This document shows positions 1-64,000 of a DNA stretch of 64,000 nt, in pieces. The stretch spans positions 1 to 64,000 of the forward strand of contig JANDLT010000001.1 in assembly GCA_024330265.1 (NCBI GenBank), in the 5' to 3' direction. The translations under genes and the position numbers were made by a program. Under the pieces are notes generated by a model. That model did not search any database and was not told where the DNA came from. It saw nothing but the letters and a program-made list of their open reading frames with translations. The first letter of the stretch is position 1. Each line of letters starts with the position of its first letter. The DNA is from Pyrinomonadaceae bacterium MAG19_C2-C3. GTDB lineage: Bacteria > Acidobacteriota > Blastocatellia > Pyrinomonadales > Pyrinomonadaceae.

Positions 1-2035
1 GACGACTGCCGCGCCTTCGACGACCGCCGCCCCGACGACCAATGCCGCCGCCCCGCTCAACACGCAACAGCAAGGCACGCAAACCACGACGCAACAAAGC
101 ACGACGACCGGAACGACTGCGCCGACAACAGGCGCGCCTGTCACCGGAACGACGGGCGTTCCTGCCCCGTCCGCCGCCAGACAAGGCATCGGTGCGTCAT
201 CGGGCATCGCACCCGCCGAACTTCCACAAGAACCGCCGCCCATCTCTCCGAATTACGAAGCACCCGCACGCCCTCTGCCGTCGGCGGAGCGCATCGGCGT
301 AAGGCTTGACGACCAGCAACCTTTGACGCTCAATGATGCCGTCCGTCTCGCGCTTGAAAACAACAACGACATCGGCATCGCGCGCATAGATGTTCAACTC
401 GCAGAGTTTGATTTGACCGCCGCGCAAGGTGTTTATGACCCGATAATCAATTCGTCGAACTACTACGAGCGTTCCTCGACGCCGACCTCATCCGTCATCA
501 CGGGCGGACCCGGCGGCAAGGTCACGGAAACAGATTTGACCGGACAATTCGGCGTCAATGGATTCTCGCCGTTCGCGGGCGGTCTGTATTCGCTCAACTA
601 CACGTCGTCGCGCCTGACGAGTGACGGGCGCATCGTGCAGTTCAACCCGCAGTTTCCTTCGGTCTTGACCGCGACTTACCAACAACCTTTGCTGCGCGGT
701 TTCCGCTTCGATAATCGTCGCCGGACAATCGAAGTGGCGAAGAAAAACCTTAGCTTGACCGACGCGCAATTTCGCGGGCGAACAATCGAAATCATCGCGC
801 AAGTCGAATCGGCTTACTGGGATTTGGCTTTCGCGCTTCGCAACTTGCAAGTTCAGATTGATGCCGTCCGGCAAGCCCGCACGCAAGTCGAAAGCAATCA
901 ACGTCAAGTCCGAGAAGGCACGCTCGCCCCGATTGACATCGTTGCCGCCGACACGCAAGTCACCAACTTCGAGCAGAGTGTTTATACCGCGCAGGAGCAG
1001 GTCACACGCGCGGAAAACTTTTTGAAGACTTTGCTATTAGGTTCGCGCACCGCCCCGTTCTGGTCGCGCCCGCTCGTTCCCATCACGCCCATTGATTTAG
1101 AACCGCCGCGCTCAACGCTCGAAGACGCGATTGCTGCTGCGCGCACCAATCGCCCGGAACTCGCGCAACTCGATACGAGTGCCGACATCAACCGCATCAA
1201 CCAACGCTTCTTCCGCGACCAACGCCGCCCCCAAGTTGATTTAGTCGGCACGTTCACGCCTTCAGGGTTAGCCGGAACGCCGCGCCTCGCCGGAAGCAAT
1301 CCGTTCGGCAATGACGACGACCAACTTTTGCGTGACCGCCTGAACGAACTTTCACAACGCGCCGGATTGCCCGCGTTGATTGAAACGCCGTCTGCCAATC
1401 CCATCAACGAACAACTCATAGGTGGCTACGGGCGTTCGGTCACAAATCTTTTCGGGTTGAATTATCCGACCGCGCGTGTCGGCGTGGTAGTCAGTCTGCC
1501 GTTTCGCAATCGCACGGCGGAAGCTAATTACGGGCGTTCACTTGCCGAAGCCCGCCGCATCGAAAGTCAGCGCGCACAGCAAGAACAGACCATCGAAGCC
1601 GAAGTGCGAAACACTTTGCAAACTCTGCACTCCGCCGAATCGCGCCTCGCTTCCGCCGCCGCTTCGCGCTCAAGTGCCGAACAACAATACGCGAGCGAGC
1701 AACGCCGCTTCGCCGCCGGAACTTCGACCGTGTTCCTTGTTCTCCAACGTCAACAGGAACTCGTCGCCGCGCGTGCCAACGAACTTCTCGCGCAAACGAC
1801 GCTCAATAAATCCATCGCCGAATTTCAGCGCGTCACGGGCAGAACACTCGAAGCCAACAACGTCGCCATCGAAGCGCGAAGCCGCGAATTTCGTCCCGCG
1901 AACCCGTCCATCCCGACACAGGCGATGACGACACCGATTTTCGCCGACACCGCACCCGTCGCGTTGCCGTCAAACTCAACTGCAACTGACGCCGCGACGC
2001 CTGCCGGAGCGAACAGTTTTACTAAACAACAGTGA
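1..2035 (+). CDS. TolC family outer membrane efflux protein (5' truncated by window edge)
   Basis: The reading frame is open from base 2, so the true start lies left of the window. At least 677 residues are visible. The first ~75 are a Thr/Ala/Gln/Pro-rich low-complexity linker, followed by a Pro-rich segment and, from about base 320, a TolC-like region beginning LTLNDAVRLALENN. This opening and the long Ala/Gln/Glu/Arg-rich helical stretches, present in two similar halves (roughly 770-1050 and 1530-1830), are typical of the outer membrane factor family: trimeric outer membrane channels that work with periplasmic adaptors in efflux or type I secretion. The low-complexity N-terminal extension is unusual for TolC and probably forms a periplasmic or extracellular linker. 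The next gene encodes a small lipoyl-type lipoprotein that could be the adaptor partner (inference). The substrate cannot be told. Confidence 0.85.
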   Translation, partial: TTAAPSTTAAPTTNAAAPLNTQQQGTQTTTQQSTTTGTTAPTTGAPVTGTTGVPAPSAARQGIGASSGIAPAELPQEPPPISPNYEAPARPLPSAERIGVRLDDQQPLTLNDAVRLALENNNDIGIARIDVQLAEFDLTAAQGVYDPIINSSNYYERSSTPTSSVITGGPGGKVTETDLTGQFGVNGFSPFAGGLYSLNYTSSRLTSDGRIVQFNPQFPSVLTATYQQPLLRGFRFDNRRRTIEVAKKNLSLTDAQFRGRTIEIIAQVESAYWDLAFALRNLQVQIDAVRQARTQVESNQRQVREGTLAPIDIVAADTQVTNFEQSVYTAQEQVTRAENFLKTLLLGSRTAPFWSRPLVPITPIDLEPPRSTLEDAIAAARTNRPELAQLDTSADINRINQRFFRDQRRPQVDLVGTFTPSGLAGTPRLAGSNPFGNDDDQLLRDRLNELSQRAGLPALIETPSANPINEQLIGGYGRSVTNLFGLNYPTARVGVVVSLPFRNRTAEANYGRSLAEARRIESQRAQQEQTIEAEVRNTLQTLHSAESRLASAAASRSSAEQQYASEQRRFAAGTSTVFLVLQRQQELVAARANELLAQTTLNKSIAEFQRVTGRTLEANNVAIEARSREFRPANPSIPTQAMTTPIFADTAPVALPSNSTATDAATPAGANSFTKQQ

Positions 2036-2040
2036 GCCTT

Positions 2041-2320
2041 AACTCAAACTACGCGGTTAAGGTTTTACAGCCCGATTCATCGGGCTTTCCGCCGCAGGCG
2101 GCACATAGCCACGCGATTTATCGCGTGGTCGCTTGCAAGCAAAATCCGAAAGGGCGTTTTAACGTCCTTCCTCCTGTGGCTTAAGCCAACGAATTAGAAG
2201 CCCGTTGAAACGGGCTGAGAATTAGCATCCATCTGACCACGCGATAAATCGCGTGGCTATCCGCCCTTACGGGAAAGCCTCGTGAACGAGACTGAAAATC
2301 AAAACTGCGTAATGTGAGTT
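2041..2320. repeat. Palindrome island A1 (nested inverted repeat)
   Basis: Almost the whole gap between two genes is built of short palindromes: GCCCGATTCATCGGGC, CCGCAGGCGG, CCACGCGATTTATCGCGTGG, GCTTGCAAGC, GGCTTAAGCC and GCCCGTTGAAACGGGC. They are arranged so that the outer ends (AACTCAAACTACGC at left, GCGTAATGTGAGTT at right) also pair with each other. The ends and inner words recur in the island at 6359-6654, so this is a dispersed element family. No convincing target duplication is left here. Any promoter for the gene at 2329 must lie inside or across it. Confidence 0.8.
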
Positions 2321-2328
2321 ATTAAACA

Positions 2329-2967
2329 ATGAACTCCACCAACTTCACCAAACGCTTTTACGTCGCCAGCCTAGTTTTCATCGGGTTGACGACGTTCGTT
2401 GCTTGCGGTTCGCGCACGACGAACAACAACGCGACGCGGGAAAATCTTATCGTCGTCAATGCGCCGACGGCGGGCGTTGTGCGCCGCGTCATCGCACGCG
2501 AAGGCTTACCGGCGCGCGAGGGTGCGATGCTGCTTGAAATCAGCGTCGAAACTCCGGCTGATGCTTCCAATTCTGCCGCTTCCAATCTAAACAACGCGAT
2601 GAGCGAAGCGGCGGAGCGTGCGCGGCAAATCGCAAACAGCCGGACGCGCGTTGATGCGGCGACGCACAACAAAGAACGCACCGCCATCGAAGTCGCCCGC
2701 GTTGAATCTCTGGTTGCCGCCGGACAAGCTCCGCAGAGTCAACTCGATGCCGCGCGTGCCGAATTTCAACGGGCGCAGGAACAGGCACAAGTTCCGACTG
2801 TCGGCGTCGTAGTTCCGACTTCGCGACCATCGGTTGCGCCGGAAGTCGAATCAAAAATTGTCGTCGTGCGTGTTCCGGCAAATGGTACGATGCGCGTCAT
2901 CAGTGTTAAAACGGGCGACCGCGTGCGTGTGAATCAGCCGCTTGCGACCTTGACGGTTGAAGACTAA
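2329..2967 (+). CDS. Small lipoyl/HlyD-type periplasmic adaptor-like lipoprotein
   Basis: A 212-residue protein with a membrane-targeting N-terminus and probable lipobox (TTFVAC, Cys about 26), so probably a lipoprotein. After a short linker comes a half-lipoyl motif (VVNAPTAGVVRRVIAREG...G..L), then an Ala/Glu/Arg-rich helical stretch (about 80-155), then the second half-lipoyl motif (RVPANGTMRVISVKTGDRV). This order matches the lipoyl plus alpha-hairpin core of membrane fusion (HlyD/AcrA) proteins, but the beta-barrel and membrane-proximal domains are missing; usual adaptors have 350-450 residues. It lies 293 bp downstream of a TolC-like gene on the same strand, suggesting a partnership (inference). 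No inner membrane transporter is visible in the window. Confidence 0.7.
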   Translation: MNSTNFTKRFYVASLVFIGLTTFVACGSRTTNNNATRENLIVVNAPTAGVVRRVIAREGLPAREGAMLLEISVETPADASNSAASNLNNAMSEAAERARQIANSRTRVDAATHNKERTAIEVARVESLVAAGQAPQSQLDAARAEFQRAQEQAQVPTVGVVVPTSRPSVAPEVESKIVVVRVPANGTMRVISVKTGDRVRVNQPLATLTVED

Positions 2968-3088
2968 ATCAGCAAAATCGCCCGCCGCCTATTGACGATA
3001 TTCGTTTGTCGCCGCATCATGAGCGACGTACTTTTCAATCCTCGTAATCTCCACATATAACTCCGCTGAAGAAGTGAGGAAAACAGAC

Positions 3089-4639
<1,551 letters not shown>

Positions 4640-4643
4640 AGAA

Positions 4644-4722
4644 GATGTTAGGTGTCAGATGTCAGATATTAGTGGAAGATGCAAGTTTTCACTGACATCT
4701 GACATCTGACACCCGACATCTG
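4644..4722. repeat. Heptamer-repeat hairpin between gnd and zwf
   Basis: The left arm is tandem degenerate heptamers of type AGATGTC/AGGTGTC. The right arm is the complementary series TGACATC TGACATC TGACACC. The hairpin starts five bases after the gnd stop. It could be a terminator or mRNA-stabilising structure; T-rich sequence follows at 4723-4726. Confidence 0.75.
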
Positions 4723-4739
4723 TTTTCGGAGAAAACACT

Positions 4740-6320
4740 ATGAGTACAACCATCAATGCCGACACCTCGATCTCTGATGTTTCACCTGCTATTGCCAATG
4801 CCGCCGCCAATGTCGCGGCTCTGCCGGAAGCTGACCCGTGTACCGTCGTCATCTTTGGTGCGAGCGGCGATTTAGCGAAACGAAAACTGCTGCCCGCCCT
4901 CTTTAATCTCGCGTGCGCGGGAAGCCTTCAATGCAAGCGCAATCAATTCACGATTTTGGGTATCGGGCGCACGCCGATGTCCGATGAAGCGTTTCGTGAT
5001 GCGATGCACGAGTTTATGTTGACGGCGAAAGATGTCGCGGACTTTACCGAAGAAGGTTGGAAAGAGTTTGCCAATCGCATTCATTACATGGTCGGCGACC
5101 CCAACGACAACGGTTCGCATGAAGAATTAGCGAATCAACTCGAAGCTCTCGCCAATGAAAAAGGCGCGTCGCGCAATTGTTTGTTTTATCTTTCAACCCC
5201 GCCTTCGGCAACCGCTGCCATCATCAAAGGTTTGGGCAGCGCGGGACTCAATGAGGAAACCGACGGCTGGCGGCGCGTGATTATCGAAAAACCTTTCGGG
5301 CGCGATTTGACTTCGGCGCGCGAACTAAACGCCGTCGTCGGCAGCGTCTTTCAAGAACACCAAACCTATCGCATAGACCATTATCTCGGCAAAGAAACCG
5401 TGCAGAACATTCTCGTGTTTCGTTTCGGTAATTCGTTGTTCGAGCCGATTTGGAATCGCAACTATATTGACCACGTCGAAATCACCGCCGCCGAAGTTTT
5501 AGGTATCGAGAACCGCGCCGGATATTACGAAGAATCCGGTGCGCTGCGTGACATGGTTGCCAACCACTTGCTTCAACTCGTGACCTTGACGGCGATGGAG
5601 CCGCCCGTCGCATTCGACGCCGATTCGGTGCGCGAAGAAAAGGTGCAAGTCCTGCGTTCGATGCGCCCGATGACGCCCGATGAAATCAAACAACGCACCG
5701 TGCGCGCTCAATACTCGAACGGCGAAAAAAAGAGCGAACAGCTTGCTTCCTACTTGGAAGAAAAGGGTGTCAAGTCGGATTCAAAAACCGAAACTTACGC
5801 CGCCGTCAAGTTTATGATTGATAATTGGCGGTGGGGCGGCGTGCCGTTTTACGTTCGCACGGGCAAGCGTCTCGCCAGTCACATCACGGAAATCCGCGTC
5901 CATATGAAGCGCACGCCACAGGCTCTATTTTCCGGCGACGAACACGACATCGCACCGAACGTCATCATCATGCAGATTCAACCGGACGAAGGCATCTCGG
6001 TTAATTTCGTCGCCAAACGTCCGGGAACGGAGATGCACGCCAGCACCGTGCAGATGAATTTCCGTTATGCACAAGGCTTCGGCACGCGCTCACCCGCCGC
6101 GTATGAAACTCTGCTTTTAGACGCGATGCAGGGCGACGCGACGCTTTTCACGCGCGCCGATGAAGTCGAATACGCATGGCGTCTTATCACGCCGATTGAA
6201 GAAGCGTGGGCAAGCGATTCGTTTCCGCTCGCACACTACGCGGCGAACAGCGCGGGTCCGGCAGAGTCGAATTCGATGCTCGCACGCGAAGGTCACGAGT
6301 GGCACGACTTGGAGAAGTGA
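4740..6320 (+). CDS. zwf: Glucose-6-phosphate 1-dehydrogenase
   Basis: Oxidises glucose 6-phosphate to 6-phosphogluconolactone with NADP+, the entry step of the oxidative pentose phosphate pathway. The NADP-binding motif is VIFGASGDLAKRKLLPALFNL (about residues 40-60). The active-site signature RIDHYLGKETVQN contains the substrate-binding Lys and catalytic His. FRFGNSLFEPIWNRNYIDH follows, as in all family members. The 526 residues match the family with a ~35-residue Ala-rich N-terminal extension. A GGAGA ribosome-binding site lies 8-12 bases before the ATG. The gene lies between gnd and pgl. Confidence 0.96.
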   Translation: MSTTINADTSISDVSPAIANAAANVAALPEADPCTVVIFGASGDLAKRKLLPALFNLACAGSLQCKRNQFTILGIGRTPMSDEAFRDAMHEFMLTAKDVADFTEEGWKEFANRIHYMVGDPNDNGSHEELANQLEALANEKGASRNCLFYLSTPPSATAAIIKGLGSAGLNEETDGWRRVIIEKPFGRDLTSARELNAVVGSVFQEHQTYRIDHYLGKETVQNILVFRFGNSLFEPIWNRNYIDHVEITAAEVLGIENRAGYYEESGALRDMVANHLLQLVTLTAMEPPVAFDADSVREEKVQVLRSMRPMTPDEIKQRTVRAQYSNGEKKSEQLASYLEEKGVKSDSKTETYAAVKFMIDNWRWGGVPFYVRTGKRLASHITEIRVHMKRTPQALFSGDEHDIAPNVIIMQIQPDEGISVNFVAKRPGTEMHASTVQMNFRYAQGFGTRSPAAYETLLLDAMQGDATLFTRADEVEYAWRLITPIEEAWASDSFPLAHYAANSAGPAESNSMLAREGHEWHDLEK

Positions 6321-6327
6321 GAGAAAT

Positions 6328-6698
6328 TGATTCATTGATTCATCGGTTTATTGATTCACTCACCTTACGCGATTCTGGTTTTCAGCCCGATTCATCGGGC
6401 TGTCCGCGCGAGCGGCACTTAGCCACGCGATTTCATCGCGTGGACACAGGACGCGAAAACCTCACAGGGCGTTTTAACGTCCTTGTGGAATGGGCGGCTT
6501 CAGCCAAACGCTAAAGCGGGAACGGGAAGGACGTTAAAACGCCCTCGAATGTTCAACTCGCGCCCTGTCCAGCCGTCAAACGGAACCTGTCTAAATGCCG
6601 CTTCGCGGAAAGCCCGATGAATCGGGCTGGAAATCATGACCTGCGTAAGGTGAGTGATTCATTTGTATTGAGCCGATGAATCAATGAATCAATCTTCA
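6328..6698. repeat. Heptamer hairpin carrying an inserted palindrome island (A2, 6359-6654)
   Basis: The outer arms are TGATTCA-type heptamers (6328-6350 pairing with 6674-6698). Inside the loop sits a 296-bp element whose ends are CTCACCTTACGC and GCGTAAGGTGAG. It is flanked on both sides by the 7-bp direct repeat TGATTCA (6352-6358 and 6655-6661). Internally it contains GCCCGATTCATCGGGC twice, CCACGCGATTTCATCGCGTGG-like palindromes and GGGCGTTTTAACGTCC with its complement. It is related to island A1. The flanking repeat equals the heptamer unit, so it is weaker evidence for target duplication than a unique sequence would be. Confidence 0.8.
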
Positions 6699-6718
6699 CT
6701 TAGAACGGTGAAAAGAAA

Positions 6719-7501
6719 ATGTCGAACATTGAAATTAAGATTTGCGCCGACGCCGACGCGATAAGCCGCGAAGCCGCGACGCGCTTTATGGATGCAGCGC
6801 GTGATGCGACCGCGCGCAATGGAAAGTTTAGCGTCGCGTTGTCGGGCGGTTCAACGCCGCGCAAGTTGTTTGAAAAACTCGCGCTTCCCGAAGCGCAAAG
6901 CCGTGTTGATTGGAATGCGGTTCACCTGTTCTGGTCGGACGAACGCGCCGTGCCGCCCGACGATAAAGACAGTAATTTTCACACCGCGCATGAATCTCTT
7001 ATCACGCACATTCCGATTCCTGAAGCCAACATTCATCGCATCGCGGGCGAACAGGCACAGACGAGCGACGCGGATGCGGAACAGGCGGCGGCGGAATATG
7101 AATCGGAAATCCGCCGCGTTTTACAAACGCCGCATGACGACATGCCGCGCTTCGATTTAATCCTGCTCGGTATGGGAGCGGACGGTCACACGGCGTCACT
7201 CTTTCCCGGCACAACGGCGTTGGATGAAACGGCGCGCGGAGTGGTCACCGTGTGGGTCGAAAAAATGAACACGCGCCGTGTGACGTTCACCTTCCCACTT
7301 CTAAACCACGCGGCGCACGTCATGTTTCTCATCGGCGGAGCGGACAAAAGCCACACCTTGCGCGAAGTTTTGCAACCCGAAAACGGTGCAGCGACATATC
7401 CGTCGCAACGTGTGAAACCGACCAACGGCAAACTGACATGGCTGATTGACGAAGCGGCGGCGAGTGAATTGAACCGCGATGCTCTGTCGCCAATAAAATA
7501 A
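6719..7501 (+). CDS. pgl: 6-phosphogluconolactonase
   Basis: Hydrolyses 6-phosphogluconolactone to 6-phosphogluconate, between the steps of zwf and gnd. Recognisable motifs are the phosphate-binding SVALSGGSTPRKLFEKLA, FWSDERAVPPDDKDSNF and LGMGADGHTASLFPGT, in the order and spacing of the SOL/NagB-like family. The length of 260 residues is normal. The ATG start follows a purine-rich stretch (GTGAAAAGAAA). The gene is separated from zwf by about 400 bp of repeats, so a single transcript is uncertain although the pathway link is clear. Confidence 0.94.
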   Translation: MSNIEIKICADADAISREAATRFMDAARDATARNGKFSVALSGGSTPRKLFEKLALPEAQSRVDWNAVHLFWSDERAVPPDDKDSNFHTAHESLITHIPIPEANIHRIAGEQAQTSDADAEQAAAEYESEIRRVLQTPHDDMPRFDLILLGMGADGHTASLFPGTTALDETARGVVTVWVEKMNTRRVTFTFPLLNHAAHVMFLIGGADKSHTLREVLQPENGAATYPSQRVKPTNGKLTWLIDEAAASELNRDALSPIK

Positions 7502-7503
7502 TG

Positions 7504-7867
7504 TTAGTTCGGGATAAGGATTTGAGCCACGCAAGTGGCGGCATAGTCATAGCCCATGTCGTGAGACATGGGCTGAGAACAGGATAAAAGTCAAAGCCCC
7601 GTCGGGGGCGACACAAGTTATGTCGTCCCTAACGGGCAATGGCATTAAGTTAAGGTTGTTTGGAGGCGGGCTATGCCCGCCGTCCCCGCGCACGGCGGGC
7701 ATAGCCCGCCTCCAAACGGGCGATTATTTTCTTAACTTAATGCCATTGCCCTAACGGGGCTTTAATCTTCAGTCTTTACCTTTGACCTACCTCTCACGAT
7801 GTGGGCTATGACTATGCCGCCACTTGCGTGGCTAAGAGGTCGCTTCTTAGCTCGAACTCAAGTTAAA
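7504..7867. repeat. Palindrome island B1 with nested 112-bp element
   Basis: A long nested inverted repeat fills the gap between pgl and the DAC gene. The outer arms 7525-7565 and 7793-7833 match at 39 of 41 positions. Inside them a GCCCCGTCGGGG / CCCTAACGGGGC palindrome pair is interrupted by the element at 7637-7748. The ends contain a TAACnTnAGTTCG-like motif, also seen at the left end of the island at 14432. No clear flanking duplication was found for the whole island. Confidence 0.8.
7637..7748. mobile_element. 112-bp palindromic MITE-like element, copy 1
   Basis: The terminal inverted repeats are CAATGGCATTAAGTTAAG and CTTAACTTAATGCCATTG. The core is a strong palindrome (TTTGGAGGCGGGC...GCCCGCCTCCAAA). 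The perfect direct repeat CCCTAACGGG flanks it at 7627-7636 and 7749-7758. If the ends are set at GGG...CCC instead, the duplication is 4 bp (TAAC). Copy 2 at 14586-14697 is its reverse complement with one base difference. It has no coding capacity, so mobilisation would need a transposase in trans. Confidence 0.8.
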
Positions 7868-7946
7868 TTAGAACTATCTCCAAAGGGATGGCATCAAACC
7901 TTCATTCAAGACAGAAAATCTTTCATCATTCAAAGGGTTGTAATTC

Positions 7947-8525
7947 TTGTTTAATACACTTTGCTCGAAAGCCAAAGTTCGTCATCCGGGCGTGCTTGAG
8001 GCGGTCATCGAAATCGGCGTTGAAATCGCGCGTGAAGGGCGCGAAGGCAGGCGCATCGGAACTATCTTCACCGTCGGCGACCATGAAGCGGTGTTGAAGC
8101 GTTCGCGGACATTGATTCTCGACCCGCTCGCCGGACATGCCGACGAAGACAAACACATCACGAACCGGAACTTGCGCGGCACGGTCAAAGAACTCGCGCA
8201 ACTCGACGGCGGTTTCATCGTCTCGGACGATGGCATCGTCATCTCGGCGTGTCGCTATCTGGACGCGACGACTTCGGATGTCGAACTCGCGTTCGGTTTG
8301 GGCAGCCGTCATCTGGCGGGAGCGAGCGTGTCGCGTGTGACGTGCGCGGTCGCGGTCGTCATCTCTGAAAGTTCGATGGTCAGAGTCTTTGAACGCGGCG
8401 TGCTGATTGGTGAAATCATTCCCGAAGTGTGGTTGCTCAATCGTCATAATGTTCAACTGCGCGGAGCGGTAACGGAAGAACACGAAGGCGATATGACGGT
8501 TTTGACGACGCAGAAAATGACGTGA
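7947..8525 (+). CDS. DisA N-terminal (DAC, diadenylate cyclase) domain protein
   Basis: A 192-residue stand-alone protein resembling the DAC domain, which makes c-di-AMP from two ATP. HPGVLEAVIEIGVEIAREGREGRRIGT, LDGGFIVSDDGIVISACRYLDA and GSRHLAGASVSRVT align with family positions by eye. The canonical catalytic DGA reads DGG, and the RHR motif reads RHL, so activity is uncertain; the protein could be a divergent cyclase or a nucleotide sensor. There is no transmembrane segment (unlike CdaA) and no DisA linker or HhH domain. The start is TTG 7947, shortly after an in-frame stop at 7941, with AAAGGG 10 bases upstream. The N-terminus is therefore short, and GTG 7992 is an alternative. Confidence 0.75.
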   Translation: MFNTLCSKAKVRHPGVLEAVIEIGVEIAREGREGRRIGTIFTVGDHEAVLKRSRTLILDPLAGHADEDKHITNRNLRGTVKELAQLDGGFIVSDDGIVISACRYLDATTSDVELAFGLGSRHLAGASVSRVTCAVAVVISESSMVRVFERGVLIGEIIPEVWLLNRHNVQLRGAVTEEHEGDMTVLTTQKMT

Positions 8526-8549
8526 GGCGCGATATAAGAAGCGAGAAGG

Positions 8550-8662
8550 AATTTATCCACGAAGCACACGAAGCAGCACGAAACAAAACCGGAATTTTAA
8601 TTTCTCCTACAATTCACGATTCACCCCGCTTTCATTCTGGCTTCTGGCTTCTGACTCCTGCT
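8550..8662. repeat. Two single-armed heptamer-type repeats
   Basis: TTTATCCACGAAGCACACGAAG (8550-8572) belongs to the same word family as the hairpins at 14331 and 17513. CTGGCTTCTGACTCCTG (8644-8660) belongs to the GTCAGAA family. No complementary arm is close by, so these may be remnants of hairpins. Confidence 0.55.
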
Positions 8663-8666
8663 TTTT

Positions 8667-9128
8667 ATGAACTCCCACATTTTTCAAATCAATGCTTCGC
8701 GCGGCGGCGTGCCGAAATCGGCGGTGCGCGAGGCGACGTTAATCGCCACCGGACTTACGATTGACGTGCAGAGACTGACGCAGTTTCATGGCGGGACGGA
8801 GCGCGCTTTGTGTTTGTATTCGCTGGAAAAAATTCTTGCTTTGCAACGGGAAGGGCATCCGATTTACCCCGGCTCGACGGGCGAGAATGTGACGCTCGCG
8901 GGCATTGATTGGGATGAGTTAAGGATTGGCACACGGCTCAAGTTGGGTGATGAAGTTGCGGTTGAAATAAGTAGTTACACCGTGCCGTGCAAGCAAATCG
9001 CGGCGTCGTTTATAGACGGCAATTTTAAGCGTATCTCACAGGTTCAGCATTCCGGTTGGTCACGCCTTTATGTGCGCGTGATTGAGGCGGGCAATCTCGT
9101 CATCGGGCAGACGGCGCGCGTGTTGTGA
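8667..9128 (+). CDS. MOSC domain-containing protein
   Basis: A 153-residue cytosolic protein consisting almost entirely of a MOSC (molybdenum cofactor sulfurase C-terminal) beta-barrel domain. Supporting segments are GVPKSAVREATL at the N-terminus, HGGTERALCLYSLEKI, GHPIYPGSTGENVTLAGIDWDEL and the conserved cysteine in YTVPCKQI (about 110). In this family the Cys is thought to carry or bind sulfur for the molybdenum cofactor or related chemistry; YiiM-type members reduce N-hydroxylated compounds. The neighbours give no clue to the substrate. Compact single-domain size is normal for the YiiM-like subgroup. Confidence 0.88.
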   Translation: MNSHIFQINASRGGVPKSAVREATLIATGLTIDVQRLTQFHGGTERALCLYSLEKILALQREGHPIYPGSTGENVTLAGIDWDELRIGTRLKLGDEVAVEISSYTVPCKQIAASFIDGNFKRISQVQHSGWSRLYVRVIEAGNLVIGQTARVL

Positions 9129-9223
9129 TTTCCTTATAGCGTGGGTTAGTTGGGACAAGCGGCATGGACGCAAGTTATAATGCCGCTGCTCAAGCATAAA
9201 ACTTACCTCTTGCGGGTCTCTTT

Positions 9224-9733
9224 TTGATAAGCAAAAACAGGTTGATAAATTCGATAGTGAAGGATGTGCGCGTCGTCTGTGTCGCGGTGTGGGTCGGTGC
9301 GTGCGTGTTGTTCGCGGCGGGACTCGCGCCCGTGTTGTTTGAGGTTTTGCCGACACGGGAACTCGCGGGCGTGGTTGTCAATCGCGTCTTGCGGTTGTTG
9401 AATGTCGGCGGATTGATTGTCAGTCTCGGATTGCTGTTGAGTTTGTGGAGCGGTGGGCGGCACGCGGCGGCAAAGTGGTGGCGCGCCGAAGCCGTGTCGC
9501 TCGTCGTGGTCGCGGTGACGTGCGCGGTGAATCATTTCGTCATCGCGCGGCGCATCGCGGAGTTGCGCGCACAGATGCCGACACCGATTGACGCTCTCGC
9601 GGCGACGGATGATTTGCGCGTCGCGTTCGGCTCTCTGCACGGTTGGTCAATTCTCGTGTTAGGCTGTGGCGTGGTCGCCGGAATCGTGGCTCTGGTTTTA
9701 ATCGCGCGGCGCGAGACTACGATGACGGTGTGA
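9224..9733 (+). CDS. DUF4149-like integral membrane protein
   Basis: About 155-169 residues with four hydrophobic segments (about residues 15-40, 52-72, 86-106, 142-162). This resembles the DUF4149/TMEM205-type membrane family in size and in the charged pattern between helices 1 and 2 (VLFEVLPTRELAGVVVNRVLRLLN). Function in this family is unknown. The listed start is TTG 9224; in-frame GTG codons at 9257 and 9266 are equally plausible, and no good ribosome-binding site decides. An AGCGGCAT/ATGCCGCT hairpin at 9158-9187 lies between this gene and the MOSC gene. Confidence 0.6.
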   Translation: MISKNRLINSIVKDVRVVCVAVWVGACVLFAAGLAPVLFEVLPTRELAGVVVNRVLRLLNVGGLIVSLGLLLSLWSGGRHAAAKWWRAEAVSLVVVAVTCAVNHFVIARRIAELRAQMPTPIDALAATDDLRVAFGSLHGWSILVLGCGVVAGIVALVLIARRETTMTV

Positions 9734-9796
9734 CGACGGTGCATTGGTGGTGTGAGATAGTTCATTGATTCGTAAGTTCAAAGGTGGATAAAGACG

Positions 9797-10615
9797 TTGG
9801 AGATTATCGAGAAGATTGACCGTTGGCATAGAAACTTCGATGAGTGGAAGGGCAAATACGGCAGGGATTTGGTGCGCGGTGAATTAGATAGCGACTACCC
9901 TTTTGTGGCGAACAATCACGCGGCGTTAGTTCCCGTGCGGCGTGCGTTGCCGCTTCTTAATCTCGCTCTCATCACATCGGCGGGAGCGTATCTTGACGGC
10001 ATGGAAGGCTTCGATACGACGACGCGCGGCGGCGACATGACGATGCGCGAGATACCGACGGAGATTGACGCCGGAGATTTGCTTTACAGCGCGCGTGGCT
10101 ATGACCCTTCGGCGGTGCGAAGGGATATGAACACTCAAATTCCTCTCGCGCGTCTCGCGGAGTTTTCCGCCAACGGCATCATCGGTTCACTCTCGCCGGT
10201 GTTCTTCAGTTTCTGCGGCTTTATCCCTGACGCCGCGACGTTTGCCGAACAAGCCTTGCCGCGCTTGGTTGAGCGCGTGCGGCGTTATGAAGTGCAAGCC
10301 GCGCTGCTGATTCCCGCGTCGCGTTTGTGTCATCAATCAATCGCCCTTGCCGCCCGCGCATTGGAAGCATCGGGCGTGCCGACGATGATGCTCGCGGTTA
10401 ATGAGCGCGACATTCTCGAAGCGGTTCGTCCGCCACGCGCGGTTTATCATCAAGGCGAATTGGGGAGTGTCGTCGGCGCGCCCGACTTCAAAGAGTATCA
10501 ACGCCGCGTGCTTGATGAAGCTTTGCGTTCGATGGAGACGTGGGATCAACCCGGCGTGCGTAAGTTGAGCGTCAAGTTGGAGTCCGCCGTCGAAGCCGAA
10601 CGCGGGGAAAGATAG
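9797..10615 (+). CDS. Glycine/sarcosine/betaine reductase selenoprotein B-like family protein
   Basis: A 272-residue soluble protein related to the GrdB/PrdB family. Family-like stretches are VPVRRALPLLNLALITSAGAYL, MREIPTEID, DMNTQIPLARLAEFSANGIIGSLSPVFFSF and EAVRPPRAVYHQGELGSVVG. Anaerobic GrdB uses a selenocysteine to reductively cleave glycine or betaine. No in-frame TGA is seen here and the protein is shorter than classical GrdB (~430), so it is probably a non-selenium paralogue of unknown activity, as in many aerobic soil bacteria. Start is TTG 9797 with AAGGTGG about 9 bases upstream. Its stop codon lies inside the first GATAGTG heptamer of the following repeat. Confidence 0.7.
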   Translation: MEIIEKIDRWHRNFDEWKGKYGRDLVRGELDSDYPFVANNHAALVPVRRALPLLNLALITSAGAYLDGMEGFDTTTRGGDMTMREIPTEIDAGDLLYSARGYDPSAVRRDMNTQIPLARLAEFSANGIIGSLSPVFFSFCGFIPDAATFAEQALPRLVERVRRYEVQAALLIPASRLCHQSIALAARALEASGVPTMMLAVNERDILEAVRPPRAVYHQGELGSVVGAPDFKEYQRRVLDEALRSMETWDQPGVRKLSVKLESAVEAERGER

Positions 10616-10686
10616 TGGATAACGGATAGTGGATAGTGAGGAACTTGTCTTTAACTATCCACTCTCCACTATCCGTTATCCACTAT
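10611..10686. repeat. GATAGTG heptamer hairpin at convergent gene ends
   Basis: The left arm reads GATAGTG GATAACG GATAGTG GATAGTG. The right arm is the complement (CTATCCACT, CTCCACTATCCGTTATCC). The left arm contains the stop codon of the GrdB-like gene (10613-10615). The right arm contains the stop and the last codons of the histidine kinase (10669-10690). It probably acts as a bidirectional terminator. Confidence 0.85.
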
Positions 10687-13600
10687 TTTGTCGAGTAGGT
10701 CGGCGATGGTTTGAAAGTCGAAGGGTTTGCCGATTATCTCGTCCACGATGGGTTCGTCTCCCACGCGCCCGCGTTCGTCGCCGATGGTCGCGCCGTAGCC
10801 GGTTATCATCACGACTTTCATATCGTGTCTCGCCGCTTTGACTTCGCGGGCAAATTCCCAACCGTCCATGCCGGGCATGGATAAATCGGTAAAGACGACA
10901 TCGAAATCGTGCGTGGCTAAAAGCTCCAATCCGGTTTGCCCGTTCGTCGCTTCAATCACGTTGTGACCGAGCATCGTCGCCATGTCCGCGAGTGTCGCGC
11001 GCACGATGTCTTCATCGTCAACAATCAGAATCGTGAGCGCGTTCGATGTCTTTGTTTGAATCGAGGCGGGGGCTTCATGTCGCGGCGCGGGGTTGGTTTC
11101 AAGCGGCAGAGTAATCGTGAATGTTGCTCCGCGAAGGGGTTGCGAACTCACCGAAATCGTTCCGGCGTGGCGTTCGACGATGCCGTAGGAAACGAACAAT
11201 CCGAGTCCCGTGCCGTCCAAGCCCTTCGTCGTATAGAACGGCTCGAAGATGCGTGCGCGCACTTCATCGCTCATCCCTGTGCCGTTGTCGCTAAATCCAA
11301 TTTCGATGGTCGAGGCGGAAGTGCATCTGCCGCGCACCGTGAGTTGTCCGCCGTTTGGCATCGCATCAATCGCGTTGACAATCAGATTGACAAAAATCTC
11401 GCGTAGCTCCGACGGGCTGCCCATCGCGGGCAAGTCTTCCGGCGCATCGAGGTCAACGATGTATTCGAGTCCATCGGCGCGTGCTTCGTTTTGCCAGCGC
11501 GTGCGTGTGAGTTCGATGGCGTCACGCAACAGGGTTTGCACGTTGACCGGCTCGAAATCTCGATCTCCGGTTTGGCTGGCAAAGGTTTGTATGCGGCGCA
11601 CGGTCGCGGCGGCATCTTCCGCCGCTTTCTGAATCACGTCCAGATTTTCATGCAAACGCGGATTGGTGATTTGCCGCGACAGTAATTGCGCGCGTCCGAT
11701 GATGGCGGCGAGCGAGTTGTTGAAATCGTGTGCGACGCCCGACGCAAGTTGACCGAGTGCGCGCAGTTTGTCGGACTGCAAGACGCGCTCTTGAGTCAGT
11801 TTGTCTTCCGTGATGTCGCGGACGATGCCAAGAACGCCCGTGATGCTCCCGTCAATTCTAAGCGGAGCGTTATTAAATAGCGCGCAACGTCGCGCGCCGT
11901 CGCTGGTGTGATAGCGGGCTTCGTAAGTGACGGGCACGCCACCGAGCGATTTCTCGAAAGCCTTGCGCGCCATGTCACGGTCTTCTTCGGTGATTAGCTC
12001 AAGGTGATGACGACCGATGATGTCTTCCATCGCGTAGCCGCTGATGGCGGAAGTCGCGCCATTGCACCACTGGAAAAAACCGCGCGGGTCAACCGCGAAA
12101 ATGGCTTCGGCGGCACTCTCCAAAATGTTGACGAGCAGCGATTGTTGTTCGCGCGCGATGGCTTCAATCTCGCGCAGTTCCGACATGTCACGCACCGTAC
12201 AAACGACGTTAATGATAACTCCGTTCTCTTTAACCGGAGCGACGCTCACGAGCAACGGACGTTGCAAGCGTTCGGGTGTCACCTCGATGGTCACGGCGCG
12301 CCCTTCCGCCATCGTGCGCTCGACGATACATTCGGAATCCGTGTCGGCGGCGCGCAAGATGTCGCAGCACTTTTTACCGAGCAGCAAGTGCGGATAGGAA
12401 TCTTCGAGTTGCGCCCCGACGCGATTGGCGCGCACGAGTCGCCGCGAGGCATCGAAAATAAACACGCCGTCCGACATCGCATCGAAGGTGGTTTCCCATT
12501 CATGCTTGGCGCGTTGCACCATCTCGAAAAGTTCCGCTTGCCCGATGCCGGTTGCCAGTTGCGCGGCGACGGCTTCAACCAGTGCGACTTCATTTTTCGT
12601 CCACTGGCGGACGTAATCGGTCTGGTGAATACACAGCACGCCGCGAAAGCGTCCCTGCACGACAACCGGGCAAAAGACTTGTGAGAGAGCCTGACGCTCT
12701 ATGGCATTACGGCGGATGTGCGCGCTGTATTCGTCTGACCCGTCCGCGTAATTCGCCGCGTCGTTGATGACGATGCAAGTTTGAGTTTGTGTCAGAAATT
12801 GCCCGAACACATTGCCGAAGCTTGAACTTTCGGGTGTTAGTGGGGCGACGCCGTGAGCCGTGTATTCGTGTATGACCGGAACTTCTTCCTGCGCCGGATG
12901 GTACAAACGAATGTATGTGCGCGAGGCATTGAGGGCGCGACCGAGTTCATGCGTCGCGGTGTGAAGAACCTCGTTTAAGTCGAGCGACGAGCGAATCGCG
13001 TTGCCGAGATGGTTAATCAGATTTTCACGTTTGGAAGCTTCGGCGGCTTGCGTATAAAGCTGTGCCTGACGAATGGCGACGCCTGTTTGAGCGGCAACCA
13101 CACTCGCCAGCTTTATATCCGCTTCCCGCCAGTGGCGTGCGCTGTGAACATTGCTCAACGCAAATCCGCCGATGAGAACATCGGTTGCATCTTTCACGGC
13201 GACATACAGAACCGAAGCGATGTTGCGGCTACGCAGTAGTTCACGATGCACGGACGGAATATCGGCGTGTGATGCGACATCATCAATCGCAATATAACCT
13301 TTGCGGCGGATACCGGCGACAAGCGGTTTAAGTGAATCAATCGTGAAATCGCGTCCCGATACGATGATGCCGGGACGTGAGTATTCCGCGACGTTACGCA
13401 CCAAAGCCTCTTGGCGGTCAATCATAAACAGCACGCAGCGGTCGGCGTCGAGATGTGTGCCGAGTTCGTCAACCGCCGCGCGAAAAATTTCCGCCACGTC
13501 GAGCGAACTACGCAAATGTTCGCCAATCCGGTTGATGATTTGCTCGCGCGCCGCCTGTTGCGAAACGGCTTCTTGTGCTTGTTTAAGTTCGGTGATGTCA

Positions 13601-14067
13601 TTGACGACGGTTAAGACCGCCGGTACGCCGCCGAGATCAATCTGCTCGGCGGAGAACAAACCGATTCTCACTTCACCGGATTTAATGCGAAACAAGGCTT
13701 CGTGTTTATAGACACGTTCGTTCCGAAGCAACGCCTCGAACATCGGCACTCGCTGTGCAGGTTGCGCCCACAACCGCAGTTCCTTCGCGTCGCGCCCGAT
13801 GGCTTCGCTTGGCGTATAACCACTGACGCGCGTGAACCCTTGATTGACGTAAAGATACCGCCCATCGTCGAGGCGACTAATAAGCATCGGGTCGGGGCTG
13901 ATGTCGAAGATTTTGAAGAACTGTTCTTCGGAGACGTGAGGCGGCGTGGCGGGGGCAGTCGTCGCACCTGAAACACCGGGCGGCGTAAAGTCACGGCTTC
14001 CGGTGCGCGCGATAACGGCGGCTTCCTCCGCTGTCTGGCAATCGTCGAGGAACGTATTGTGATTCAT
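10669..14067 (-). CDS. Hybrid sensor histidine kinase (PAS-GAF-GAF-PAS-PAS-HisKA-HATPase-REC)
   Basis: A 1132-residue soluble hybrid kinase without transmembrane helices. Domains in order: PAS (about 45-160, FDISPDPMLISRLDDGRYLYVN), two GAF (about 180-330 and 345-500), PAS (about 520-630), PAS (about 640-755, ESAAEAIFAVDPRGFFQWCN), HisKA with phosphoacceptor His in LGQLASGVAHDFNNSLAAI (about 780), HATPase (EIFVNLIVNAIDAMPNGG; GTGLGLFVSYGIVERHAG) and a C-terminal receiver with Asp in VVFTDLSMPGMDG. It probably senses cytosolic or diffusible signals through PAS/GAF ligands and passes phosphate to its own receiver and then an unlinked partner. No output gene is adjacent. The last residues are encoded by a heptamer repeat. 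The VAHDFNNSLA box is typical of NtrB-like kinases. Confidence 0.92.
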   Translation of the reverse strand: MNHNTFLDDCQTAEEAAVIARTGSRDFTPPGVSGATTAPATPPHVSEEQFFKIFDISPDPMLISRLDDGRYLYVNQGFTRVSGYTPSEAIGRDAKELRLWAQPAQRVPMFEALLRNERVYKHEALFRIKSGEVRIGLFSAEQIDLGGVPAVLTVVNDITELKQAQEAVSQQAAREQIINRIGEHLRSSLDVAEIFRAAVDELGTHLDADRCVLFMIDRQEALVRNVAEYSRPGIIVSGRDFTIDSLKPLVAGIRRKGYIAIDDVASHADIPSVHRELLRSRNIASVLYVAVKDATDVLIGGFALSNVHSARHWREADIKLASVVAAQTGVAIRQAQLYTQAAEASKRENLINHLGNAIRSSLDLNEVLHTATHELGRALNASRTYIRLYHPAQEEVPVIHEYTAHGVAPLTPESSSFGNVFGQFLTQTQTCIVINDAANYADGSDEYSAHIRRNAIERQALSQVFCPVVVQGRFRGVLCIHQTDYVRQWTKNEVALVEAVAAQLATGIGQAELFEMVQRAKHEWETTFDAMSDGVFIFDASRRLVRANRVGAQLEDSYPHLLLGKKCCDILRAADTDSECIVERTMAEGRAVTIEVTPERLQRPLLVSVAPVKENGVIINVVCTVRDMSELREIEAIAREQQSLLVNILESAAEAIFAVDPRGFFQWCNGATSAISGYAMEDIIGRHHLELITEEDRDMARKAFEKSLGGVPVTYEARYHTSDGARRCALFNNAPLRIDGSITGVLGIVRDITEDKLTQERVLQSDKLRALGQLASGVAHDFNNSLAAIIGRAQLLSRQITNPRLHENLDVIQKAAEDAAATVRRIQTFASQTGDRDFEPVNVQTLLRDAIELTRTRWQNEARADGLEYIVDLDAPEDLPAMGSPSELREIFVNLIVNAIDAMPNGGQLTVRGRCTSASTIEIGFSDNGTGMSDEVRARIFEPFYTTKGLDGTGLGLFVSYGIVERHAGTISVSSQPLRGATFTITLPLETNPAPRHEAPASIQTKTSNALTILIVDDEDIVRATLADMATMLGHNVIEATNGQTGLELLATHDFDVVFTDLSMPGMDGWEFAREVKAARHDMKVVMITGYGATIGDERGRVGDEPIVDEIIGKPFDFQTIADLLDKIVDNG

Positions 14068-14330
14068 CAGAAGTTACAAAAATCGGAAACGATGTTGTGT
14101 GAAATTTCATAACATCGCCCGGCGGCGTGACAAGGGAAAACGGCGCGCGACGACGAAGCCTACTAACTTAGGTGAGGGGAAACGGGAACGGCGGAAACTG
14201 CTTTTAACTTGCGGACAAGCCGGAGGTTTGGGAACAGCCCCGGCTTTGGTGGCAAAGGGAAGTATAACAAGCCGCGCGCGTCGCTGTCACGGCAAAGAAA
14301 AGCGTGAGATGCAAGGTAAAAGAAAAAGGA

Positions 14331-14420
14331 GTTTATCCGCGAAACAACACGAAACGACACGAATAAGAACACGAAAGAACCGCTTTGTTTCGTGCTGTTT
14401 CGTGTGTTTTGTGGATAAAG
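14331..14420. repeat. Tandem-repeat hairpin (ACACGAA/TTTCGTG words)
   Basis: The left arm GTTTATCCGCGAAACAACACG...ACGAA pairs with TTCGTGCTGTTTCGTGTG...GTGGATAAAG on the right. The same words form the hairpin at 17513-17581 and the single arm at 8550. Confidence 0.75.
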
Positions 14421-14431
14421 CTTTACCGCTT

Positions 14432-14870
14432 CTGATGTCGAACTGACGTTAATATAACGTCAGTTCGACATCAGAACAGCGGTCTTCAGCCACGACAGTG
14501 GCGATAGATAGGCACACCGTTAAGCAAGGACAAGCCCCGTCAGGGGCGAAAGATATGGGCGCGAATCTCTTTCGCCCCTGACGGGCAATGGCATTAAGTT
14601 AAGAAAATAATCGCCCGTTTGGAGGCGGGCTATGCCCGCCGTGCGCGGGGACGGCGGGCATCGCCCGCCTCCAAACAACCTTAACTTAATGCCATTGCCC
14701 TGACGGGGCTTCGCTTCGTCTTGCTGACTCTGACCCCCGATTTAAGTGCGTTTCTGTAAGTTAGAGGCAAGGCTTCGCTTCGTCTTGCTGACTCTGACCC
14801 ACGGCTTGCGCCGTGGGCTCTGGTCGTCCCTGACGGGGCTGCAATCCTTATGTCGAACTCTCATGAAATA
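14432..14870. repeat. Palindrome island B2 with nested 112-bp element
   Basis: It begins with a perfect inverted repeat (14432-14451 pairing with 14455-14474, 3-base loop) containing TAACGTCAGTTCGACATCAG. The right end repeats ATGTCGAACT (14850-14859). Inside are GCCCCGTCAGGGGC / CGCCCCTGACGGGGC palindromes, split by the element at 14586-14697. A further copy of the segment CTTCGCTTCGTCTTGCTGAC occurs twice (14708-14727 and 14771-14790). Related to island B1. Confidence 0.75.
14586..14697. mobile_element. 112-bp palindromic MITE-like element, copy 2 (inverted relative to copy 1)
   Basis: It is the reverse complement of 7637-7748 with a single base difference (ATCGCC against ATAGCC within the core). 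Perfect direct repeats CCCTGACGGG flank it (14576-14585 and 14698-14707). The flanking sequence differs by one base from the copy-1 flank, yet it is perfectly duplicated at each site, which supports two separate insertions. Confidence 0.8.
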
Positions 14871-14916
14871 GGATGATCCTTAATTCAATCTGAATGAAGT
14901 CGTTCTATTTTCATTC

Positions 14917-14950
14917 GTGGTGCTGATGCCGCGAATCATGGAGACTCACG
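14917..14950. repeat. Short dispersed hairpin repeat, copy 1
   Basis: ATTCGTGGTGCTGATGCCGCGAATCATG followed by ACTCACGTTA. A close copy is at 55218-55256, upstream of an unrelated gene. Arms ATTCG-GG / CC-CGAAT form a small hairpin. The ACTCACGTTA tail resembles the end motif of island B2. Confidence 0.6.
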
Positions 14951-14955
14951 TTATA

Positions 14956-15008
14956 TTAAAAGCGTCCGGCACCCATTCGAGGTTTCAAACGGATGCCGGA
15001 CGCTTTAA
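14956..15008 (-). terminator. Intrinsic terminator of the VWFA gene
   Basis: On the minus strand a stem TTAAAGCGTCCGGCA pairs with TGCCGGACGCTTTTAA, ending in a short T run, 26 bp after the VWFA stop codon. The 12-bp GC-rich stem suggests efficient termination. Confidence 0.75.
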
Positions 15009-15033
15009 TGTCCACTGTAAAACTTTCGCCGCC

Positions 15034-16260
15034 TTAGCGATTGCCTGACGATGATGCGGGACGCGATGTGTCGTTGTTGGCGGCGACGCTGCTGCGCGCA
15101 AAGTAGCCTTGACGGTAGGTAAGCGAAGGCTTCTGCTTACGCAGTTCGGGGTTAATAATTTCGATTTCGACTTTGCGATATGAGCCGTCGCGGTTCTTGT
15201 TTTTCGATGAATAGGCAATCAAGTACTGCTGACGCAACTCCTGTTCGATTTGCGCGAACGCGGCGCGCAGGTCATCGCTGTTTTGCGGAAAGTAAGCCCG
15301 CCCGCCCGTGCGTTCCGACAGCTTGCGAAGCGCGCCCTGATTGATGCCGTCGAAGTTTAGATAGTCACCGATGCCGATAGAGTAAATCGTGGCTTCGGAT
15401 TTAATCGCGCGCTCAACCGCGAGGCTTGGTTTAATTTGACTGTCGCGGTCTTCGCCGTCGGAGAGCAGAATGATGGCGCGGCGCGTGTTCTGCGGCGCAT
15501 CGCCCAAGATTTGCTCGCTCGTGTCATAGACCGCATCAAACAGCGCGGTGGTCATCATGAGCGTCGGATTCTGGTCGGAAATCGGCGGCGTGCCGATTTG
15601 TCTGCCGTTGAGATAGCCCGCCGGAGCGCGATAGCGCACGCTTTCAATTGCGCGCCGCACGCGCGACATGTTTCCCGACAAGCCTAATTCAACCGTCGTC
15701 AATCCGGCGAAACTCAAAACCGCGACTTCATCTTTCTGCGGGCGAATCACGGAATCGAGAAACGCGAGTGCCGCCGATTTCTGTTCGGGTATCGTGTATT
15801 CCTGCGAACCGCTCACGTCAAACAGAAAAGCGAGTGACAAAGGAGTTTCGGTTTGGCGTTCAAACGAAAAGATTTCCTGCTCCACACCGTCTTCTAAAAT
15901 ACGCACGTCCTCCTTGCGAAGCGTCGTCAGGAAGCGACGATTTTTGTCCGCCGCCGTGAACAACACGTTCGTCAAATCGGTTTGAAAACTAATCACGTCG
16001 TCTTCGTCGTCAATCACATCGCCCGGCGCAGCTTCGGCGGTTTGCGTCTGACTCGCGGCGGGCGGTGGCGGCGGCGGCGTATTCGTCGCATCGGATGAAC
16101 GACGCGGGCGCGAATCGTTTTGGGTCGCGGGTGAAGTTTGCCGTTGTTGCGATTCTCTGCCGGATTGCGCGGAAGCAATCGGCATCGTCGCCAGCATAAA
16201 CACGAAGGCTAATGCCACGCTCAAACTTTTCTGTGTCGCCTGACGCCAATAATTCAACAT
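15034..16260 (-). CDS. Secreted VWFA-related protein, acidobacterial type
   Basis: A 408-residue exported protein. The signal peptide (MLNYWRQATQKSLSVALAFVF...ASAQS) is followed by a Pro/Ala/Gln-rich linker (about 35-75). A short beta region (ISFQTDLTNVLFTAADKNRRFLTTLRKEDVRILEDGVEQEI) precedes a von Willebrand A domain with an intact MIDAS motif in FLFDVSGSQEY. The C-terminal YLIAYSSKNKNRDGSYRKVEIEI segment matches the family typical of Acidobacteria. Role unknown; probably metal-dependent adhesion or protein-protein interaction in the periplasm or at the surface. ATG 16260 was chosen because an upstream TTG only adds a polar stub. A second family member lies directly upstream (62 bp), so they probably form an operon. 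Confidence 0.88.
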   Translation of the reverse strand: MLNYWRQATQKSLSVALAFVFMLATMPIASAQSGRESQQRQTSPATQNDSRPRRSSDATNTPPPPPPAASQTQTAEAAPGDVIDDEDDVISFQTDLTNVLFTAADKNRRFLTTLRKEDVRILEDGVEQEIFSFERQTETPLSLAFLFDVSGSQEYTIPEQKSAALAFLDSVIRPQKDEVAVLSFAGLTTVELGLSGNMSRVRRAIESVRYRAPAGYLNGRQIGTPPISDQNPTLMMTTALFDAVYDTSEQILGDAPQNTRRAIILLSDGEDRDSQIKPSLAVERAIKSEATIYSIGIGDYLNFDGINQGALRKLSERTGGRAYFPQNSDDLRAAFAQIEQELRQQYLIAYSSKNKNRDGSYRKVEIEIINPELRKQKPSLTYRQGYFARSSVAANNDTSRPASSSGNR

Positions 16261-16321
16261 CTGTTTATAGTCTTCCAATTCTTAAATTTCTCTTTGCCGT
16301 TTTCTATGTCGCGGATTGTTT

Positions 16322-17314
16322 TTACTGTTGCGTTAAAGCATCACTCGTCGCTTTGTAGCCGCCGCGCGTGCGGACTTTCATGCCGCCTTTTTTCTGCGCG
16401 AGGCGAACTTCGATTTTGCGCTCGCTGCCGTCGAAGCGTTCGTTCGTCGGGCGATACGTCACGATGTATTGCGCGCGAAGTTCTTTGGCGATGCGTGAAA
16501 ACGCGCGTTCGAGTTCCAACACATCGCCCGTAAAAAAAGCGCGTCCGCCCGTTTCCTGACACATCTTGTCAAGGACTTTATCGCCGCTATCCATCACCGT
16601 CCCGGAATCAACGCCGGGAACGCTTCCCGCCAAACCGGATTTGGTCGAAATCGCAAACACCATCGTCTCGGTCGCCTGTGCCATTTCAATCGCTTCGCGC
16701 ATCGTCGCGCGGCTGTATGTATCGTCGCCGTCGGTGATGATGACGAGGGCGCGAAGCCCGCGCACGCCGCGCATCTTCTCATCGCAGAAACGATAAATCG
16801 CGTCGTAGAGCGAAGTGTGTTCGCCCGGTTTTTTAACCGAATAGACAGCCTTATCGAGCAGGTCAAGCTTCGTCGTGAAATCTTGTTTCACCGTCACTTC
16901 ATCGTCGAACGTCGCAAACGCCACCTGGTCTTTGCGAACACGGACGACGGTGTGAATAAAGTTCATCGCGGATTCCTGTTGAAACTTCAACTTGCCCGCC
17001 GTCGAACTCGAAGTGTCCATAAGCACGCCGACATTGAGCGGCAACTTACTACTTTCAACCGCGAATGAATCAATCGTCTGGGGTTGCTTGTCTTCAAAAA
17101 TAAGAAAATCCGATTGCGTCAAACCCGCGACCGGCAACCCTTTTTTATCAATTACGGTAATCGGCAAATTCACGCGCCGCGTCGTAAAGACGATGCCTTT
17201 GTCGCCGTCTTGCGCGGCGGGTGATGGTGAGGCGGTTTGCGCCGTCGCGCCCGTCGTCGTGACACCGATGATAAGAGCGAACAGAGAGAGAGAACGAAGC
17301 CACGCATTTCGCAT
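16322..17314 (-). CDS. Secreted VWFA-related protein, acidobacterial type
   Basis: A 330-residue exported protein. The signal peptide MRNAWLRSLSLFALIIGVTTTGATAQ supports ATG 17314 as the start, although the frame extends 29 codons upstream. Mature part: FTTRRVNLPITVIDKKGLPVAGLTQSDFLIFEDK (beta domain), then a VWA domain with complete MIDAS in LMDTSSSTAGKL, VIITDGDDTYSRA, and the family-typical end LRAQYIVTYRPTNERFDGSERKIEVRL. It lies just upstream of a paralogue and resembles a third one at 29536. Function within this family is not established. Confidence 0.88.
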   Translation of the reverse strand: MRNAWLRSLSLFALIIGVTTTGATAQTASPSPAAQDGDKGIVFTTRRVNLPITVIDKKGLPVAGLTQSDFLIFEDKQPQTIDSFAVESSKLPLNVGVLMDTSSSTAGKLKFQQESAMNFIHTVVRVRKDQVAFATFDDEVTVKQDFTTKLDLLDKAVYSVKKPGEHTSLYDAIYRFCDEKMRGVRGLRALVIITDGDDTYSRATMREAIEMAQATETMVFAISTKSGLAGSVPGVDSGTVMDSGDKVLDKMCQETGGRAFFTGDVLELERAFSRIAKELRAQYIVTYRPTNERFDGSERKIEVRLAQKKGGMKVRTRGGYKATSDALTQQ

Positions 17315-17512
17315 AATTAAACCAGAACTTTCGATGTGAGATTGTGCTTTACCGTGCGACTTCAGACCTTGCGCGCACGAACAGGTTTTCGATGCCGCCA
17401 AACCGTCGCTTCGTTGCTCATCTCGTGGGCGGCAGGCGAAAGCCTGAAACGCTTTCGCAAGTTAGAAGACGCACCGGAAAGAGTGCTGAAATTATAACAA
17501 GTGAGACGAAGA

Positions 17513-17581
17513 AGTTATCCACGAATCACACGAAGCACACTAAAAGTTTATTCTTCATTTCGTGTTGATTCGTGGATAACT
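17513..17581. repeat. Tandem-repeat hairpin upstream of the VWFA pair
   Basis: GTTATCCACGAATCACACG at left pairs with CGTGTTGATTCGTGGATAAC at right, with an AT-rich loop. Same word family as 14331-14420. Confidence 0.75.
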
Positions 17582-17646
17582 TCCTAAACGATTTATGACA
17601 TAGCTTCCATACAAATTAACCTCAATGCCGATGACACGCGCCGACA

Positions 17647-18657
17647 TTATTCGAGAGCATCAAGAAACTCGCTCAACTCAACGGGCAACGGAGCGCGAAA
17701 GCGGACTTTCGCGTTTGTCGTCGGGTGCGTAAAGGCGAGCGTCGCGGCGTGAAGAAATTGACGGTCAAGACGCTTAATGCGCGTTCGTAAATCAACATCG
17801 GAAGTTTGATTGTCGCGTCCGGCGTTATAGACCGCATCACCGACGACCGGATGTTTTTCGGCAGCGAGATGAACGCGAATCTGATGCGTCCGTCCGGTTT
17901 TGATTTCCACTTCGAGCAACGTCACACGCGCAAAGCGTTGTTTGACTTTATACAAACTAAGCGCGTACCGCCCACCGCCGCCAACCGGAACAACGCTCAT
18001 CCGCGTGCGGTGGCGCGGGTCGCGCCCGATGGGTAGTTCAATGCATCCCGCGTCCGTTTTGACTTGTCCGTGAACAAGCGCGAGATATGATTTATAAACG
18101 GTGCGCTCTTGAAACTGCGCGGCGATATGTTCATGCGCGGCATCGGTTTTGGCGACGACGAGTAAGCCGGATGTATCGGCATCGAGACGATGAATGATGC
18201 CGGGTCGCGGGCTTGTGATGTTGTTCGCGGAAAGCTGATTGAAGTGAAAGACAAGACGATTGACAAGCGTTCCGGCGGGTTGACCCGCGCCCGGATGCAC
18301 CGTCAACTTTGCGGGTTTATTGATGACGACAATCGCATCGTCTTCATAAACGATGTCGAGCGGCGCATCTTCCGGTGTGATGTCGTGCGGGGCGAGCGAA
18401 AGTGCTGTATCAAGTTCGAGTTCGATGCGCTCATTCGCGCGCACGCGATGCGAAGCCTTGGCGATTCGCCCGTTGACTAAAACGGATTCATCACGAATTA
18501 AGCTCTGTATTCGCGCGCGGCTAAGTTCGGGGATGTGCGCGGCGAGAAACGCATCGAGGCGCGTTCCGGCGTCACCTGCGGCGATTTCAAATTCGCGCGT
18601 GGTCGCGGTCACTTCGGGAGCGGATGTTTCGTTTGTTAAGGACGGTTGGTTAATCAA
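17647..18657 (-). CDS. RluA/RluD-family 23S rRNA pseudouridine synthase
   Basis: Converts specific uridines in rRNA (or tRNA) to pseudouridine in the cytosol. The N-terminal S4 RNA-binding domain (about 22-95, GTRLDAFLAAHIPELSRARIQSLIRDESVLVNG) is followed by the synthase domain. It carries the catalytic signature HRLDADTSGLLVVAKTD (catalytic Asp), KSYLALVHG and KTGRTHQIRVHLA. The length of 336 is normal for RluD-like enzymes. The only upstream start is TTG 18657, itself inside a 9-bp direct repeat (GTTAATCAA) bounding the inserted island next to it; the ribosome-binding site may have been altered by that insertion. The exact target (RluD, RluC or RluA type) cannot be fixed from sequence alone. 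Confidence 0.9.
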   Translation of the reverse strand: MINQPSLTNETSAPEVTATTREFEIAAGDAGTRLDAFLAAHIPELSRARIQSLIRDESVLVNGRIAKASHRVRANERIELELDTALSLAPHDITPEDAPLDIVYEDDAIVVINKPAKLTVHPGAGQPAGTLVNRLVFHFNQLSANNITSPRPGIIHRLDADTSGLLVVAKTDAAHEHIAAQFQERTVYKSYLALVHGQVKTDAGCIELPIGRDPRHRTRMSVVPVGGGGRYALSLYKVKQRFARVTLLEVEIKTGRTHQIRVHLAAEKHPVVGDAVYNAGRDNQTSDVDLRTRIKRLDRQFLHAATLAFTHPTTNAKVRFRAPLPVELSEFLDALE

Positions 18658-18870
18658 TGGTTCGGACGGTTTTCATAAATTGCCACTAGCTTTAGCTAGT
18701 GGCGGCGATTCTCCAACAAATACCGGCTTTAGCCGAATCTTTGGGACGGAAGCCAAAAGATTTAATTCTTTTGTTCAAGTTCGGCTAAAGCCGATGCTTG
18801 TTGTTTCTCTGTCCACTAGCTAAAGCTAGTGGCAATTTATCAAGGCATTTTCAAAACCGTCCGAAGTGTT
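18658..18870. mobile_element. MITE-like nested palindrome (island C1) with 9-bp flanking repeats
   Basis: The terminal inverted repeats contain TTCGGACGGTTTT / AAAACCGTCCGAA. Inner palindromes are CCACTAGCTTTAGCTAGTGG (twice, as inverted copies) and CGGCTTTAGCCG / CGGCTAAAGCCG. The perfect direct repeat GTTAATCAA flanks it at 18649-18657 and 18871-18879. It lies between rluD-like and lgt genes, at the very 5' end of the former. No reading frame inside. Confidence 0.8.
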
Positions 18871-18905
18871 GTTAATCAAAGAGGATGAGAATGAATGTTG
18901 TGACA

Positions 18906-19739
18906 TCAAACGCGGGCAATCTTCGGCTGCTTAATCGCGTCGGCATTCACTGCGCGGGCGGCATAAACCCAGCGCACGATGAGCGTCACGAGCGCGAGAA
19001 AGCCTATGCTCAAGGCGATGAGTTGTGAGGTGGAAAGCCCCGTGATGGATGTGATGCCCGCGATGTCGCCGCGCGGGTCGTCGCGGAAAAACTCAATCGT
19101 GAAGCGCGTCGCGGCGTACAGCACAGCGTACATCAGGATGACTTGCCCGCTAAACTTTTTGCGCTTATGCAGCCAGATGAGAAACGCGAAGATGATGAGC
19201 GCGGCGAACGATTCATAAAGCTGTGTCGGGTGAAGATGGATGCCGAGCGGCACGCCCGTCACCGCGTGTCCGGCTTCTGTGAACTCGCATCCCCAAGGCA
19301 AATCCGTCGGCTTACCCCAACAACATCCGGCGGCGAAACACCCTTGTCGCCCGAAGAATTGACCGAGCGCGATACCGGGCGCGAACGCATCCGCCGTCAA
19401 CCACCACGGCAATTTGTATCGCCGCACCAGCACATAACCCGCGATGACCGCCCCGATAAAGCCGCCGTAAAACACTCCGCCCGAACGCACAAAATCCAGT
19501 GAAAACAGCCGCCACGGATTCGCCGCATACATCGGTTCAACCCACAGCAAAAGCAACTTCGAGCCGACAATCGCCGCCAGCAACATCCACAAACCCAAAT
19601 CAAACAATCGCTCACGCGGCAAACCGTCGCGCGCACCGAGTCGCGCCGCAACTATCAAAGCCGCGATGAACGCGAGGGCGAGCAGCACACCGTAAGTGTT
19701 GACCGGAAAATTGAAGACGCGGAAAAGTTCGGGATACAT
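18906..19739 (-). CDS. lgt: Prolipoprotein diacylglyceryl transferase
   Basis: Inner membrane enzyme that transfers diacylglycerol from phosphatidylglycerol to the lipobox cysteine of prolipoproteins, the first step of lipoprotein maturation. Seven hydrophobic segments are visible in 277 residues. Family motifs: NTYGVLLALAF, VRSGGVFYGGFIGAVIAGY (usual H-GG-Y signature region), the Lgt signature GQFFGRQGCFAAGCCWGKPT, HPTQLYES, and the C-terminal RFTIEFFRDDPRG. The partner lipoprotein signal peptidase gene lspA lies about 1 kb upstream on the same strand, split from lgt by an orphan gene that appears inserted. ATG 19739. Confidence 0.94.
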   Translation of the reverse strand: MYPELFRVFNFPVNTYGVLLALAFIAALIVAARLGARDGLPRERLFDLGLWMLLAAIVGSKLLLLWVEPMYAANPWRLFSLDFVRSGGVFYGGFIGAVIAGYVLVRRYKLPWWLTADAFAPGIALGQFFGRQGCFAAGCCWGKPTDLPWGCEFTEAGHAVTGVPLGIHLHPTQLYESFAALIIFAFLIWLHKRKKFSGQVILMYAVLYAATRFTIEFFRDDPRGDIAGITSITGLSTSQLIALSIGFLALVTLIVRWVYAARAVNADAIKQPKIARV

Positions 19740-19740
19740 A

Positions 19741-19778
19741 AAAGCAGGAGCCAGAAGTCAGGAGTCAGAAGTCAGAAT
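19741..19778. repeat. Heptamer array (AGTCAGA family), left arm
   Basis: AAAGCAGGAG CCAGAAGTCA GGAGTCAGAA then GTCAGAAT. The complementary arm is at 20750-20788, on the far side of the orphan gene, so the two arms enclose about 970 bp. Confidence 0.8.
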
Positions 19779-19839
19779 GTAAGACATGATGTTGGATGCA
19801 AATTCGACTTGAACTGATTCAACTTGAACCAAGCCGGAA

Positions 19840-19878
19840 TGAAAATAAGAACGCCCGACTTACATCGGCGGCGGGCGC
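19840..19878 (-). terminator. Intrinsic terminator downstream of the orphan gene
   Basis: On the minus strand CGCCCG...CGGGCG forms the stem, followed by GTTCTTATTTTC. It lies 84 bp after the stop codon of the gene at 19962. Confidence 0.65.
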
Positions 19879-19961
19879 AGACACGCAGGCAACGAGAAGC
19901 AAAGTTACATAACAAGCCGCTCCCCGATGCAAAGGAGTTGTTGTGCGCGGCATGGTGAATA

Positions 19962-20723
19962 TCACGCCACATCACCTTCTCTGCCACCGTTAAGTTCTAA
20001 AGCCGACGGAGAGAAGTTGCCGTACAAAAAGGTGCGCTCGAAAAGCGAACTGTAAGAATGATTTAGGACTTCATCAGAAAACTTAAAAGTCGAAGAAAGT
20101 GATACCTCATGCACAACCACAAGCCATGCCTCCTGACACTTCTTGCGATATGAGGGATACAGGATATTCTTTTTGTCAATGATTTGCTGTATCTCACCGC
20201 TAGAACAGTCAGGGATGAACGCTGCTGTTGGCACGCTCCAAAACCCTTCGGTTATATGGTTCAGTTTGCGAATGTGTATTGAGGCTATATCTTCAGGGAA
20301 GAAGTCCGTATCAAAGTAATCATTTTCAACCCTGATGTATTCGTCGGGTGTTATGTCTGTGTTGATGATGATGTTAGCAAGCTTATAAGCGAGTTCGGAA
20401 ACATGATTCTTCTGCAATTTTGCGTGAATGCCGAAGGCGACTGAAACCCAAAGGACTGCACCGCCGCGCTCCTCATAAATTGTTTGAGCTTGTTGCACGA
20501 CGCGGTTCGCTAAACTTTCCGAGACTTGCATCGGCAATTGGTCGGCAGGCGTAGTCCTATATAGTTCCGTTAGCTCAATGCCAATTACCCCTGCATCATC
20601 TTCAACTAAGAAGTCAGGTTTCTCACACGGGTTGATGTCTCCCTTAGGGAAAACTGGACAGATTGCCCTGAACCTTTCAATCTGCCACTGTTCACGGGCT
20701 TTTCGCATCATGGTCTGAGACAT
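19962..20723 (-). CDS. Orphan protein of unknown function, possible PD-(D/E)XK-like nuclease
   Basis: About 253 residues, no signal peptide or membrane segment. I do not recognise the family with confidence. The segment EKPDFLVEDDAGVIGIELTEL has the D...E-x-T arrangement found in some restriction-endonuclease-like folds. RVVQQAQTIYEERGGAVLWVSVAFG and WLVVVHEVSL look like further core strands. Codon use and base composition are clearly more AT-rich than its neighbours, suggesting recent acquisition. It sits between lgt and lspA inside the loop of a heptamer hairpin and has its own terminator. ATG 20723 was chosen; GTG 20741 is also possible. Function is not assigned. Confidence 0.6.
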   Translation of the reverse strand: MSQTMMRKAREQWQIERFRAICPVFPKGDINPCEKPDFLVEDDAGVIGIELTELYRTTPADQLPMQVSESLANRVVQQAQTIYEERGGAVLWVSVAFGIHAKLQKNHVSELAYKLANIIINTDITPDEYIRVENDYFDTDFFPEDIASIHIRKLNHITEGFWSVPTAAFIPDCSSGEIQQIIDKKNILYPSYRKKCQEAWLVVVHEVSLSSTFKFSDEVLNHSYSSLFERTFLYGNFSPSALELNGGREGDVA

Positions 20724-20748
20724 AGGAATTATCAACAACACAACGCTT

Positions 20749-21306
20749 TTATTCTGACTCCTGACTTCTGGCTTCCGGCTCCTGCTTTCGTCCCGAAAGA
20801 ATCGCGTCCAAAATCAACAATCCCGCTCCCGCGCAGATACTCGCGTCCGCGATGTTGAAAACCGGATAGCTCCAATCGCCCCAATAAACGAGAATGAAAT
20901 CAATGACGTAGCCGAGTCGCACGCGGTCGGCGAGGTTGCCTAAGATGCCGCCCGCGAGCAGGGCGCACGCTCCGAGTATGCGGTCATGCGTCGCGGCGGT
21001 GCGAAAGAAATAGAGCATCACACCGAACAGGGCGACGCACGCGAGGGCGATTAAAATCCATTGCTTTGCCGCCCCGCCGTGTTGAAGTTGTCCGAACGCG
21101 ATGCCGGTGTTTTCAGCATAGACGAACGCGAGGAAACCTTTGATGATGCGGCGCGCCGTGCCGGGTGGAATCTCGCGCACGACCCACGCCTTCGTGATTT
21201 GGTCGGCGAAGAAAATAAACGCGGCGGCGAGAAGGTAAAAACCATGCCAGCGAGTCGCGTGCATCACGCGCGATTCGTGCGCGGTGTTTCGTGTGAAAAA
21301 TCCCAT
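20749..21306 (-). CDS. lspA: Lipoprotein signal peptidase (signal peptidase II)
   Basis: Membrane aspartyl protease that removes the signal peptide of diacylglyceryl-modified prolipoproteins. Four hydrophobic segments. Conserved motifs: DQITKAWV, ENTGIAFG (usually NxGxAF), GGILGNLADRVRLGYVIDFI with the first catalytic Asp, and FNIADASICAGAGLL with the second. It follows ileS by 3 bp, the classical ileS-lspA arrangement, so the two are surely co-transcribed. The C-terminal tail KQEPEARSQESE is encoded by the GTCAGAA heptamer repeat. The natural end of the enzyme is probably near LDAILSGRK. Confidence 0.95.
   Translation of the reverse strand: MGFFTRNTAHESRVMHATRWHGFYLLAAAFIFFADQITKAWVVREIPPGTARRIIKGFLAFVYAENTGIAFGQLQHGGAAKQWILIALACVALFGVMLYFFRTAATHDRILGACALLAGGILGNLADRVRLGYVIDFILVYWGDWSYPVFNIADASICAGAGLLILDAILSGRKQEPEARSQESE
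20750..20788. repeat. Heptamer array (AGTCAGA family), right arm inside lspA 3' end
   Basis: ATTCTGACTCCTGACTTCTG then GCTTCCGGCTCCTGCTTT, complementary to 19741-19778. It overlaps the last 13 codons of lspA. Confidence 0.8.
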
Positions 21307-21309
21307 GCT

Positions 21310-24300
21310 TTACCTTTTTACTTCATCGGCTTTCATCGCATCGGCTTCGATTTCATCCAACGCCGCCGCGCATCGTTCGCACACCGTCGGATATTTCGGA
21401 AACTCTCCGACTCGCGTTGAATAGTTCCAGCATCGTTCGCATTTGATGCCGCTCGCGCGCTCAATGGTGACGTGTAATTTATCGTCGCTCGATTGTTCGA
21501 GCGCAACTTGCGAGACGATGAACAGGTAACGCAAATCTTCGGCGTGAGTTGTGAGCAACGCTATATCAGTTTCGCGCGCACGCAATATGACGCAGGCTTC
21601 TAGGGAACTTCCGATGCGCTTCTCATCGCGTGCGACTTCGAGTTGAGCGAGTACCGCGTCACGAATTTCAAACAGGCGTGCGAACTCCGCCGCGAGTTCA
21701 TTATCCATTGCGACACGTTCGGGCGTCGCGTCGAGTAGTCGTGGAAATTCGGTTAAGTGAATTGATTCATGCGCCCTGCCGTGTTCGCGTTCACCGGATG
21801 TTTGCGGCATGTTCTCCCAGATTTCTTCCGCCGTGAAAACCAGAATCGGAGCGATTAACTTTGCCAGCGCATCAACGATTTTATAAAGCGCGGTTTGCGC
21901 CGAACGCCTCGCGTGCGACTTAGGTGCGAACGTGTACAGACGGTCTTTCACGATGTCGAAGTAACGCGCCGAAAGCGTGACGGTGCAGAATTGGTAAAGC
22001 GTTTGATAGACGATGTGAAACTCGTATCGCTCATACCCTTCGCGGGCGCGTTCGATGACTTTATCGAGTTCGCCCAACGCCCACTTATCCATCGCCAGCA
22101 TCTCGTTGTACGGAACGCTATCACGCGCCGCGTCGAAGCCGTCGAGATTGCCGAGCGCGAAGCGCGCCGTGTTTCGCATTTTGCGGTAAGCATCCGTGAC
22201 GCGCTGCAAGATTTCCTTAGAGCATCGCATGTCTTCGTGATAGTCGGATGAAGTCGTCCACAGGCGCAGGATTTCCGCCCCCGATTCCTTTATCACATCG
22301 TTCGGCGAAACGGCGTTGCCCGTTGATTTGTGCATCGCTTTGCCCGCCCCGTCTACAACCCAACCATGCGTCAGAACGGTTTTGTACGGCGCGGTGGAAT
22401 GCGCCGCGAGTGCAATCATCAAAGACGAATTGAACCACCCGCGATACTGGTCGCCGCCTTCTAAATAGACATCGGCGGGGAAGCGCAAACCGCCGCCATC
22501 CGCTTCGCTGTTCTTGTAGCGTTCGAGAACCGCGACGCACGACGAACCGGAATCAAACCACACGTCTAAAATATCCGTGCCTTTTCTAAACTCACGCCCG
22601 CCGCAATTCGCGCACGCGAAATTTTCCGGCATCAACTCGACGGCTTCGCGCACATACCACGCATCGCTCGTTTCGCGCTCGAAAATATCCGCGACGTGGT
22701 TGATAACTTTCGCGTCCGCCGTCGCCGCGTCGCATCCTTGACAATAGAAAACGGGAATCGGCACACCCCACGCGCGCTGCCGCGAAACGCACCAATCGGG
22801 TCGCCCCGAAAGCATGTTTCGCATACGCTCGCGCCCCCAAGAAGGAATCCATTTGACACGCTCGACGGAGCGCAACGCACCGCCGCGCAACGTCGTCGGG
22901 GCTTCCGTTTCGTTGTCTGTGAAGTTGGCGATGGGTCGCCCGTCATCGTCGCGTTCGTCGTTGTGTTCTCCGGCGTGGTCTTGCGCGACGGCATCGAGGG
23001 AGATGAACCACTGCGGCGTGGCGCGAAAGATGACCGCGTTTTTGCATCGCCAACAATGCGGGTAACGGTGGCGATAATCTTCCGCGAAAAGCAGTGAACC
23101 TTGTTCGCGCATAAATTCGACGATTGAAGGATTGGCTTCAAACACGCGCAGTCCGGCGAAGTGTTCGACATCCTTCACGAAGCGTCCGGCGTTATCCACA
23201 GGGCAATAGACGGGCAGCCCGTAAGCTTTGCCGATGATGAAATCGTCGTGACCGTGACCGGGCGCGGTGTGAACGCAACCCGTACCGGCTTTGCTTGTCT
23301 GCTTCTTATCGCGGGCTTGCCGCACGTCAAGTTCCGTTTCGCCGTCGGCTTCGCCGCCCAAAGTTACATGGTCGCCGAGCATCACAAGCGACTCGCGCTC
23401 AAGCCACGCATGACGACATTCGAGGCGGTCGAGACGTGTGCCGGGAAAGCGCGCGATGACTTCCGTATGGGTTAAGCCGCACTTCCCCGCGACCGTTTCG
23501 ACGAGTTCCGACGCGACGATATAAACCTCTTTGTTCGCTTTATTTTCAAGCGCGGCATACTCGAAAACCGGATTGACCGCGATACCCAAGTTAGCCGGAA
23601 GCGTCCAAGGCGTGGTTGTCCATATCAAGAAAAACACACTGCGTCCCGCGAGGTTCGCATCAATACTGCGTGCGTCTGTGACAAGCGGAAACTTGACATA
23701 CACGGACGGCGAAGTGTGTTCGCGGTATTCGACTTCCGCCTCCGCCAGAGCCGTCTGGTCATGTATGCACCAATAAACCGGACGTTCGCCTTCATACACA
23801 AAGCCGCGTTCGACGAACCGCCCGAACAGGCGCGCGGTTTCGGCTTCATAAGAATTTGACATCGTGGTGTACGGCTCGTTCCATGTACCGAGTACGCCGA
23901 GCCGCTCGAAGTCGCGTGTCTGACGCTTCAAAGCTTCGCCCGCGTGTTCACGACACGCGCGCCGGAAACTGACCGTCGGAAGGTCGTTTTTATTCTTGCC
24001 TTTCTTATTGAGAGCCTTTTCAACATGCTGCTCAATCGGCAACCCGTGACAGTCGTAACCGGGAACATATGGCGCGTCGAAGCCCATCATCGAACGCGAT
24101 TTGACCACGATGTCTTTCAGGATTTTATTGACCGCCGTGCCGATGTGAATATCGGAATTGGCATAGGGCGGTCCGTCGTGAAGGATGAACTTTCGCGCCC
24201 CTTGACGCGCTTCGCGTATGCGTGCGTACAGGTTCGTCGCCGTCCATGATTTAAGGCGCGCGGGTTCGCTCTGCGCGAGATTGGCTTTCTGCGCGAAGGC

Positions 24301-24354
24301 GGTTTTCGGCAGATTGACGGTTTTCTTGAGGTCGAAAGGTGCTTCGGTGGACAT
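21310..24354 (-). CDS. ileS: Isoleucyl-tRNA synthetase
   Basis: Charges tRNA-Ile in the cytosol. Class I signature HIGT (residues 70-73 in [18 protein letters not shown]), editing domain (about 200-400), KMSKS-equivalent in [18 protein letters not shown] (a variant, MHKST), anticodon-binding helical domain and C-terminal zinc-binding Cys pairs (CERCWN...VCERC). The length of 1014 residues is normal for the bacterial zinc-bearing type. ATG 24354 ([18 protein letters not shown]) fits the family N-terminus; the frame continues 19 codons upstream without support. It leads directly into lspA. Confidence 0.96.
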
Positions 24355-24490
24355 AAAAATTTTACGAAAAATAGTCGGTTGATTAACTTCAAGCAATACT
24401 AACGCAGTCAACCATAAATCAAAAACAGCCCTGTCTAATGCTTAACCCGTGTCGCGCATCGCACAAAACCTGAGACATTAAAAACAGCGA

Positions 24491-24523
24491 GCGCGTAATC
24501 GGAAACTCGATCCGATTACGCGC
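24491..24523 (-). terminator. Intrinsic terminator of the coiled-coil gene
   Basis: The stem GCGCGTAATCGGA / TCCGATTACGCGC has near-perfect 13-bp arms. On the minus strand it is followed by TCGCTGTTTTTAATG. Confidence 0.8.
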
Positions 24524-24572
24524 GTTGTATTGCAGTGTCGAAATTGCGACGCTTAAAGTTGGTTTTGTCTCT

Positions 24573-24959
24573 TCACGCGGCGGGCGGTCTTAGCCGTTCA
24601 CGTTCGCGCTGCTCCAAGCCCCTGATACGTCCGCGCATGGTGATGATGTCCTGAAGGAGTTCATCAAACTGCAATTTGATTTCCGACAACAGTGTTTCAA
24701 TCGCGTTTAGTTTTAACACCACGCCTTCCCATATCGGGCGCGTCTCGCGCAATCGTGAATCAACTTTATCTTCGAGTTTGGTCAAGCGCGTTTCGACACC
24801 GGTCAAGCGCGTTTCAACAGAAGCCATGCGCGTGTTGAGCGCGCTGACTTCCGCTCGTACTGCGGCAAATTCGCTACGAAACTCTGCGCGCATCGCGGCT
24901 AGTTCGCTCAGAACACGCTCTTCAAATGAGGGTAAGTTGCGGGTTGTGTCTTCGTTCAT
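24573..24959 (-). CDS. Coiled-coil protein of unknown function
   Basis: A 128-residue, highly charged, Glu/Arg/Leu-rich protein with heptad spacing over most of its length (VRAEVSALNTRMASVETRLTGVETRLTKLEDKV), containing the short repeat VETRLT twice. No signal peptide or membrane segment. It probably forms a coiled-coil oligomer; no function can be given. GGCAGGAA lies ahead of the ATG. It lies 39 bp after the membrane protein gene at 24999, so the two are likely co-transcribed, and it ends at a strong terminator. Confidence 0.7.
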   Translation of the reverse strand: MNEDTTRNLPSFEERVLSELAAMRAEFRSEFAAVRAEVSALNTRMASVETRLTGVETRLTKLEDKVDSRLRETRPIWEGVVLKLNAIETLLSEIKLQFDELLQDIITMRGRIRGLEQRERERLRPPAA

Positions 24960-24998
24960 TTTGTTCCTGCCTTTGGTGTGTAAGATGCGCTCTTTATT

Positions 24999-25577
24999 TT
25001 AGCCGATGAACATTTCGTCGTCGCCGTAGGCTCCGGTGATTCGTTTGGGCGTCGGGGCGGCGAAGACTTCCAGACCGCGCCGGACGCCCGCCATAATCGC
25101 GGCTATTTCGCGCGCCGGTTCTAAGATTTTCGACTGCACGAAAGTCGTTGTTTGCGAGATTTCCTGTTGCGTGTTGCCGACCGTGCGCGAGACGAGGGCG
25201 ACGTTATCGCGGGCGACGTTCGCGGTGTGGCTGACAAGGGCTTTCAATTCGCGCACTTCGTCGCGGATGAGGGCGGCGGATTCGGCGAAGTGCGCCGAAG
25301 CGACCGCGAGATGATTGCTCATCTCATGGACTTGGGCGGCAACCGCGCGCCCTTGCACGGCGATGTGTGTGACCTGTTCGCCAAGGTTCGTGACGCGCGC
25401 CATAAGCGGTTCGACGCGCTCCTCAAGGCGGCGCACCGTGCCGACGGCGTGACTGACTTTGACGGCAACCGCGACCATCGCAATCGCAATCGTCAGGAAC
25501 GAGAGGGCGACGACAACGAGAATCCAAAACAGGGGGTCGCCCGTGTTGATTTGTAAAGCCAAGTGATATGCGTTCAT
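24999..25577 (-). CDS. Membrane-anchored coiled-coil protein (DUF948-like architecture)
   Basis: 192 residues. One N-terminal transmembrane segment (about 17-40, FWILVVVALSFLTIAIAMVAVAV) is followed by a long amphipathic helical region of Val/Ala/Glu/Arg heptads to about residue 150, then a short tail (PTPKRITGAYGDDEMFIG). This layout resembles DUF948 proteins and the helical part of chemoreceptors, but no signalling hairpin motif is present. Function unknown; an envelope stress or scaffold role would be a guess. The next gene upstream encodes a YtxH-type protein of similar architecture. Confidence 0.65.
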   Translation of the reverse strand: MNAYHLALQINTGDPLFWILVVVALSFLTIAIAMVAVAVKVSHAVGTVRRLEERVEPLMARVTNLGEQVTHIAVQGRAVAAQVHEMSNHLAVASAHFAESAALIRDEVRELKALVSHTANVARDNVALVSRTVGNTQQEISQTTTFVQSKILEPAREIAAIMAGVRRGLEVFAAPTPKRITGAYGDDEMFIG

Positions 25578-25784
25578 GTCGTTTCAATTTCCCCGTTGTG
25601 AAGCACTTAAAGAGATTCTTAAAACTAAAGATGCGCGAAACAAAGAACGCGCGTTCGCCCTTTCTCGAACGATGCGGATTAGCCACATCGAGCCGTCAAC
25701 ATCATGCCATGAATTGCGTGCTTCGGTGTGATGAATTTTACGTCTCTCAAACGAACACTACATCGAACAACAATACGTCGAATC

Positions 25785-26324
25785 TCACGTTAAACTTTTC
25801 GGCGCGGGGTTGCCGTGATAAATGGGGGCGTCCAAACCTTCGTCTTGAACCGCGCGGCGTTTTTCTTCGGCGTAAGCCTGTTTGCCCGCATCAATCGCGG
25901 CGTTTAGTTGTTCGCCGCGCCGCGCCGCGACTTCGCCCGCTTTGACCTTGCCGGTTTCGTACAAATCGGAAGCGCGGTCTTTCGTGACTTCGTAATACTC
26001 GCCCGCTTTCGTGCCGATGGTCGTTGCCGCTTCGCGCGAGCGGTCAACGCCTTTGCGCGTCACGTCGGCGATGTCGCCGCGCAACTCTCTGCCGGACTTT
26101 GGAGCGAACATCAAAGCGACGACTGCCCCGATAGTCGTGCCAACGATAAAGTAAGTCAGCTTCGTTGATAACTCCGCGCCTTCATGGTCGTGGTGTGTAT
26201 GTGGCGGCACGGTGGCGACGGGTGCGGCGGCAGTCGTGTAATGCTGCGCGACGGGCGCGCTCCCTTGCGATGTTCCGGCGACGCCGAGGTTTGTGCCGGA
26301 TAAGCTTGAATCTGTGTTTTGCAT
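25785..26324 (-). CDS. YtxH domain-containing protein
   Basis: 179 residues. After an N-terminal His/Ala/Thr-rich polar stretch (about 1-55) comes a single transmembrane segment with the YtxH signature YFIVGTTIGAVVALMFAPKSGRELRGDI, then a long Ala/Lys/Glu-rich helical tail reminiscent of LEA-type stress proteins. YtxH proteins are small general-stress proteins of unknown mechanism in other phyla. GAGGTGA lies about 4 bases before the ATG. A GCGCAC/GTGTGCG hairpin lies in the leader at about 26351-26371. Confidence 0.82.
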   Translation of the reverse strand: MQNTDSSLSGTNLGVAGTSQGSAPVAQHYTTAAAPVATVPPHTHHDHEGAELSTKLTYFIVGTTIGAVVALMFAPKSGRELRGDIADVTRKGVDRSREAATTIGTKAGEYYEVTKDRASDLYETGKVKAGEVAARRGEQLNAAIDAGKQAYAEEKRRAVQDEGLDAPIYHGNPAPKSLT

Positions 26325-26533
26325 GTTGTCACCTCAATAGTATTCGTCCCCGCGCACGACGTGTGCGGGTGAAAATAAGCGCGCATCGTGTGCGGTATTT
26401 TGACGATTCAAATGCGCTTTAGAAACAAAACTATACCACACGAAGTTCACGCGAAAGCGCGAAGCTTTGTTCACCTCGTGATGATAATAAAGCTTTGATG
26501 CGCGCTATAAACGGCGGCAGACAATCCGCGTTT

Positions 26534-28729
26534 TTATGAATCGCTTTGCGTGTCGGGCGCGGGTTCGGTTTGACTAAGTTTGCGGTACAGGGTTTTGCGT
26601 CCGATGCCGAGAAGTTTGGCGGTGCGGGTTTTGTCGCCGCCCGCGTAATCGAGCGTCGCGTGGATGATTTGTTGTTCGATTTCGTCGAGCGTCGAAGGCA
26701 CGGCGACTTCGAGGTTGATAACATCGTCCGCACTCGCGGCTTCGCGTCGGAGTCGGATTTGGTCGTGACGTTCACGGCGGCGAGATTCAAGGAACGGGCG
26801 CGCGATTGAGTCGGGCAAGTCTTCGAGTTCGATGCTTCGCCCCGATGCGATGATGACGGCGCGCTCAATCGCGTTCTCAAGTTCGCGGACGTTGCCCGGA
26901 TATGTGTACGCGGCGAGGGCGCGCAAAGCTTCCGGGTTGATGCCGGAAACGAAGCGTTCGGTCTTTGCCTTGTAGTGTTCGATGAAGTGTATGACGAGCG
27001 GGTGAATGTCCATTTGACGTTCGCGCAAAGAGGGCAAACGAATCGGAAAAACCGAGAGCCGATAATACAAATCGCGGCGGAAGCGTCCCTGTTCGATTGC
27101 CTGCTCAATGTCAACATTCGAGGCGGCGATGACGCGCACATCGGTCTTGACTATCTCGTTGCCGCCGACGCGCGTCAGTTCGCCGTCCTGCAAAACGCGC
27201 AACAATCTGACCTGTGCCGATAAGCTCATCTCACCGATTTCATCGAGGAACAGCGTGCCGCCGTCAGCTTCTTCAAACCTTCCCTGACGGCGTGCGCGGG
27301 CGTCTGTGAACGCTCCGCGTTCGTGTCCGAACAGTTCGCTTTCCAAAAGCGTTTCGGGAATCGCCCCGCAGTTGAGTTTGATGTAAGGCTTATCACGGCG
27401 TTTCGAGTTGTAATGAATCAGGTTGGCGATGAGTTCTTTGCCTGTTCCAGATTCGCCCGTCACTAAAACACTTGTACTCGTGTCCGCGACGTTTAGCGCG
27501 AGTTCAATCGCGCGGCGCACGCTGGCGGCTTGCCCTATGATTTTGCTTTCAATCTGGCGTGCATTCAAAACGCTTTGCAGACGCATCACTTCCGCCGAAA
27601 GTTGGTCGCGCTCAAGCGCAGTCCCGATTTGGTTGGCAATGCCTTCGACAAGCGAGGTTTCGTGCTGCTCGAAACCCGTGCGTTCGCCGCTCCACACTAA
27701 ACCTAAAAGCCCGAACGTCTTGCCGCCGATGTGGACGGGAGCGACGAGGGCGGCGCGTCCGGCGAGAATCGAATTAAACGCGAAGCGCACGGGAAAAGGT
27801 AAATCGGAATCGAGCAAGGTGAGCGTGCGCCCTTTGTCGAGGAGTTCGACGATTGCCGGAAACGAAGTGATGTCAATCGCCTGCCCGTGTTCTTCGATGA
27901 GTCCGCGCACGCCTTCGGTCGCGGCACTCGCGGCGGCTTCAAACGCGGCGAGGCTAATTGATTTACCCGACGCTTCGACGACGCCGAGCGCGGCATAATC
28001 CGCACCGACAAGGGCGATGGCGCGCTCTAAAACAAACGACGTGATGGCGTTGAAATCCGAGCGCGCGTTTATCGCGTTGGCGATTTCAAGCAAGGCATGT
28101 TTGGTGCGGGCTTCGCGTTGAATGTCCGTAAAGAGGCGTGCGTATTGATAGCCGACGGCAATCTGTTTCGCGGTCGCTTCGAGAAACGCGATCTCTTCGT
28201 CGAGCCAGTGGCGATGCGAGCGCGTCGTGTGAAGCCCGACGAGTCCGAGAACTTGCGTCGCGTTTTCATTCTCACCGTTTTCACCGCTTCCACCGTTGCC
28301 GCCGACAAGGGCGACGGGGACGATAAGCAGTGAGCGCGTGCCGAGACTCGCGGCGAGAAGTCGTATGCGTTCATCGAGTCCGGGAGCGTTCGTATCGTCG
28401 AGCCGGATGGGTGCGCGAAGAATCTTTTCGTGCGCGAGTTGGCGCAAATCAAACGGAATCGTCGTGCCTAAACTCGAAGGCACGTCTTTGGATTTACGCC
28501 ATTCGTGCTCGATTCGCAACTCGCCGTCGGCTGAGAGTTGAAGCACGTCGCAACGGTCAACTTCCATCATCCGTCCGAGTTCGGAGACAATCGCGTTTAA
28601 GAATTTGTCGAGGTCAATGCCGTGACGCAAATCCGGCGCGAGCCGATTGATAATCGCTTCGCGGGCTTCGTGCATCTTAATACGACGTTCAAGAGAAAGT
28701 TCGGCGGCGTGTTCTTCGACGATGGACAT
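26534..28729 (-). CDS. Sigma-54-dependent transcriptional activator with two GAF domains
   Basis: 731 residues. Two GAF sensor domains (about 25-190 and 215-370), an AAA+ domain with Walker A GESGTGKEL and Walker B GGTLFLDEIGE, and a C-terminal Fis-type helix-turn-helix (DKTRTAKLLGIGRKTLYRKL). The sigma54-contact loop, usually GAFTGA, reads GAFTDA, a variant found in part of the family. It probably activates RNA polymerase-sigma54 after a GAF ligand binds. No receiver domain is present, so it is not a standard two-component regulator. No target is evident nearby; I saw no convincing -24/-12 promoter in adjacent gaps. Confidence 0.92.
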   Translation of the reverse strand: MSIVEEHAAELSLERRIKMHEAREAIINRLAPDLRHGIDLDKFLNAIVSELGRMMEVDRCDVLQLSADGELRIEHEWRKSKDVPSSLGTTIPFDLRQLAHEKILRAPIRLDDTNAPGLDERIRLLAASLGTRSLLIVPVALVGGNGGSGENGENENATQVLGLVGLHTTRSHRHWLDEEIAFLEATAKQIAVGYQYARLFTDIQREARTKHALLEIANAINARSDFNAITSFVLERAIALVGADYAALGVVEASGKSISLAAFEAAASAATEGVRGLIEEHGQAIDITSFPAIVELLDKGRTLTLLDSDLPFPVRFAFNSILAGRAALVAPVHIGGKTFGLLGLVWSGERTGFEQHETSLVEGIANQIGTALERDQLSAEVMRLQSVLNARQIESKIIGQAASVRRAIELALNVADTSTSVLVTGESGTGKELIANLIHYNSKRRDKPYIKLNCGAIPETLLESELFGHERGAFTDARARRQGRFEEADGGTLFLDEIGEMSLSAQVRLLRVLQDGELTRVGGNEIVKTDVRVIAASNVDIEQAIEQGRFRRDLYYRLSVFPIRLPSLRERQMDIHPLVIHFIEHYKAKTERFVSGINPEALRALAAYTYPGNVRELENAIERAVIIASGRSIELEDLPDSIARPFLESRRRERHDQIRLRREAASADDVINLEVAVPSTLDEIEQQIIHATLDYAGGDKTRTAKLLGIGRKTLYRKLSQTEPAPDTQSDS

Positions 28730-28730
28730 A

Positions 28731-28769
28731 AAAGCAGGAGTCAGAAGTCAGAAGCCAGAAGTCAGAATG
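28731..28769. repeat. Heptamer array (AGTCAGA family)
   Basis: AAAGCAGGAGTCAGAAGTCA GAAGCCAGAAGTCAGAATG, directly before the start codon of the sigma54 activator. Same words as 19741, 44329 and 8644. A second degenerate series (AAGTCAGAAGGTAGAAGG) pairs with CTTCCGCCTTCCGCCTC between 28809 and 28875. Confidence 0.75.
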
Positions 28770-28878
28770 AAAGCAAACCCGGTTTGTGTTGAAGCCGCAT
28801 CATAGCAAAGTAAGAAGTCAGAAGGTAGAAGGATGAATTTCAAGCAAATCGTTTTTACTTCCGCCTTCCGCCTCGTTG

Positions 28879-28908
28879 TTGCCGTTGTCAAATTTAAGTT
28901 TCTATAAT
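28879..28908 (+). promoter_or_regulatory. Candidate sigma70 promoter for the zinc-ribbon gene
   Basis: TTGCCG (28879-28884) and a perfect TATAAT (28903-28908) are separated by 18 bases, 45 bp upstream of the chosen start. Prediction by eye only. Confidence 0.5.
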
Positions 28909-28953
28909 CTGTGGCAATAATCAAAAAAACGTGGAGTGAGAAAAGTTAAAGGT

Positions 28954-29388
28954 ATGCCGATTTACGAATACGCTTGTCAGAAGTGCGGGGCGCATCTCGA
29001 AGTGATGCAGAAGATTTCCGATGACCCTTTGAAGAAACATCAAAGTTGCGGCGGGAAGTTGGAGAAGCAGTGGTCGCAAACGAGTTTTCAATTAAAAGGC
29101 GCGGGTTGGTACGTCACCGATTACGCGGGCAAGAAAAGCGGTGAGACGACGGAAACCAACCTCGACGCGAATACGAAAGCGGATGCGGGCGAGGCGACGA
29201 AAGAAAAGGATGCGGGTGTGTCTTCCGAATCCGACACCAAAAGTGAAACGCCGAAAGTTGATGGCAAAAAAGATGACGGTAAGAAAGACGTGAGCGCGAA
29301 ATCGGAAACGAAGTCCGATACGAAATCCGATACGAAATCCGATGCCAAGCCCGCGAGTTCCGCCGCGAAGGAAAGCAAGAAAAAGTAG
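28954..29388 (+). CDS. FmdB-family zinc ribbon protein with long charged tail
   Basis: 144 residues. The N-terminal zinc ribbon (MPIYEYACQKCGAHLEVMQKI) contains the first Cys pair (CQKC), but only one Cys (SCGG) follows, so the second pair of the metal site appears incomplete. FmdB-type ribbons are small putative regulatory proteins, often 70-100 residues. Here the ribbon is followed by a ~75-residue Lys/Asp/Ser/Thr tail with tandem SDTK repeats, probably disordered. I chose ATG 28954, which gives the canonical MPIYEY start; GTG 28936 is possible. A good promoter lies upstream and a repeat hairpin follows. Confidence 0.82.
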   Translation: MPIYEYACQKCGAHLEVMQKISDDPLKKHQSCGGKLEKQWSQTSFQLKGAGWYVTDYAGKKSGETTETNLDANTKADAGEATKEKDAGVSSESDTKSETPKVDGKKDDGKKDVSAKSETKSDTKSDTKSDAKPASSAAKESKKK

Positions 29389-29408
29389 GGCGCGTCTCAA
29401 GATTTACT

Positions 29409-29492
29409 CTCTGCGCTTGCTCTCGCTCCTTCGCGTCTCTGCGGTTAAACGAGGTCGAGATTTTATAACCACAGAGACGCGGAGAACACAGA
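29409..29492. repeat. Hairpin of CTCTGCG-type repeats
   Basis: CTCTGCGCTTGCTC...TTCGCGTCTCTGCGGTT at left pairs imperfectly with AACCACAGAGACGCGGAGAA and CACAGAG at right. Same words as the perfect 43-bp hairpin at 59613. Confidence 0.7.
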
Positions 29493-29535
29493 GATGTTTG
29501 CGTTCGGTATTAAAAGCTATAAAGGAAATACGATT

Positions 29536-30456
29536 GTGAATTACATCAAGCCAGTGTCACAAAGCATCGCGCGCTCCTTGTTTATGTTCGTGTCCATCTT
29601 GTTGCTCGCCTCGTCCGTGACGTTCGCGCAGGTCGGGCGGCGTCCCATTGCGACGAGTGAACGCGCCGCGCTGCTCAATATCACGGTGACGCGCGCCGAC
29701 GGTGCGCCCGTCGCAATCAGTTCCGCCGACATCACGCTTTACGACGACGGTACGGAGCAACGCATACAGTCGCTTGTTCCCGATTCGTCTCCGGCGCGCA
29801 TCGTCATCCTTGCCGATAATTCTTTGACGCTTCGCACCGAAGCCGACAAGTTGCGCGAAGCCGTGCGCGAGTTCGCTTATGAGATTTACGAAGGCGACCA
29901 ACTCCTGACAATCGGTTATGACGAGCAAGCCGAGATTATTCAGGATTGGACGGACGACGCGAGCGCGCTGGAAAAATCCCTGACCTTAATTCGCAAGAAA
30001 GGCGAACCGCGCTTGCTCGATGCTTTCGATGCCGTCATCGAACAGGCTCTAAGACCTTTGAGCGGCGGCGTCACGAAGCGCGCCGTGATACTCATCGGCG
30101 ACGGTTTGGACAGAGGCAGCAAAGCGAAGTTCGATAAGACGCTTGCCGAACTTCAACGCCAAGATGTCACGGTCTATGCGCTTCAACTGCCCGACCGCAC
30201 GGGCGGAGCGCACAAGCGAAATGTCCCGAAACCGTCAAGTCTGATTCAACAAATCGTCGAAGGTACGGGCGGGCGCATTTTCTCTTTGGACGACCCGCGC
30301 ACCGCCGCACAAGCCATCTGCGACGAACTCCGCAAGAAGCGGTACGTTCTCGCGTACAACCCATCCAACCCTTCACTGCTCGAAAATCGCCGTCTGCTTA
30401 TCATCGGCGGCGACGGCATCGAGGTTCGGTATAAAACACAACAACCGGCGAGATAA
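29536..30456 (+). CDS. Secreted VWFA-related protein
   Basis: 306 residues. GTG 29536 is the likely start: AAGGAAA precedes it and a signal peptide follows directly (MNYIKPVSQSIARSLFMFVSILLLASSVTFAQ). The mature part has a short beta domain (LLNITVTRADGAPVAISSADITLYDDG) and a VWA domain whose MIDAS reads DNSLT instead of DxSxS, so metal binding may be modified. The end KKRYVLAYNPSNPSLLENRRLLI matches the acidobacterial VWFA family. It is shorter than the two paralogues at 15034 and 16322 and lies 22 bp before an HtrA-type protease gene, suggesting a common role in envelope quality control (inference). Confidence 0.82.
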   Translation: MNYIKPVSQSIARSLFMFVSILLLASSVTFAQVGRRPIATSERAALLNITVTRADGAPVAISSADITLYDDGTEQRIQSLVPDSSPARIVILADNSLTLRTEADKLREAVREFAYEIYEGDQLLTIGYDEQAEIIQDWTDDASALEKSLTLIRKKGEPRLLDAFDAVIEQALRPLSGGVTKRAVILIGDGLDRGSKAKFDKTLAELQRQDVTVYALQLPDRTGGAHKRNVPKPSSLIQQIVEGTGGRIFSLDDPRTAAQAICDELRKKRYVLAYNPSNPSLLENRRLLIIGGDGIEVRYKTQQPAR

Positions 30457-30478
30457 ATTATAAAAGGCATTCAGTGAC

Positions 30479-31993
30479 ATGCACATTTCTAACTTCTTCG
30501 ATTGTAAAACAAGCTTCTTAAAATCGCGTCCGTTCTACCTTTCAGTTTTACTGTGCGCGGTTAGCATCGGCGCGGCGTGTCGTCAGGCATCCGCGCCTTC
30601 AAGTTCAACGACGAACGCTCCCGCATCCTCCGGCGTCATCGCGCCTTCAAATGGTGTGGCGGCGCAAAACTCTTATGCCGATGTCGTCAGCCGCGTGACT
30701 CCGGCGGTCATCACCGTGCGAAGCGAACGCCGCGCTCGTCCCGCGCAACAATTTCCGTTTGCCGATGACCCGCGCTTCCGCGAGTTCTTCGGCGGGCGCG
30801 TCCCGCAACAAGCACCGCAACGACAAAGCGGTTTAGGTTCGGGCGTCATCGTCTCAACCGACGGACACATCTTGACGAACCATCACGTCGTTGACGGAGC
30901 GGAAGAAATCACCGTCGAGTTCACCGACCGTCGCACGTTCAAAGCCAAACTCGTCGGCTCTGACGCGCCTTCCGATTTGGCGGTGTTGAAAATTGATGCG
31001 GGCGAATTACCCGTCTTGCCTTTAGGTGACTCCGACCGCGTGCGCGTCGGTGATGTCGCGCTCGCCATCGGCAATCCGCTCGGCTTGGAGCAGACCGTGA
31101 CCGCCGGAATCATCTCCGCGAAGGGCAGGGCGACGGGCTTATCCGACGGCAGTTTTGAAGATTTCTTGCAAACCGACGCTCCTATAAATCAGGGCAATTC
31201 CGGCGGCGCGCTCATCAACACGAACGGCGAACTCATCGGTATCAATTCGCAAATCCTGTCACCATCGGGCGGCAACATCGGCATCGGCTTTGCCATACCC
31301 TCGAACATGGCGAAGAACGTCATGGAGCAGTTGATAAGCGGTGGCAAAGTGCGGCGCGGCAGTCTCGGCGTCACGATTCAACCCGTCACATCCGACCTCG
31401 CGGCGAGTCTCAACTTGAAGGATGTGCGCGGCGCGCTTGTCAATTCGGTTGCACGCGGCAGCGCGGCGGAACGCGCCGGACTTAAACGCGGCGATGTTAT
31501 CCTCGCGCTTAACGACCGCCCGGTGAATGACACCAACTCACTTCGCAACGCCGTCGCGGGAACGCAACCCGGCGCGGAAGTCACACTGACCATCTTCCGC
31601 AACGGTGACGAACAAGAGGTGCGCGCGACGCTCGGCGAACTTGATGCGGGCGCGCGTGCGGCTTCGCAAACTCCCGGCGGAAACGATGAACAACCTTCCA
31701 CATCTGAAGGACAACTCGGCATCCGCATCGCACCTTTGACGGCGGAACAGCGAAGGGAATTGGACTTGCCCGCCGACACACGCGGCTTGTTCGTCGCCGA
31801 AGTCAACCCGTCGGGTGCGGCAGGCGAAGCCGGAATCGCGGCGGGCGATGTCATCGTCGAAATCAACAATCAACCTGTCAATTCAACGACGGACCTGCGC
31901 GCCGCGCTCGAACGCGCGGGTGAACGTCCATCGTTGTTGCTCGTCAACCGTCGCGGCGATAACATCTTTCTCACCGTGCGCCCGCGACGATAA
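30479..31993 (+). CDS. DegP/HtrA-family periplasmic serine protease with two PDZ domains
   Basis: 504 residues. N-terminal export signal with a possible lipobox (SIGAAC), then a Ser/Ala-rich linker. The trypsin-like domain has the catalytic triad His in LTNHHVVDGA, Asp in SDLAVLKID and Ser in QGNSGGALI. Two PDZ domains follow (about 300-390, LGVTIQPV...; and 410-500, LGIRIAPLT...). HtrA proteases degrade or refold damaged envelope proteins. The gene follows a VWFA gene closely. Which E. coli paralogue (DegP, DegQ) it matches cannot be decided. Confidence 0.93.
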   Translation: MHISNFFDCKTSFLKSRPFYLSVLLCAVSIGAACRQASAPSSSTTNAPASSGVIAPSNGVAAQNSYADVVSRVTPAVITVRSERRARPAQQFPFADDPRFREFFGGRVPQQAPQRQSGLGSGVIVSTDGHILTNHHVVDGAEEITVEFTDRRTFKAKLVGSDAPSDLAVLKIDAGELPVLPLGDSDRVRVGDVALAIGNPLGLEQTVTAGIISAKGRATGLSDGSFEDFLQTDAPINQGNSGGALINTNGELIGINSQILSPSGGNIGIGFAIPSNMAKNVMEQLISGGKVRRGSLGVTIQPVTSDLAASLNLKDVRGALVNSVARGSAAERAGLKRGDVILALNDRPVNDTNSLRNAVAGTQPGAEVTLTIFRNGDEQEVRATLGELDAGARAASQTPGGNDEQPSTSEGQLGIRIAPLTAEQRRELDLPADTRGLFVAEVNPSGAAGEAGIAAGDVIVEINNQPVNSTTDLRAALERAGERPSLLLVNRRGDNIFLTVRPRR

Positions 31994-32086
31994 TTTTGAT
32001 TGGCGGCGGGCGGTTAATCAGGCGAGGCGTTTTAAGTTCTATGTTAAGAGAATCTAATGCGGAGATGAGCCGTAAGGGGAAACAAC

Positions 32087-32419
32087 ATGAGCGAAAATAG
32101 AGATGACGAGCGACGGCAACGGCAAATGGATTTTATCATTGAACAGCAAGCTAAATTCACAACCGATATTGACCGCTTGCGCGAGTCGGACGCGGAACTG
32201 CGGAGCATCCTTGCCGGATACATGATTGAATCAAACGAGCGTATGACACGCGCCGAACAACTGCTTTACGCTTCTTTGGAAGGGCAAGAAAGCTTGCGGC
32301 GAGAGGTTCGCAACCTGACGACCGTGACTGACCGCATCGGGGATGCCGTCGCGTTTCTGATAGAGCGTGACGCGAAGCGGGATAATGGTGCGAACGGTAC
32401 TGGTGGCGGCAGTATATGA
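32087..32419 (+). CDS. Small coiled-coil protein of unknown function
   Basis: 110 residues, strongly charged, heptad-like across residues 5-95 (MDFIIEQQAKFTTDIDRLRESDAEL; LLYASLEGQESLRREVRNLTTV), ending in a Gly/Asn tail. It has the general look of small cyanobacterial and acidobacterial coiled-coil proteins without assigned function. AAGGGGA precedes the ATG at good spacing, which supports translation. No signal peptide. It is reminiscent in size and composition of the protein at 24573, but I see no clear homology. Confidence 0.65.
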   Translation: MSENRDDERRQRQMDFIIEQQAKFTTDIDRLRESDAELRSILAGYMIESNERMTRAEQLLYASLEGQESLRREVRNLTTVTDRIGDAVAFLIERDAKRDNGANGTGGGSI

Positions 32420-32471
32420 ATAGGCGGGCGCGAAACCACGACGCACGCCCCAAGTAAGAAGCAGAACGGTT

Positions 32472-32750
32472 CTATGCAGAGTGAATTTCGATTCTTTCGT
32501 TCGGCGCAATCAACTCGTAAAGCGATTGGGCGTCGTGGCGTGCGACCTGTTTCGTCGCGGGAATGTTGAGAACACGAACGTGCGTCAATCTTTCGCCGCG
32601 AAGGATTGAGAGAACGTCGCCCGCGCGTACCGTGCGCGATGAGCGTGCCGGAACATCGTTGACGCTGACCGCTCCGGCATCGCACAATTCTTGCGCGGCT
32701 GAACGACGAAGGACGAGGCGGCTGGATTTTAAGAATTGGTCAAGTCGCAT
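32472..32750 (-). CDS. S4 domain RNA-binding protein (Hsp15/RqcP-like)
   Basis: About 92 residues made of one S4 domain: MRLDQFLKSSRLVLRRSAAQELCDAGAVSVN with the conserved basic patch, followed by RAGDVLSI. Such small S4 proteins (HslR/Hsp15, RqcP/YlmH-related) bind the 50S ribosome-nascent chain or tRNA in ribosome rescue. Which subgroup applies is not clear. ATG 32750 begins the domain directly; 15 extra in-frame codons upstream run through the terminator hairpin and are not credible. It is the gene after the SurA-like gene on the same strand but separated by a perfect terminator, so it is probably transcribed independently or by read-through. Confidence 0.82.
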   Translation of the reverse strand: MRLDQFLKSSRLVLRRSAAQELCDAGAVSVNDVPARSSRTVRAGDVLSILRGERLTHVRVLNIPATKQVARHDAQSLYELIAPNERIEIHSA

Positions 32751-32770
32751 AAAAGTTAAGCTGAAATCTA

Positions 32771-32808
32771 AAAAGGCGCAAACTTGAAGCTTCAAGTTTG
32801 CGCCTTTT
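32771..32808. terminator. Perfect bidirectional-looking terminator hairpin
   Basis: Arms AAAAGGCGCAAACTTGAAG / CTTCAAGTTTGCGCCTTTT are a perfect 19-bp palindrome with A/T tracts at both ends. It lies 54 bp after the stop of the SurA-like gene (minus strand) and just before the S4 gene. Confidence 0.85.
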
Positions 32809-32862
32809 GGTGGTTGATGCGCGCTCGTGGAAAAACTGTTTCGCGGTTCTTATATATCTTAA

Positions 32863-34008
32863 TTACGGACGCGCGGGCGTTGTGGCGTTGGTCGCGGCGG
32901 TGGGTGCGGAGTTCGCTCCTGTCGCGTTCTGTGTTTTGTTGAGTTCGGCTTCGACGGAAGCGCGGAAGTCGTCCGCGATTTTGACGTAGCCTTGTTCGCG
33001 TAAGCCTTTGACGAATGTGAGGCGGGCTTGAGGTGAACGCTCCATCGTCAAGGCTTCGCGCACCTGATTTTCGTTATAGACGGGCGCGGTCGCGGGCGTG
33101 CGTTCATCAACGCGCAGAATCAAATATCCGTCCGCGACTTTGAGCGGTTCGGCGACGCCAGTTGCTTTGACGTTGGCGATGTGTCCGCGCACGCGCTCAT
33201 CTAGGTTATCAACAACGACCGCCCCGATTTTGCCTTTGCTTTCCGCCGCGCCCTGACGGTCTGAATGGTTGACGGCAAGTGTACCGAAGTCCGCGACGCT
33301 ACGGGCTTGGGCGGCGAGTTCGGCGGCGCGTGCTTGAACCGCCGCTTCCTGTTTGCCGACGGTACTTAAAAAGATTTCCGACAGCACGACGGATTCCGGT
33401 TTGCGAAAGCGGTTCGGGTTTGAGTTGTAATAAGCTTGTAGTTCGGTGGGCGTCAAACTCACATAAGTTTTGCCGTCAACTTCACGGTTAATCACAAAAC
33501 TCGTCGCTAAGCCGCGCCGCGCGGAAGCGCGAAACTCCGCCGGATTGACGTTGCTCGCCGTCATCGCGGCGTCGAGTTCGGTGAGGGTCTTAAAGCCCTG
33601 TTGCTTCATGAGTTCAACCATACGTTTGTTGACTTCGACCTCGACTTCATCATCAAGACCGAGTTCTTTGCTTTGTTGCAAAACGAGTGCTTCGTTAATC
33701 ATGTTGGCGATGACTTCCGGTTGCCGCTTCTCCATTTCAGCGACGGCTTGGGCTTCGGTCATCCCGCGTTCACGCACAAGGGAATCAATCGCCGCGCGCA
33801 TCTCGCGCCGCACCTGTGAGAGCGTGACGACATCGTTATTGACCTGCGCGACAACTTGGTCAATCACGACGGGTTCGCCTTCTTCCTGCGCCGCGACCGA
33901 TGAAGCCGCGAAGTGTGTGGCGAACAGGAGAGCGACGGCGACAAGGAACGCGCGCCCGTGAAAATTAAAAATCGAATATGACATGGTGTGTGACGGGTTG
34001 AGTGACAT
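32863..34008 (-). CDS. SurA-like periplasmic chaperone / peptidyl-prolyl isomerase
   Basis: 381 residues with a signal peptide ending near SSVAAQEEG. Then a SurA N-like domain (IDQVVAQVNNDVVTLSQVRREM; ANMINEALVLQQSKELGL) and a parvulin-type PPIase domain (PESVVLSEIFLST...; VADFGTLAVNHSDRQGAAESKGKIG; VKATGVAEPLKVADGYLILRVDER). The tail is Ala/Asn/Thr-rich. It probably folds outer membrane proteins in the periplasm. Start ATG 34008; ATG 33984 is also possible. mfd lies directly upstream (123 bp) on the same strand, an order seen in several bacteria, where PPIase genes follow mfd. Confidence 0.88.
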   Translation of the reverse strand: MSLNPSHTMSYSIFNFHGRAFLVAVALLFATHFAASSVAAQEEGEPVVIDQVVAQVNNDVVTLSQVRREMRAAIDSLVRERGMTEAQAVAEMEKRQPEVIANMINEALVLQQSKELGLDDEVEVEVNKRMVELMKQQGFKTLTELDAAMTASNVNPAEFRASARRGLATSFVINREVDGKTYVSLTPTELQAYYNSNPNRFRKPESVVLSEIFLSTVGKQEAAVQARAAELAAQARSVADFGTLAVNHSDRQGAAESKGKIGAVVVDNLDERVRGHIANVKATGVAEPLKVADGYLILRVDERTPATAPVYNENQVREALTMERSPQARLTFVKGLREQGYVKIADDFRASVEAELNKTQNATGANSAPTAATNATTPARP

Positions 34009-34131
34009 AAGGGTAGTACAAACTCCATTAGGGAACAGCTTTGGAAGCGTTTTGATTAAAGCAAACCATGCGAGGTTGCCTTTGTAGCGGTGGCTAATGC
34101 GAAGCCGGAACGGTTGTTTGAGAATCGGATT

Positions 34132-37100
34132 TTAATCCGTCGCCGCGATTTCGAGCAATAAGCCGCGCGCGATTTCGACGATTGTTTCGATTTCCTCATC
34201 GTTTAATTCAACGCGCAATACACCGCTCGGCGCGAAACTCACGCCCGCGCGACGATTGACTAAATCCAGTAATTTCTCCGGCGCGACGCGCGCATGGTCG
34301 CCGAGTTTTATCGCCAGTCCTGAAGGCGTGCGGTCAATCGAGACGACGTTGAGACGCTCACCCGTGCGCCGCAAACGCCCGTACTCAAACAGGCGTATGA
34401 CCGACTCCGGCAGGTTTCCATAGCGGTCTTTCGTTTCGCGCAAAATCAAATCGAGCGTCGCATCATCGCGCGCCGAAGCGATGCGTTTATAGGTACGAAG
34501 CCGCTGTCCCATATCGGAAATGTAGTGTTCGGGAATCGAAACGTCCACTTGCAAATTGAGCGATACGGAAACCTCATCGGCAATCGTTTCGCCCTGAAGT
34601 TCCGCAACCGTGCGCTCAAGCATTTGCGTGTACAAATCGAATCCGAGCGCGTCCATATTGCCGGATTGTTGACCGCCGAGAAGCGAACCCGCGCCGCGTA
34701 ATTCAAGGTCTAAAGCCGCGACGCGAAAGCCCGCACCCAAGTCTGAAAACTCGCGTATCGCCGCGAGACGACGGCGCGCAATCGGCGTTAAGGTCAACTC
34801 CGAAGGAATTAAAAGATAAGCGTAGGCGCGACGATTGGAACGCCCGACGCGCCCGCGAAGTTGATAAAGTTGCGCCAGCCCGTACTGGTCTGCGCGGTTG
34901 ATAAGAATCGTGTTGGCGCGCGGAATATCAATCCCGTTTTCGATAATCGTGGTTGAGACAAGCACGTCGTATTTGTAATCAACGAAGTCGAGCATCACCT
35001 GTTCCATCTCTTGTTCGTTCATCTGCCCGTGCGCGAAAACGACGCGCGCATTCGGCACGAGGCGCGCGACAAGAGCGGCGATAGTGTCAATCGTTTCGAC
35101 GCGGTTGTGTATGAAGAAGGCTTGCCCGCCGCGCCCAAGTTCGAGTTCAACCGCCGACTTGATGACCGATTCTGAAAACTGCACGACCTGAGTATTGATT
35201 GCCAGACGGTCACGCGGCGGCGTTTCAATCACCGACATATCGCGCAATCCCATGAGTGCCATGTTGAGCGTGCGCGGTATCGGCGTCGCGCTCAAAGTTA
35301 AAACGTCAACCTTCTTTTTTAATTGCTTGAGCCGCTCTTTGTGGGCGACGCCGAAGCGTTGTTCTTCGTCCACGACGACCAGACCCAAATCACGAAAACG
35401 AACGTCTTTTGAAAGCAAGCGATGCGTGCCGATGATGATGTCAACCGCACCGTCTTCGATTTTCTTGACCGCTTCTTTCTGCTCTTTCGGGCTGCGAAAG
35501 CGCGACAGTAAATCAATCGTCACGGGGAAGGCAGCGAAGCGTGCCTTGAACGTCTCGAAGTGTTGATAGGCAAGCACCGTCGTCGGCGTCAGGACGGCGA
35601 CTTGCTTGCCGTCCATCACGGCTTTGAAGGCGGCGCGCATCGCCACTTCGGTTTTGCCGTAACCGACATCGCCGCACAGGAGTCTGTCCATCGGCAGCGT
35701 CTTTTCCATATCCGTCTTCGCGTCTTCAATCGCGGTCGCTTGGTCAACGGTTAATTGATACGGAAAGCCTTCTTCAAATTCTGCTTGCCATGGGCTGTCG
35801 GACGAGAACGCATAACCCGTGACCATCTTGCGTTCGGCGTAAAGTTTAAGAAGTTCGTCCGCCATATCGCGCATCGCACGCTTGGCTTTCGCTTTTGTTT
35901 TCTGCCAACCCAAACCGCCGAGTTTATCTAGATTAGGTTCTTGGGCTTCGGCACTCGAATACCTTTGAACGAGGTCGAGACGCTCGACGGGAACATAAAG
36001 CTTCGCGTCTTCGGCATAACTCAACAACATAAATTCGCCGCGTCGCCCTTGTAGGTTGAGGATGTTTAAGCCTAAGAATTTGGCGATGCCGTGGTCAATA
36101 TGGACGACGTAATCGCCGGGTTTGAGGTCGCGGAAATCCGAGAGAAAAGCCTGCGTGGTTGATTTACGTTTGCCGCTTTGGGCGGGCGTGGCGCGGGCGG
36201 CGCGTTGTTCAACTTGTCCTTCGATAGTGTCGTCGAACAGATTGCTTTCGGTGAAAATCGCAAGCTTCGCGCCGGGCATTTCAAACCCGCCGGAAAGCCG
36301 CCCGACGGTAATAAGCGGAGCGTGCGAATCATCACCCGAACCCGTTTCATCGAGCGGCACAAAGCGCGCACCGACTTCATAATCCGCGAGCATTTCAGCG
36401 ACGCGCCCGCCAAGTCCGGTACTCGGCATCACGAATAAAGCCTGCACGGGTTTCGATTTGGTGGTGCGCTTTAAGTCGCGCGCAAGGTCAGCGACGCGCC
36501 CGTGATAACGTCTGGTCGGTTGCACGCGCAGTTCGATTTCCGGTGCGCGTTCGGCGGCGGGAAACAGGAACATCGGCGCACTCATCGCCGTCAAGTTTTT
36601 CAACATACCGTCGCGCGCAAGGCTCATCACATCGCCCGCGTTCGCCGTGTCATCGGTATTTGAAATGGCGTTAGTTACGCGATTGTTTGTCGCGTTTGAC
36701 GAAACCGCATCGCCGCCGGACGCCGCCGCGAAGTTGTCATCGGTGAGGGCGGCGATGCGTCCCAATGTCCGCATTTCGACGCGCTGCCGTGCGTCCAAAA
36801 GTGCGCGCAACTCATCGGCTTTTAAGTAAAGTTCATCGGGAGCAACGGCGATTTCATCGGCGGCGAGCGTCTCGGTGTAACGTCTGGCGAGCGTGTCGTA
36901 AAAGTTGCGAAGGTTGTTTTCTATCTGACTCGGTTCGTCGGTGACGATGACGGCATCATCGAGATATTCAAAGACGTTCGACGTGCGCGGGTGCGAAACG
37001 CCGATGAGCCATTCCCATCCGGCGAACGTCTCGCCGTCGTCGGCATACACGGTGCGGTCTGCCAGCGTGCGCTCGAAACGCGCGTCGCTAAAGCGTTCAC

Positions 37101-37914
37101 GCGCGGCGACTGCCCACAAGCGCAAATCGTCTTTGCCAGTCGCGGTTTCGCGCATCGGCACGATTTCCATTTCCTTCAACTGCTCGATTGAAAGTTGCGT
37201 TTCGGGGTCGAACTTGCGAATCGAATCAACCGTGTCACCGAAAAATTCTACGCGCACGGGCGAGTCATGCCCGACCGACCAAATATCCACGATGCCGCCG
37301 CGCGCCGAAAAACTCCCTACGCCGCGCACAGGGTCTTCGCGCACATAACCGGAAGCGACGAGGCGTGCCACCAAATCTTCCAGCGCGAAATCTTCATCGC
37401 GTCTAAGGAACGCACCCGCGCGATTTATCTCATCGGGGCTGACCGTGCGGCGGGCGAGGGCGCGTGCGCTCAAAAGCACGATGTCGCCCGCGCGTTTGCC
37501 GCCCGCGTTGGCGTGTGCCAGCCGCCACAGAACCATCGCGCGTTCTTCAAGGGTTTCGGCGTGCGGCGACGCTCCGGCGTAAGGGTCACTCTCCGACGCG
37601 GGCAGAATCAGCACCGAAGCTTTGTCCGCCTCGCCCTTAATTGCTTCCGACCAGAAGCGCACATCGCGCTCCCATCGTTCAAGGTCACGATTGGTTTCGG
37701 TTAAGACGCCGATGCGTCGCCGCGTCGCGTGTTCGAGGGCGGCGACGACGAGGGCGCGTGCCGGTTCAGCCGTTAACCCGGCGAGCGAGACGACCCGCGC
37801 ACCGCGTTTGACTTCCGCGACCAGCTTCTTAAATTCCTTGTTCTCGAAAACACCCCGCATCGCATTCGCAACGACGCGCACCGGCGTTCTGGCTTCGATA
37901 ATTGAACTACTCAT
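34132..37914 (-). CDS. mfd: Transcription-repair coupling factor
   Basis: About 1260 residues. Mfd removes RNA polymerase stalled at DNA lesions and recruits the UvrABC excision system. N-terminal UvrB-like modules (about 30-350), CarD-like RNA polymerase interaction domain starting KPGDYVVHIDHGIAKFLG (about 600-690), RecG-like translocase with Walker A LLCGDVGYGKTEV, DEEQ box VVVDEEQRFGV, SATPIPRTL, and QLRGRVGRS. The C-terminal TRCF domain ends the protein. ATG 37914 is preferred; the 27 upstream codons ([12 protein letters not shown]) are just the TGATGAG heptamer repeat read in frame. Confidence 0.96.
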   Translation of the reverse strand: MSSSIIEARTPVRVVANAMRGVFENKEFKKLVAEVKRGARVVSLAGLTAEPARALVVAALEHATRRRIGVLTETNRDLERWERDVRFWSEAIKGEADKASVLILPASESDPYAGASPHAETLEERAMVLWRLAHANAGGKRAGDIVLLSARALARRTVSPDEINRAGAFLRRDEDFALEDLVARLVASGYVREDPVRGVGSFSARGGIVDIWSVGHDSPVRVEFFGDTVDSIRKFDPETQLSIEQLKEMEIVPMRETATGKDDLRLWAVAARERFSDARFERTLADRTVYADDGETFAGWEWLIGVSHPRTSNVFEYLDDAVIVTDEPSQIENNLRNFYDTLARRYTETLAADEIAVAPDELYLKADELRALLDARQRVEMRTLGRIAALTDDNFAAASGGDAVSSNATNNRVTNAISNTDDTANAGDVMSLARDGMLKNLTAMSAPMFLFPAAERAPEIELRVQPTRRYHGRVADLARDLKRTTKSKPVQALFVMPSTGLGGRVAEMLADYEVGARFVPLDETGSGDDSHAPLITVGRLSGGFEMPGAKLAIFTESNLFDDTIEGQVEQRAARATPAQSGKRKSTTQAFLSDFRDLKPGDYVVHIDHGIAKFLGLNILNLQGRRGEFMLLSYAEDAKLYVPVERLDLVQRYSSAEAQEPNLDKLGGLGWQKTKAKAKRAMRDMADELLKLYAERKMVTGYAFSSDSPWQAEFEEGFPYQLTVDQATAIEDAKTDMEKTLPMDRLLCGDVGYGKTEVAMRAAFKAVMDGKQVAVLTPTTVLAYQHFETFKARFAAFPVTIDLLSRFRSPKEQKEAVKKIEDGAVDIIIGTHRLLSKDVRFRDLGLVVVDEEQRFGVAHKERLKQLKKKVDVLTLSATPIPRTLNMALMGLRDMSVIETPPRDRLAINTQVVQFSESVIKSAVELELGRGGQAFFIHNRVETIDTIAALVARLVPNARVVFAHGQMNEQEMEQVMLDFVDYKYDVLVSTTIIENGIDIPRANTILINRADQYGLAQLYQLRGRVGRSNRRAYAYLLIPSELTLTPIARRRLAAIREFSDLGAGFRVAALDLELRGAGSLLGGQQSGNMDALGFDLYTQMLERTVAELQGETIADEVSVSLNLQVDVSIPEHYISDMGQRLRTYKRIASARDDATLDLILRETKDRYGNLPESVIRLFEYGRLRRTGERLNVVSIDRTPSGLAIKLGDHARVAPEKLLDLVNRRAGVSFAPSGVLRVELNDEEIETIVEIARGLLLEIAATD

Positions 37915-37917
37915 ATT

Positions 37918-38019
37918 GAGTAGTGATGAGTGATGAGTGATGAGTGATGAGTAAGAAACGCTAAGCCGCGCGGCTTTTTGTTTTCGACTCATCACTCATC
38001 ACTCATCACTCATCACTGC
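37918..38019. repeat. TGATGAG heptamer hairpin between rfaE2-type gene and mfd
   Basis: The left arm is four TGATGAG units. The right arm is four complementary ATCACTC units. The loop holds AAGCCGCGCGGCTTTTTG, itself a small hairpin with a T run. The right arm supplies the final codons (M-S-D-E-stop) of the adenylyltransferase gene. The left arm abuts the mfd start. Confidence 0.85.
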
Positions 38020-38487
38020 TTTCACTTTCTCGATAATTGATGTTGTGGATTGTCCTTCGATAAACGGAAGCGCGACGACGCGACCGCCCGCGCGCTCGAC
38101 TTCTTCGCGCCCGTGAATCTCGTCGAGTTTGTAATCGCCGCCTTTAACCAATACGTCGGGCAGGATTTCCGCGATAAGTTTGCGCGGTGAAACGTCGTCA
38201 AAAATCGTGACGTAATCAACGCACCAGAGCGCGGCGAGGATTTCAGCGCGTTCGTCTTCAGGCACGATGGGGCGATTCGAGCCTTTGATTTCGCGTGTTG
38301 ATCGGTCACTGTTAACGGCGACAAGCAACACATCACCGAGCGCACGCGCCTGTGTTAGATAGCGCGTGTGTCCGACGTGAAGGATGTCGAAACAGCCGTT
38401 CGTAAATACGATGCGCCGCACGCCGTTGGCACGCAGACTCTCGACGAGCGGCGCGACGGCGGGCAACGGAATAATCTTGCCCTTCAT
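37999..38487 (-). CDS. RfaE2-type nucleotidyltransferase (heptose 1-phosphate adenylyltransferase-like)
   Basis: About 162 residues with the cytidylyltransferase-like fold: [22 protein letters not shown] (the HxGH nucleotide-binding motif), [19 protein letters not shown] and [15 protein letters not shown]. RfaE2 (the C-terminal half of HldE) activates D-glycero-D-manno-heptose 1-phosphate with ATP to give ADP-heptose for lipopolysaccharide inner core. The kinase half RfaE1 is not in the window. ATG 38487 gives a normal N-terminus; the listed frame extends further without support. The C-terminus is repeat-derived. Confidence 0.88.
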
Positions 38488-38667
38488 GTTCAACCAATGC
38501 AAATTTACCACGTTCCGCCGCACGCGCACCACATATAGTTTCAACTCGCCTTCCGTGTTTGCTTACATGAGCGTTCGCGCTTCATAATCCGCCTGTTCAA
38601 TTCCAATTCCGTTCCTATTTCTATTTCAAATTTTAGATTAAACATTTGAAATTTACGCGGTATCACT

Positions 38668-40623
38668 ATGTCTTTCATCGAAGAAAACGACCAGACGCAA
38701 GCCCGTCGCCAACACCTAGAGCGCATCGCCGCCATAACCGGCAATGCGTACCCGAACCGCTTCTTACGCAGCCAGGTCGTGCGCCCGCCCGAACCGGACA
38801 CGATTACGAGCGTGTTTGAAATTTACAAATATCTCACGCCGAAAACCGAAGGCAACGAGCGTGCGACGCCCGAACAACTCGAAGCCGCGAACCGCATCTT
38901 GAATGATGTCCACGTCGCACTCGCCGGACGCCTCGCCGTCCCGCCGCGCGTTATGGGCAAAGCCGCGTTCGTGCATTTGACCGACGGCGTGTCGCGCTTG
39001 CAAATCTACGTTCGCAAAGAATCAACGAAAGCCGTCGCGGGCGGCGACGATATTCATAGCGTCTTGGACGCGGGCGACGAGGCGAAAAACGACCGCCGTG
39101 AACTGGACGGTTGGGAGATGTTCAACCTGCTTGACCACGGCGATTTTATAGGCGTGCGCGGTCATCTGTTTGTGACCAAGACGGGCGAGTTATCCGTCCA
39201 CGTTGACGAGTTTGAGTTTTTAGCGAAAGCACTCGTCCCTATGCCGGACAAGGTTCACGGCATCAACGACCCCGAACTGCGCGCCCGTCGCCGCTATGCG
39301 GATTTAATCGCCGGTTCGCTCAAAGTCGAAACCGATGCCAGTGATTCCAACATCCGCGAACTGACCACGCGCCATGTCTTTGAACGCCGCGCCGCCCTCG
39401 TCCGCGCGATGCGTCATTACCTCGACGAACGCGATTACACGGAAGTCGAAACGCCGATGCTCGTACCCGTCGCAAGCGGTGCGGCGGCGCGTCCGTTCGT
39501 GACGCATCACAACGCCCTCGACATCACGCTTTACGCCCGCATCGCACCGGAACTCTACTTGAAGCGTCTTGTCGTCGGCGGCTTTGAGCGCGTCTATGAA
39601 CTCAATCGGAACTTTCGTAATGAAGGTTTATCAACGCGCCACAATCCCGAATTTACGATGCTCGAATTTTACGCCGCGTACATGGACGCGCACGACATGA
39701 TGAACACTTGCGAAGACATCTTGCGCCGGAGCATCGAAACCGCCCTTGCCGGAGACGACTTGATGACGAGTGCCGCCACTGTCATTAGGTGGGGCGACCA
39801 CACCATCAACTTCGATAAGGCGTTTGAGCGGTTGACGATGAAGCAGGCAATCGTGCGTTACTTCCCCGACGAACTGCGCGAACTCGGCGCGGAAAAATTT
39901 GAAGAATGGTGGCTCGATGATGCGGAGCGCGTGCGCCGTCTCGCGCTGTTTTTGAACGACTACGAAACACATGCTTCCGCGCCGCTCATTGAAGCCGCGC
40001 CGGATGATAAACCGACGCTTGAAGGCGCGCCGCGCGGTGCGATGCGCGACATCATCGCGGAAGCTTGGGCGCAGTACGCAAGCGGCGCGGGTGACGGGGA
40101 AGAAACCGCCGATGACCTTGAATCAAACGCCGCCGACGCCGGAACGGAAGCCGCGCGCACCGCCGGGTACGTTCAACAAATCTTCGAGATGGTCGCGGAA
40201 AGCGAACTCATTCAACCGACGTTTATCACCGATTTTCCGAAAGCCGTCTCGCCCTTAGCGAAGGCTTCGCCGCATGACGTAGGGCTTGCCGAACGCTTCG
40301 AGCTTTACATCGGCGGCATGGAAATCGCCAACGGCTTCTCCGAACTCAACGACCCTGTGGAGCAACGCGAACGCTTCGCCGGACAACAGAAGGCGCGCGA
40401 ACAGGGCGACGATGAGGCGATGGTTTTAGATGAGGATTACCTTCGCGCGCTTTCATACGGGATGCCGCCCACCGCCGGACTCGGCATCGGGATTGACCGC
40501 GTGGTGATGCTTATCACGAACCGCCGCTCGATTCGTGACGTGATTCTGTTTCCGCATCTGCGACCCGAACGAGGCATTGAAGATGCAAATCATGAAGCCG
40601 CTCACGACGATGGACGCGATTAA
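38668..40623 (+). CDS. lysS: Lysyl-tRNA synthetase, class II
   Basis: Charges tRNA-Lys. N-terminal OB-fold anticodon domain (about 60-210) followed by the class II catalytic core: motif 2 [25 protein letters not shown], and motif 3 [15 protein letters not shown] ending [11 protein letters not shown]. At 651 residues it is much longer than the usual ~500. One insertion is in the OB domain (about 125-150) and another of about 60 residues, acidic and Ala-rich, lies between motifs 2 and 3 (around 430-490). Its stop codon overlaps that of the convergent Ycf48-like gene by 3 bases (TTAA). Confidence 0.95.
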
Positions 40624-41717
40624 CGCGATGACAAATCGCCTGCGTCAAGCGTGATGATTGTGCCGCCGAAGCCGATTGCCCAAGCGCGCATTTGTCCGCT
40701 TGTGGTCGCGTCGCGCAGGAAGAACAAGCGTTCGAGACGTTGCGATGCGCCGCTTGGAATTGTGCGCCACGAAGCACCGCCGTCGGTCGTGTGAATCGTT
40801 GTCCCTAGTTCGCCAACTGCGAAGCCTTCGCGGGCGTTGATGAAATGAACGTCCGTCAAATTGTTCTTGGTCGGGGCGACCTGTGTTTGCCACGTCTTGC
40901 CGCCGTTATCCGTGTGAAGGATTTGCCCGCCGTCACCGACCGTCCAACCGTGCATCACGTCGGGAAACGACACGGCGCGCAATCTTACGTCGGCTATGTT
41001 TGAGGTGATGTTTTGTTCGCGCCACGTCGCGCCGCCGTCGCTTGAACGCATCAGGTAGCCGCCGATTCCGAGAAACCAAGAGTGCGCCGGAGCGACGAAC
41101 GCGGCGTCAATTAAAATTTGCTTTGTCGAGACACTCTCGCGTTGCCACGTCGCGCCACCGTCCGCAGTGCGAAACAGCGTTCCGCTTTCACCGAGCGCGA
41201 TACCGTTGGACGCATCGGAAAACATGAGGCGCGTCAAACGCACATTCGCGTTGACGTTCGTGATTTCGATTCGTCGCCACGACTCCCCGCCGTCCGTCGT
41301 CTTGAGTAAATAACCGCGCGCGTCACGCGAAGTTTTCAAATTAAATTCCGAACGGTTACACACCAGCCACCCGGTATCGCGGTCGAAAAAGAGAACATCG
41401 CGCACATCGTCCATTGTCGGCAACGCGGCTTTCCGCCATGACTCCCCGCCGTCCGTCGTCTTGAAAAGAGTGCCGTTTGCGCCCGCCGCCCATCCATTGC
41501 GCGAATCCGAGAAGTAAGCGGCATGAAACCACGCGAATGAGCCGGAAGGCTGCCGCCGCCATACCGCCGCGTTCGTCTTCGCCGCGCTTGCCGCTGTGGG
41601 TCGCGGATGCACTGCCGCCGAATCAGTGATTTGCGCGTGAACACTCACAAGCGCGCACGCCGCGAACACACACGATGCCGCGAAGCGCGAAAACAAAATT
41701 AAAGAGGTATGACGCAA
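40620..41717 (-). CDS. Ycf48-like BNR/beta-propeller secreted protein
   Basis: About 365 residues. Signal peptide-like start ([21 protein letters not shown]...HAQ), then seven or so repeats of the form [89 protein letters not shown]. This predicts a seven-bladed propeller like Ycf48/HCF136. In photosynthetic bacteria Ycf48 helps assemble photosystem II, but such proteins also occur as the last gene of exopolysaccharide/exosortase loci, as here. TTG 41717 was chosen (AAAGG upstream); upstream codons run through a heptamer repeat. Confidence 0.82.
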
Positions 41718-41731
41718 GACGAAACCTTTAG

Positions 41732-41844
41732 AAGTTAAGCAGTTGAACGAAAGGTGAAAGTCGAAGGGCGAAAGGAAAAGACCGCAGACTATTCCACCTG
41801 CTTGATACTTCCGCCCTTCGCCCTTCACCTTTCCACTTTGCTTA
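41732..41844. repeat. GAAGGGC-type heptamer hairpin
   Basis: The left arm is GAAAGGT GAAAGTC GAAGGGC GAAAGGA. The right arm is complementary (CCGCCCTTCGCCCTTCACC). It sits between the Wza-like and Ycf48-like genes, and its right edge includes the stop codon of the Wza-like gene. Confidence 0.8.
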
Positions 41845-42816
41845 AAACCCGCCTGTGAAGATGCGTGCGAAGTTGACGATAGAAAACAGTTCCGTGTATG
41901 ACTTGATTTTGCTCAGTGTATTTGAAGGCACGACGACTTGATCGCCCGGACGCAAGAAATAGTTGTCAGTGGCTTTGCCTTTTTCAATTTTGGCAAGGTC
42001 AATCCGAATCTGTTCAACCGAACCATCGGGTTTGCCGCTGACGACGAACACTTTTTTGCTGCCGTCCTTTGTCACGCCGCCCGCTTCATTAACGGCTTCG
42101 CGCACTGAAACGCGATGCGACATGATTTTCACGCCGGGTTGTCCGACATTGCCGACGACGGTGTACCGCGCTGAACCCGCTTTATCGAGTGAGACTGTGA
42201 CGCTCGGTTCGATGATGTACTCGTCATACTTCTTTTCGATGTCGCGTGCGACTTCTTCGCGCGTGCGACCAACGACGGAGATGCCGCCGCGAATGTGCGG
42301 CATCGAAATCACACCGTCCGGCGGCACGACCACGGCGGTGCGCGAGTAGCGTGGCTGCCCGAAGACTTCAATCGAAACCACGTCTTCAGGTCCGAGCCGG
42401 TAGGTACTCATAAAGCTTCGGTAGTAAGTCACGATTGCCGCGTCTTCCTCATCCGTAATATTGTCACGGTTGGGTTTCAACCGCACATCGTCGAACGCAT
42501 CCTGCTTCTTCCTTGTGGGCGGCACGTCCGTACCCAATTGGGATTCGGCATCGGTTGGCGTCGTTTGGTCACCGTTTTCTTCCGCATCGGGGGCGGCTTG
42601 CTTCACGATTTGCGGTTCGTCCACTGCCGCATCGTCCGCGACCGGGGCGGCGGGCTTCGCCGTTTGCGGCGGAGTCGCGGCGGGTCGCGCGGCTTTGTCA
42701 TCAACGGTTTTGAATTGGGCTTGAACATTTATCGTCAAACCGCCGAACATGCCCGCGAATACCAAAACAGCGATTCGCATGGTTGATGTGATGTGTGTGG
42801 ATTTCATAATTTTCAT
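41842..42816 (-). CDS. Wza-like polysaccharide export protein (poly-export and SLBB domains)
   Basis: 324 residues with signal peptide (MRIAVLVFAGMFGGLTINVQAQ) and a long acidic/Ala-rich linker (about 35-110). Then a poly-export domain (YRLGPEDVVSIEVFGQPRYSRTAVVVPPDGVISMPHIRGG...VGRTREEV) and an SLBB domain (YTVVGNVGQPGVKIMSHRVSVREAVNEAGG), ending FLRPGDQVVVPSN. It probably forms the periplasmic/outer-membrane channel for exopolysaccharide made by this locus. The linker is longer than usual. A GAGG box is closer to ideal spacing for ATG 42804 than for 42816. Confidence 0.9.
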   Translation of the reverse strand: MKIMKSTHITSTMRIAVLVFAGMFGGLTINVQAQFKTVDDKAARPAATPPQTAKPAAPVADDAAVDEPQIVKQAAPDAEENGDQTTPTDAESQLGTDVPPTRKKQDAFDDVRLKPNRDNITDEEDAAIVTYYRSFMSTYRLGPEDVVSIEVFGQPRYSRTAVVVPPDGVISMPHIRGGISVVGRTREEVARDIEKKYDEYIIEPSVTVSLDKAGSARYTVVGNVGQPGVKIMSHRVSVREAVNEAGGVTKDGSKKVFVVSGKPDGSVEQIRIDLAKIEKGKATDNYFLRPGDQVVVPSNTLSKIKSYTELFSIVNFARIFTGGF

Positions 42817-42829
42817 ACCTCTTTCGTGG

Positions 42830-42928
42830 GGTCAGGAGACGGGGGACAGGGGACGGTGAAAACACTGACATAAGTTTTGGCTATCTTCAACTGGCTTCTG
42901 TCCCCTGTCCCCCGTCTCCTGACCTCTG
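42830..42928. repeat. GGGGACA-type heptamer hairpin
   Basis: TCAGGAGACGGGGGACAGGG GACGG at left pairs with CTGTCCCCTGTCCCCCGTCT CCTGA at right. Lies between two genes of the exopolysaccharide operon. Same words as 46662-46768. Confidence 0.8.
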
Positions 42929-42931
42929 TCT

Positions 42932-44320
42932 TTATCTTGCTCCGTGTCCGAAGAGAATCGTCTTGACGGTTTCAAAGATGATGATGGCGTCAAGCATCAA
43001 GCTTTGGTTTTTTATGTAGTACAAATCGTACTGCAATTTCTGGCGCGCATCTTCGACCGTCGCGCCGTAAGGATATTTGATTTGCGCCCATCCGGTAAGT
43101 CCGGGGGCGACGAGGTGGCGTTGGTCATAGAACGGAATTTCTTCCGCGAGTTGGCGCACGAAGTGCGGGCGTTCGGGTCTGGGTCCGACGAAGTTCATAT
43201 CGCCTTTGAGGATGTTCCAGAATTGCGGAATCTCGTCAATGCGTACCTTGCGTATGAAGCGACCGACGCGCGTGACGCGCTCATCCTCCGTGCGCGCCCA
43301 AACAGGTCCGTCCTTTTCGGCATCCGCGCGCATTGAGCGAAATTTTAAGACTGTGAACGGTTTGCCGTTTAGCCCGACGCGCTCTTGAGCGTAAAGCACC
43401 GCGCCTTTGGATTCGAGTTTGATGAGAATTATCGTGATGAGACAGATGGGTAGTGAGACTATCGCGCCGATGAGAGCGACGCCTCTGTGCATCGTCATGC
43501 GCGCGATATGACTCGTGCGCGCCTGACGTTTGCGACCGGAAAAGATAAGCCACGAAGGGCGCAGCATATCGAGTTGAACGCGACCTGTGAGGCGTTCATA
43601 AAACGCCGCGCTCTCCTCAATTTGCACGCCGCCGGAGAGACTCAAGCTTAAAAGTTGGTCGGTCGGAAACTGCCCGCGCCGTTCACCCATTGCGACGATT
43701 ACGCGGTCAATGCGTTCGCGTTTGATGATGTCGCCAAGTTCGTTCGTCAAGCCAATGACGCGCGGGTTAATCAAACTTTTGCCGATGAGTCCCGGTCGGT
43801 TATCCACAAAACCGACGACGCGAAAACCCATATCACGGCGGCTGATGACTTCACGCGCAATCTCGATTGCGGCGTCGCCGCTTCCAACGACGACGAGACG
43901 TTCGCCCATTGAAGGATGTCCCATCAACCAGTGAACGGCGGCACGCCACGCGACCATTACAAATAAGGCGAGCGGCAACGCGATAAGTGCCACGCCACGA
44001 CCCAACATCAACTGCGGCACAAGGTAAAAGATGACGGCAAGCGCAATCCACGCCAAGCCCAAAGCCTGAATCAAACGCAACACGAGTTCGCGGCGGTCGT
44101 GCATTCGTGCGAAATCGTAAAGGTCGAACAGGTAAAACGCGGCGATGCAGAACACGGCGGCGAGCGCGGCTTTGAAATAGCCGTACTCGAAACGCATCTC
44201 GTACATCGCGTCGTTCGCACCAAGCCGCAGGTTGGCAGCCGCAATCATCGCCCCGAACAGCAACACGGCTTCGGCGGTGAGCAGCAATAACGTGCGAATC
44301 TTGAGGCGTGCGGAATCCAT
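42932..44320 (-). CDS. Undecaprenyl-phosphate sugar phosphotransferase (exosortase-associated EpsB/WcaJ type)
   Basis: 462 residues. Five N-terminal hydrophobic segments, a CoA-binding-like Rossmann part (RLVVVGSGDAAIEIAREVISRRDMG), a further membrane hairpin (about 280-300), then the C-terminal bacterial sugar transferase domain with KFRSMRADAEKDGPVWA, RVGRFIRKVRIDEIPQFWN and GDMNFVGPRPERP. It transfers the first sugar phosphate onto undecaprenyl phosphate, starting polysaccharide repeat-unit synthesis at the inner membrane. Its position between a tyrosine autokinase and a Wza-like gene is standard for XrtA loci. No glycosyltransferases or Wzy/Wzx are seen next to it. Confidence 0.93.
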   Translation of the reverse strand: MDSARLKIRTLLLLTAEAVLLFGAMIAAANLRLGANDAMYEMRFEYGYFKAALAAVFCIAAFYLFDLYDFARMHDRRELVLRLIQALGLAWIALAVIFYLVPQLMLGRGVALIALPLALFVMVAWRAAVHWLMGHPSMGERLVVVGSGDAAIEIAREVISRRDMGFRVVGFVDNRPGLIGKSLINPRVIGLTNELGDIIKRERIDRVIVAMGERRGQFPTDQLLSLSLSGGVQIEESAAFYERLTGRVQLDMLRPSWLIFSGRKRQARTSHIARMTMHRGVALIGAIVSLPICLITIILIKLESKGAVLYAQERVGLNGKPFTVLKFRSMRADAEKDGPVWARTEDERVTRVGRFIRKVRIDEIPQFWNILKGDMNFVGPRPERPHFVRQLAEEIPFYDQRHLVAPGLTGWAQIKYPYGATVEDARQKLQYDLYYIKNQSLMLDAIIIFETVKTILFGHGAR

Positions 44321-44328
44321 GATGGGTA

Positions 44329-44456
44329 AAAGCAGGAGTCAGGAGCCAGAAGTCAGGAGTCAGAATAAGGCAATCGAGTCATCGTTCATTGGAACAAAGA
44401 CTGAATGAATCAATCCTTCTTCATTCTGGCTTCTGACTCCTGACTTCTGGCTCCTG
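44329..44456. repeat. AGTCAGA-type heptamer hairpin overlapping the kinase 3' end
   Basis: Left arm 44329-44366 (AGCAGGAGTCAGGAGCCAGA AGTCAGGAGTCAGAAT). Right arm 44422-44456 is complementary and encodes the last residues of the tyrosine kinase. Same words as 19741/20750. Confidence 0.85.
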
Positions 44457-45588
44457 TATATCGTTTCTGGTAGTAATAACTGTTCTCTTCGAGTTTCTCA
44501 TCCGTGCCGTTTAAGATAACGCCGAGCAAGCGTTCTTGCGGGAGCGGGGCGAGGGTGCGTTCGAGCGTCGCGTAGGGAACGTGACCGGAGCGGACGACAA
44601 TCAGCGCACCATCGGCGCGGTTCATCAGCATCGCGGCATCGGTGAAAATTCCCAACGGCGGCGCATCAATGATGATGTAGTCGAACATGCGACGGGCTTC
44701 GGTCAAGATTTCTTTGAACTTGCTTCCGGCGAGTAAATCCGCCACGTCATTGCGTGCCGCCCCGCCGGGAAGCAAATGCAAGCCGGAAGGTTCGAGCCGG
44801 ATAATCGAGTCTGTCAAAGTGGCTTCGCCCGCGAGAACTTCGGAGAGTCCGGTGCGCGCGATGTCGGCTTCGATGCCGAGATAATCGCTCGCACACGGGC
44901 GACGCAAATCGCCGTCAATCAGCAGAGTTCGGATGTCGCTGGTCTGCGCGAGAATCCATGACAGGTTAAGGCTGGCAATGGTTTTACCTTCCGCCGTGCC
45001 GACGCTGGTGATAACGAAGACTTGCATCTTGCGTTGTTCTCCGGCTTGCAGGACGCTCGTGCGAAGCGAACGGAATTGCTCACAGAATGCGGAGCGCGGT
45101 TGGGTAATCGAAATGAGGTGAGGTTCGACGCGCGCATCGGAGATTTCCACAGAGGGAAACTGCAGTGTGCGCGCCGAACTGGCAGCATCCAAAGTTGCCC
45201 CAGCAGGAAGCGAAAGAGACCCATCGAGGAGTGCTGCTCCGAGAGGTGATTCGCGCTGCTCATTGGACGCTGAACGGTGCGCGGCATCTCTTACGAAAGA
45301 CGCGGGCGCGAAAGTGCGTGACGAGGTGGCGGCAAGAAGACGTTCCGGCGATTCGTTTGTGAAAGATACCGGCGACGATGCGCCGTTGCCGTTCGCGCCG
45401 TTATGATTTGGCGTCGTCGCGTCGTGGTGTTCATGGGCAAGGAACGCTTTCGCGTCGTTGCCGTGTGTGCCATTGTGCTGCGCGGCGGCGGCGGCCGCTT
45501 CGCCCGCCTCATCATTGCCCGCGATTGGTAAAGGCTTGGCGGTGTTGTTCTCCGCCGCGCGCTTTAGTGCTTCATAAACTCTGCCCAT
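44410..45588 (-). CDS. XrtA-associated tyrosine autokinase (CpsD/CapB family)
   Basis: 392 residues. MGRVYEALKRAAEN at the N-terminus is typical. A long Ala/Asn/His-rich linker (about 20-125) precedes the BY-kinase domain: Walker A in ITSVGTAEGKTIASLNLSW, Walker A' in LLIDGDLRRP, Walker B DYIIIDAPPLG. The tyrosine cluster NSYYYQKRY near the C-terminus is the expected autophosphorylation tail. BY-kinases control polymer length and export with a Wzz-type partner, here the gene at 46765. The final ARSQESEARM segment comes from a heptamer repeat; the ancestral end was probably just after the Tyr cluster. GGAG precedes the ATG. Confidence 0.92.
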   Translation of the reverse strand: MGRVYEALKRAAENNTAKPLPIAGNDEAGEAAAAAAQHNGTHGNDAKAFLAHEHHDATTPNHNGANGNGASSPVSFTNESPERLLAATSSRTFAPASFVRDAAHRSASNEQRESPLGAALLDGSLSLPAGATLDAASSARTLQFPSVEISDARVEPHLISITQPRSAFCEQFRSLRTSVLQAGEQRKMQVFVITSVGTAEGKTIASLNLSWILAQTSDIRTLLIDGDLRRPCASDYLGIEADIARTGLSEVLAGEATLTDSIIRLEPSGLHLLPGGAARNDVADLLAGSKFKEILTEARRMFDYIIIDAPPLGIFTDAAMLMNRADGALIVVRSGHVPYATLERTLAPLPQERLLGVILNGTDEKLEENSYYYQKRYTGARSQESEARMKKD

Positions 45589-45601
45589 CGTGAAAACTCC
45601 T

Positions 45602-46645
45602 TCAAACTACCTTCGGCAAATCTGTTCTGATATTTTCCGGTCGCCAAGTGCTGAAAGCGTCGTCAGGTTGCGTGTCGCTTTGATTGTCTTCACCGACGCG
45701 CGAAGCTTCTTGCATAGAAGCCGCTTCACCGATTCCGGCTGCCCAGAGTTCGGTGCGTCCAGCGTGTGTTAATACGGATGCGGGATTGTCGGAACGCGGC
45801 TTCATACCCGCGTCGGAGGTGGTGCGTATACTGTCGCGCGGCAGCATATCAAACGTGTCGGCGACCGCTTCAACGATGTCGCGTGTGATGACGTGGGCTT
45901 CTTCCGCGAAGCCGGAAAGCAAGCTGTTGTCGCACAAATTATTTATCTGGCGCGGGATGCCTTCCGAGCAGCGAAAGATGAGGTCAACCGCGTCGGGGGT
46001 GAATAAATCTATCCGCTCCGCCCCGGCGGTCAACAGGCGATACGCGATATAACGCTCGGTTTCGGCGGTCGAAGGAAGGGCTTTGATGTCGCACCGCAAA
46101 GAGACGCGCTGTTTGAGTTGACGCACGGAAGGATTGTTCAACACTTCGCGCAGTTCCGGTTGACCCGTCAACACGATTTGCAATTGCTTCGCGGAATCGC
46201 TTTCAAAGTTCGAGAGCAAACGAATCTCCTCTAACACTTCGCGCTCCAGCCCGTGCGCTTCATCAATGATGAGAACCGTGCGAAGCCCGCGCTCATGGCG
46301 CATCTCAAGCTTGCGTCCAAGTGTGAGCAGTAATTCCGATTTGTTGCTCCAATTCTGCACATCGAGCAGCGTCGTCAAGTGGTTATAAAACTCCGGCACG
46401 GTCAAATGCGGATTGAAGATATAAGCGACTAAAACCGTGCGCTCCAAGCGTTGCATCATCCAGCGCAAGACGGTTGTTTTACCCGTGCCGACTTCGCCCG
46501 TGACGACGACCAAGCCTTTGCCGTGTTCGATACCGACATGTAGGTTCGCCATCGCTTCGGTGTGCGACGGTGTGAAATAGATGAAACGCGGATCGGGCGT
46601 CAAGGCGAACGGCAATTCTTTAATGCGGTAAAAATCTAGGTACAT
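45602..46645 (-). CDS. XrtA/PEP-CTERM-associated AAA ATPase (ExeA-like)
   Basis: 347 residues, cytosolic. MYLDFYRIKELPFALTPDPRF start, Walker A VTGEVGTGKTTVLRW, Walker B TVLIIDEAHGL, sensor region LTGQPELREVL. The ~75-residue C-terminal tail is polar and variable. This ATPase family is a regular member of exosortase/exopolysaccharide loci and resembles ExeA/GspA AAA proteins; its precise role is not known, perhaps energising or spacing the envelope complex. A strong GAAGGAG site lies 6 bases before the ATG, and it is 13 bp ahead of the kinase gene, so the pair is translationally close. Confidence 0.92.
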   Translation of the reverse strand: MYLDFYRIKELPFALTPDPRFIYFTPSHTEAMANLHVGIEHGKGLVVVTGEVGTGKTTVLRWMMQRLERTVLVAYIFNPHLTVPEFYNHLTTLLDVQNWSNKSELLLTLGRKLEMRHERGLRTVLIIDEAHGLEREVLEEIRLLSNFESDSAKQLQIVLTGQPELREVLNNPSVRQLKQRVSLRCDIKALPSTAETERYIAYRLLTAGAERIDLFTPDAVDLIFRCSEGIPRQINNLCDNSLLSGFAEEAHVITRDIVEAVADTFDMLPRDSIRTTSDAGMKPRSDNPASVLTHAGRTELWAAGIGEAASMQEASRVGEDNQSDTQPDDAFSTWRPENIRTDLPKVV

Positions 46646-46661
46646 AAAGCTCCTTCGGAGC

Positions 46662-46768
46662 GGGGTGAGGAGGCGGGGGACAGGGAACGGAAGGTAAAAA
46701 TCAGTCGAGAATCAGTGAAGCTTACTTATTCACTTCCGTCCCCTAAACCCCCGTCCCCTATCCCCTAA
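46662..46768. repeat. GGGGACA-type heptamer hairpin
   Basis: GGCGGGGGACAGGGAACGG at left pairs with CCGTCCCCTAAACCCCCGTC and CCCTATCCCC at right. The right arm holds the stop codon of the chain-length protein (46765-46767). Confidence 0.75.
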
Positions 46769-48396
46769 CTGACGCCACTTAGCGTCTCAAAGATGCGCGT
46801 AAATCTGAGGGCGATGATGAGTGCCGGAACGCTTAACACGGCGATAACGATTCCAGCGGTGGCGAGGGCAAGGTGTTTGATTCGACGATTGCGAACTTCC
46901 GTCGGCGTGCGAATCATCGGAACTGAAATCAAGACGGGTAGTCCCGTGTAATGTTCGGCGTCCGGCGTCGTGTTGACTTTCAGCAAGCCGGGTGCTTCAC
47001 GAGCGGCGGCGAACAGCAAGCCAAGACCAAGCCCAAGACCTAAACCCAGAGCAAGTAACACTTGCCGCTTCGGGGCGATGGGGGCAGCCGGCAAATTGGC
47101 GGGGTCAATAACTTGAATCGTCTCGCCTTGCGCGTTGACCGCGACGTTGACGCCTAAATCGGCACTCGCTTTTTGTCTCAGCAAGTCGTCGTATAAAACT
47201 TTCTTCGTGTTGTATTCGCGCTCGATGGCTTGGAGTTGAACGGTCGTGCCGGGAACTTGATTGAGCCGCGCCGCGACCTGCCCGATGGCGGCGGTGGTTT
47301 CGGCGAGCGAACGGCGTTGGCGTTCGATTTCGCCGTTAATCAATTTGAGATTGGTCTGGATGGTTGCGCCGCTAAAGTCGGTTTGCCCTTGCAGTTGTTT
47401 GACGCGGGTTTCGACGCTGGCTTCATGCGTGGCGAGCATCGCTTTCATCTCGCCTTCGACTTGCGCGATTTCGTTTTTCTTAGCGGTAACTTCCGGGTTT
47501 TTCGGACGAAGGCGTCCGACGGTCAGCATGTTGTTCAGTTCGGATTTGAGCGACGAAAGGCGACTGGTGAATTGCGCGTAGGCGGGCGTCGTCAGCGGGT
47601 CGGTCATCTGATTTCGGACGTTGGCGATGTTGTCTTGACGCTGCTTTTCGACAAGTCCTACGTTGTTGCTAAGTGCCGTGCGCTGGTCGCCGAGCCGCCC
47701 GATTTCCGTTGTCAATGTTCTTTCTTGTGAACGCAAACCTTCGAGTTGCGAGATGAGCGACTGCGACGAGTCGGGCAGACTGGAAACAGATCGCATCATG
47801 TACTGAAGACGGCGCGCGTCAATCGCATCGAGTTCGGCTTTCAACTGGTTAAGCTGCGTCTCGAAGAATGTGCGCGTATTGACGGCGGTGTTTTGCGTAT
47901 CCGTTGTTTGCCCGCTAACGTATTTACCGGCGAGTTCCTGCGTCACGCCGCGCACGGATTGCGGGTCGCGCCCGCGATATGAAATCGCAAAACCGTTTTG
48001 CACATCGTCGCGGCTTCTATCAACTTCAATCGTGATGTCGCTCGTCTGCATACGTTCGACGAGCGTTTCGATGGCGACACCGCGTGAGCGTTCGAGTGCA
48101 TACAGGTTGTACTTCAAAATGAGCGGCTCAAGCGACGTGCGCGAAACGACAATCTGCCCGATAGATGTGATACGCGCCGACAAATCAGCGTCGTTTAATT
48201 GCGGCACAGAGTTCGTCGAAATCTGCGGCGGACGCAGGATAAGCCGCGAACGCGATTCAAAGATGTCGGGCAAACGCCACACGACATAGCCGACCGCGAC
48301 GGCGACGGCGATGGTCGGAAGCAAGATAACCCACTTGTTACGCCACAACATTTGAGCGTACTCGGCGGGCGTGCGCTGGCGAAAATCAACACTCAT
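46765..48396 (-). CDS. Polysaccharide chain-length determinant (Wzz/EpsF-type, XrtA-associated)
   Basis: 543 residues. N-terminal membrane helix (about 17-38, WVILLPTIAVAVAVGYVVWRL) and Wzz domain, long coiled-coil region (about 170-400), then a second membrane helix (LALGLGLGLGLGLLFAA) and a third near the C-terminus (LATAGIVIAVLSVPALIIAL). Wzz-like proteins set the length of exported polymers and activate BY-kinases. Here the kinase is a separate gene. The Leu-Gly alternating helix is unusually repetitive. Located between PrsT and the ATPase genes, as in other XrtA loci. Confidence 0.92.
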   Translation of the reverse strand: MSVDFRQRTPAEYAQMLWRNKWVILLPTIAVAVAVGYVVWRLPDIFESRSRLILRPPQISTNSVPQLNDADLSARITSIGQIVVSRTSLEPLILKYNLYALERSRGVAIETLVERMQTSDITIEVDRSRDDVQNGFAISYRGRDPQSVRGVTQELAGKYVSGQTTDTQNTAVNTRTFFETQLNQLKAELDAIDARRLQYMMRSVSSLPDSSQSLISQLEGLRSQERTLTTEIGRLGDQRTALSNNVGLVEKQRQDNIANVRNQMTDPLTTPAYAQFTSRLSSLKSELNNMLTVGRLRPKNPEVTAKKNEIAQVEGEMKAMLATHEASVETRVKQLQGQTDFSGATIQTNLKLINGEIERQRRSLAETTAAIGQVAARLNQVPGTTVQLQAIEREYNTKKVLYDDLLRQKASADLGVNVAVNAQGETIQVIDPANLPAAPIAPKRQVLLALGLGLGLGLGLLFAAAREAPGLLKVNTTPDAEHYTGLPVLISVPMIRTPTEVRNRRIKHLALATAGIVIAVLSVPALIIALRFTRIFETLSGVS

Positions 48397-48399
48397 GGT

Positions 48400-48476
48400 T
48401 TTTATATTGCTTCATTGTTTCATTCGGTAATTGATTCAATGGGTTCCGATGAGACAATGAAGCAATTCCTTTCTTA
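48400..48476. repeat. Repeat-armed hairpin between PrsT and Wzz-like genes
   Basis: ATTGCTTCATTGTTTCATT at left pairs with GAGACAATGAAGCAAT at right. The loop carries a degenerate TTGATTCAATGG. The unit length here is nearer 8 than 7. Confidence 0.65.
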
Positions 48477-50894
48477 CAAGCTGGCAAGGACGCGGCGTGC
48501 GTCGTCGGCTTTGGTGAAATTCTGGTTCGGGCTTGAAGCGAGGCGCAGAGCCTGTTCGAGTTCGCGGCGCGCACCCGCCTTATCGCCGGAAGCGGCGAGG
48601 GCAGCACCGAAGTGATAACGATACGTCGCGTTGTTGGATGAGGCTTGCACGGCTTTCCGCAGTTGTTCGACGGCGGGGACGGGCAAATCCTTTTTGTAAT
48701 AAACCCAGCCGAGCGTGTCTAAGAATCCGGGTTGATTCGGGTTTCGCTGCACGGCTTTCTGGGCGAAGCCAATGGCTTCATCGAGATTGCCGCGCCCGTG
48801 TTCGGCGGCAAGCCACGCCGCATTGTTTAAGGCGATGTCGCTGTTAGCATCGGCGTCGAGGGCTTTGCGATACGCGGCTTCGGCGGCTTCGTAGTTGTTG
48901 CGTGATTGTTCGAGAATGCCAATCATCGTGTGCGCGGCGGAATCTTCGGGACGCTGCGCGACGACTTTTTGATACTCCGCGACGGCTTGCTCAGTGCGGT
49001 TCGTGTTGACGTAAATCGCGGCGAGGGCGTAGTAGGCGGAAGCGTACTGCGAATCAATTTCAATCGCGCGGCGCAAAGCGTTTTCGGCGAGTGTGATGTT
49101 GCGTTGCCGTTCTTCCTGATTGCCGTTTGCGAGTGCGAGTTGAGCTTGCGCCCCGAACATCTGACCTTTGAGATAGAGAAGTTGTTTGTTGTCGGGCGCA
49201 CGACTGGCGGCGGCATCCACGCGGGCTTGCGCGTTTTGAATGTTGTTCGGCAAGGTGGTGTAAGCACTAAGCGCGTCGAGGTCGAGCGGGTCAACGGCGA
49301 GGGCGCGGTCAAGCAGGTTCGCGGCTTCGTCGAATTTTCTTTCGGCGCGGGCGACTGCCGCGAGGTTGACATAGGATGCGGGCGCGTTAGGTTGAACTTG
49401 AAGGGCGCGTTGCATGTCGGCGCGGGCGGCGGCGAGGTTGTTCAAACGAAGATTGGCGGTTCCGCGTGCGATGAGGGCTTTAGCCTGAACTTCCGCGACG
49501 AGTTGCGGCGTGGTCAGCGCATCGGGGACGGCACGCGCTGCACGGTCGGATAAATCCGTCGCATCACGAAGGGCGGTACGCGCGTCGCCGCCGCTCAGGT
49601 TGGCTTGAATCAAAAGCAGGCGCGCGGGCAAGTAATTCGGGTAGTAGCGTTCGAGTTCATTGGCGAAGATGCGCGCCTGTTCGATGTTGCCGAGGCGCAG
49701 GGCGGCATCGGATGCGAGATATAGACCGCCGAGCGAATTGGGTTCGGTGCTAAGAACTTCTTCAAGGTCGGTGAGGGCGGATTTGGCATCGCCCGCCGCG
49801 AGCTTGACGCGCGAACGGAGCAGCAAAGCTTGCGTATCGCGGTTGTTCTTGGCGAGCAGTTCGTCAATCTGTTTCGTCGCCCCGGCGGTGTCGCCGCTTT
49901 GCAAAAGAATTTCACCGAGACGATAACGGGCGCGTGCGAAGTCGGGAGCGGTCGAGATAAGTTGTTCATAAACGCGCGCGGCATCGGCATTGCGATTCGT
50001 CGCGGCGTAGAAATCCGCGAGTGTCGCACGCCCGTCGGGGCGGTCGCCGTCAACTTCGGCTAAAGCTTTATAAGCATCTTCGGCTTTGTCTAACTGCTTG
50101 TTCGAGAAGTAGAAACTGGCGAGCATAAAGCGCGCGTCGCGGTCGCGCGAATCGGCTTCGACGGCGCGGCGAAACATCGCTTCGGCATCCGCCGCGCGAT
50201 TCTGCGCGACAAGGAATCTGCCGTATTCCATAAAGGCGAGCGCGGTCTTATCGCCGCCAATCGCCACCGCGCGCTTCAAACTTTCTTCGGCGCGGGCGGC
50301 GTCTTTAACGCCGAGATAATAGCGCGAAAGGCTTAGGTGAGATTCGGCGCGGTTCGGATTGATGGCAATGGCGCGCTCTAATTCCGCGAGGGCTTCTTTG
50401 GAATCGCCGCGCGTGAAGAAGATGTTGCCGAGCAGGATGTGACCTTCAATGTCGTTGGGGTCGCGGCTTAAAACTTCACGCGCAAGGCGTTCGGCTTCCG
50501 CCGTGAGTTGTTCGGTATCGGCGTTCTGGGTTTTGCTGTAAAGCAGATAATAGTTGCCGAGTTTGGTGCGGGCTTCGAGATTATTCGGGTCGGATTGAGC
50601 GGCTTTTTTCAGCGCGTCGGCGGCTTCGGTGACGCGCTCCAAACCTTCGTAAGCACGCGCCAGACCCCAGTGAGCCGCGCCGAGTTCGGAGTCAATCTGT
50701 AAAGCATTGCGAAACTCAAGCGAAGCTTCCTGATACTTCTTCTCTTTTAGCAAAGCTTCGCCGCGTGCGACGTGTTCGGCTTTTGATTGTTCGGGATTGC
50801 CGCACGCCGCGAGAGTCAAAGCGACGAACGCGAGAGCGAAACAGAGAGAGAGAAAGCGGGAAATACGAGGACGTGAGAAAACTTGCGATGTCAT
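48474..50894 (-). CDS. PEP-CTERM/XrtA system TPR lipoprotein PrsT
   Basis: 806 residues. Lipoprotein signal with lipobox LTLAACGN (Cys about 31), followed by around 20 tetratricopeptide repeats to the end (for example AHWGLARAYEGLERVTEAADALKKAAQSDP, SAHTMIGILEQSRNNYEAAEAAYRKAL). TPR solenoids of this kind sit in the envelope of exosortase loci and are thought to be scaffolds for polysaccharide export. GAAGGAG lies 7 bases before ATG 50894, which decides the start against an upstream in-frame codon. Second regular gene set of the operon after exosortase and EpsI, separated from them by about 470 bp. Confidence 0.92.
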   Translation of the reverse strand: MTSQVFSRPRISRFLSLCFALAFVALTLAACGNPEQSKAEHVARGEALLKEKKYQEASLEFRNALQIDSELGAAHWGLARAYEGLERVTEAADALKKAAQSDPNNLEARTKLGNYYLLYSKTQNADTEQLTAEAERLAREVLSRDPNDIEGHILLGNIFFTRGDSKEALAELERAIAINPNRAESHLSLSRYYLGVKDAARAEESLKRAVAIGGDKTALAFMEYGRFLVAQNRAADAEAMFRRAVEADSRDRDARFMLASFYFSNKQLDKAEDAYKALAEVDGDRPDGRATLADFYAATNRNADAARVYEQLISTAPDFARARYRLGEILLQSGDTAGATKQIDELLAKNNRDTQALLLRSRVKLAAGDAKSALTDLEEVLSTEPNSLGGLYLASDAALRLGNIEQARIFANELERYYPNYLPARLLLIQANLSGGDARTALRDATDLSDRAARAVPDALTTPQLVAEVQAKALIARGTANLRLNNLAAARADMQRALQVQPNAPASYVNLAAVARAERKFDEAANLLDRALAVDPLDLDALSAYTTLPNNIQNAQARVDAAASRAPDNKQLLYLKGQMFGAQAQLALANGNQEERQRNITLAENALRRAIEIDSQYASAYYALAAIYVNTNRTEQAVAEYQKVVAQRPEDSAAHTMIGILEQSRNNYEAAEAAYRKALDADANSDIALNNAAWLAAEHGRGNLDEAIGFAQKAVQRNPNQPGFLDTLGWVYYKKDLPVPAVEQLRKAVQASSNNATYRYHFGAALAASGDKAGARRELEQALRLASSPNQNFTKADDARRVLASL

Positions 50895-51361
50895 TGGCAC
50901 TCCTTCAAAACAAGCCAACCGTCCCGGGTTTCGTGGCGTTCATCACCGGATTTATCGCCCGATGTTGTTTGCGCCCCGCGTCGTTTCAAAAGTTGAAACC
51001 GTGCGCGGCAATTCAAGGATGAACGCGATGTAAGATTGGCTGTTCGGTGTTTGATTTACTTCGGACGGCGACACGCAAGGCGGGCGGGCATTGCACACCA
51101 CAGCATGTCGAGATTATTTCGGTTGCTCCTAAAGTCGGCGGATGAGTACGGTTAAAAATATCGGTTACGTTTCTAGGTCGAAGCGACACGATTTAAGAAA
51201 TTCTTCGCATCGGTACAATAACAAAAACAGACTTAATTGCGGGAGATTTCCGGTAAAGGACTTTAAGTTTAGGTTAAATCGTCGGGACAATCTCAAGGTT
51301 CAATGTCGGAACGTCACATTTTGCGTTTTACACTGAACGCTGAACCTTGAATCTTGAACAA
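50895..51361. other. 467-bp intergenic region inside the exopolysaccharide locus
   Basis: No supported gene. Near its right end (51291-51360) it holds a heptamer hairpin: TCTCAAGGTTCAATGTC pairs with ACTGAACGCTGAACCTTGAATCTTGA (units CTTGAA/CTGAAC). The rest is AT-richer than coding DNA and probably contains the promoter of the prsT-to-ycf48 part of the operon, but I cannot point to convincing boxes. Confidence 0.6.
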
Positions 51362-52096
51362 TTACTTCGGAACAAATGGCGCGAGGTGCGGCGTTACATG
51401 GGCGGCGAAGTCCTGAGCGAAGGCGAGGGCTTCGGCTTCCGCCCGGTCGCCCGTCGGAGAAATGGGGACGAGCAAGCGCACCATCGCGCCATCGGAGCGG
51501 CGGCGGGTCATGCTGTCAAGCACAGTATTGATTTTATCTTGATACTCACTCGCCGTATTGCGCCCGCGCCCGCTGTACCAGTAGAGCATTATTTGACGGT
51601 CGCGCCCGTTGGCGATGGTGTAACGATTGACCAAGAACGGCGGTGCGCCGTCGGCGGGCGTGACAAGCGTGCGTTCCTGTTCGGTTAGAATCCAGCCCGA
51701 ACCCGGCAGACAGTTGAGCGGGCTATGATAGGTCGCGCCCGTGCGTTGCGTATTGTAATAACCGACGTAAAGCGAAGCGACGAGCGCGCCGGAGGCAAAC
51801 GGCTTTGCGTAGTTGCGCGAAAGATAATCGTCGGCGCGTAAGACTTCTTCGGTCGCACGGTCGAAGCGTTGGTCAGCCCCGAACCTTTGCCAGCCGCCGA
51901 TTTGCGCGGGAAAGTTTTCAAGCGTCGCGCGCGAAAGCCGCGCATCGCCGGTGCGCTGCCACAGGTTGACGGCGATGCCGCTCGTTAAGATAAGGACGAG
52001 GACGACTAAGAAACCCCAACGATGAACGTGCCGTGTGAGAGCGGACGAAGCGTTGAGTGACGGGCGGTTGAATGATTCGGTTGAAACGGCTTGCAT
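51362..52096 (-). CDS. Exosortase-associated protein EpsI
   Basis: About 244 residues. One N-terminal membrane helix (WGFLVVLVLILTSGIAVNLW) and a periplasmic domain with the EpsI signature Y...N..R.GATYHSPLNCLPGSGW and ending in a VRLLVPIS...AFAQDFA helix. EpsI-type (DUF3485) proteins are encoded next to, or fused with, exosortases, and contribute to exopolysaccharide production; the conserved Cys-His pair suggests an enzymatic role. ATG 52096 lies 17 bp after the exosortase stop. A much longer frame exists upstream, but it overlaps the exosortase gene and lacks family similarity. Confidence 0.9.
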   Translation of the reverse strand: MQAVSTESFNRPSLNASSALTRHVHRWGFLVVLVLILTSGIAVNLWQRTGDARLSRATLENFPAQIGGWQRFGADQRFDRATEEVLRADDYLSRNYAKPFASGALVASLYVGYYNTQRTGATYHSPLNCLPGSGWILTEQERTLVTPADGAPPFLVNRYTIANGRDRQIMLYWYSGRGRNTASEYQDKINTVLDSMTRRRSDGAMVRLLVPISPTGDRAEAEALAFAQDFAAHVTPHLAPFVPK

Positions 52097-52113
52097 AATT
52101 CTTGGTTGAAATT

Positions 52114-53151
52114 CTACTTGATTGTTCCGGCGTCCGGTAGCGTTTGAGTTAAGGGTGATGAAGGGCGGCGGCGTTTGGGCAACAAGAGTTTGACGCTCGT
52201 GTCGAGCAGCCACGCGGTCGCAAAGAGAAGCAGAAACGCGATGACGTAAATTATCCAACCGGAGAACGAATGGAAAAAGCCGTCCGCGATTTCCGTTCCG
52301 TAGTAACGCGCCAGAATCCCCGTGCCGCTGACGCGCAAAGCGTTCGTTAGAATCGCAATCGGGACTGCCGACAGCACCAGCAACGTCGCGCGCCAGAAAC
52401 GAAAATCCGTCAGGGAAGCAAACCAACTCCGGTTAGCGTCGTTCGCGTCGTCCGGCGTTGTGTCGTCGAGTCCGTCTCTGTTGCCGCGCGTCGGGACGTG
52501 ATTATAAGTGAAGTAAGCGAAGACGACGGCGAGTGTGAGCAAGGTCATCAAGGAACGTATGCCGCTGCACGCTTCGACGACTTCGAGTTTCTTCGGGATG
52601 GTCGCGCCGAGCGGCATCAGTTCGATGACGTTGCCGTCGCGCAGCACCGGAATATCGAAACCGCGCATCGCGGACACCGCACAGCGCGACGCGAACAGTT
52701 GAAGCGGGAATGCGATTTTATTAAAGATAATTGTCGGAATCGGAATCGCCAGCGCGAGCAACAATAGCGGCACGGCAATCGCGCGCAAATGTCGCCAACC
52801 GAAAAAGAACAATGCTATGCCAATGAGCAGGACAAGCAATGAAATGCGCTGAACGAACAACTCCGCACCCGCGACGCCCGCCCACAGCGCGGCGACGCCC
52901 GACACGATAAGAGCGAATCCCGTCCACAACGCGGGACGTACGGGAATCCGCGCGAGGCGTTCGCGCTCCGTCCACAAGATATAAGCGATGATGAGGGGAA
53001 CAAGCAGCCCGTGCGAATAGTTCGGGTCGTCCCACCAATCGCGCGTGAGTTTGACGAACGTGGTGTAGTAAAGAAAAACAAGCGCGGCGGCAAGCGCGAC
53101 GGGTTTCCAAAAATCGGGCAGCGAAGATTGTCGGGCGGAAGCGTTCATCAT
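52114..53151 (-). CDS. xrtA: Exosortase (XrtA type)
   Basis: 345 residues, polytopic inner membrane protein with about eight hydrophobic segments. Exosortases are transpeptidase-like enzymes that cleave PEP-CTERM sorting signals and attach or release surface proteins. Signature regions: DPNYSHGLLVPLI, the catalytic Cys in VVEACSGIRSLMTLL, the Arg in TNALRVSGTGILARYYG and the His in FFHSFSGWIIY. A polar ~35-residue loop rich in Asp/Asn (about 228-262) interrupts the usual compact core. First gene of the minus-strand exopolysaccharide operon. No PEP-CTERM substrate is found in the window. Confidence 0.93.
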   Translation of the reverse strand: MMNASARQSSLPDFWKPVALAAALVFLYYTTFVKLTRDWWDDPNYSHGLLVPLIIAYILWTERERLARIPVRPALWTGFALIVSGVAALWAGVAGAELFVQRISLLVLLIGIALFFFGWRHLRAIAVPLLLLALAIPIPTIIFNKIAFPLQLFASRCAVSAMRGFDIPVLRDGNVIELMPLGATIPKKLEVVEACSGIRSLMTLLTLAVVFAYFTYNHVPTRGNRDGLDDTTPDDANDANRSWFASLTDFRFWRATLLVLSAVPIAILTNALRVSGTGILARYYGTEIADGFFHSFSGWIIYVIAFLLLFATAWLLDTSVKLLLPKRRRPSSPLTQTLPDAGTIK

Positions 53152-53262
53152 GAGGAAGTGGCTTGACGGAAAACTACTTTGAAAATTATCAGGGCAGATG
53201 AATTTATAACGCGGGCAGTATCAACCGAAAGGGTGAGTTTTGCCGGATGCAGCAAAAGCGAA

Positions 53263-53284
53263 GCAGACACGTTCGCCCGTCTGC
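53263..53284 (-). terminator. Probable terminator downstream of the SLC13/RCK gene
   Basis: Stem GCAGACGGGCGAACGTGTCTGC on the minus strand followed by TTCGCTTTTG, about 69 bp after the transporter stop and 110 bp before the exosortase start. Moderate evidence only. Confidence 0.45.
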
Positions 53285-53352
53285 GAGAGTACCTTACAGC
53301 TTAAAATTTAATCAACTCTTAATTGAAATGAAGAAGGCGGCGCAAAATTCAA

Positions 53353-55143
53353 TTACAACGGAAATAGTATCGGCACAAGCCAAATCACAATCGCAAAAAC
53401 GATGAGCGTCAATATCGAACCGATTTTCACGAAATCCATAAAGCGATACTCGCCGGGCGTGTAAATCAAGACGCACGCCGGTTCGAGCGGAGTCAGGAAC
53501 GAACACGACGCGGCGTAAGTGACGGCGACGGCGAAGGTGCGCGGGTTGAGTCCGAGCGCGAGTGCGGTCTTCACCGCGATAGGCAAGACGACGAGAGCCG
53601 CCGCTTGATTCGACATCGGTTGCGTTAAGGCGACGGTCAAAACGAAGAATCCGGCGAGGACGGCGACGCTGCCGTAGTCGCCGACCGTATCCACTATCAA
53701 GGCGGCGAGATAAGTGTCCGCTCCGGTGCGCTCCATCGCCACGCCGAAGCTAATCATTCCGGCGATAAGTACCAGCAAACGCCACTCGACGGCATTATAG
53801 AGTTCATCCGAACGCACGGTGCGCGACGCGAGTAGAACGAGAACGCCCAACAGCACCGCGACGGGCAACGGAATGTTCACGTCAAACGGAAGCAGAGGCG
53901 AGAGTGCGCCGAGTACGAAAACCATAAATCCGATTATCGCCCACTTGCGTTTGTGCGCCCGCCCGCGCCGCTGCGATACGTCTTCGAGCAGCAACAGATT
54001 TGTTTCCGTCACGAGCGGTTCTATTTTTTCGCGGCGTCCCTGCACGAGTAAGACATCGCCGAAACGTAGGGCTACCGTACTCATCTTCGAGAGAAACGTG
54101 ACGCCGTGACGATTGATGGCGAGGACTTTCAAATCGTAACGGTCACGAAATTTCAAGCCTTTGAGCGTGCGCCCCAGAAGCGATGAGCCGCGCAGAATCA
54201 GCACCTCGAACAATTCGCCGCCCTGCTCTAAAACCGTGTCGCTCAATTCAAATTCCGGTTTGATTTCAATTCCGGCTTCCGACTGCACGCGCAAGATGTC
54301 TTCGAGCCGCCCCTGCACTAAAAGCAAATCTCCGGCTTCGACGCGCTCATCGGCACTCGGCGCGATGCGACCGGATTTACCGCGCATCACGCCGACGACT
54401 TGCAAATCGAATTTGCCCGCGATGTTGGCTTCCTCAAGCGTCTTGCCGATAAGCGGCGACGAATCAAGCACGAGAACTTCCGATGTGTACTCGCGCATGT
54501 AGTACTGCTCGGTGAACGATTCCGCTCCGCCGCGATTGGGCAACAGACGCAAACCGATGGCGAGCATATAAAGCATTCCACCCGCGACGATTGCCAAGCC
54601 GATGGGTGTCAATTCAAACAACGTATAAGGCGCGAGTCCGAGCCGCGACATCGCCCCACTGACCGCGAGGTTCGTCGAAGTTCCGATGAGCGTACACGTT
54701 CCACCCATAATCGCTCCGAAGGCGAGCGGCATCAGCAATTTCGACGGTCTGACTTTGGCGCGTGCGGCAAGCCCCAAGACGACGGGCAGAAACATCGCCG
54801 TCGTCGTCGTGTTCTTGAGGATTGAAGCCGACATCGCTCCGACTGCCATCACCAGCGCGGCGAGCAGAAATTCATTGCTGCCTGCGACCGCGTGCAAGCG
54901 TCGCCCGACGACATCCACGACGCCGGTTTTAACCAACCCGCTCGTTAAAATAAACAAGCCCGCGATGGTGATGATTATCTCGTTGCCAAACCCCGCGAAC
55001 GCATCCCCGACCGTCAGCGTCCCCGTCACGACAAGGGCGATGACCAGCATAATCGTCACGATGTCAACCGGAATCCTCTCACTCGCAAACAACACGACGG
55101 CGACGACGAGCAAGGCAAGCACAATGGCAATGGATGAAGTCAT
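53353..55143 (-). CDS. SLC13/DASS-family transporter with two RCK_C (TrkA-C) domains
   Basis: 596 residues. About 5-6 N-terminal membrane helices (MTSSIAIVLALLVVAVVLFA start; NEIIITIAGLFILTSGLVKTGV), two cytosolic TrkA-C/RCK_C ligand domains (about 210-295 and 300-380; VGVMRGKSGRIAPSADERVEAGDLLLVQG and VLAINRHGV...LRFGDVLLVQG), then the second set of helices including NQAAALVVLPIAVKTAL. This arrangement is that of bacterial sulfate, dicarboxylate or tellurite-type permeases (CitT/DASS with RCK). The substrate, likely a divalent anion, is not resolved. Gated by a nucleotide or ion bound to RCK_C (inference). Confidence 0.9.
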   Translation of the reverse strand: MTSSIAIVLALLVVAVVLFASERIPVDIVTIMLVIALVVTGTLTVGDAFAGFGNEIIITIAGLFILTSGLVKTGVVDVVGRRLHAVAGSNEFLLAALVMAVGAMSASILKNTTTTAMFLPVVLGLAARAKVRPSKLLMPLAFGAIMGGTCTLIGTSTNLAVSGAMSRLGLAPYTLFELTPIGLAIVAGGMLYMLAIGLRLLPNRGGAESFTEQYYMREYTSEVLVLDSSPLIGKTLEEANIAGKFDLQVVGVMRGKSGRIAPSADERVEAGDLLLVQGRLEDILRVQSEAGIEIKPEFELSDTVLEQGGELFEVLILRGSSLLGRTLKGLKFRDRYDLKVLAINRHGVTFLSKMSTVALRFGDVLLVQGRREKIEPLVTETNLLLLEDVSQRRGRAHKRKWAIIGFMVFVLGALSPLLPFDVNIPLPVAVLLGVLVLLASRTVRSDELYNAVEWRLLVLIAGMISFGVAMERTGADTYLAALIVDTVGDYGSVAVLAGFFVLTVALTQPMSNQAAALVVLPIAVKTALALGLNPRTFAVAVTYAASCSFLTPLEPACVLIYTPGEYRFMDFVKIGSILTLIVFAIVIWLVPILFPL

Positions 55144-55144
55144 A

Positions 55145-55181
55145 CGAAAAAGTGGTCAGTGGTCAGTGGTCGGTGGTCAGT
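55145..55181. repeat. AGTGGTC heptamer array
   Basis: AGTGGTC AGTGGTC AGTGGTC GGTGGTC AGTAAAA, directly upstream of the SLC13 gene start. Same unit as 61896-62045. No complementary arm nearby. Confidence 0.8.
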
Positions 55182-55217
55182 AAAAATAGCGATACCGAGT
55201 CTCGTCTCTCTTTTTGA

Positions 55218-55256
55218 TTCGTGGTGATGATGCCACGAATCATGAAGGCTCACGTT
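55218..55256. repeat. Short dispersed hairpin repeat, copy 2
   Basis: ATTCGTGGTGATGATGCCACGAATCATG followed by CTCACGTTAAG, nearly the same as 14917-14950. ATTCGTGG pairs with CCACGAAT. It lies between the divergent SLC13 and response regulator genes. Confidence 0.6.
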
Positions 55257-55428
55257 AAGATAATAAAACTTTTAGCTTCCGCGATAACATTCACCATTCA
55301 CGCCGGAGCGTCGCGCGAAGTTGTTTTTGTTAAGATGTGGCGAGTTACGAAGAAGCCGGAGTTTAACACGACGGGCGCGCGATGAAATCTTCGCGCGGCG
55401 AATCAAAAAAGGATGCGGCAAAAATAAG

Positions 55429-56070
55429 ATGAATCAAATCCTCGTCATCGAAGACCAAGAAGATCTCGCCACGCTTTACGAAAAAGAGTTGAGCGGCGCG
55501 GGGTATAAAGTCGTCAATGCTTACAGCGGCGAAGAAGGCATCGCGGAATTTGAAGCGGGCGGGGCGGACGCGATTCTACTCGACGTGACGTTGCCGGAAA
55601 TGAACGGCATCCAGACGCTTGAAGAGATACGCCGCCGCGATGCGAGCGTCCCGGTCATCATCGTGACGGGGGAAACGCACGACGATTTTCGCGCCCAATG
55701 CGAACGGCTCGGCGTCACGGATTACCTGACGAAGCCGCCTAATTTCGCTCAACTCCTAAACACCGTCACCCACGCCCTCAACCCGAACACGGACAAAGAT
55801 TTTGAAGTCGTGACCGTGCGCCTCCTGTTAAGCGTCGTCGATTGCTTGCGCGAAACGGACGCCAACTTGGAGCGCGCCATCACGCAATGGTGCGAAGAAC
55901 GAAGCGCACTGAAAGATGCGACACACGCAACCCAAACGGCGGCGAACAGACAGGAAGCGAACACGAAATTAAACGGCGAGATACGGAGTGAAACATCGAA
56001 CGACGAAGCCCTTCCCGCGCGCCCGTCGTTCTTCCAATCAATCAAACAGCGTTTGCGGAATCGCCGCTGA
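55429..56070 (+). CDS. Response regulator with receiver domain and uncharacterised C-terminal extension
   Basis: About 213 residues. A complete receiver domain (about 1-120): acidic pair in ILVIEDQED, phosphoacceptor Asp in ILLDVTLPEMNG, the conserved Thr in VIIVTGETHD and Lys in YLTKPPNFAQLL. The ~90-residue tail contains a helical segment with Cys (SVVDCLRETDANLERAITQWCEERSALKD) and then a polar linker, but no recognisable DNA-binding or enzymatic output domain. It may act by protein interaction or belong to a phosphorelay with an unlinked kinase. ATG 55429 begins the domain; the frame runs upstream without support. Confidence 0.85.
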   Translation: MNQILVIEDQEDLATLYEKELSGAGYKVVNAYSGEEGIAEFEAGGADAILLDVTLPEMNGIQTLEEIRRRDASVPVIIVTGETHDDFRAQCERLGVTDYLTKPPNFAQLLNTVTHALNPNTDKDFEVVTVRLLLSVVDCLRETDANLERAITQWCEERSALKDATHATQTAANRQEANTKLNGEIRSETSNDEALPARPSFFQSIKQRLRNRR

Positions 56071-56108
56071 CACCCGCATTTCGTCGTTTAGTTTCTCAAA
56101 AAAAGTTC

Positions 56109-56135
56109 TTGACAAAGGGGGGCTTTGTTATTTTT
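56109..56135 (+). promoter_or_regulatory. Candidate promoter upstream of the small secreted protein
   Basis: TTGACA at 56109 followed by a G-rich spacer and the AT-rich segment TTATTTTTC (56128-56136). A perfect -35 box but weak -10 box. Found by eye only. Confidence 0.35.
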
Positions 56136-56297
56136 CGCACGCCCCTTACCTAACCTGTCGAAGACCTCACTCGCTTCGGCTCAACTATAACCTTTCAACT
56201 TAGTTCGTCGCGCAAATGTAACGTGCAGTTCTCCCGGCACAATATCGGCGAGTTCTGTGCTTTTCTCAACCTAAACCATCTTTTATAGGAGACTCCC

Positions 56298-56483
56298 ATG
56301 CGTAAGTTGAAGACGGCTTTGTATGGTCTGCTTTTGTTAGCCACATTCGCCTTTGGTGCAACCCTCACCCAAGCTCAAGAGCGATACACCCTTTACAACG
56401 GCACTGCTTCCGACGGTTGGTCGTATTACTCTTCCTTCGGAAGCAGTGCGGGTTATTTCGAGTACCGATGTCGTAACGGTTAA
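56298..56483 (+). CDS. Small secreted protein of unknown function
   Basis: 61 residues with a clear signal peptide (MRKLKTALYGLLLLATFAFGATLTQAQ) leaving a ~34-residue mature peptide rich in Tyr, Ser and Gly (ERYTLYNGTASDGWSYYSSF). AGGAGACTCCC precedes the ATG at good spacing, and a candidate promoter is upstream. No PEP-CTERM, LPXTG or bacteriocin leader motif. The frame ends just before a palindromic mobile element, so the 3' end could have been shortened by the insertion (inference). No family recognised. Confidence 0.5.
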   Translation: MRKLKTALYGLLLLATFAFGATLTQAQERYTLYNGTASDGWSYYSSFGSSAGYFEYRCRNG

Positions 56484-56503
56484 TGCGAAGCCATCAGTTA
56501 ACC

Positions 56504-56758
56504 GAAGGGTGTGCAAATTAAAGTTGCTGTGTTTTCATCGCGTTAGCGATGTGATGAGTTTAGCCGTGCGTTTCAACGCACGGAAAACGAGCAAACAAAT
56601 GTTTGTCGCGTCAGCGACAATTGAATCGGTCGCCGAAAATCAATCGTCGCTGACGCGACGGGAAACATTGATGCCGCCAACCGTGCGTTGAAACGCACGG
56701 CTAAACTCAAAGCACCGCTAACGCGGTGAAAACAGAAGATTTTAATTTGCACAGGCTT
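56504..56758. mobile_element. MITE-like nested palindrome (island C2) with 9-bp flanking repeats
   Basis: The ends form an imperfect inverted repeat: TGTGCAAATTAAAG near the left, and the complement of TTTTAATTTGCACA at right. The next ~35 bases also pair. Inner palindromes are CCGTGCGTTTCAACGCACGG (two inverted copies) and TCGCGTCAGCGACAA / CGTCGCTGACGCGA. Direct repeats CAGTTAACC flank it at 56495-56503 and 56759-56767. No coding capacity. Confidence 0.78.
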
Positions 56759-56770
56759 CAGTTAACCATT

Positions 56771-56812
56771 TTTGGAAAGGCGAATGCTAACTTTAGCATT
56801 CGCCTTTCCAAA
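56771..56812. terminator. Perfect 20-bp stem hairpin
   Basis: TTTGGAAAGGCGAATGCTAA / TTAGCATTCGCCTTTCCAAA with a 2-base loop, 38 bp before the next start codon. It could terminate the transcript of the small secreted gene or be a leader structure; it lacks a clear T run. Confidence 0.6.
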
Positions 56813-56849
56813 TAGATTTCATTCACGCCCGGCGAAAGAGGTAATTAAA

Positions 56850-58154
56850 GTGAAAGTTTTAAGCATCATTCTACTTTTATTTTGCTTAGTCACGAACGTA
56901 CAAGCCCAATCAACAACACCGGAAACTATAACCGTCGCTGAGAAGGAAGAAGCGGAAAGGAGAGCATCAAAAATCGCTCTCCTTTCCGACATACAGACGC
57001 TTGATGCAGAGGCGGCTAAACTCGATGATGTGATAGCACGCGCCGCCGCCAAGTGCGAAATCGCCGACGCTGCGTGGACGATTGACCGCGAGTGGGCAAA
57101 AGAATTATTACGCGCTGCTTACGATTTAACATTCCCCGATGAAGAGGAACAAAAGCAGCTACGAGAACGCCCGGCGGGAACTGCTCCAAAACTGCCGACG
57201 GACGAGGAACAACAACGCGCGAAAGTGCGAAGTCGCGTACTCGCCGTCGCCGCCCGCGACAAAACATTAGCCGACGAGTTGGCGCGCAGTGGCGGAGAAC
57301 GACTAGGGAAACTGGAAGAACACGCGCGCTATGCAGACCTCGCGGCGCGAGCCATGAAGACAGGCGACACCGGAGACGCCGGTAACTACATCACGCAATC
57401 CTTGGCGGCAGACCCGACACAGATTGCCGCCGGACTGTTGATTTTGGATGTTGCCGCCGCCGACCGCGCCGCCGCCGACAAGTTAATCATTCAATACATC
57501 GAGCAGTTGCGTCGCACGCCAATTTCGATGGCAAACCAGAGCGCGCACCGCGTACACTTCGCGCTCCGGCAGATTGTGTTTCCGAGCGCGAATCTCAATC
57601 CTAAAAGTGCGCCTCCGACGGGAATCTCCGCCGTGCGCGCGTACCTTGGCTATGTCATCGAAAGTATCGGTGCGCTCGAACAACGCGAACCCGGAGCGGC
57701 ACGCATGTTACGCCCGTTTCTTCTTTCCGCGTGGCAACCGTTGAATCAATATGCTCCTGACCTTGTGCCTCTGTTTATGAGAGTCAAAGGTTTGAGCCGA
57801 AGACCCGATGAAGACGCACAACTTCCGTCTGCCGAGCGGCGCGAAGCAAACAAAAATCAATATGATGAGCGCGTCAAGCGTTCGCTGGAGAGTGGCAAGG
57901 CGGATTCCTTAACCATCAACTTTGCCATTAGTCGCGGTGATTTCGACGATGCACGTAAGATGATTGACATGCTTCCAGACGGCGAGGAAAAAAACAGACT
58001 CACGGAAATGGTCAATAGTCAGGAAGCCCTTAGCCTGATAGAGAAAGGGGATGCGGTAGCTGCCGAAAGACTGGCAATGCGGCTTGTTCGCGCACTCAAT
58101 GCTACAAGTTTTTCCGGTACTTATCAGCAAAGCCGTCAAGAAGAAAGACACTGA
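56850..58154 (+). CDS. Exported helical protein of unknown function, first part of a frameshifted gene
   Basis: 434 residues. GTG 56850 was chosen: GAAAGAGG precedes it and a signal peptide follows (MKVLSIILLLFCLVTNVQAQ). The mature part is almost all helical and Ala/Arg/Asp-rich (for example SDIQTLDAEAAKLDDVIARAAAKCEIADAAW), with repeat-like helical pairs toward the C-terminus. Family not recognised; similar large exported helical proteins occur in Acidobacteria. The frame is broken near 58109-58113 (a run of five T): removing one T joins this frame to that of the segment ending at 58563, giving a protein of about 570 residues. The last ~15 residues listed here are therefore probably not native. 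Confidence 0.65.
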   Translation: MKVLSIILLLFCLVTNVQAQSTTPETITVAEKEEAERRASKIALLSDIQTLDAEAAKLDDVIARAAAKCEIADAAWTIDREWAKELLRAAYDLTFPDEEEQKQLRERPAGTAPKLPTDEEQQRAKVRSRVLAVAARDKTLADELARSGGERLGKLEEHARYADLAARAMKTGDTGDAGNYITQSLAADPTQIAAGLLILDVAAADRAAADKLIIQYIEQLRRTPISMANQSAHRVHFALRQIVFPSANLNPKSAPPTGISAVRAYLGYVIESIGALEQREPGAARMLRPFLLSAWQPLNQYAPDLVPLFMRVKGLSRRPDEDAQLPSAERREANKNQYDERVKRSLESGKADSLTINFAISRGDFDDARKMIDMLPDGEEKNRLTEMVNSQEALSLIEKGDAVAAERLAMRLVRALNATSFSGTYQQSRQEERH

Positions 58155-58563
58155 ATACACGACGACTCTCGTGTATCAAGCCATGAAGGGGTTGAAAAGC
58201 GCGGAAGATACTGACAACATCGCGTTAGGACTTTCTAAGTTGGCTAAAGCGGTCGCACCGATGAACGAGCCTCTTGCTTTAGAAGTTTTGGACGTGGCAG
58301 TGCAAGCCGCCAACGCCAGCACAACAAACGCGAATACAGCGCGCAATACGCTAGACGTGGAAGCTTTCAAGAACTTATCAGCGAAGAATGAGATGCGCGT
58401 GCGTGCATCGGCTGGAAGCCTGAAGGATAGGCTGCCGCGCATCGTCACGCTCGCCGCGATTTATCAACAACAAGCACAGAAATTGACTGCGAAAACAAAC
58501 AAAAGCACTTCGCCCTCAAAAGCCTCCGCAAAAAAGCCTTCAAATCTATCGAACAAGGATTAA
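58084..58563 (+). pseudogene. Second part of the frameshifted exported protein
   Basis: This frame overlaps the end of the previous one. It continues its sequence character: after the T run it reads FPVLISKAVKKKDTEYTTTLVYQAMKGL, then helical Ala-rich segments and a Lys/Ser/Pro-rich tail. It has no ribosome-binding site or signal sequence of its own, so it is best read as the 3' portion of the gene starting at 56850 (a +1 shift). A real mutation, a sequencing homopolymer error or programmed slippage are all possible. It ends 2 bp from the convergent hydrolase gene. Confidence 0.6.
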
Positions 58564-58564
58564 C

Positions 58565-59605
58565 TCAATCGAACAGCGATTGCGGAATTGCAGTTGACGC
58601 GCGTTTCGTCGGCTGCTTTTTCGTTTTTGCGCCGCCGGGATGATGCGCGAGGTGTTCGGCATTAAATCCCTGTTCACGAAGGAGTGCGGCGAACTTAGGC
58701 GCGCCGTGCATCGTGATGATGCGATATGCGCCGGATTCGCGCGCCGTGCGGACGAGTTCGTCATAATCGGCGTGGTCGGAAAGCGGAAGCAGAAGGTCAA
58801 CGTCCTTATACATATAAGGCGCGCTTTTGTGCATCGCCCAACCCGTGAGCAAGATGGTCGAGCGGCGCGCGATGTTTGCGACCATGCTCTGTTTACGCGA
58901 AGAGGGCGGTGTGATTAAGACTTTGCCTTCGAGTTTCGCGCGATCATATTTTTCATAATCACCGGAGAACTTAATCCCCAACTCGCGGTAAATCTCGGTC
59001 ATATACCAGATTGAGCCGTGCAAGGTGACGCGGTACTTGCGCCTTAGTAACAACTCCAGAGCTTCCTGACTTTTGCCGAGTGCGTAAGCCAGCACGATGG
59101 GGACGCGCTCATCTGAAAACGCGCGGTCAACGGCGGCATAGAGACGTTCGGCAACCGCGACTTGCGGCGGGAATTTGAAGTGCGGGTCGCCGAAAGTTGA
59201 TTCCATAATGAGCGTGTCACACAGGATTATGTTTGCCGTTTCCGCGACGACGTTTGAGCGCAATTTATAATCGCCCGTATAAACGACGCGCTCATTGTCG
59301 GCTTCGATTAAGACTTGCGCCGAACCCAAACAGTGTCCGGCAGGGTACAAAGTCAAAGCGAAACGCCCGTAATCGCGGCGTTCGCCGTAAGCCAAAGCTT
59401 CGACGTTGGTTTTGCCTTCGCGGTCGCAACGATGGCGATAGATGCGCGCGGTTTCCGGTGTGGCGATGATTGATTTATGCTCCGCCGTGTGGTCGGAATG
59501 AGCGTGCGAGATGACGCACCGCTCACGCGAACCATTGGCGTCAAGCCACAAATCGAGGTCAGGTAAATATAAACCCTCGCGGTATTCGACTCTTAACAAT
59601 TTCAC
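58565..59605 (-). CDS. Metallo-beta-lactamase fold / beta-CASP exonuclease-like protein
   Basis: 346 residues, cytosolic. Metal-binding motifs of the MBL fold: HAHSDHT, AGHCLGSAQ, YTGDYK, and LPLSDHADYDEL for the last His. MESTFG and the intervening region with helical insert correspond to the beta-CASP layout of RNA/DNA-processing nucleases. Best described as a member of the 'putative exonuclease, DNA ligase-associated' or mRNA 3'-end processing-like group. No ATP-dependent ligase gene is visible here. Start GTG 59605 or TTG 59599, the latter with AAGGAG at better distance. Confidence 0.82.
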   Translation of the reverse strand: MKLLRVEYREGLYLPDLDLWLDANGSRERCVISHAHSDHTAEHKSIIATPETARIYRHRCDREGKTNVEALAYGERRDYGRFALTLYPAGHCLGSAQVLIEADNERVVYTGDYKLRSNVVAETANIILCDTLIMESTFGDPHFKFPPQVAVAERLYAAVDRAFSDERVPIVLAYALGKSQEALELLLRRKYRVTLHGSIWYMTEIYRELGIKFSGDYEKYDRAKLEGKVLITPPSSRKQSMVANIARRSTILLTGWAMHKSAPYMYKDVDLLLPLSDHADYDELVRTARESGAYRIITMHGAPKFAALLREQGFNAEHLAHHPGGAKTKKQPTKRASTAIPQSLFD

Positions 59606-59612
59606 TCCTTCA

Positions 59613-59717
59613 ATTTTCTCTGCGTCAGCTTTGCGTCCTCTCGCGTCTCTGCGGTTTAATGCCTCGCGGTTACTAACCGCAGAGACGCGAGAGGACGCAA
59701 AGCTGACGCAGAGAAAA
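59613..59717. repeat. Perfect 43-bp inverted repeat of CTCTGCG-type words
   Basis: TTTTCTCTGCGTCAGCTTTG... at 59613-59655 and its exact complement at 59675-59717, 19-base loop. Located between the divergent MBL and PAP2 genes. Same word family as 29409-29492. Its perfection suggests recent formation or gene conversion between arms. Confidence 0.85.
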
Positions 59718-59797
59718 TCATAACCTCATCATTATGAGGCGAATTATATGCGCGATGAGACGAACGCCGCCACACGAATAATCACGACTTGTCATTG

Positions 59798-60520
59798 ATG
59801 AACAACCCCGAAACCCCAAGCCAACCACACGAAGCCGCCACGCCGACACGTCGCCAAGCCGCGCGCCGTTTGTTGTTCATCCAACCCGTGTTTGCGACTG
59901 CGCTTGTAGCGTTCGCCGTTCTCGCGGTGGGCGCGAACTTTTACGCATATTTCACTTGGGACTTAATCGTCACGCGCTTTATACAAAGTTTGGATGCGCC
60001 GTTGATGTTGACGTTGATGCGCCTCGTCTCGCTTCCCGGCAACGGCGCGACGCCGTACATCATCGCGGTCGCCACCATCGTTCTGTTTTTCGTTTTCAAC
60101 CGCCGCAGCGAAGCCGCCGCATTGACGTTGAGCGTCGGCGGCGGTGGTCTGCTCAACTCATTACTTAAAGCACTCATCCAACGCCCGCGCCCGGTTGATT
60201 CACTCGTCACGGTTTCGACGAAGCTCGGCACGCAAAGCTTTCCTTCGGGTCACGTCACGTTCTATGTCTGCTTCTCCGGTTTCCTGTTCTTCGTCGCTTA
60301 CGCACTCTTGCCCGCGCGCACATACCGCCGCACGTTGGCATTGATACTGACCGCGCTTCCCGTGCTGCTCGTCGGCTTGTCGCGCATCTATCTCGGCGCG
60401 CACTGGGCAAGCGACACGCTCGGTGCTTATCTGTTCGGCGGCGTGTGGCTCGCGTTCAGTCTGGAGATGTACCGTCGCTGGAAAGCGCGTGCGACGTTTC
60501 ATATAAACAAGGACGGGTGA
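59798..60520 (+). CDS. PAP2-superfamily membrane phosphatase
   Basis: About 240 residues with six hydrophobic segments. The tripartite phosphatase signature is complete: K......RP in KALIQRPRP, SGH in SFPSGH and SR.....H...D in SRIYLGAHWASD. Such enzymes dephosphorylate lipid phosphates such as undecaprenyl pyrophosphate or phosphatidic acid on the outer face of the inner membrane; recycling of the C55 carrier used by the exopolysaccharide locus is a reasonable guess, though not shown. ATG 59798 was chosen over TTG 59789. Confidence 0.88.
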   Translation: MNNPETPSQPHEAATPTRRQAARRLLFIQPVFATALVAFAVLAVGANFYAYFTWDLIVTRFIQSLDAPLMLTLMRLVSLPGNGATPYIIAVATIVLFFVFNRRSEAAALTLSVGGGGLLNSLLKALIQRPRPVDSLVTVSTKLGTQSFPSGHVTFYVCFSGFLFFVAYALLPARTYRRTLALILTALPVLLVGLSRIYLGAHWASDTLGAYLFGGVWLAFSLEMYRRWKARATFHINKDG

Positions 60521-60689
60521 CGATGAATGATTAGGCGCGCTTCAACCGCAGTTGACCGTGATGCGGTGGATGCGCGATGCTTTGCAAACCGAATTTAATT
60601 CAACCGCACAACTTTATTTCATCATCAAGAAATACTCATTTGAAAGTGAGCGAGACTATCCGAACATGAGCGAGGCTTAACGAAAATCA

Positions 60690-61895
60690 ATGGCAACACC
60701 AACATCACAACTACACGACACCGCGCGCTCCGCCGCCTTAACGACACTTAACGAAGACGAAGAAATGTTTCGCGCTTCGGTGCGCGAATTTGCGGAAGGC
60801 GAGATTCGCCCGCGCGTCGAAGCGATGGAAGAAGCGGCGAAACTTGACGCCGATTTATTGAAGCAGTGTTTTGAACTCGGCTTAATGGGCATCGAAACGC
60901 CGGAAGAATACGGCGGGGCGGGCGGCACATTCTTTCAGGCGATTCTCGCGGTCGAAGAAGTCTCGCGCGTGGATGCGAGCGTCGGCGTCTGCGTTGACGT
61001 ACAGAACACTCTCGTCGGCAACGCCTTCCTTCGTTACGGCACGGAAGCACAGAAAAAAACTTACGCCCCGCAGTTGGCGACCGACAAAATCGGCGCGTAC
61101 TGCTTGAGCGAAGCATCGTCGGGCAGCGACGCTTTCGCGCTTCAAACCAAAGCCGTTGACAAAGGCGACCACTACCTTTTGAACGGTCAAAAGCTGTGGA
61201 TTACCAACGGCAACGAAGCCGAAATCTTTATCGTCTTCGCCAACGCCAACCCCGAACAGGGCTACAAAGGCATCACCGCCTTTATCGTCGAAAAAACTTT
61301 CGACGGCATCACCATCGGCAAGAAAGAAAACAAACTCGGCATACGCGCTTCGTCCACCACCGAAGTCATCTTTGAAGATTGCATCGTCCCGAAAGAAAAC
61401 CTCTTGGGCGAACTCGGCAAAGGCTACAAAGTCTCAATCGAAACTTTGAACGAGGGTCGCATCGGTATCGGGGCGCAGATGGTCGGCATCGCCCGCGCCG
61501 CCTTCGACGCGGCGGTCGCTTATTCCGGCGAGCGCGTACAGTTCGGCAAATCCATCAACACCTATCAGGGCGTGCAGTTCCAACTCGCGGAAATGGCGGT
61601 CGAACTCGAAGCCGCGCGTCTGCTTGTCTATAACGCCGCGCGCTTGAAAGATGCGGGTCTGCCGTTCGTCAAAGAAGCCGCGATTGCGAAACTCCATTCC
61701 TCACGCGCCGCCGAACACATCGCCTCGAAAGCCATTGAAATCTTTGGCGGCTACGGTTATGTCAAAGATTACCCGGTCGAAAAATACTGGCGCGATTGCA
61801 AAATCGGCGCGATTTACGAAGGCACGTCAAACATGCAATTGATGACGATTGCGAAACTCATCACGCAAGGGAAACAACCCTTGACCAACGGGTGA
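60690..61895 (+). CDS. Acyl-CoA dehydrogenase
   Basis: 401 residues. FAD-dependent enzyme that introduces the alpha-beta double bond in acyl-CoA (fatty acid or branched amino acid catabolism). Motifs: YCLSEASSGSDAFA (substrate/FAD binding), LWITNGNEAEIFIVFA, GRIGIGAQMVGIARAAFDAAVAYSGERVQFG, and the C-terminal FGGYGYVKDYPVEKYWRDCKIGAIYEGTSNMQ, with the catalytic Glu in YEGTSN as in short-chain (butyryl/glutaryl-like) enzymes. Electron transfer flavoprotein genes are not nearby. A 2-oxoacid dehydrogenase E1 gene at 63588 might belong to the same branched-chain catabolism (inference). Confidence 0.94.
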   Translation: MATPTSQLHDTARSAALTTLNEDEEMFRASVREFAEGEIRPRVEAMEEAAKLDADLLKQCFELGLMGIETPEEYGGAGGTFFQAILAVEEVSRVDASVGVCVDVQNTLVGNAFLRYGTEAQKKTYAPQLATDKIGAYCLSEASSGSDAFALQTKAVDKGDHYLLNGQKLWITNGNEAEIFIVFANANPEQGYKGITAFIVEKTFDGITIGKKENKLGIRASSTTEVIFEDCIVPKENLLGELGKGYKVSIETLNEGRIGIGAQMVGIARAAFDAAVAYSGERVQFGKSINTYQGVQFQLAEMAVELEAARLLVYNAARLKDAGLPFVKEAAIAKLHSSRAAEHIASKAIEIFGGYGYVKDYPVEKYWRDCKIGAIYEGTSNMQLMTIAKLITQGKQPLTNG

Positions 61896-62045
61896 AACAG
61901 TGGTCAGTGGTCAGTAAAAGCAAAGCAGTAGGCAGTAGGCAGTGAAAACAGAGACCGCGCTCATTGACGTTCAACTTTATGCTTGACATCTCAATCATAA
62001 ACTCCATGCTTCACTGACCACTGACCACTGACCACTGACCACTAT
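61896..62045. repeat. AGTGGTC/AGTAGGC heptamer hairpin
   Basis: CAGTGGTCAGTGGTCAGT and AGTAGGCAGTAGGCAGTG at left, TCACTGACCACTGACCACTG then ACCACTGACCACT at right. The right arm ends six bases before the start codon of the TPR gene, so it occupies the position of the ribosome-binding site. Confidence 0.85.
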
Positions 62046-62049
62046 CTTT

Positions 62050-62373
62050 ATGTCTTCACGAATCGAAATCTTCCAACAGATGCTTGCGAGCGAACCGGAC
62101 AACGCGCCGGTTCGCTATGGCTTGGCGAATGAATTGATGAAAGCCGAACGCTTCGCGGAAGCCGCCGCCGAGTTTGAAGCGTATCTGAAACAAGCCGACG
62201 ACGAAGGCGCGGGTTACGGAATGCTGGCGCGGGCTTACGAAATGACGGGGGCGCGAGACAAAGCGCGTGCGGCTTTAGAGCAAGGCATTAAGGCGGCGGA
62301 AACTCACGGACACGCCCACACGATGGCGCAGGATTACCGCATGGCTTTAGAAACCGAGTACGTGGACGATTGA
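62050..62373 (+). CDS. Small tetratricopeptide repeat protein
   Basis: 107 residues, about two and a half TPR units (VRYGLANELMKAERFAEAAAEFEAYLKQADDEGAGYGMLARAYEMTGARDKARAALEQGI). No signal peptide. Probably a small protein-protein interaction adaptor; partner unknown. A heptamer repeat abuts the start codon, and no Shine-Dalgarno sequence is visible, which is odd. The preceding ACAD gene and this gene are on the same strand but separated by the hairpin. Confidence 0.8.
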   Translation: MSSRIEIFQQMLASEPDNAPVRYGLANELMKAERFAEAAAEFEAYLKQADDEGAGYGMLARAYEMTGARDKARAALEQGIKAAETHGHAHTMAQDYRMALETEYVDD

Positions 62374-62398
62374 GGTTTATCCTGAAAGGTTGAGATTT

Positions 62399-62956
62399 AT
62401 GAGTACGCAAATCGAAAGAACAACCGAAGAGTTAATCAACGATTTATACCGCGAAGAAGGCAAAGCCGAAATCGTGAACGGGGAGATTGTGAGATTTATG
62501 GCGACGGGTTCTGAACCGGGAATTGCGGGTGATGAGATATTTGTCAGCTTGCGCTTATACGCCCGCGAAACCAAACAAGGCATCGCGGTTGGCGACAACA
62601 AAGGTTTTCTCTGTGACTTGCCGCACCGTAAATCTTTCAGTCCTGACGCGGCATACTACGCGGGTCAGCGCACAGGTATGAAGTTCTATCCTAATGCCCC
62701 TATCTTCGCGGTTGAAGTCCGAAGCGAAGGCGATTACGGCAGACGCGCCGAAGCAGCGATGGCAAGCAAACGCGACGACTATTTCGCCGCCGGAACGCTT
62801 GTCGTGTGGGATGTTGATTTGATGAGCGACACGCCCGTTAAATCATATTCGGCGGGTGAACCTGACAAGCCGAAAGTTTTCATGCGCGGTGAGATTGCCT
62901 CCGCCGAACCCGCCATGCCGGGATGGACGTTCGCGGTTGATGACTTGTTTGAGTAA
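62399..62956 (+). CDS. Uma2 family (DUF820) putative endonuclease
   Basis: 185 residues. PD-(D/E)XK fold typical of Uma2: E-V-V.G-E segment KAEIVNGEIVRFMATG, the SPDAAYY motif carrying the first catalytic Asp, and FAVEVRSEGD with the E-x-R in place of E-x-K, then Y..AGTLVVWDVD. Uma2 proteins are very abundant in cyanobacteria and other phyla with many repeats; their role is unknown, possibly in DNA transactions. AAAGG lies about 10 bases before ATG 62399. Followed after 16 bp by a HicB-like gene. Confidence 0.88.
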   Translation: MSTQIERTTEELINDLYREEGKAEIVNGEIVRFMATGSEPGIAGDEIFVSLRLYARETKQGIAVGDNKGFLCDLPHRKSFSPDAAYYAGQRTGMKFYPNAPIFAVEVRSEGDYGRRAEAAMASKRDDYFAAGTLVVWDVDLMSDTPVKSYSAGEPDKPKVFMRGEIASAEPAMPGWTFAVDDLFE

Positions 62957-62972
62957 TGTGGGAGCGTGAAGG

Positions 62973-63182
62973 TTGATGGACAGTGAACTGATTTTTATGG
63001 TTGAAGATGCGCCGGAAGGCGGATTCACGGCGCGTGCGCTTGGAACTTCAATTTTCACCGAAGCGGATGACGTGGAGAGTTTGCGCGAGATGGTGCGCGA
63101 TGCAGTGCGGTGTCACTTCGATGAAGATGCGCGCCCGCGTGTGCTTCGCCTTCATTCTTTGCGTGAGGTGGTTTATGAGTAG
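62973..63182 (+). CDS. HicB-like small protein
   Basis: 69 residues: ELIFMVEDAPEGGFTARALGTSIFTEADDVESLREMVRDAVRCHFD has the E-GG-A.ALG..I.TE..T.EE.....DA pattern of HicB/DUF1902-type partial RNase H folds. These are usually antitoxins of HicAB toxin-antitoxin pairs. No HicA toxin is seen: upstream is a Uma2 nuclease gene and downstream a secreted protein. It may be an orphan antitoxin or a partner of Uma2 (inference). The stop codon overlaps the next start by 8 bases. Confidence 0.7.
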   Translation: MMDSELIFMVEDAPEGGFTARALGTSIFTEADDVESLREMVRDAVRCHFDEDARPRVLRLHSLREVVYE

Positions 63183-63573
63183 TGTGCTGTTCATGCTGTT
63201 TGCCGTTGCGGTGCAAGCAAATTTTATCGCCGCACCGTCACACATTGACGGGCGCGCGGCGGAGCGTGAATGTCCGGCGGTGATGATGTCGTGTCCTGAC
63301 GATTTGAGAAATGCGGACAGCTTACCGCTTAGTGTCAGCGTCACTTGGAAAAAATCATCAACGTCGAATCTCACTTATAAATGGGAAGTAGTGAAGGGTG
63401 AAATAATATCGGGGCAAGGGACGGACTCCATCAAGGTTAAGTTGCCGACGACGACCAGCATGTTCACGGCAACAGTGGTAGTTCGTGGTTTGCCGACGGA
63501 ATGTCCAAATACAGCTTCATGCTCGATAGCAGTGTGTTCAGTTAAAAGTTATACCGAAAAGCAAAACTTGTAA
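63175..63573 (+). CDS. Secreted PKD-like domain protein
   Basis: 132 residues. N-terminal export signal ([19 protein letters not shown]), then an Ig-like beta domain: [48 protein letters not shown] and [19 protein letters not shown]. This resembles PKD-like repeats found in exported acidobacterial proteins. Four to six Cys suggest disulfides. ATG 63175 overlaps the HicB-like gene by 8 bases, suggesting translational coupling. No catalytic motif, function unknown. Confidence 0.65.
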
Positions 63574-63587
63574 TTAGGAGAAACAGT

Positions 63588-64000
63588 GTGGTCGCACAAC
63601 TTGAAATGAAACAGTATCGCGGTGTCACGCGCGAGGTGATGATTGATATTTACCGGACGATGTACACGTCGCGGCGCGTGGATGATAAAGAGATTCAGTT
63701 GAAGGGTCAGAACAAAATCTTTTTTCAAATATCGGGGGCGGGACATGAAGCCGTGTTGACCGCCGCCGGAATGATTTTGCGCTCCGGCTATGATTGGTTC
63801 TATCCGTACTATCGTGACCGCGCGTTGTGTTTGCAGCTTGGGATGACGCCGCTCGAACAACTGCTTTCGGCGGTTGGGGCGGCGGATGACCCGAACTCGC
63901 ACGGGCGGCAGATGCCTTCGCACTGGGGACATAAACGGTTAAATATCGTGTCGCAATCTTCGCCGACGGGGACGCAGTTTTTGCAGGCTGTCGGATGCGC
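63588..64000 (+). CDS. 2-oxoacid (2-oxoisovalerate/pyruvate-type) dehydrogenase E1 subunit, 3' truncated by window edge
   Basis: Only the first ~137 residues are present. GTG 63588 has AGGAG 7 bases upstream. The N-terminus reads [37 protein letters not shown], followed by [49 protein letters not shown] and [10 protein letters not shown]. This is the E1-alpha thiamine-dependent dehydrogenase pattern (GxGHEA, YYRDR). E1 decarboxylates branched-chain 2-oxoacids or pyruvate and feeds the lipoyl E2. The complete gene may include a fused E1-beta half. The frame stays open to the last base. Confidence 0.9.

Follow-up and report, generated by a model that had tools for sequence, protein, structure and literature searches.

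A 112-bp MITE with IS4-type ends, very probably moved in trans, inserted in REP-like stem-loops of a Pyrinomonadaceae genome

The first 64,000 nucleotides of contig C1 (here called the window) of Pyrinomonadaceae bacterium MAG19_C2-C3, a draft genome of 4.80 Mb in 144 contigs that is 94% complete, contain two oppositely oriented copies of a 112-bp sequence, raising the questions of how this sequence is moved and what is recognized at its targets. Copy 1 (7637 to 7748, plus strand) is an imperfect palindrome without an open reading frame, bounded by 18-bp terminal inverted repeats, CAATGGCATTAAGTTAAG, at 7637 to 7654 (plus strand) and 7731 to 7748 (minus strand). As originally predicted, copy 2 (14586 to 14697, minus strand) is its reverse complement with a single difference, T versus G at position 36. 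The perfect 10-bp flanks were also confirmed, CCCTAACGGG bordering copy 1 at 7627 to 7636 and 7749 to 7758 and CCCTGACGGG bordering copy 2 at 14576 to 14585 and 14698 to 14707. Each copy struck one stem-loop of a REP pair whose partner is intact, at 7596 to 7609 for copy 1 (GCCCCGTCGGGGGC) and at 14534 to 14547 for copy 2 (GCCCCGTCAGGGGC); an additional target stem-loop at 14826 to 14839 (GTCCCTGACGGGGC) is unoccupied. Single-strand DNA folding of copy 1 and its repeats gave −60.1 kcal/mol, whereas shuffled sequences averaged −22.9 (z −11.6). Elsewhere in the window, an intergenic hairpin of GTGGATAACGGATAGTGGATAGT and its complement was observed between two genes (10615 to 10683), and a near-perfect long inverted repeat, TGATGTCGAACTGACGTTAATATAACGTCAGTTCGACATCA, at 14430 to 14480. 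The motif CGTCAGTTCGAC of the latter was also found near another copy (L073) and an unoccupied site (in L071), which suggests another repeat family.

Alignment of the 112-bp sequence to the whole genome gave 77 matches at about 45 places, 6 of them identical across all 112 bp, and the pair in the window is therefore not due to chance. The 18-bp end occurred 74 times with at most 2 mismatches, compared with 0 for the reversed control. Among 48 places that were read, 45 had at least one end with its flank and 3 were internal fragments. Most elements were 109 to 113 bp long, with variants of 83, 131, 133 and 332 bp in which the ends were kept, as expected if the ends alone are needed. The element thus has the MITE features of being short, multicopy (about 45 copies) and noncoding with inverted ends. 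Many contigs begin or end within a copy; the element accounts for many breaks in this assembly, and given these breaks some copies may carry wrong joins. In the other genomes searched in the class the 112-bp element itself was absent; what matched there was its central palindrome or its ends, apart from one genome with a match of 72% overall. No plasmid match was found. Rfam microRNA matches were rejected as spurious and palindrome-driven. A c-di-AMP riboswitch on contig C67 of the same genome (58.7 bits; L062, 586 to 764) starts about 75 bp downstream of a copy, the insertion of which may affect its leader. A 217-bp element was shared by G086, a related genome in this family, and JAFDVJ010000064.1 of Acidobacteria bacterium SZAS-13.

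The flanking repeats had been predicted to be target duplications, and were scored on the 29 copies in which the two ends and the two flanks could all be read. An exact direct repeat was present in 16 (15 of 10 bp and 1 of 11 bp), a repeat with one mismatch in 4 and a repeat with more mismatches in 9. Across the whole genome the repeats agreed within sites and differed between sites, in support of the prediction, and target site duplication is thus a further MITE feature of this element. The original prediction had allowed a duplication of either 4 or 10 bp. The longer reading held and the shorter did not, because repeats that lack the CCC/GGG frame and are adjoined by the same ends (CGCTAAAGCG in L083, CCCATTAGCG in L069 and GGGTTATACCC in L089) still show 10 to 11 identical bases outside the ends. 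Repeats with mismatches would have arisen by recombination between copies or from assembly errors. In the mismatched copies L060, L063 and L072, the left half derives from one stem-loop and the right half from the one opposite it, from which we infer recombination of two copies within one pair, with misassembly as the alternative.

Thirty-six of the 45 copies adjoined CCC-N4-GGG on at least one side, compared with 0.008 expected from the density of this motif in the window. The duplication was centred on a small stem-loop, GYCCC-N4-GGGRC, that forms part of REP-like repeats; the genome contains 107 unoccupied stem-loops of this form (reversed control pattern, 5), arranged as inverted pairs such as GCCCCGTCAGGGGCGACACAA...TTGTGTCGCCCCTGACGGGGC. 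Of the original claim about the target site, the palindrome stood, but its placement in one arm of a large palindrome gave way to the centre of the stem-loop G(C/T)CCC-N4-GGG(G/A)C, the large palindrome being an inverted pair of such stem-loops. Copies outside REPs also lay at symmetric sites, e.g., CGCTAAAGCG and GGGTTATACCC. When the flanks of a copy were joined to rebuild its target, the product resembled unoccupied repeats elsewhere in the genome (L073 and unoccupied L071, 95% over 64 bp; L084 and unoccupied L080, 87% over 72 bp). Insertion into REP-like palindromes was supported by both the whole genome and its relatives.

The outer part of these REP-like repeats was found to correspond to Acido-Lenti-1 (RF01687, an "sRNA" in Rfam), with scores of up to 49.6 bits; the REP-associated flanking repeat in the window (7525 to 7572, minus strand) resembled it at 34.3 bits, under the gathering score of 37. 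Acido-Lenti-1 was observed in inverted orientation on both sides of RAYT (Y1_Tnp) genes, together with target stem-loops, the Acido-Lenti-1 and RAYT places being L311 (1311 to 1356 and 1903 to 1948), L312, L313 and the repeat in the window. Acido-Lenti-1 may represent a mobile DNA repeat that belongs to a tyrosine transposase, instead of or besides an RNA gene.

Alongside the observed ends, copy number, duplications and their centring, the similar empty sites and the IS4-family elements with the same ends elsewhere, we consider it very probable that the 112-bp MITE is moved in trans by an IS4-family cut-and-paste DDE transposase into short G+C-rich dyad targets. The enzyme would recognize the 18-bp ends and excise the MITE, which would then be joined to the target with a 10-bp (at times 11-bp) stagger, and repair would leave the 10-bp direct repeat. 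The favoured target would be a short G+C-rich dyad, here GYCCC-N4-GGGRC, with the dyad axis at the midpoint of the duplication.

The IS4 subgroup of the IS4 family has ends of the form -AATR--------WTW and direct repeats of 10 to 13 bp (PMC2266710). The MITE ends fit this consensus (C-AATG-GCATTAAG-TTA-AG) and its 10- and 11-bp repeats fall within the range, the placement in the subgroup being made from the ends only. Against this reading stand the nine copies whose repeats differ at two or more bases, and the ends of a MITE are by themselves no proof of the transposase that moved it. In the public genomes scanned, the ends of the 112-bp MITE turned up across many phyla, for the most part on elements of 80 to 300 bp, with full IS elements in Clostridia; ends CAATGNCATTAAGTTAAG occurred in Acidobacteriota, Chloroflexi, Desulfobacterota-type bacteria, Clostridia, Bacteroidota, Kapabacteria and one archaeal bin. 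The complete genome of Clostridium manihotivorum has 17 full IS with these ends (16 of 1660 to 1691 bp and 1 of 3570 bp), and 16 of the 17 have 10- to 11-bp duplications. The transposase of the one copy that was read belongs to the IS4 family (173 bits against NF033592, cut-off 115) and carries Y(2)R(3)E(6)K (YREK), YFKRWGIETSFRDLK; a single-ORF DDE transposase with this motif is thus present in the C. manihotivorum IS and absent from the MITE. A Lachnospiraceae element with these ends (1753 bp, 11-bp repeat) has a transposase scoring 168 bits against the same profile. The 3570-bp C. manihotivorum element (L362, chromosome 4430387 to 4434036), with the same ends and the exact 10-bp repeat GGCAAGTGAC, is about twice the usual length, and extra cargo or a nested insertion is possible. 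The CAMBFS01 records (L150, L160, L165, L183 and L185), from a bin whose Klebsiella pneumoniae label looks doubtful, contain numerous MITEs of 122 bp that share these ends and whose duplications are mostly CCC-N4-GGG.

The original prediction held the element to be non-autonomous and proposed a search for a transposase with matching ends. Its non-autonomous nature is borne out across the genome and in relatives. The draft genome yielded no transposase with such ends, every end match in it enclosing MITE interior, and no match to the NF033592 profile in this genome reached the cut-off. The sole IS4-type gene of this genome (C130) was rejected as the driver, its ends being different (TACAGGACAAAA). 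When DDE_Tnp_1 genes from this genome and from eight relatives were searched for ends and, jointly, for a duplication with inverted repeats, none had these ends. Single unpaired ends were present in relatives, and no transposase adjoined five of them. The transposase beside a half copy on contig C119 was also rejected, being of the IS701 family. In another genome of the same class (G066, C31), an IS4-type gene lies about 380 bp inside an identical end; this was given little weight, since the contig stops before the right end, the gene does not conserve the tyrosine of YREK and contamination of the bin is possible. The Clostridium transposase used as a query against the relatives produced one weak match only. 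As this genome gave no such transposase, we infer both the driver and its action in trans: an IS4-type transposase would have acted in this lineage and since been lost, or may be missing from the draft assembly.

It had further been predicted that the element targets hairpin-forming DNA. Insertion at dyads and REP-like palindromes was upheld, while the enzyme may recognize either an extruded hairpin or a G+C-rich symmetric duplex. The same MITE might instead be directed by two transposase subunits reading a symmetric G+C-rich duplex consensus, with no hairpin or cruciform, an explanation that we rank as a serious contender just short of probable. Consistent with it, symmetry was concentrated in the duplication, with complementarity of the outer four positions within exact duplications at 77% in this genome, 81% in the class and 65% in other phyla, and outside the duplication MITE sites paired little more than expected by chance (31 to 35% versus about 25% at random). 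Also consistent with it, swapping right arms between the sites of this genome did not lower the pairing, 4494 of 5000 shuffles reaching the observed value. However, for sites drawn from many phyla arm swaps did reduce it (81 of 5000 reached the observed value), as they did for one C. manihotivorum IS group (121 of 5000), and the target sequence varies between genomes (CCC-N4-GGG, GGC-N4-GCC and GCC-N4-GGC) while symmetry is retained, which was the least expected result. The eight exact-repeat sites of that C. manihotivorum group mostly had long paired arms (70% pairing versus 27% at random), and this group sits at the tips of long hairpins bordered by A and T runs, terminator-like by eye; in the other IS group of this species, arm pairing was 48% versus 29% at random. 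These data establish a preference for dyads at the target sites, not recognition of hairpins. That the CAATGNCATTAAGTTAAG-ended IS4-family elements and MITEs pick their targets by dyad symmetry (the hairpin apex) and not by sequence is a tentative suggestion that we consider somewhat doubtful.

The element could also be part of a REP/REPIN system driven by the genome's own Y1 tyrosine transposases (RAYTs) and not by a DDE enzyme, a reading that is very improbable and largely refuted by the target duplications. The genome has 11 Y1_Tnp matches, REP-like stem-loops of the targeted type lie beside some Y1_Tnp genes and the element is itself palindromic. However, 16 copies have exact 10- to 11-bp repeats, and Y1/HUH transposition is not known to leave a target duplication; moreover, the ends match those of DDE-type IS4 elements, and the RAYT gene that was fully read is flanked by target repeats and lacks the MITE ends. 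The MITE thus shows neither the absence of duplication nor the position beside a Y1 transposase gene that mark REPINs and RAYT-mobilized repeats. Duplication and inversion of one island, or co-copying of the MITE and its flanks by recombination, is scarcely credible and is refuted as the general origin, for although the two copies in the window hardly differ and their repeat islands resemble each other, and the nine copies with mismatched repeats are obtainable by recombination between copies and could possibly have this origin, the repeats agree within and differ between sites, copies exist outside REPs (CGCTAAAGCG and GGGTTATACCC, for example) and similarity between flanks is confined to the REP family and never longer than its repeats (at most 184 bp at 75% or 167 bp at 85%). 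Transposition, as first proposed, was therefore retained, the flanking repeats varying by site with no segmental duplication of the flanks.

The insertion of IS4 elements at the REP axis is already known. ISRm22 of Sinorhizobium meliloti, of subgroup IS4Sa in the IS4 family (PMC2266710), inserts in REPs exactly at the axis of palindromy, and some of its copies have mismatched direct repeats, ascribed to recombination (PMC1525189). The predicted likeness to REP insertions elsewhere thus has a known IS4-family case, and the MITE likewise sits at the REP symmetry axis with some mismatched repeats; however, ISRm22 is autonomous with reported repeats of 6 bp, whereas the MITE is 112 bp long with 10-bp repeats and IS4-subgroup-like ends. 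Some IS4-subgroup members are reported to have marked specificity in the target arms (PMC2266710). The MITE resembles this subgroup in its ends and repeat length but has no transposase, and none matching was found in this genome. Cassette elements of the MIC231 type carry passenger genes, unlike the MITE. The MIC231/IS231 elements of Bacillus cereus are described, in titles that PMC2266710 cites, as non-autonomous derivatives of an IS4-family element. The MITE is similarly non-autonomous and IS4-type, but the ends of IS231 start CAT-------AA--TAA. Tyrosine transposases with long terminal repeats have been reported from Acidobacteria (PMC3733652). REPINs and TIRtrons (RAYT/TIRYT) are short intergenic palindromic repeats, and such repeats are the target of the MITE here, which unlike them has DDE-type ends and makes target duplications. 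What sets the present case apart is that the element is a MITE, that its host belongs to another phylum, that its ends differ and that its duplication is 10 bp.

With its many copies, the IS4-type MITE in REP-like repeats clearly illustrates how a mobile element can settle within the repeats of another, where insertion probably does little harm. Relatives of the element in many other phyla likewise favour self-complementary target sites. If targets are indeed picked by dyad symmetry, such elements would parasitise any hairpin repeats of their hosts, REPs here and terminator-like hairpins in Clostridium, and if the choice is one of shape, C. manihotivorum, whose complete genome holds 17 full copies of the IS, would lend itself well to studies of how a DDE transposase finds hairpins.
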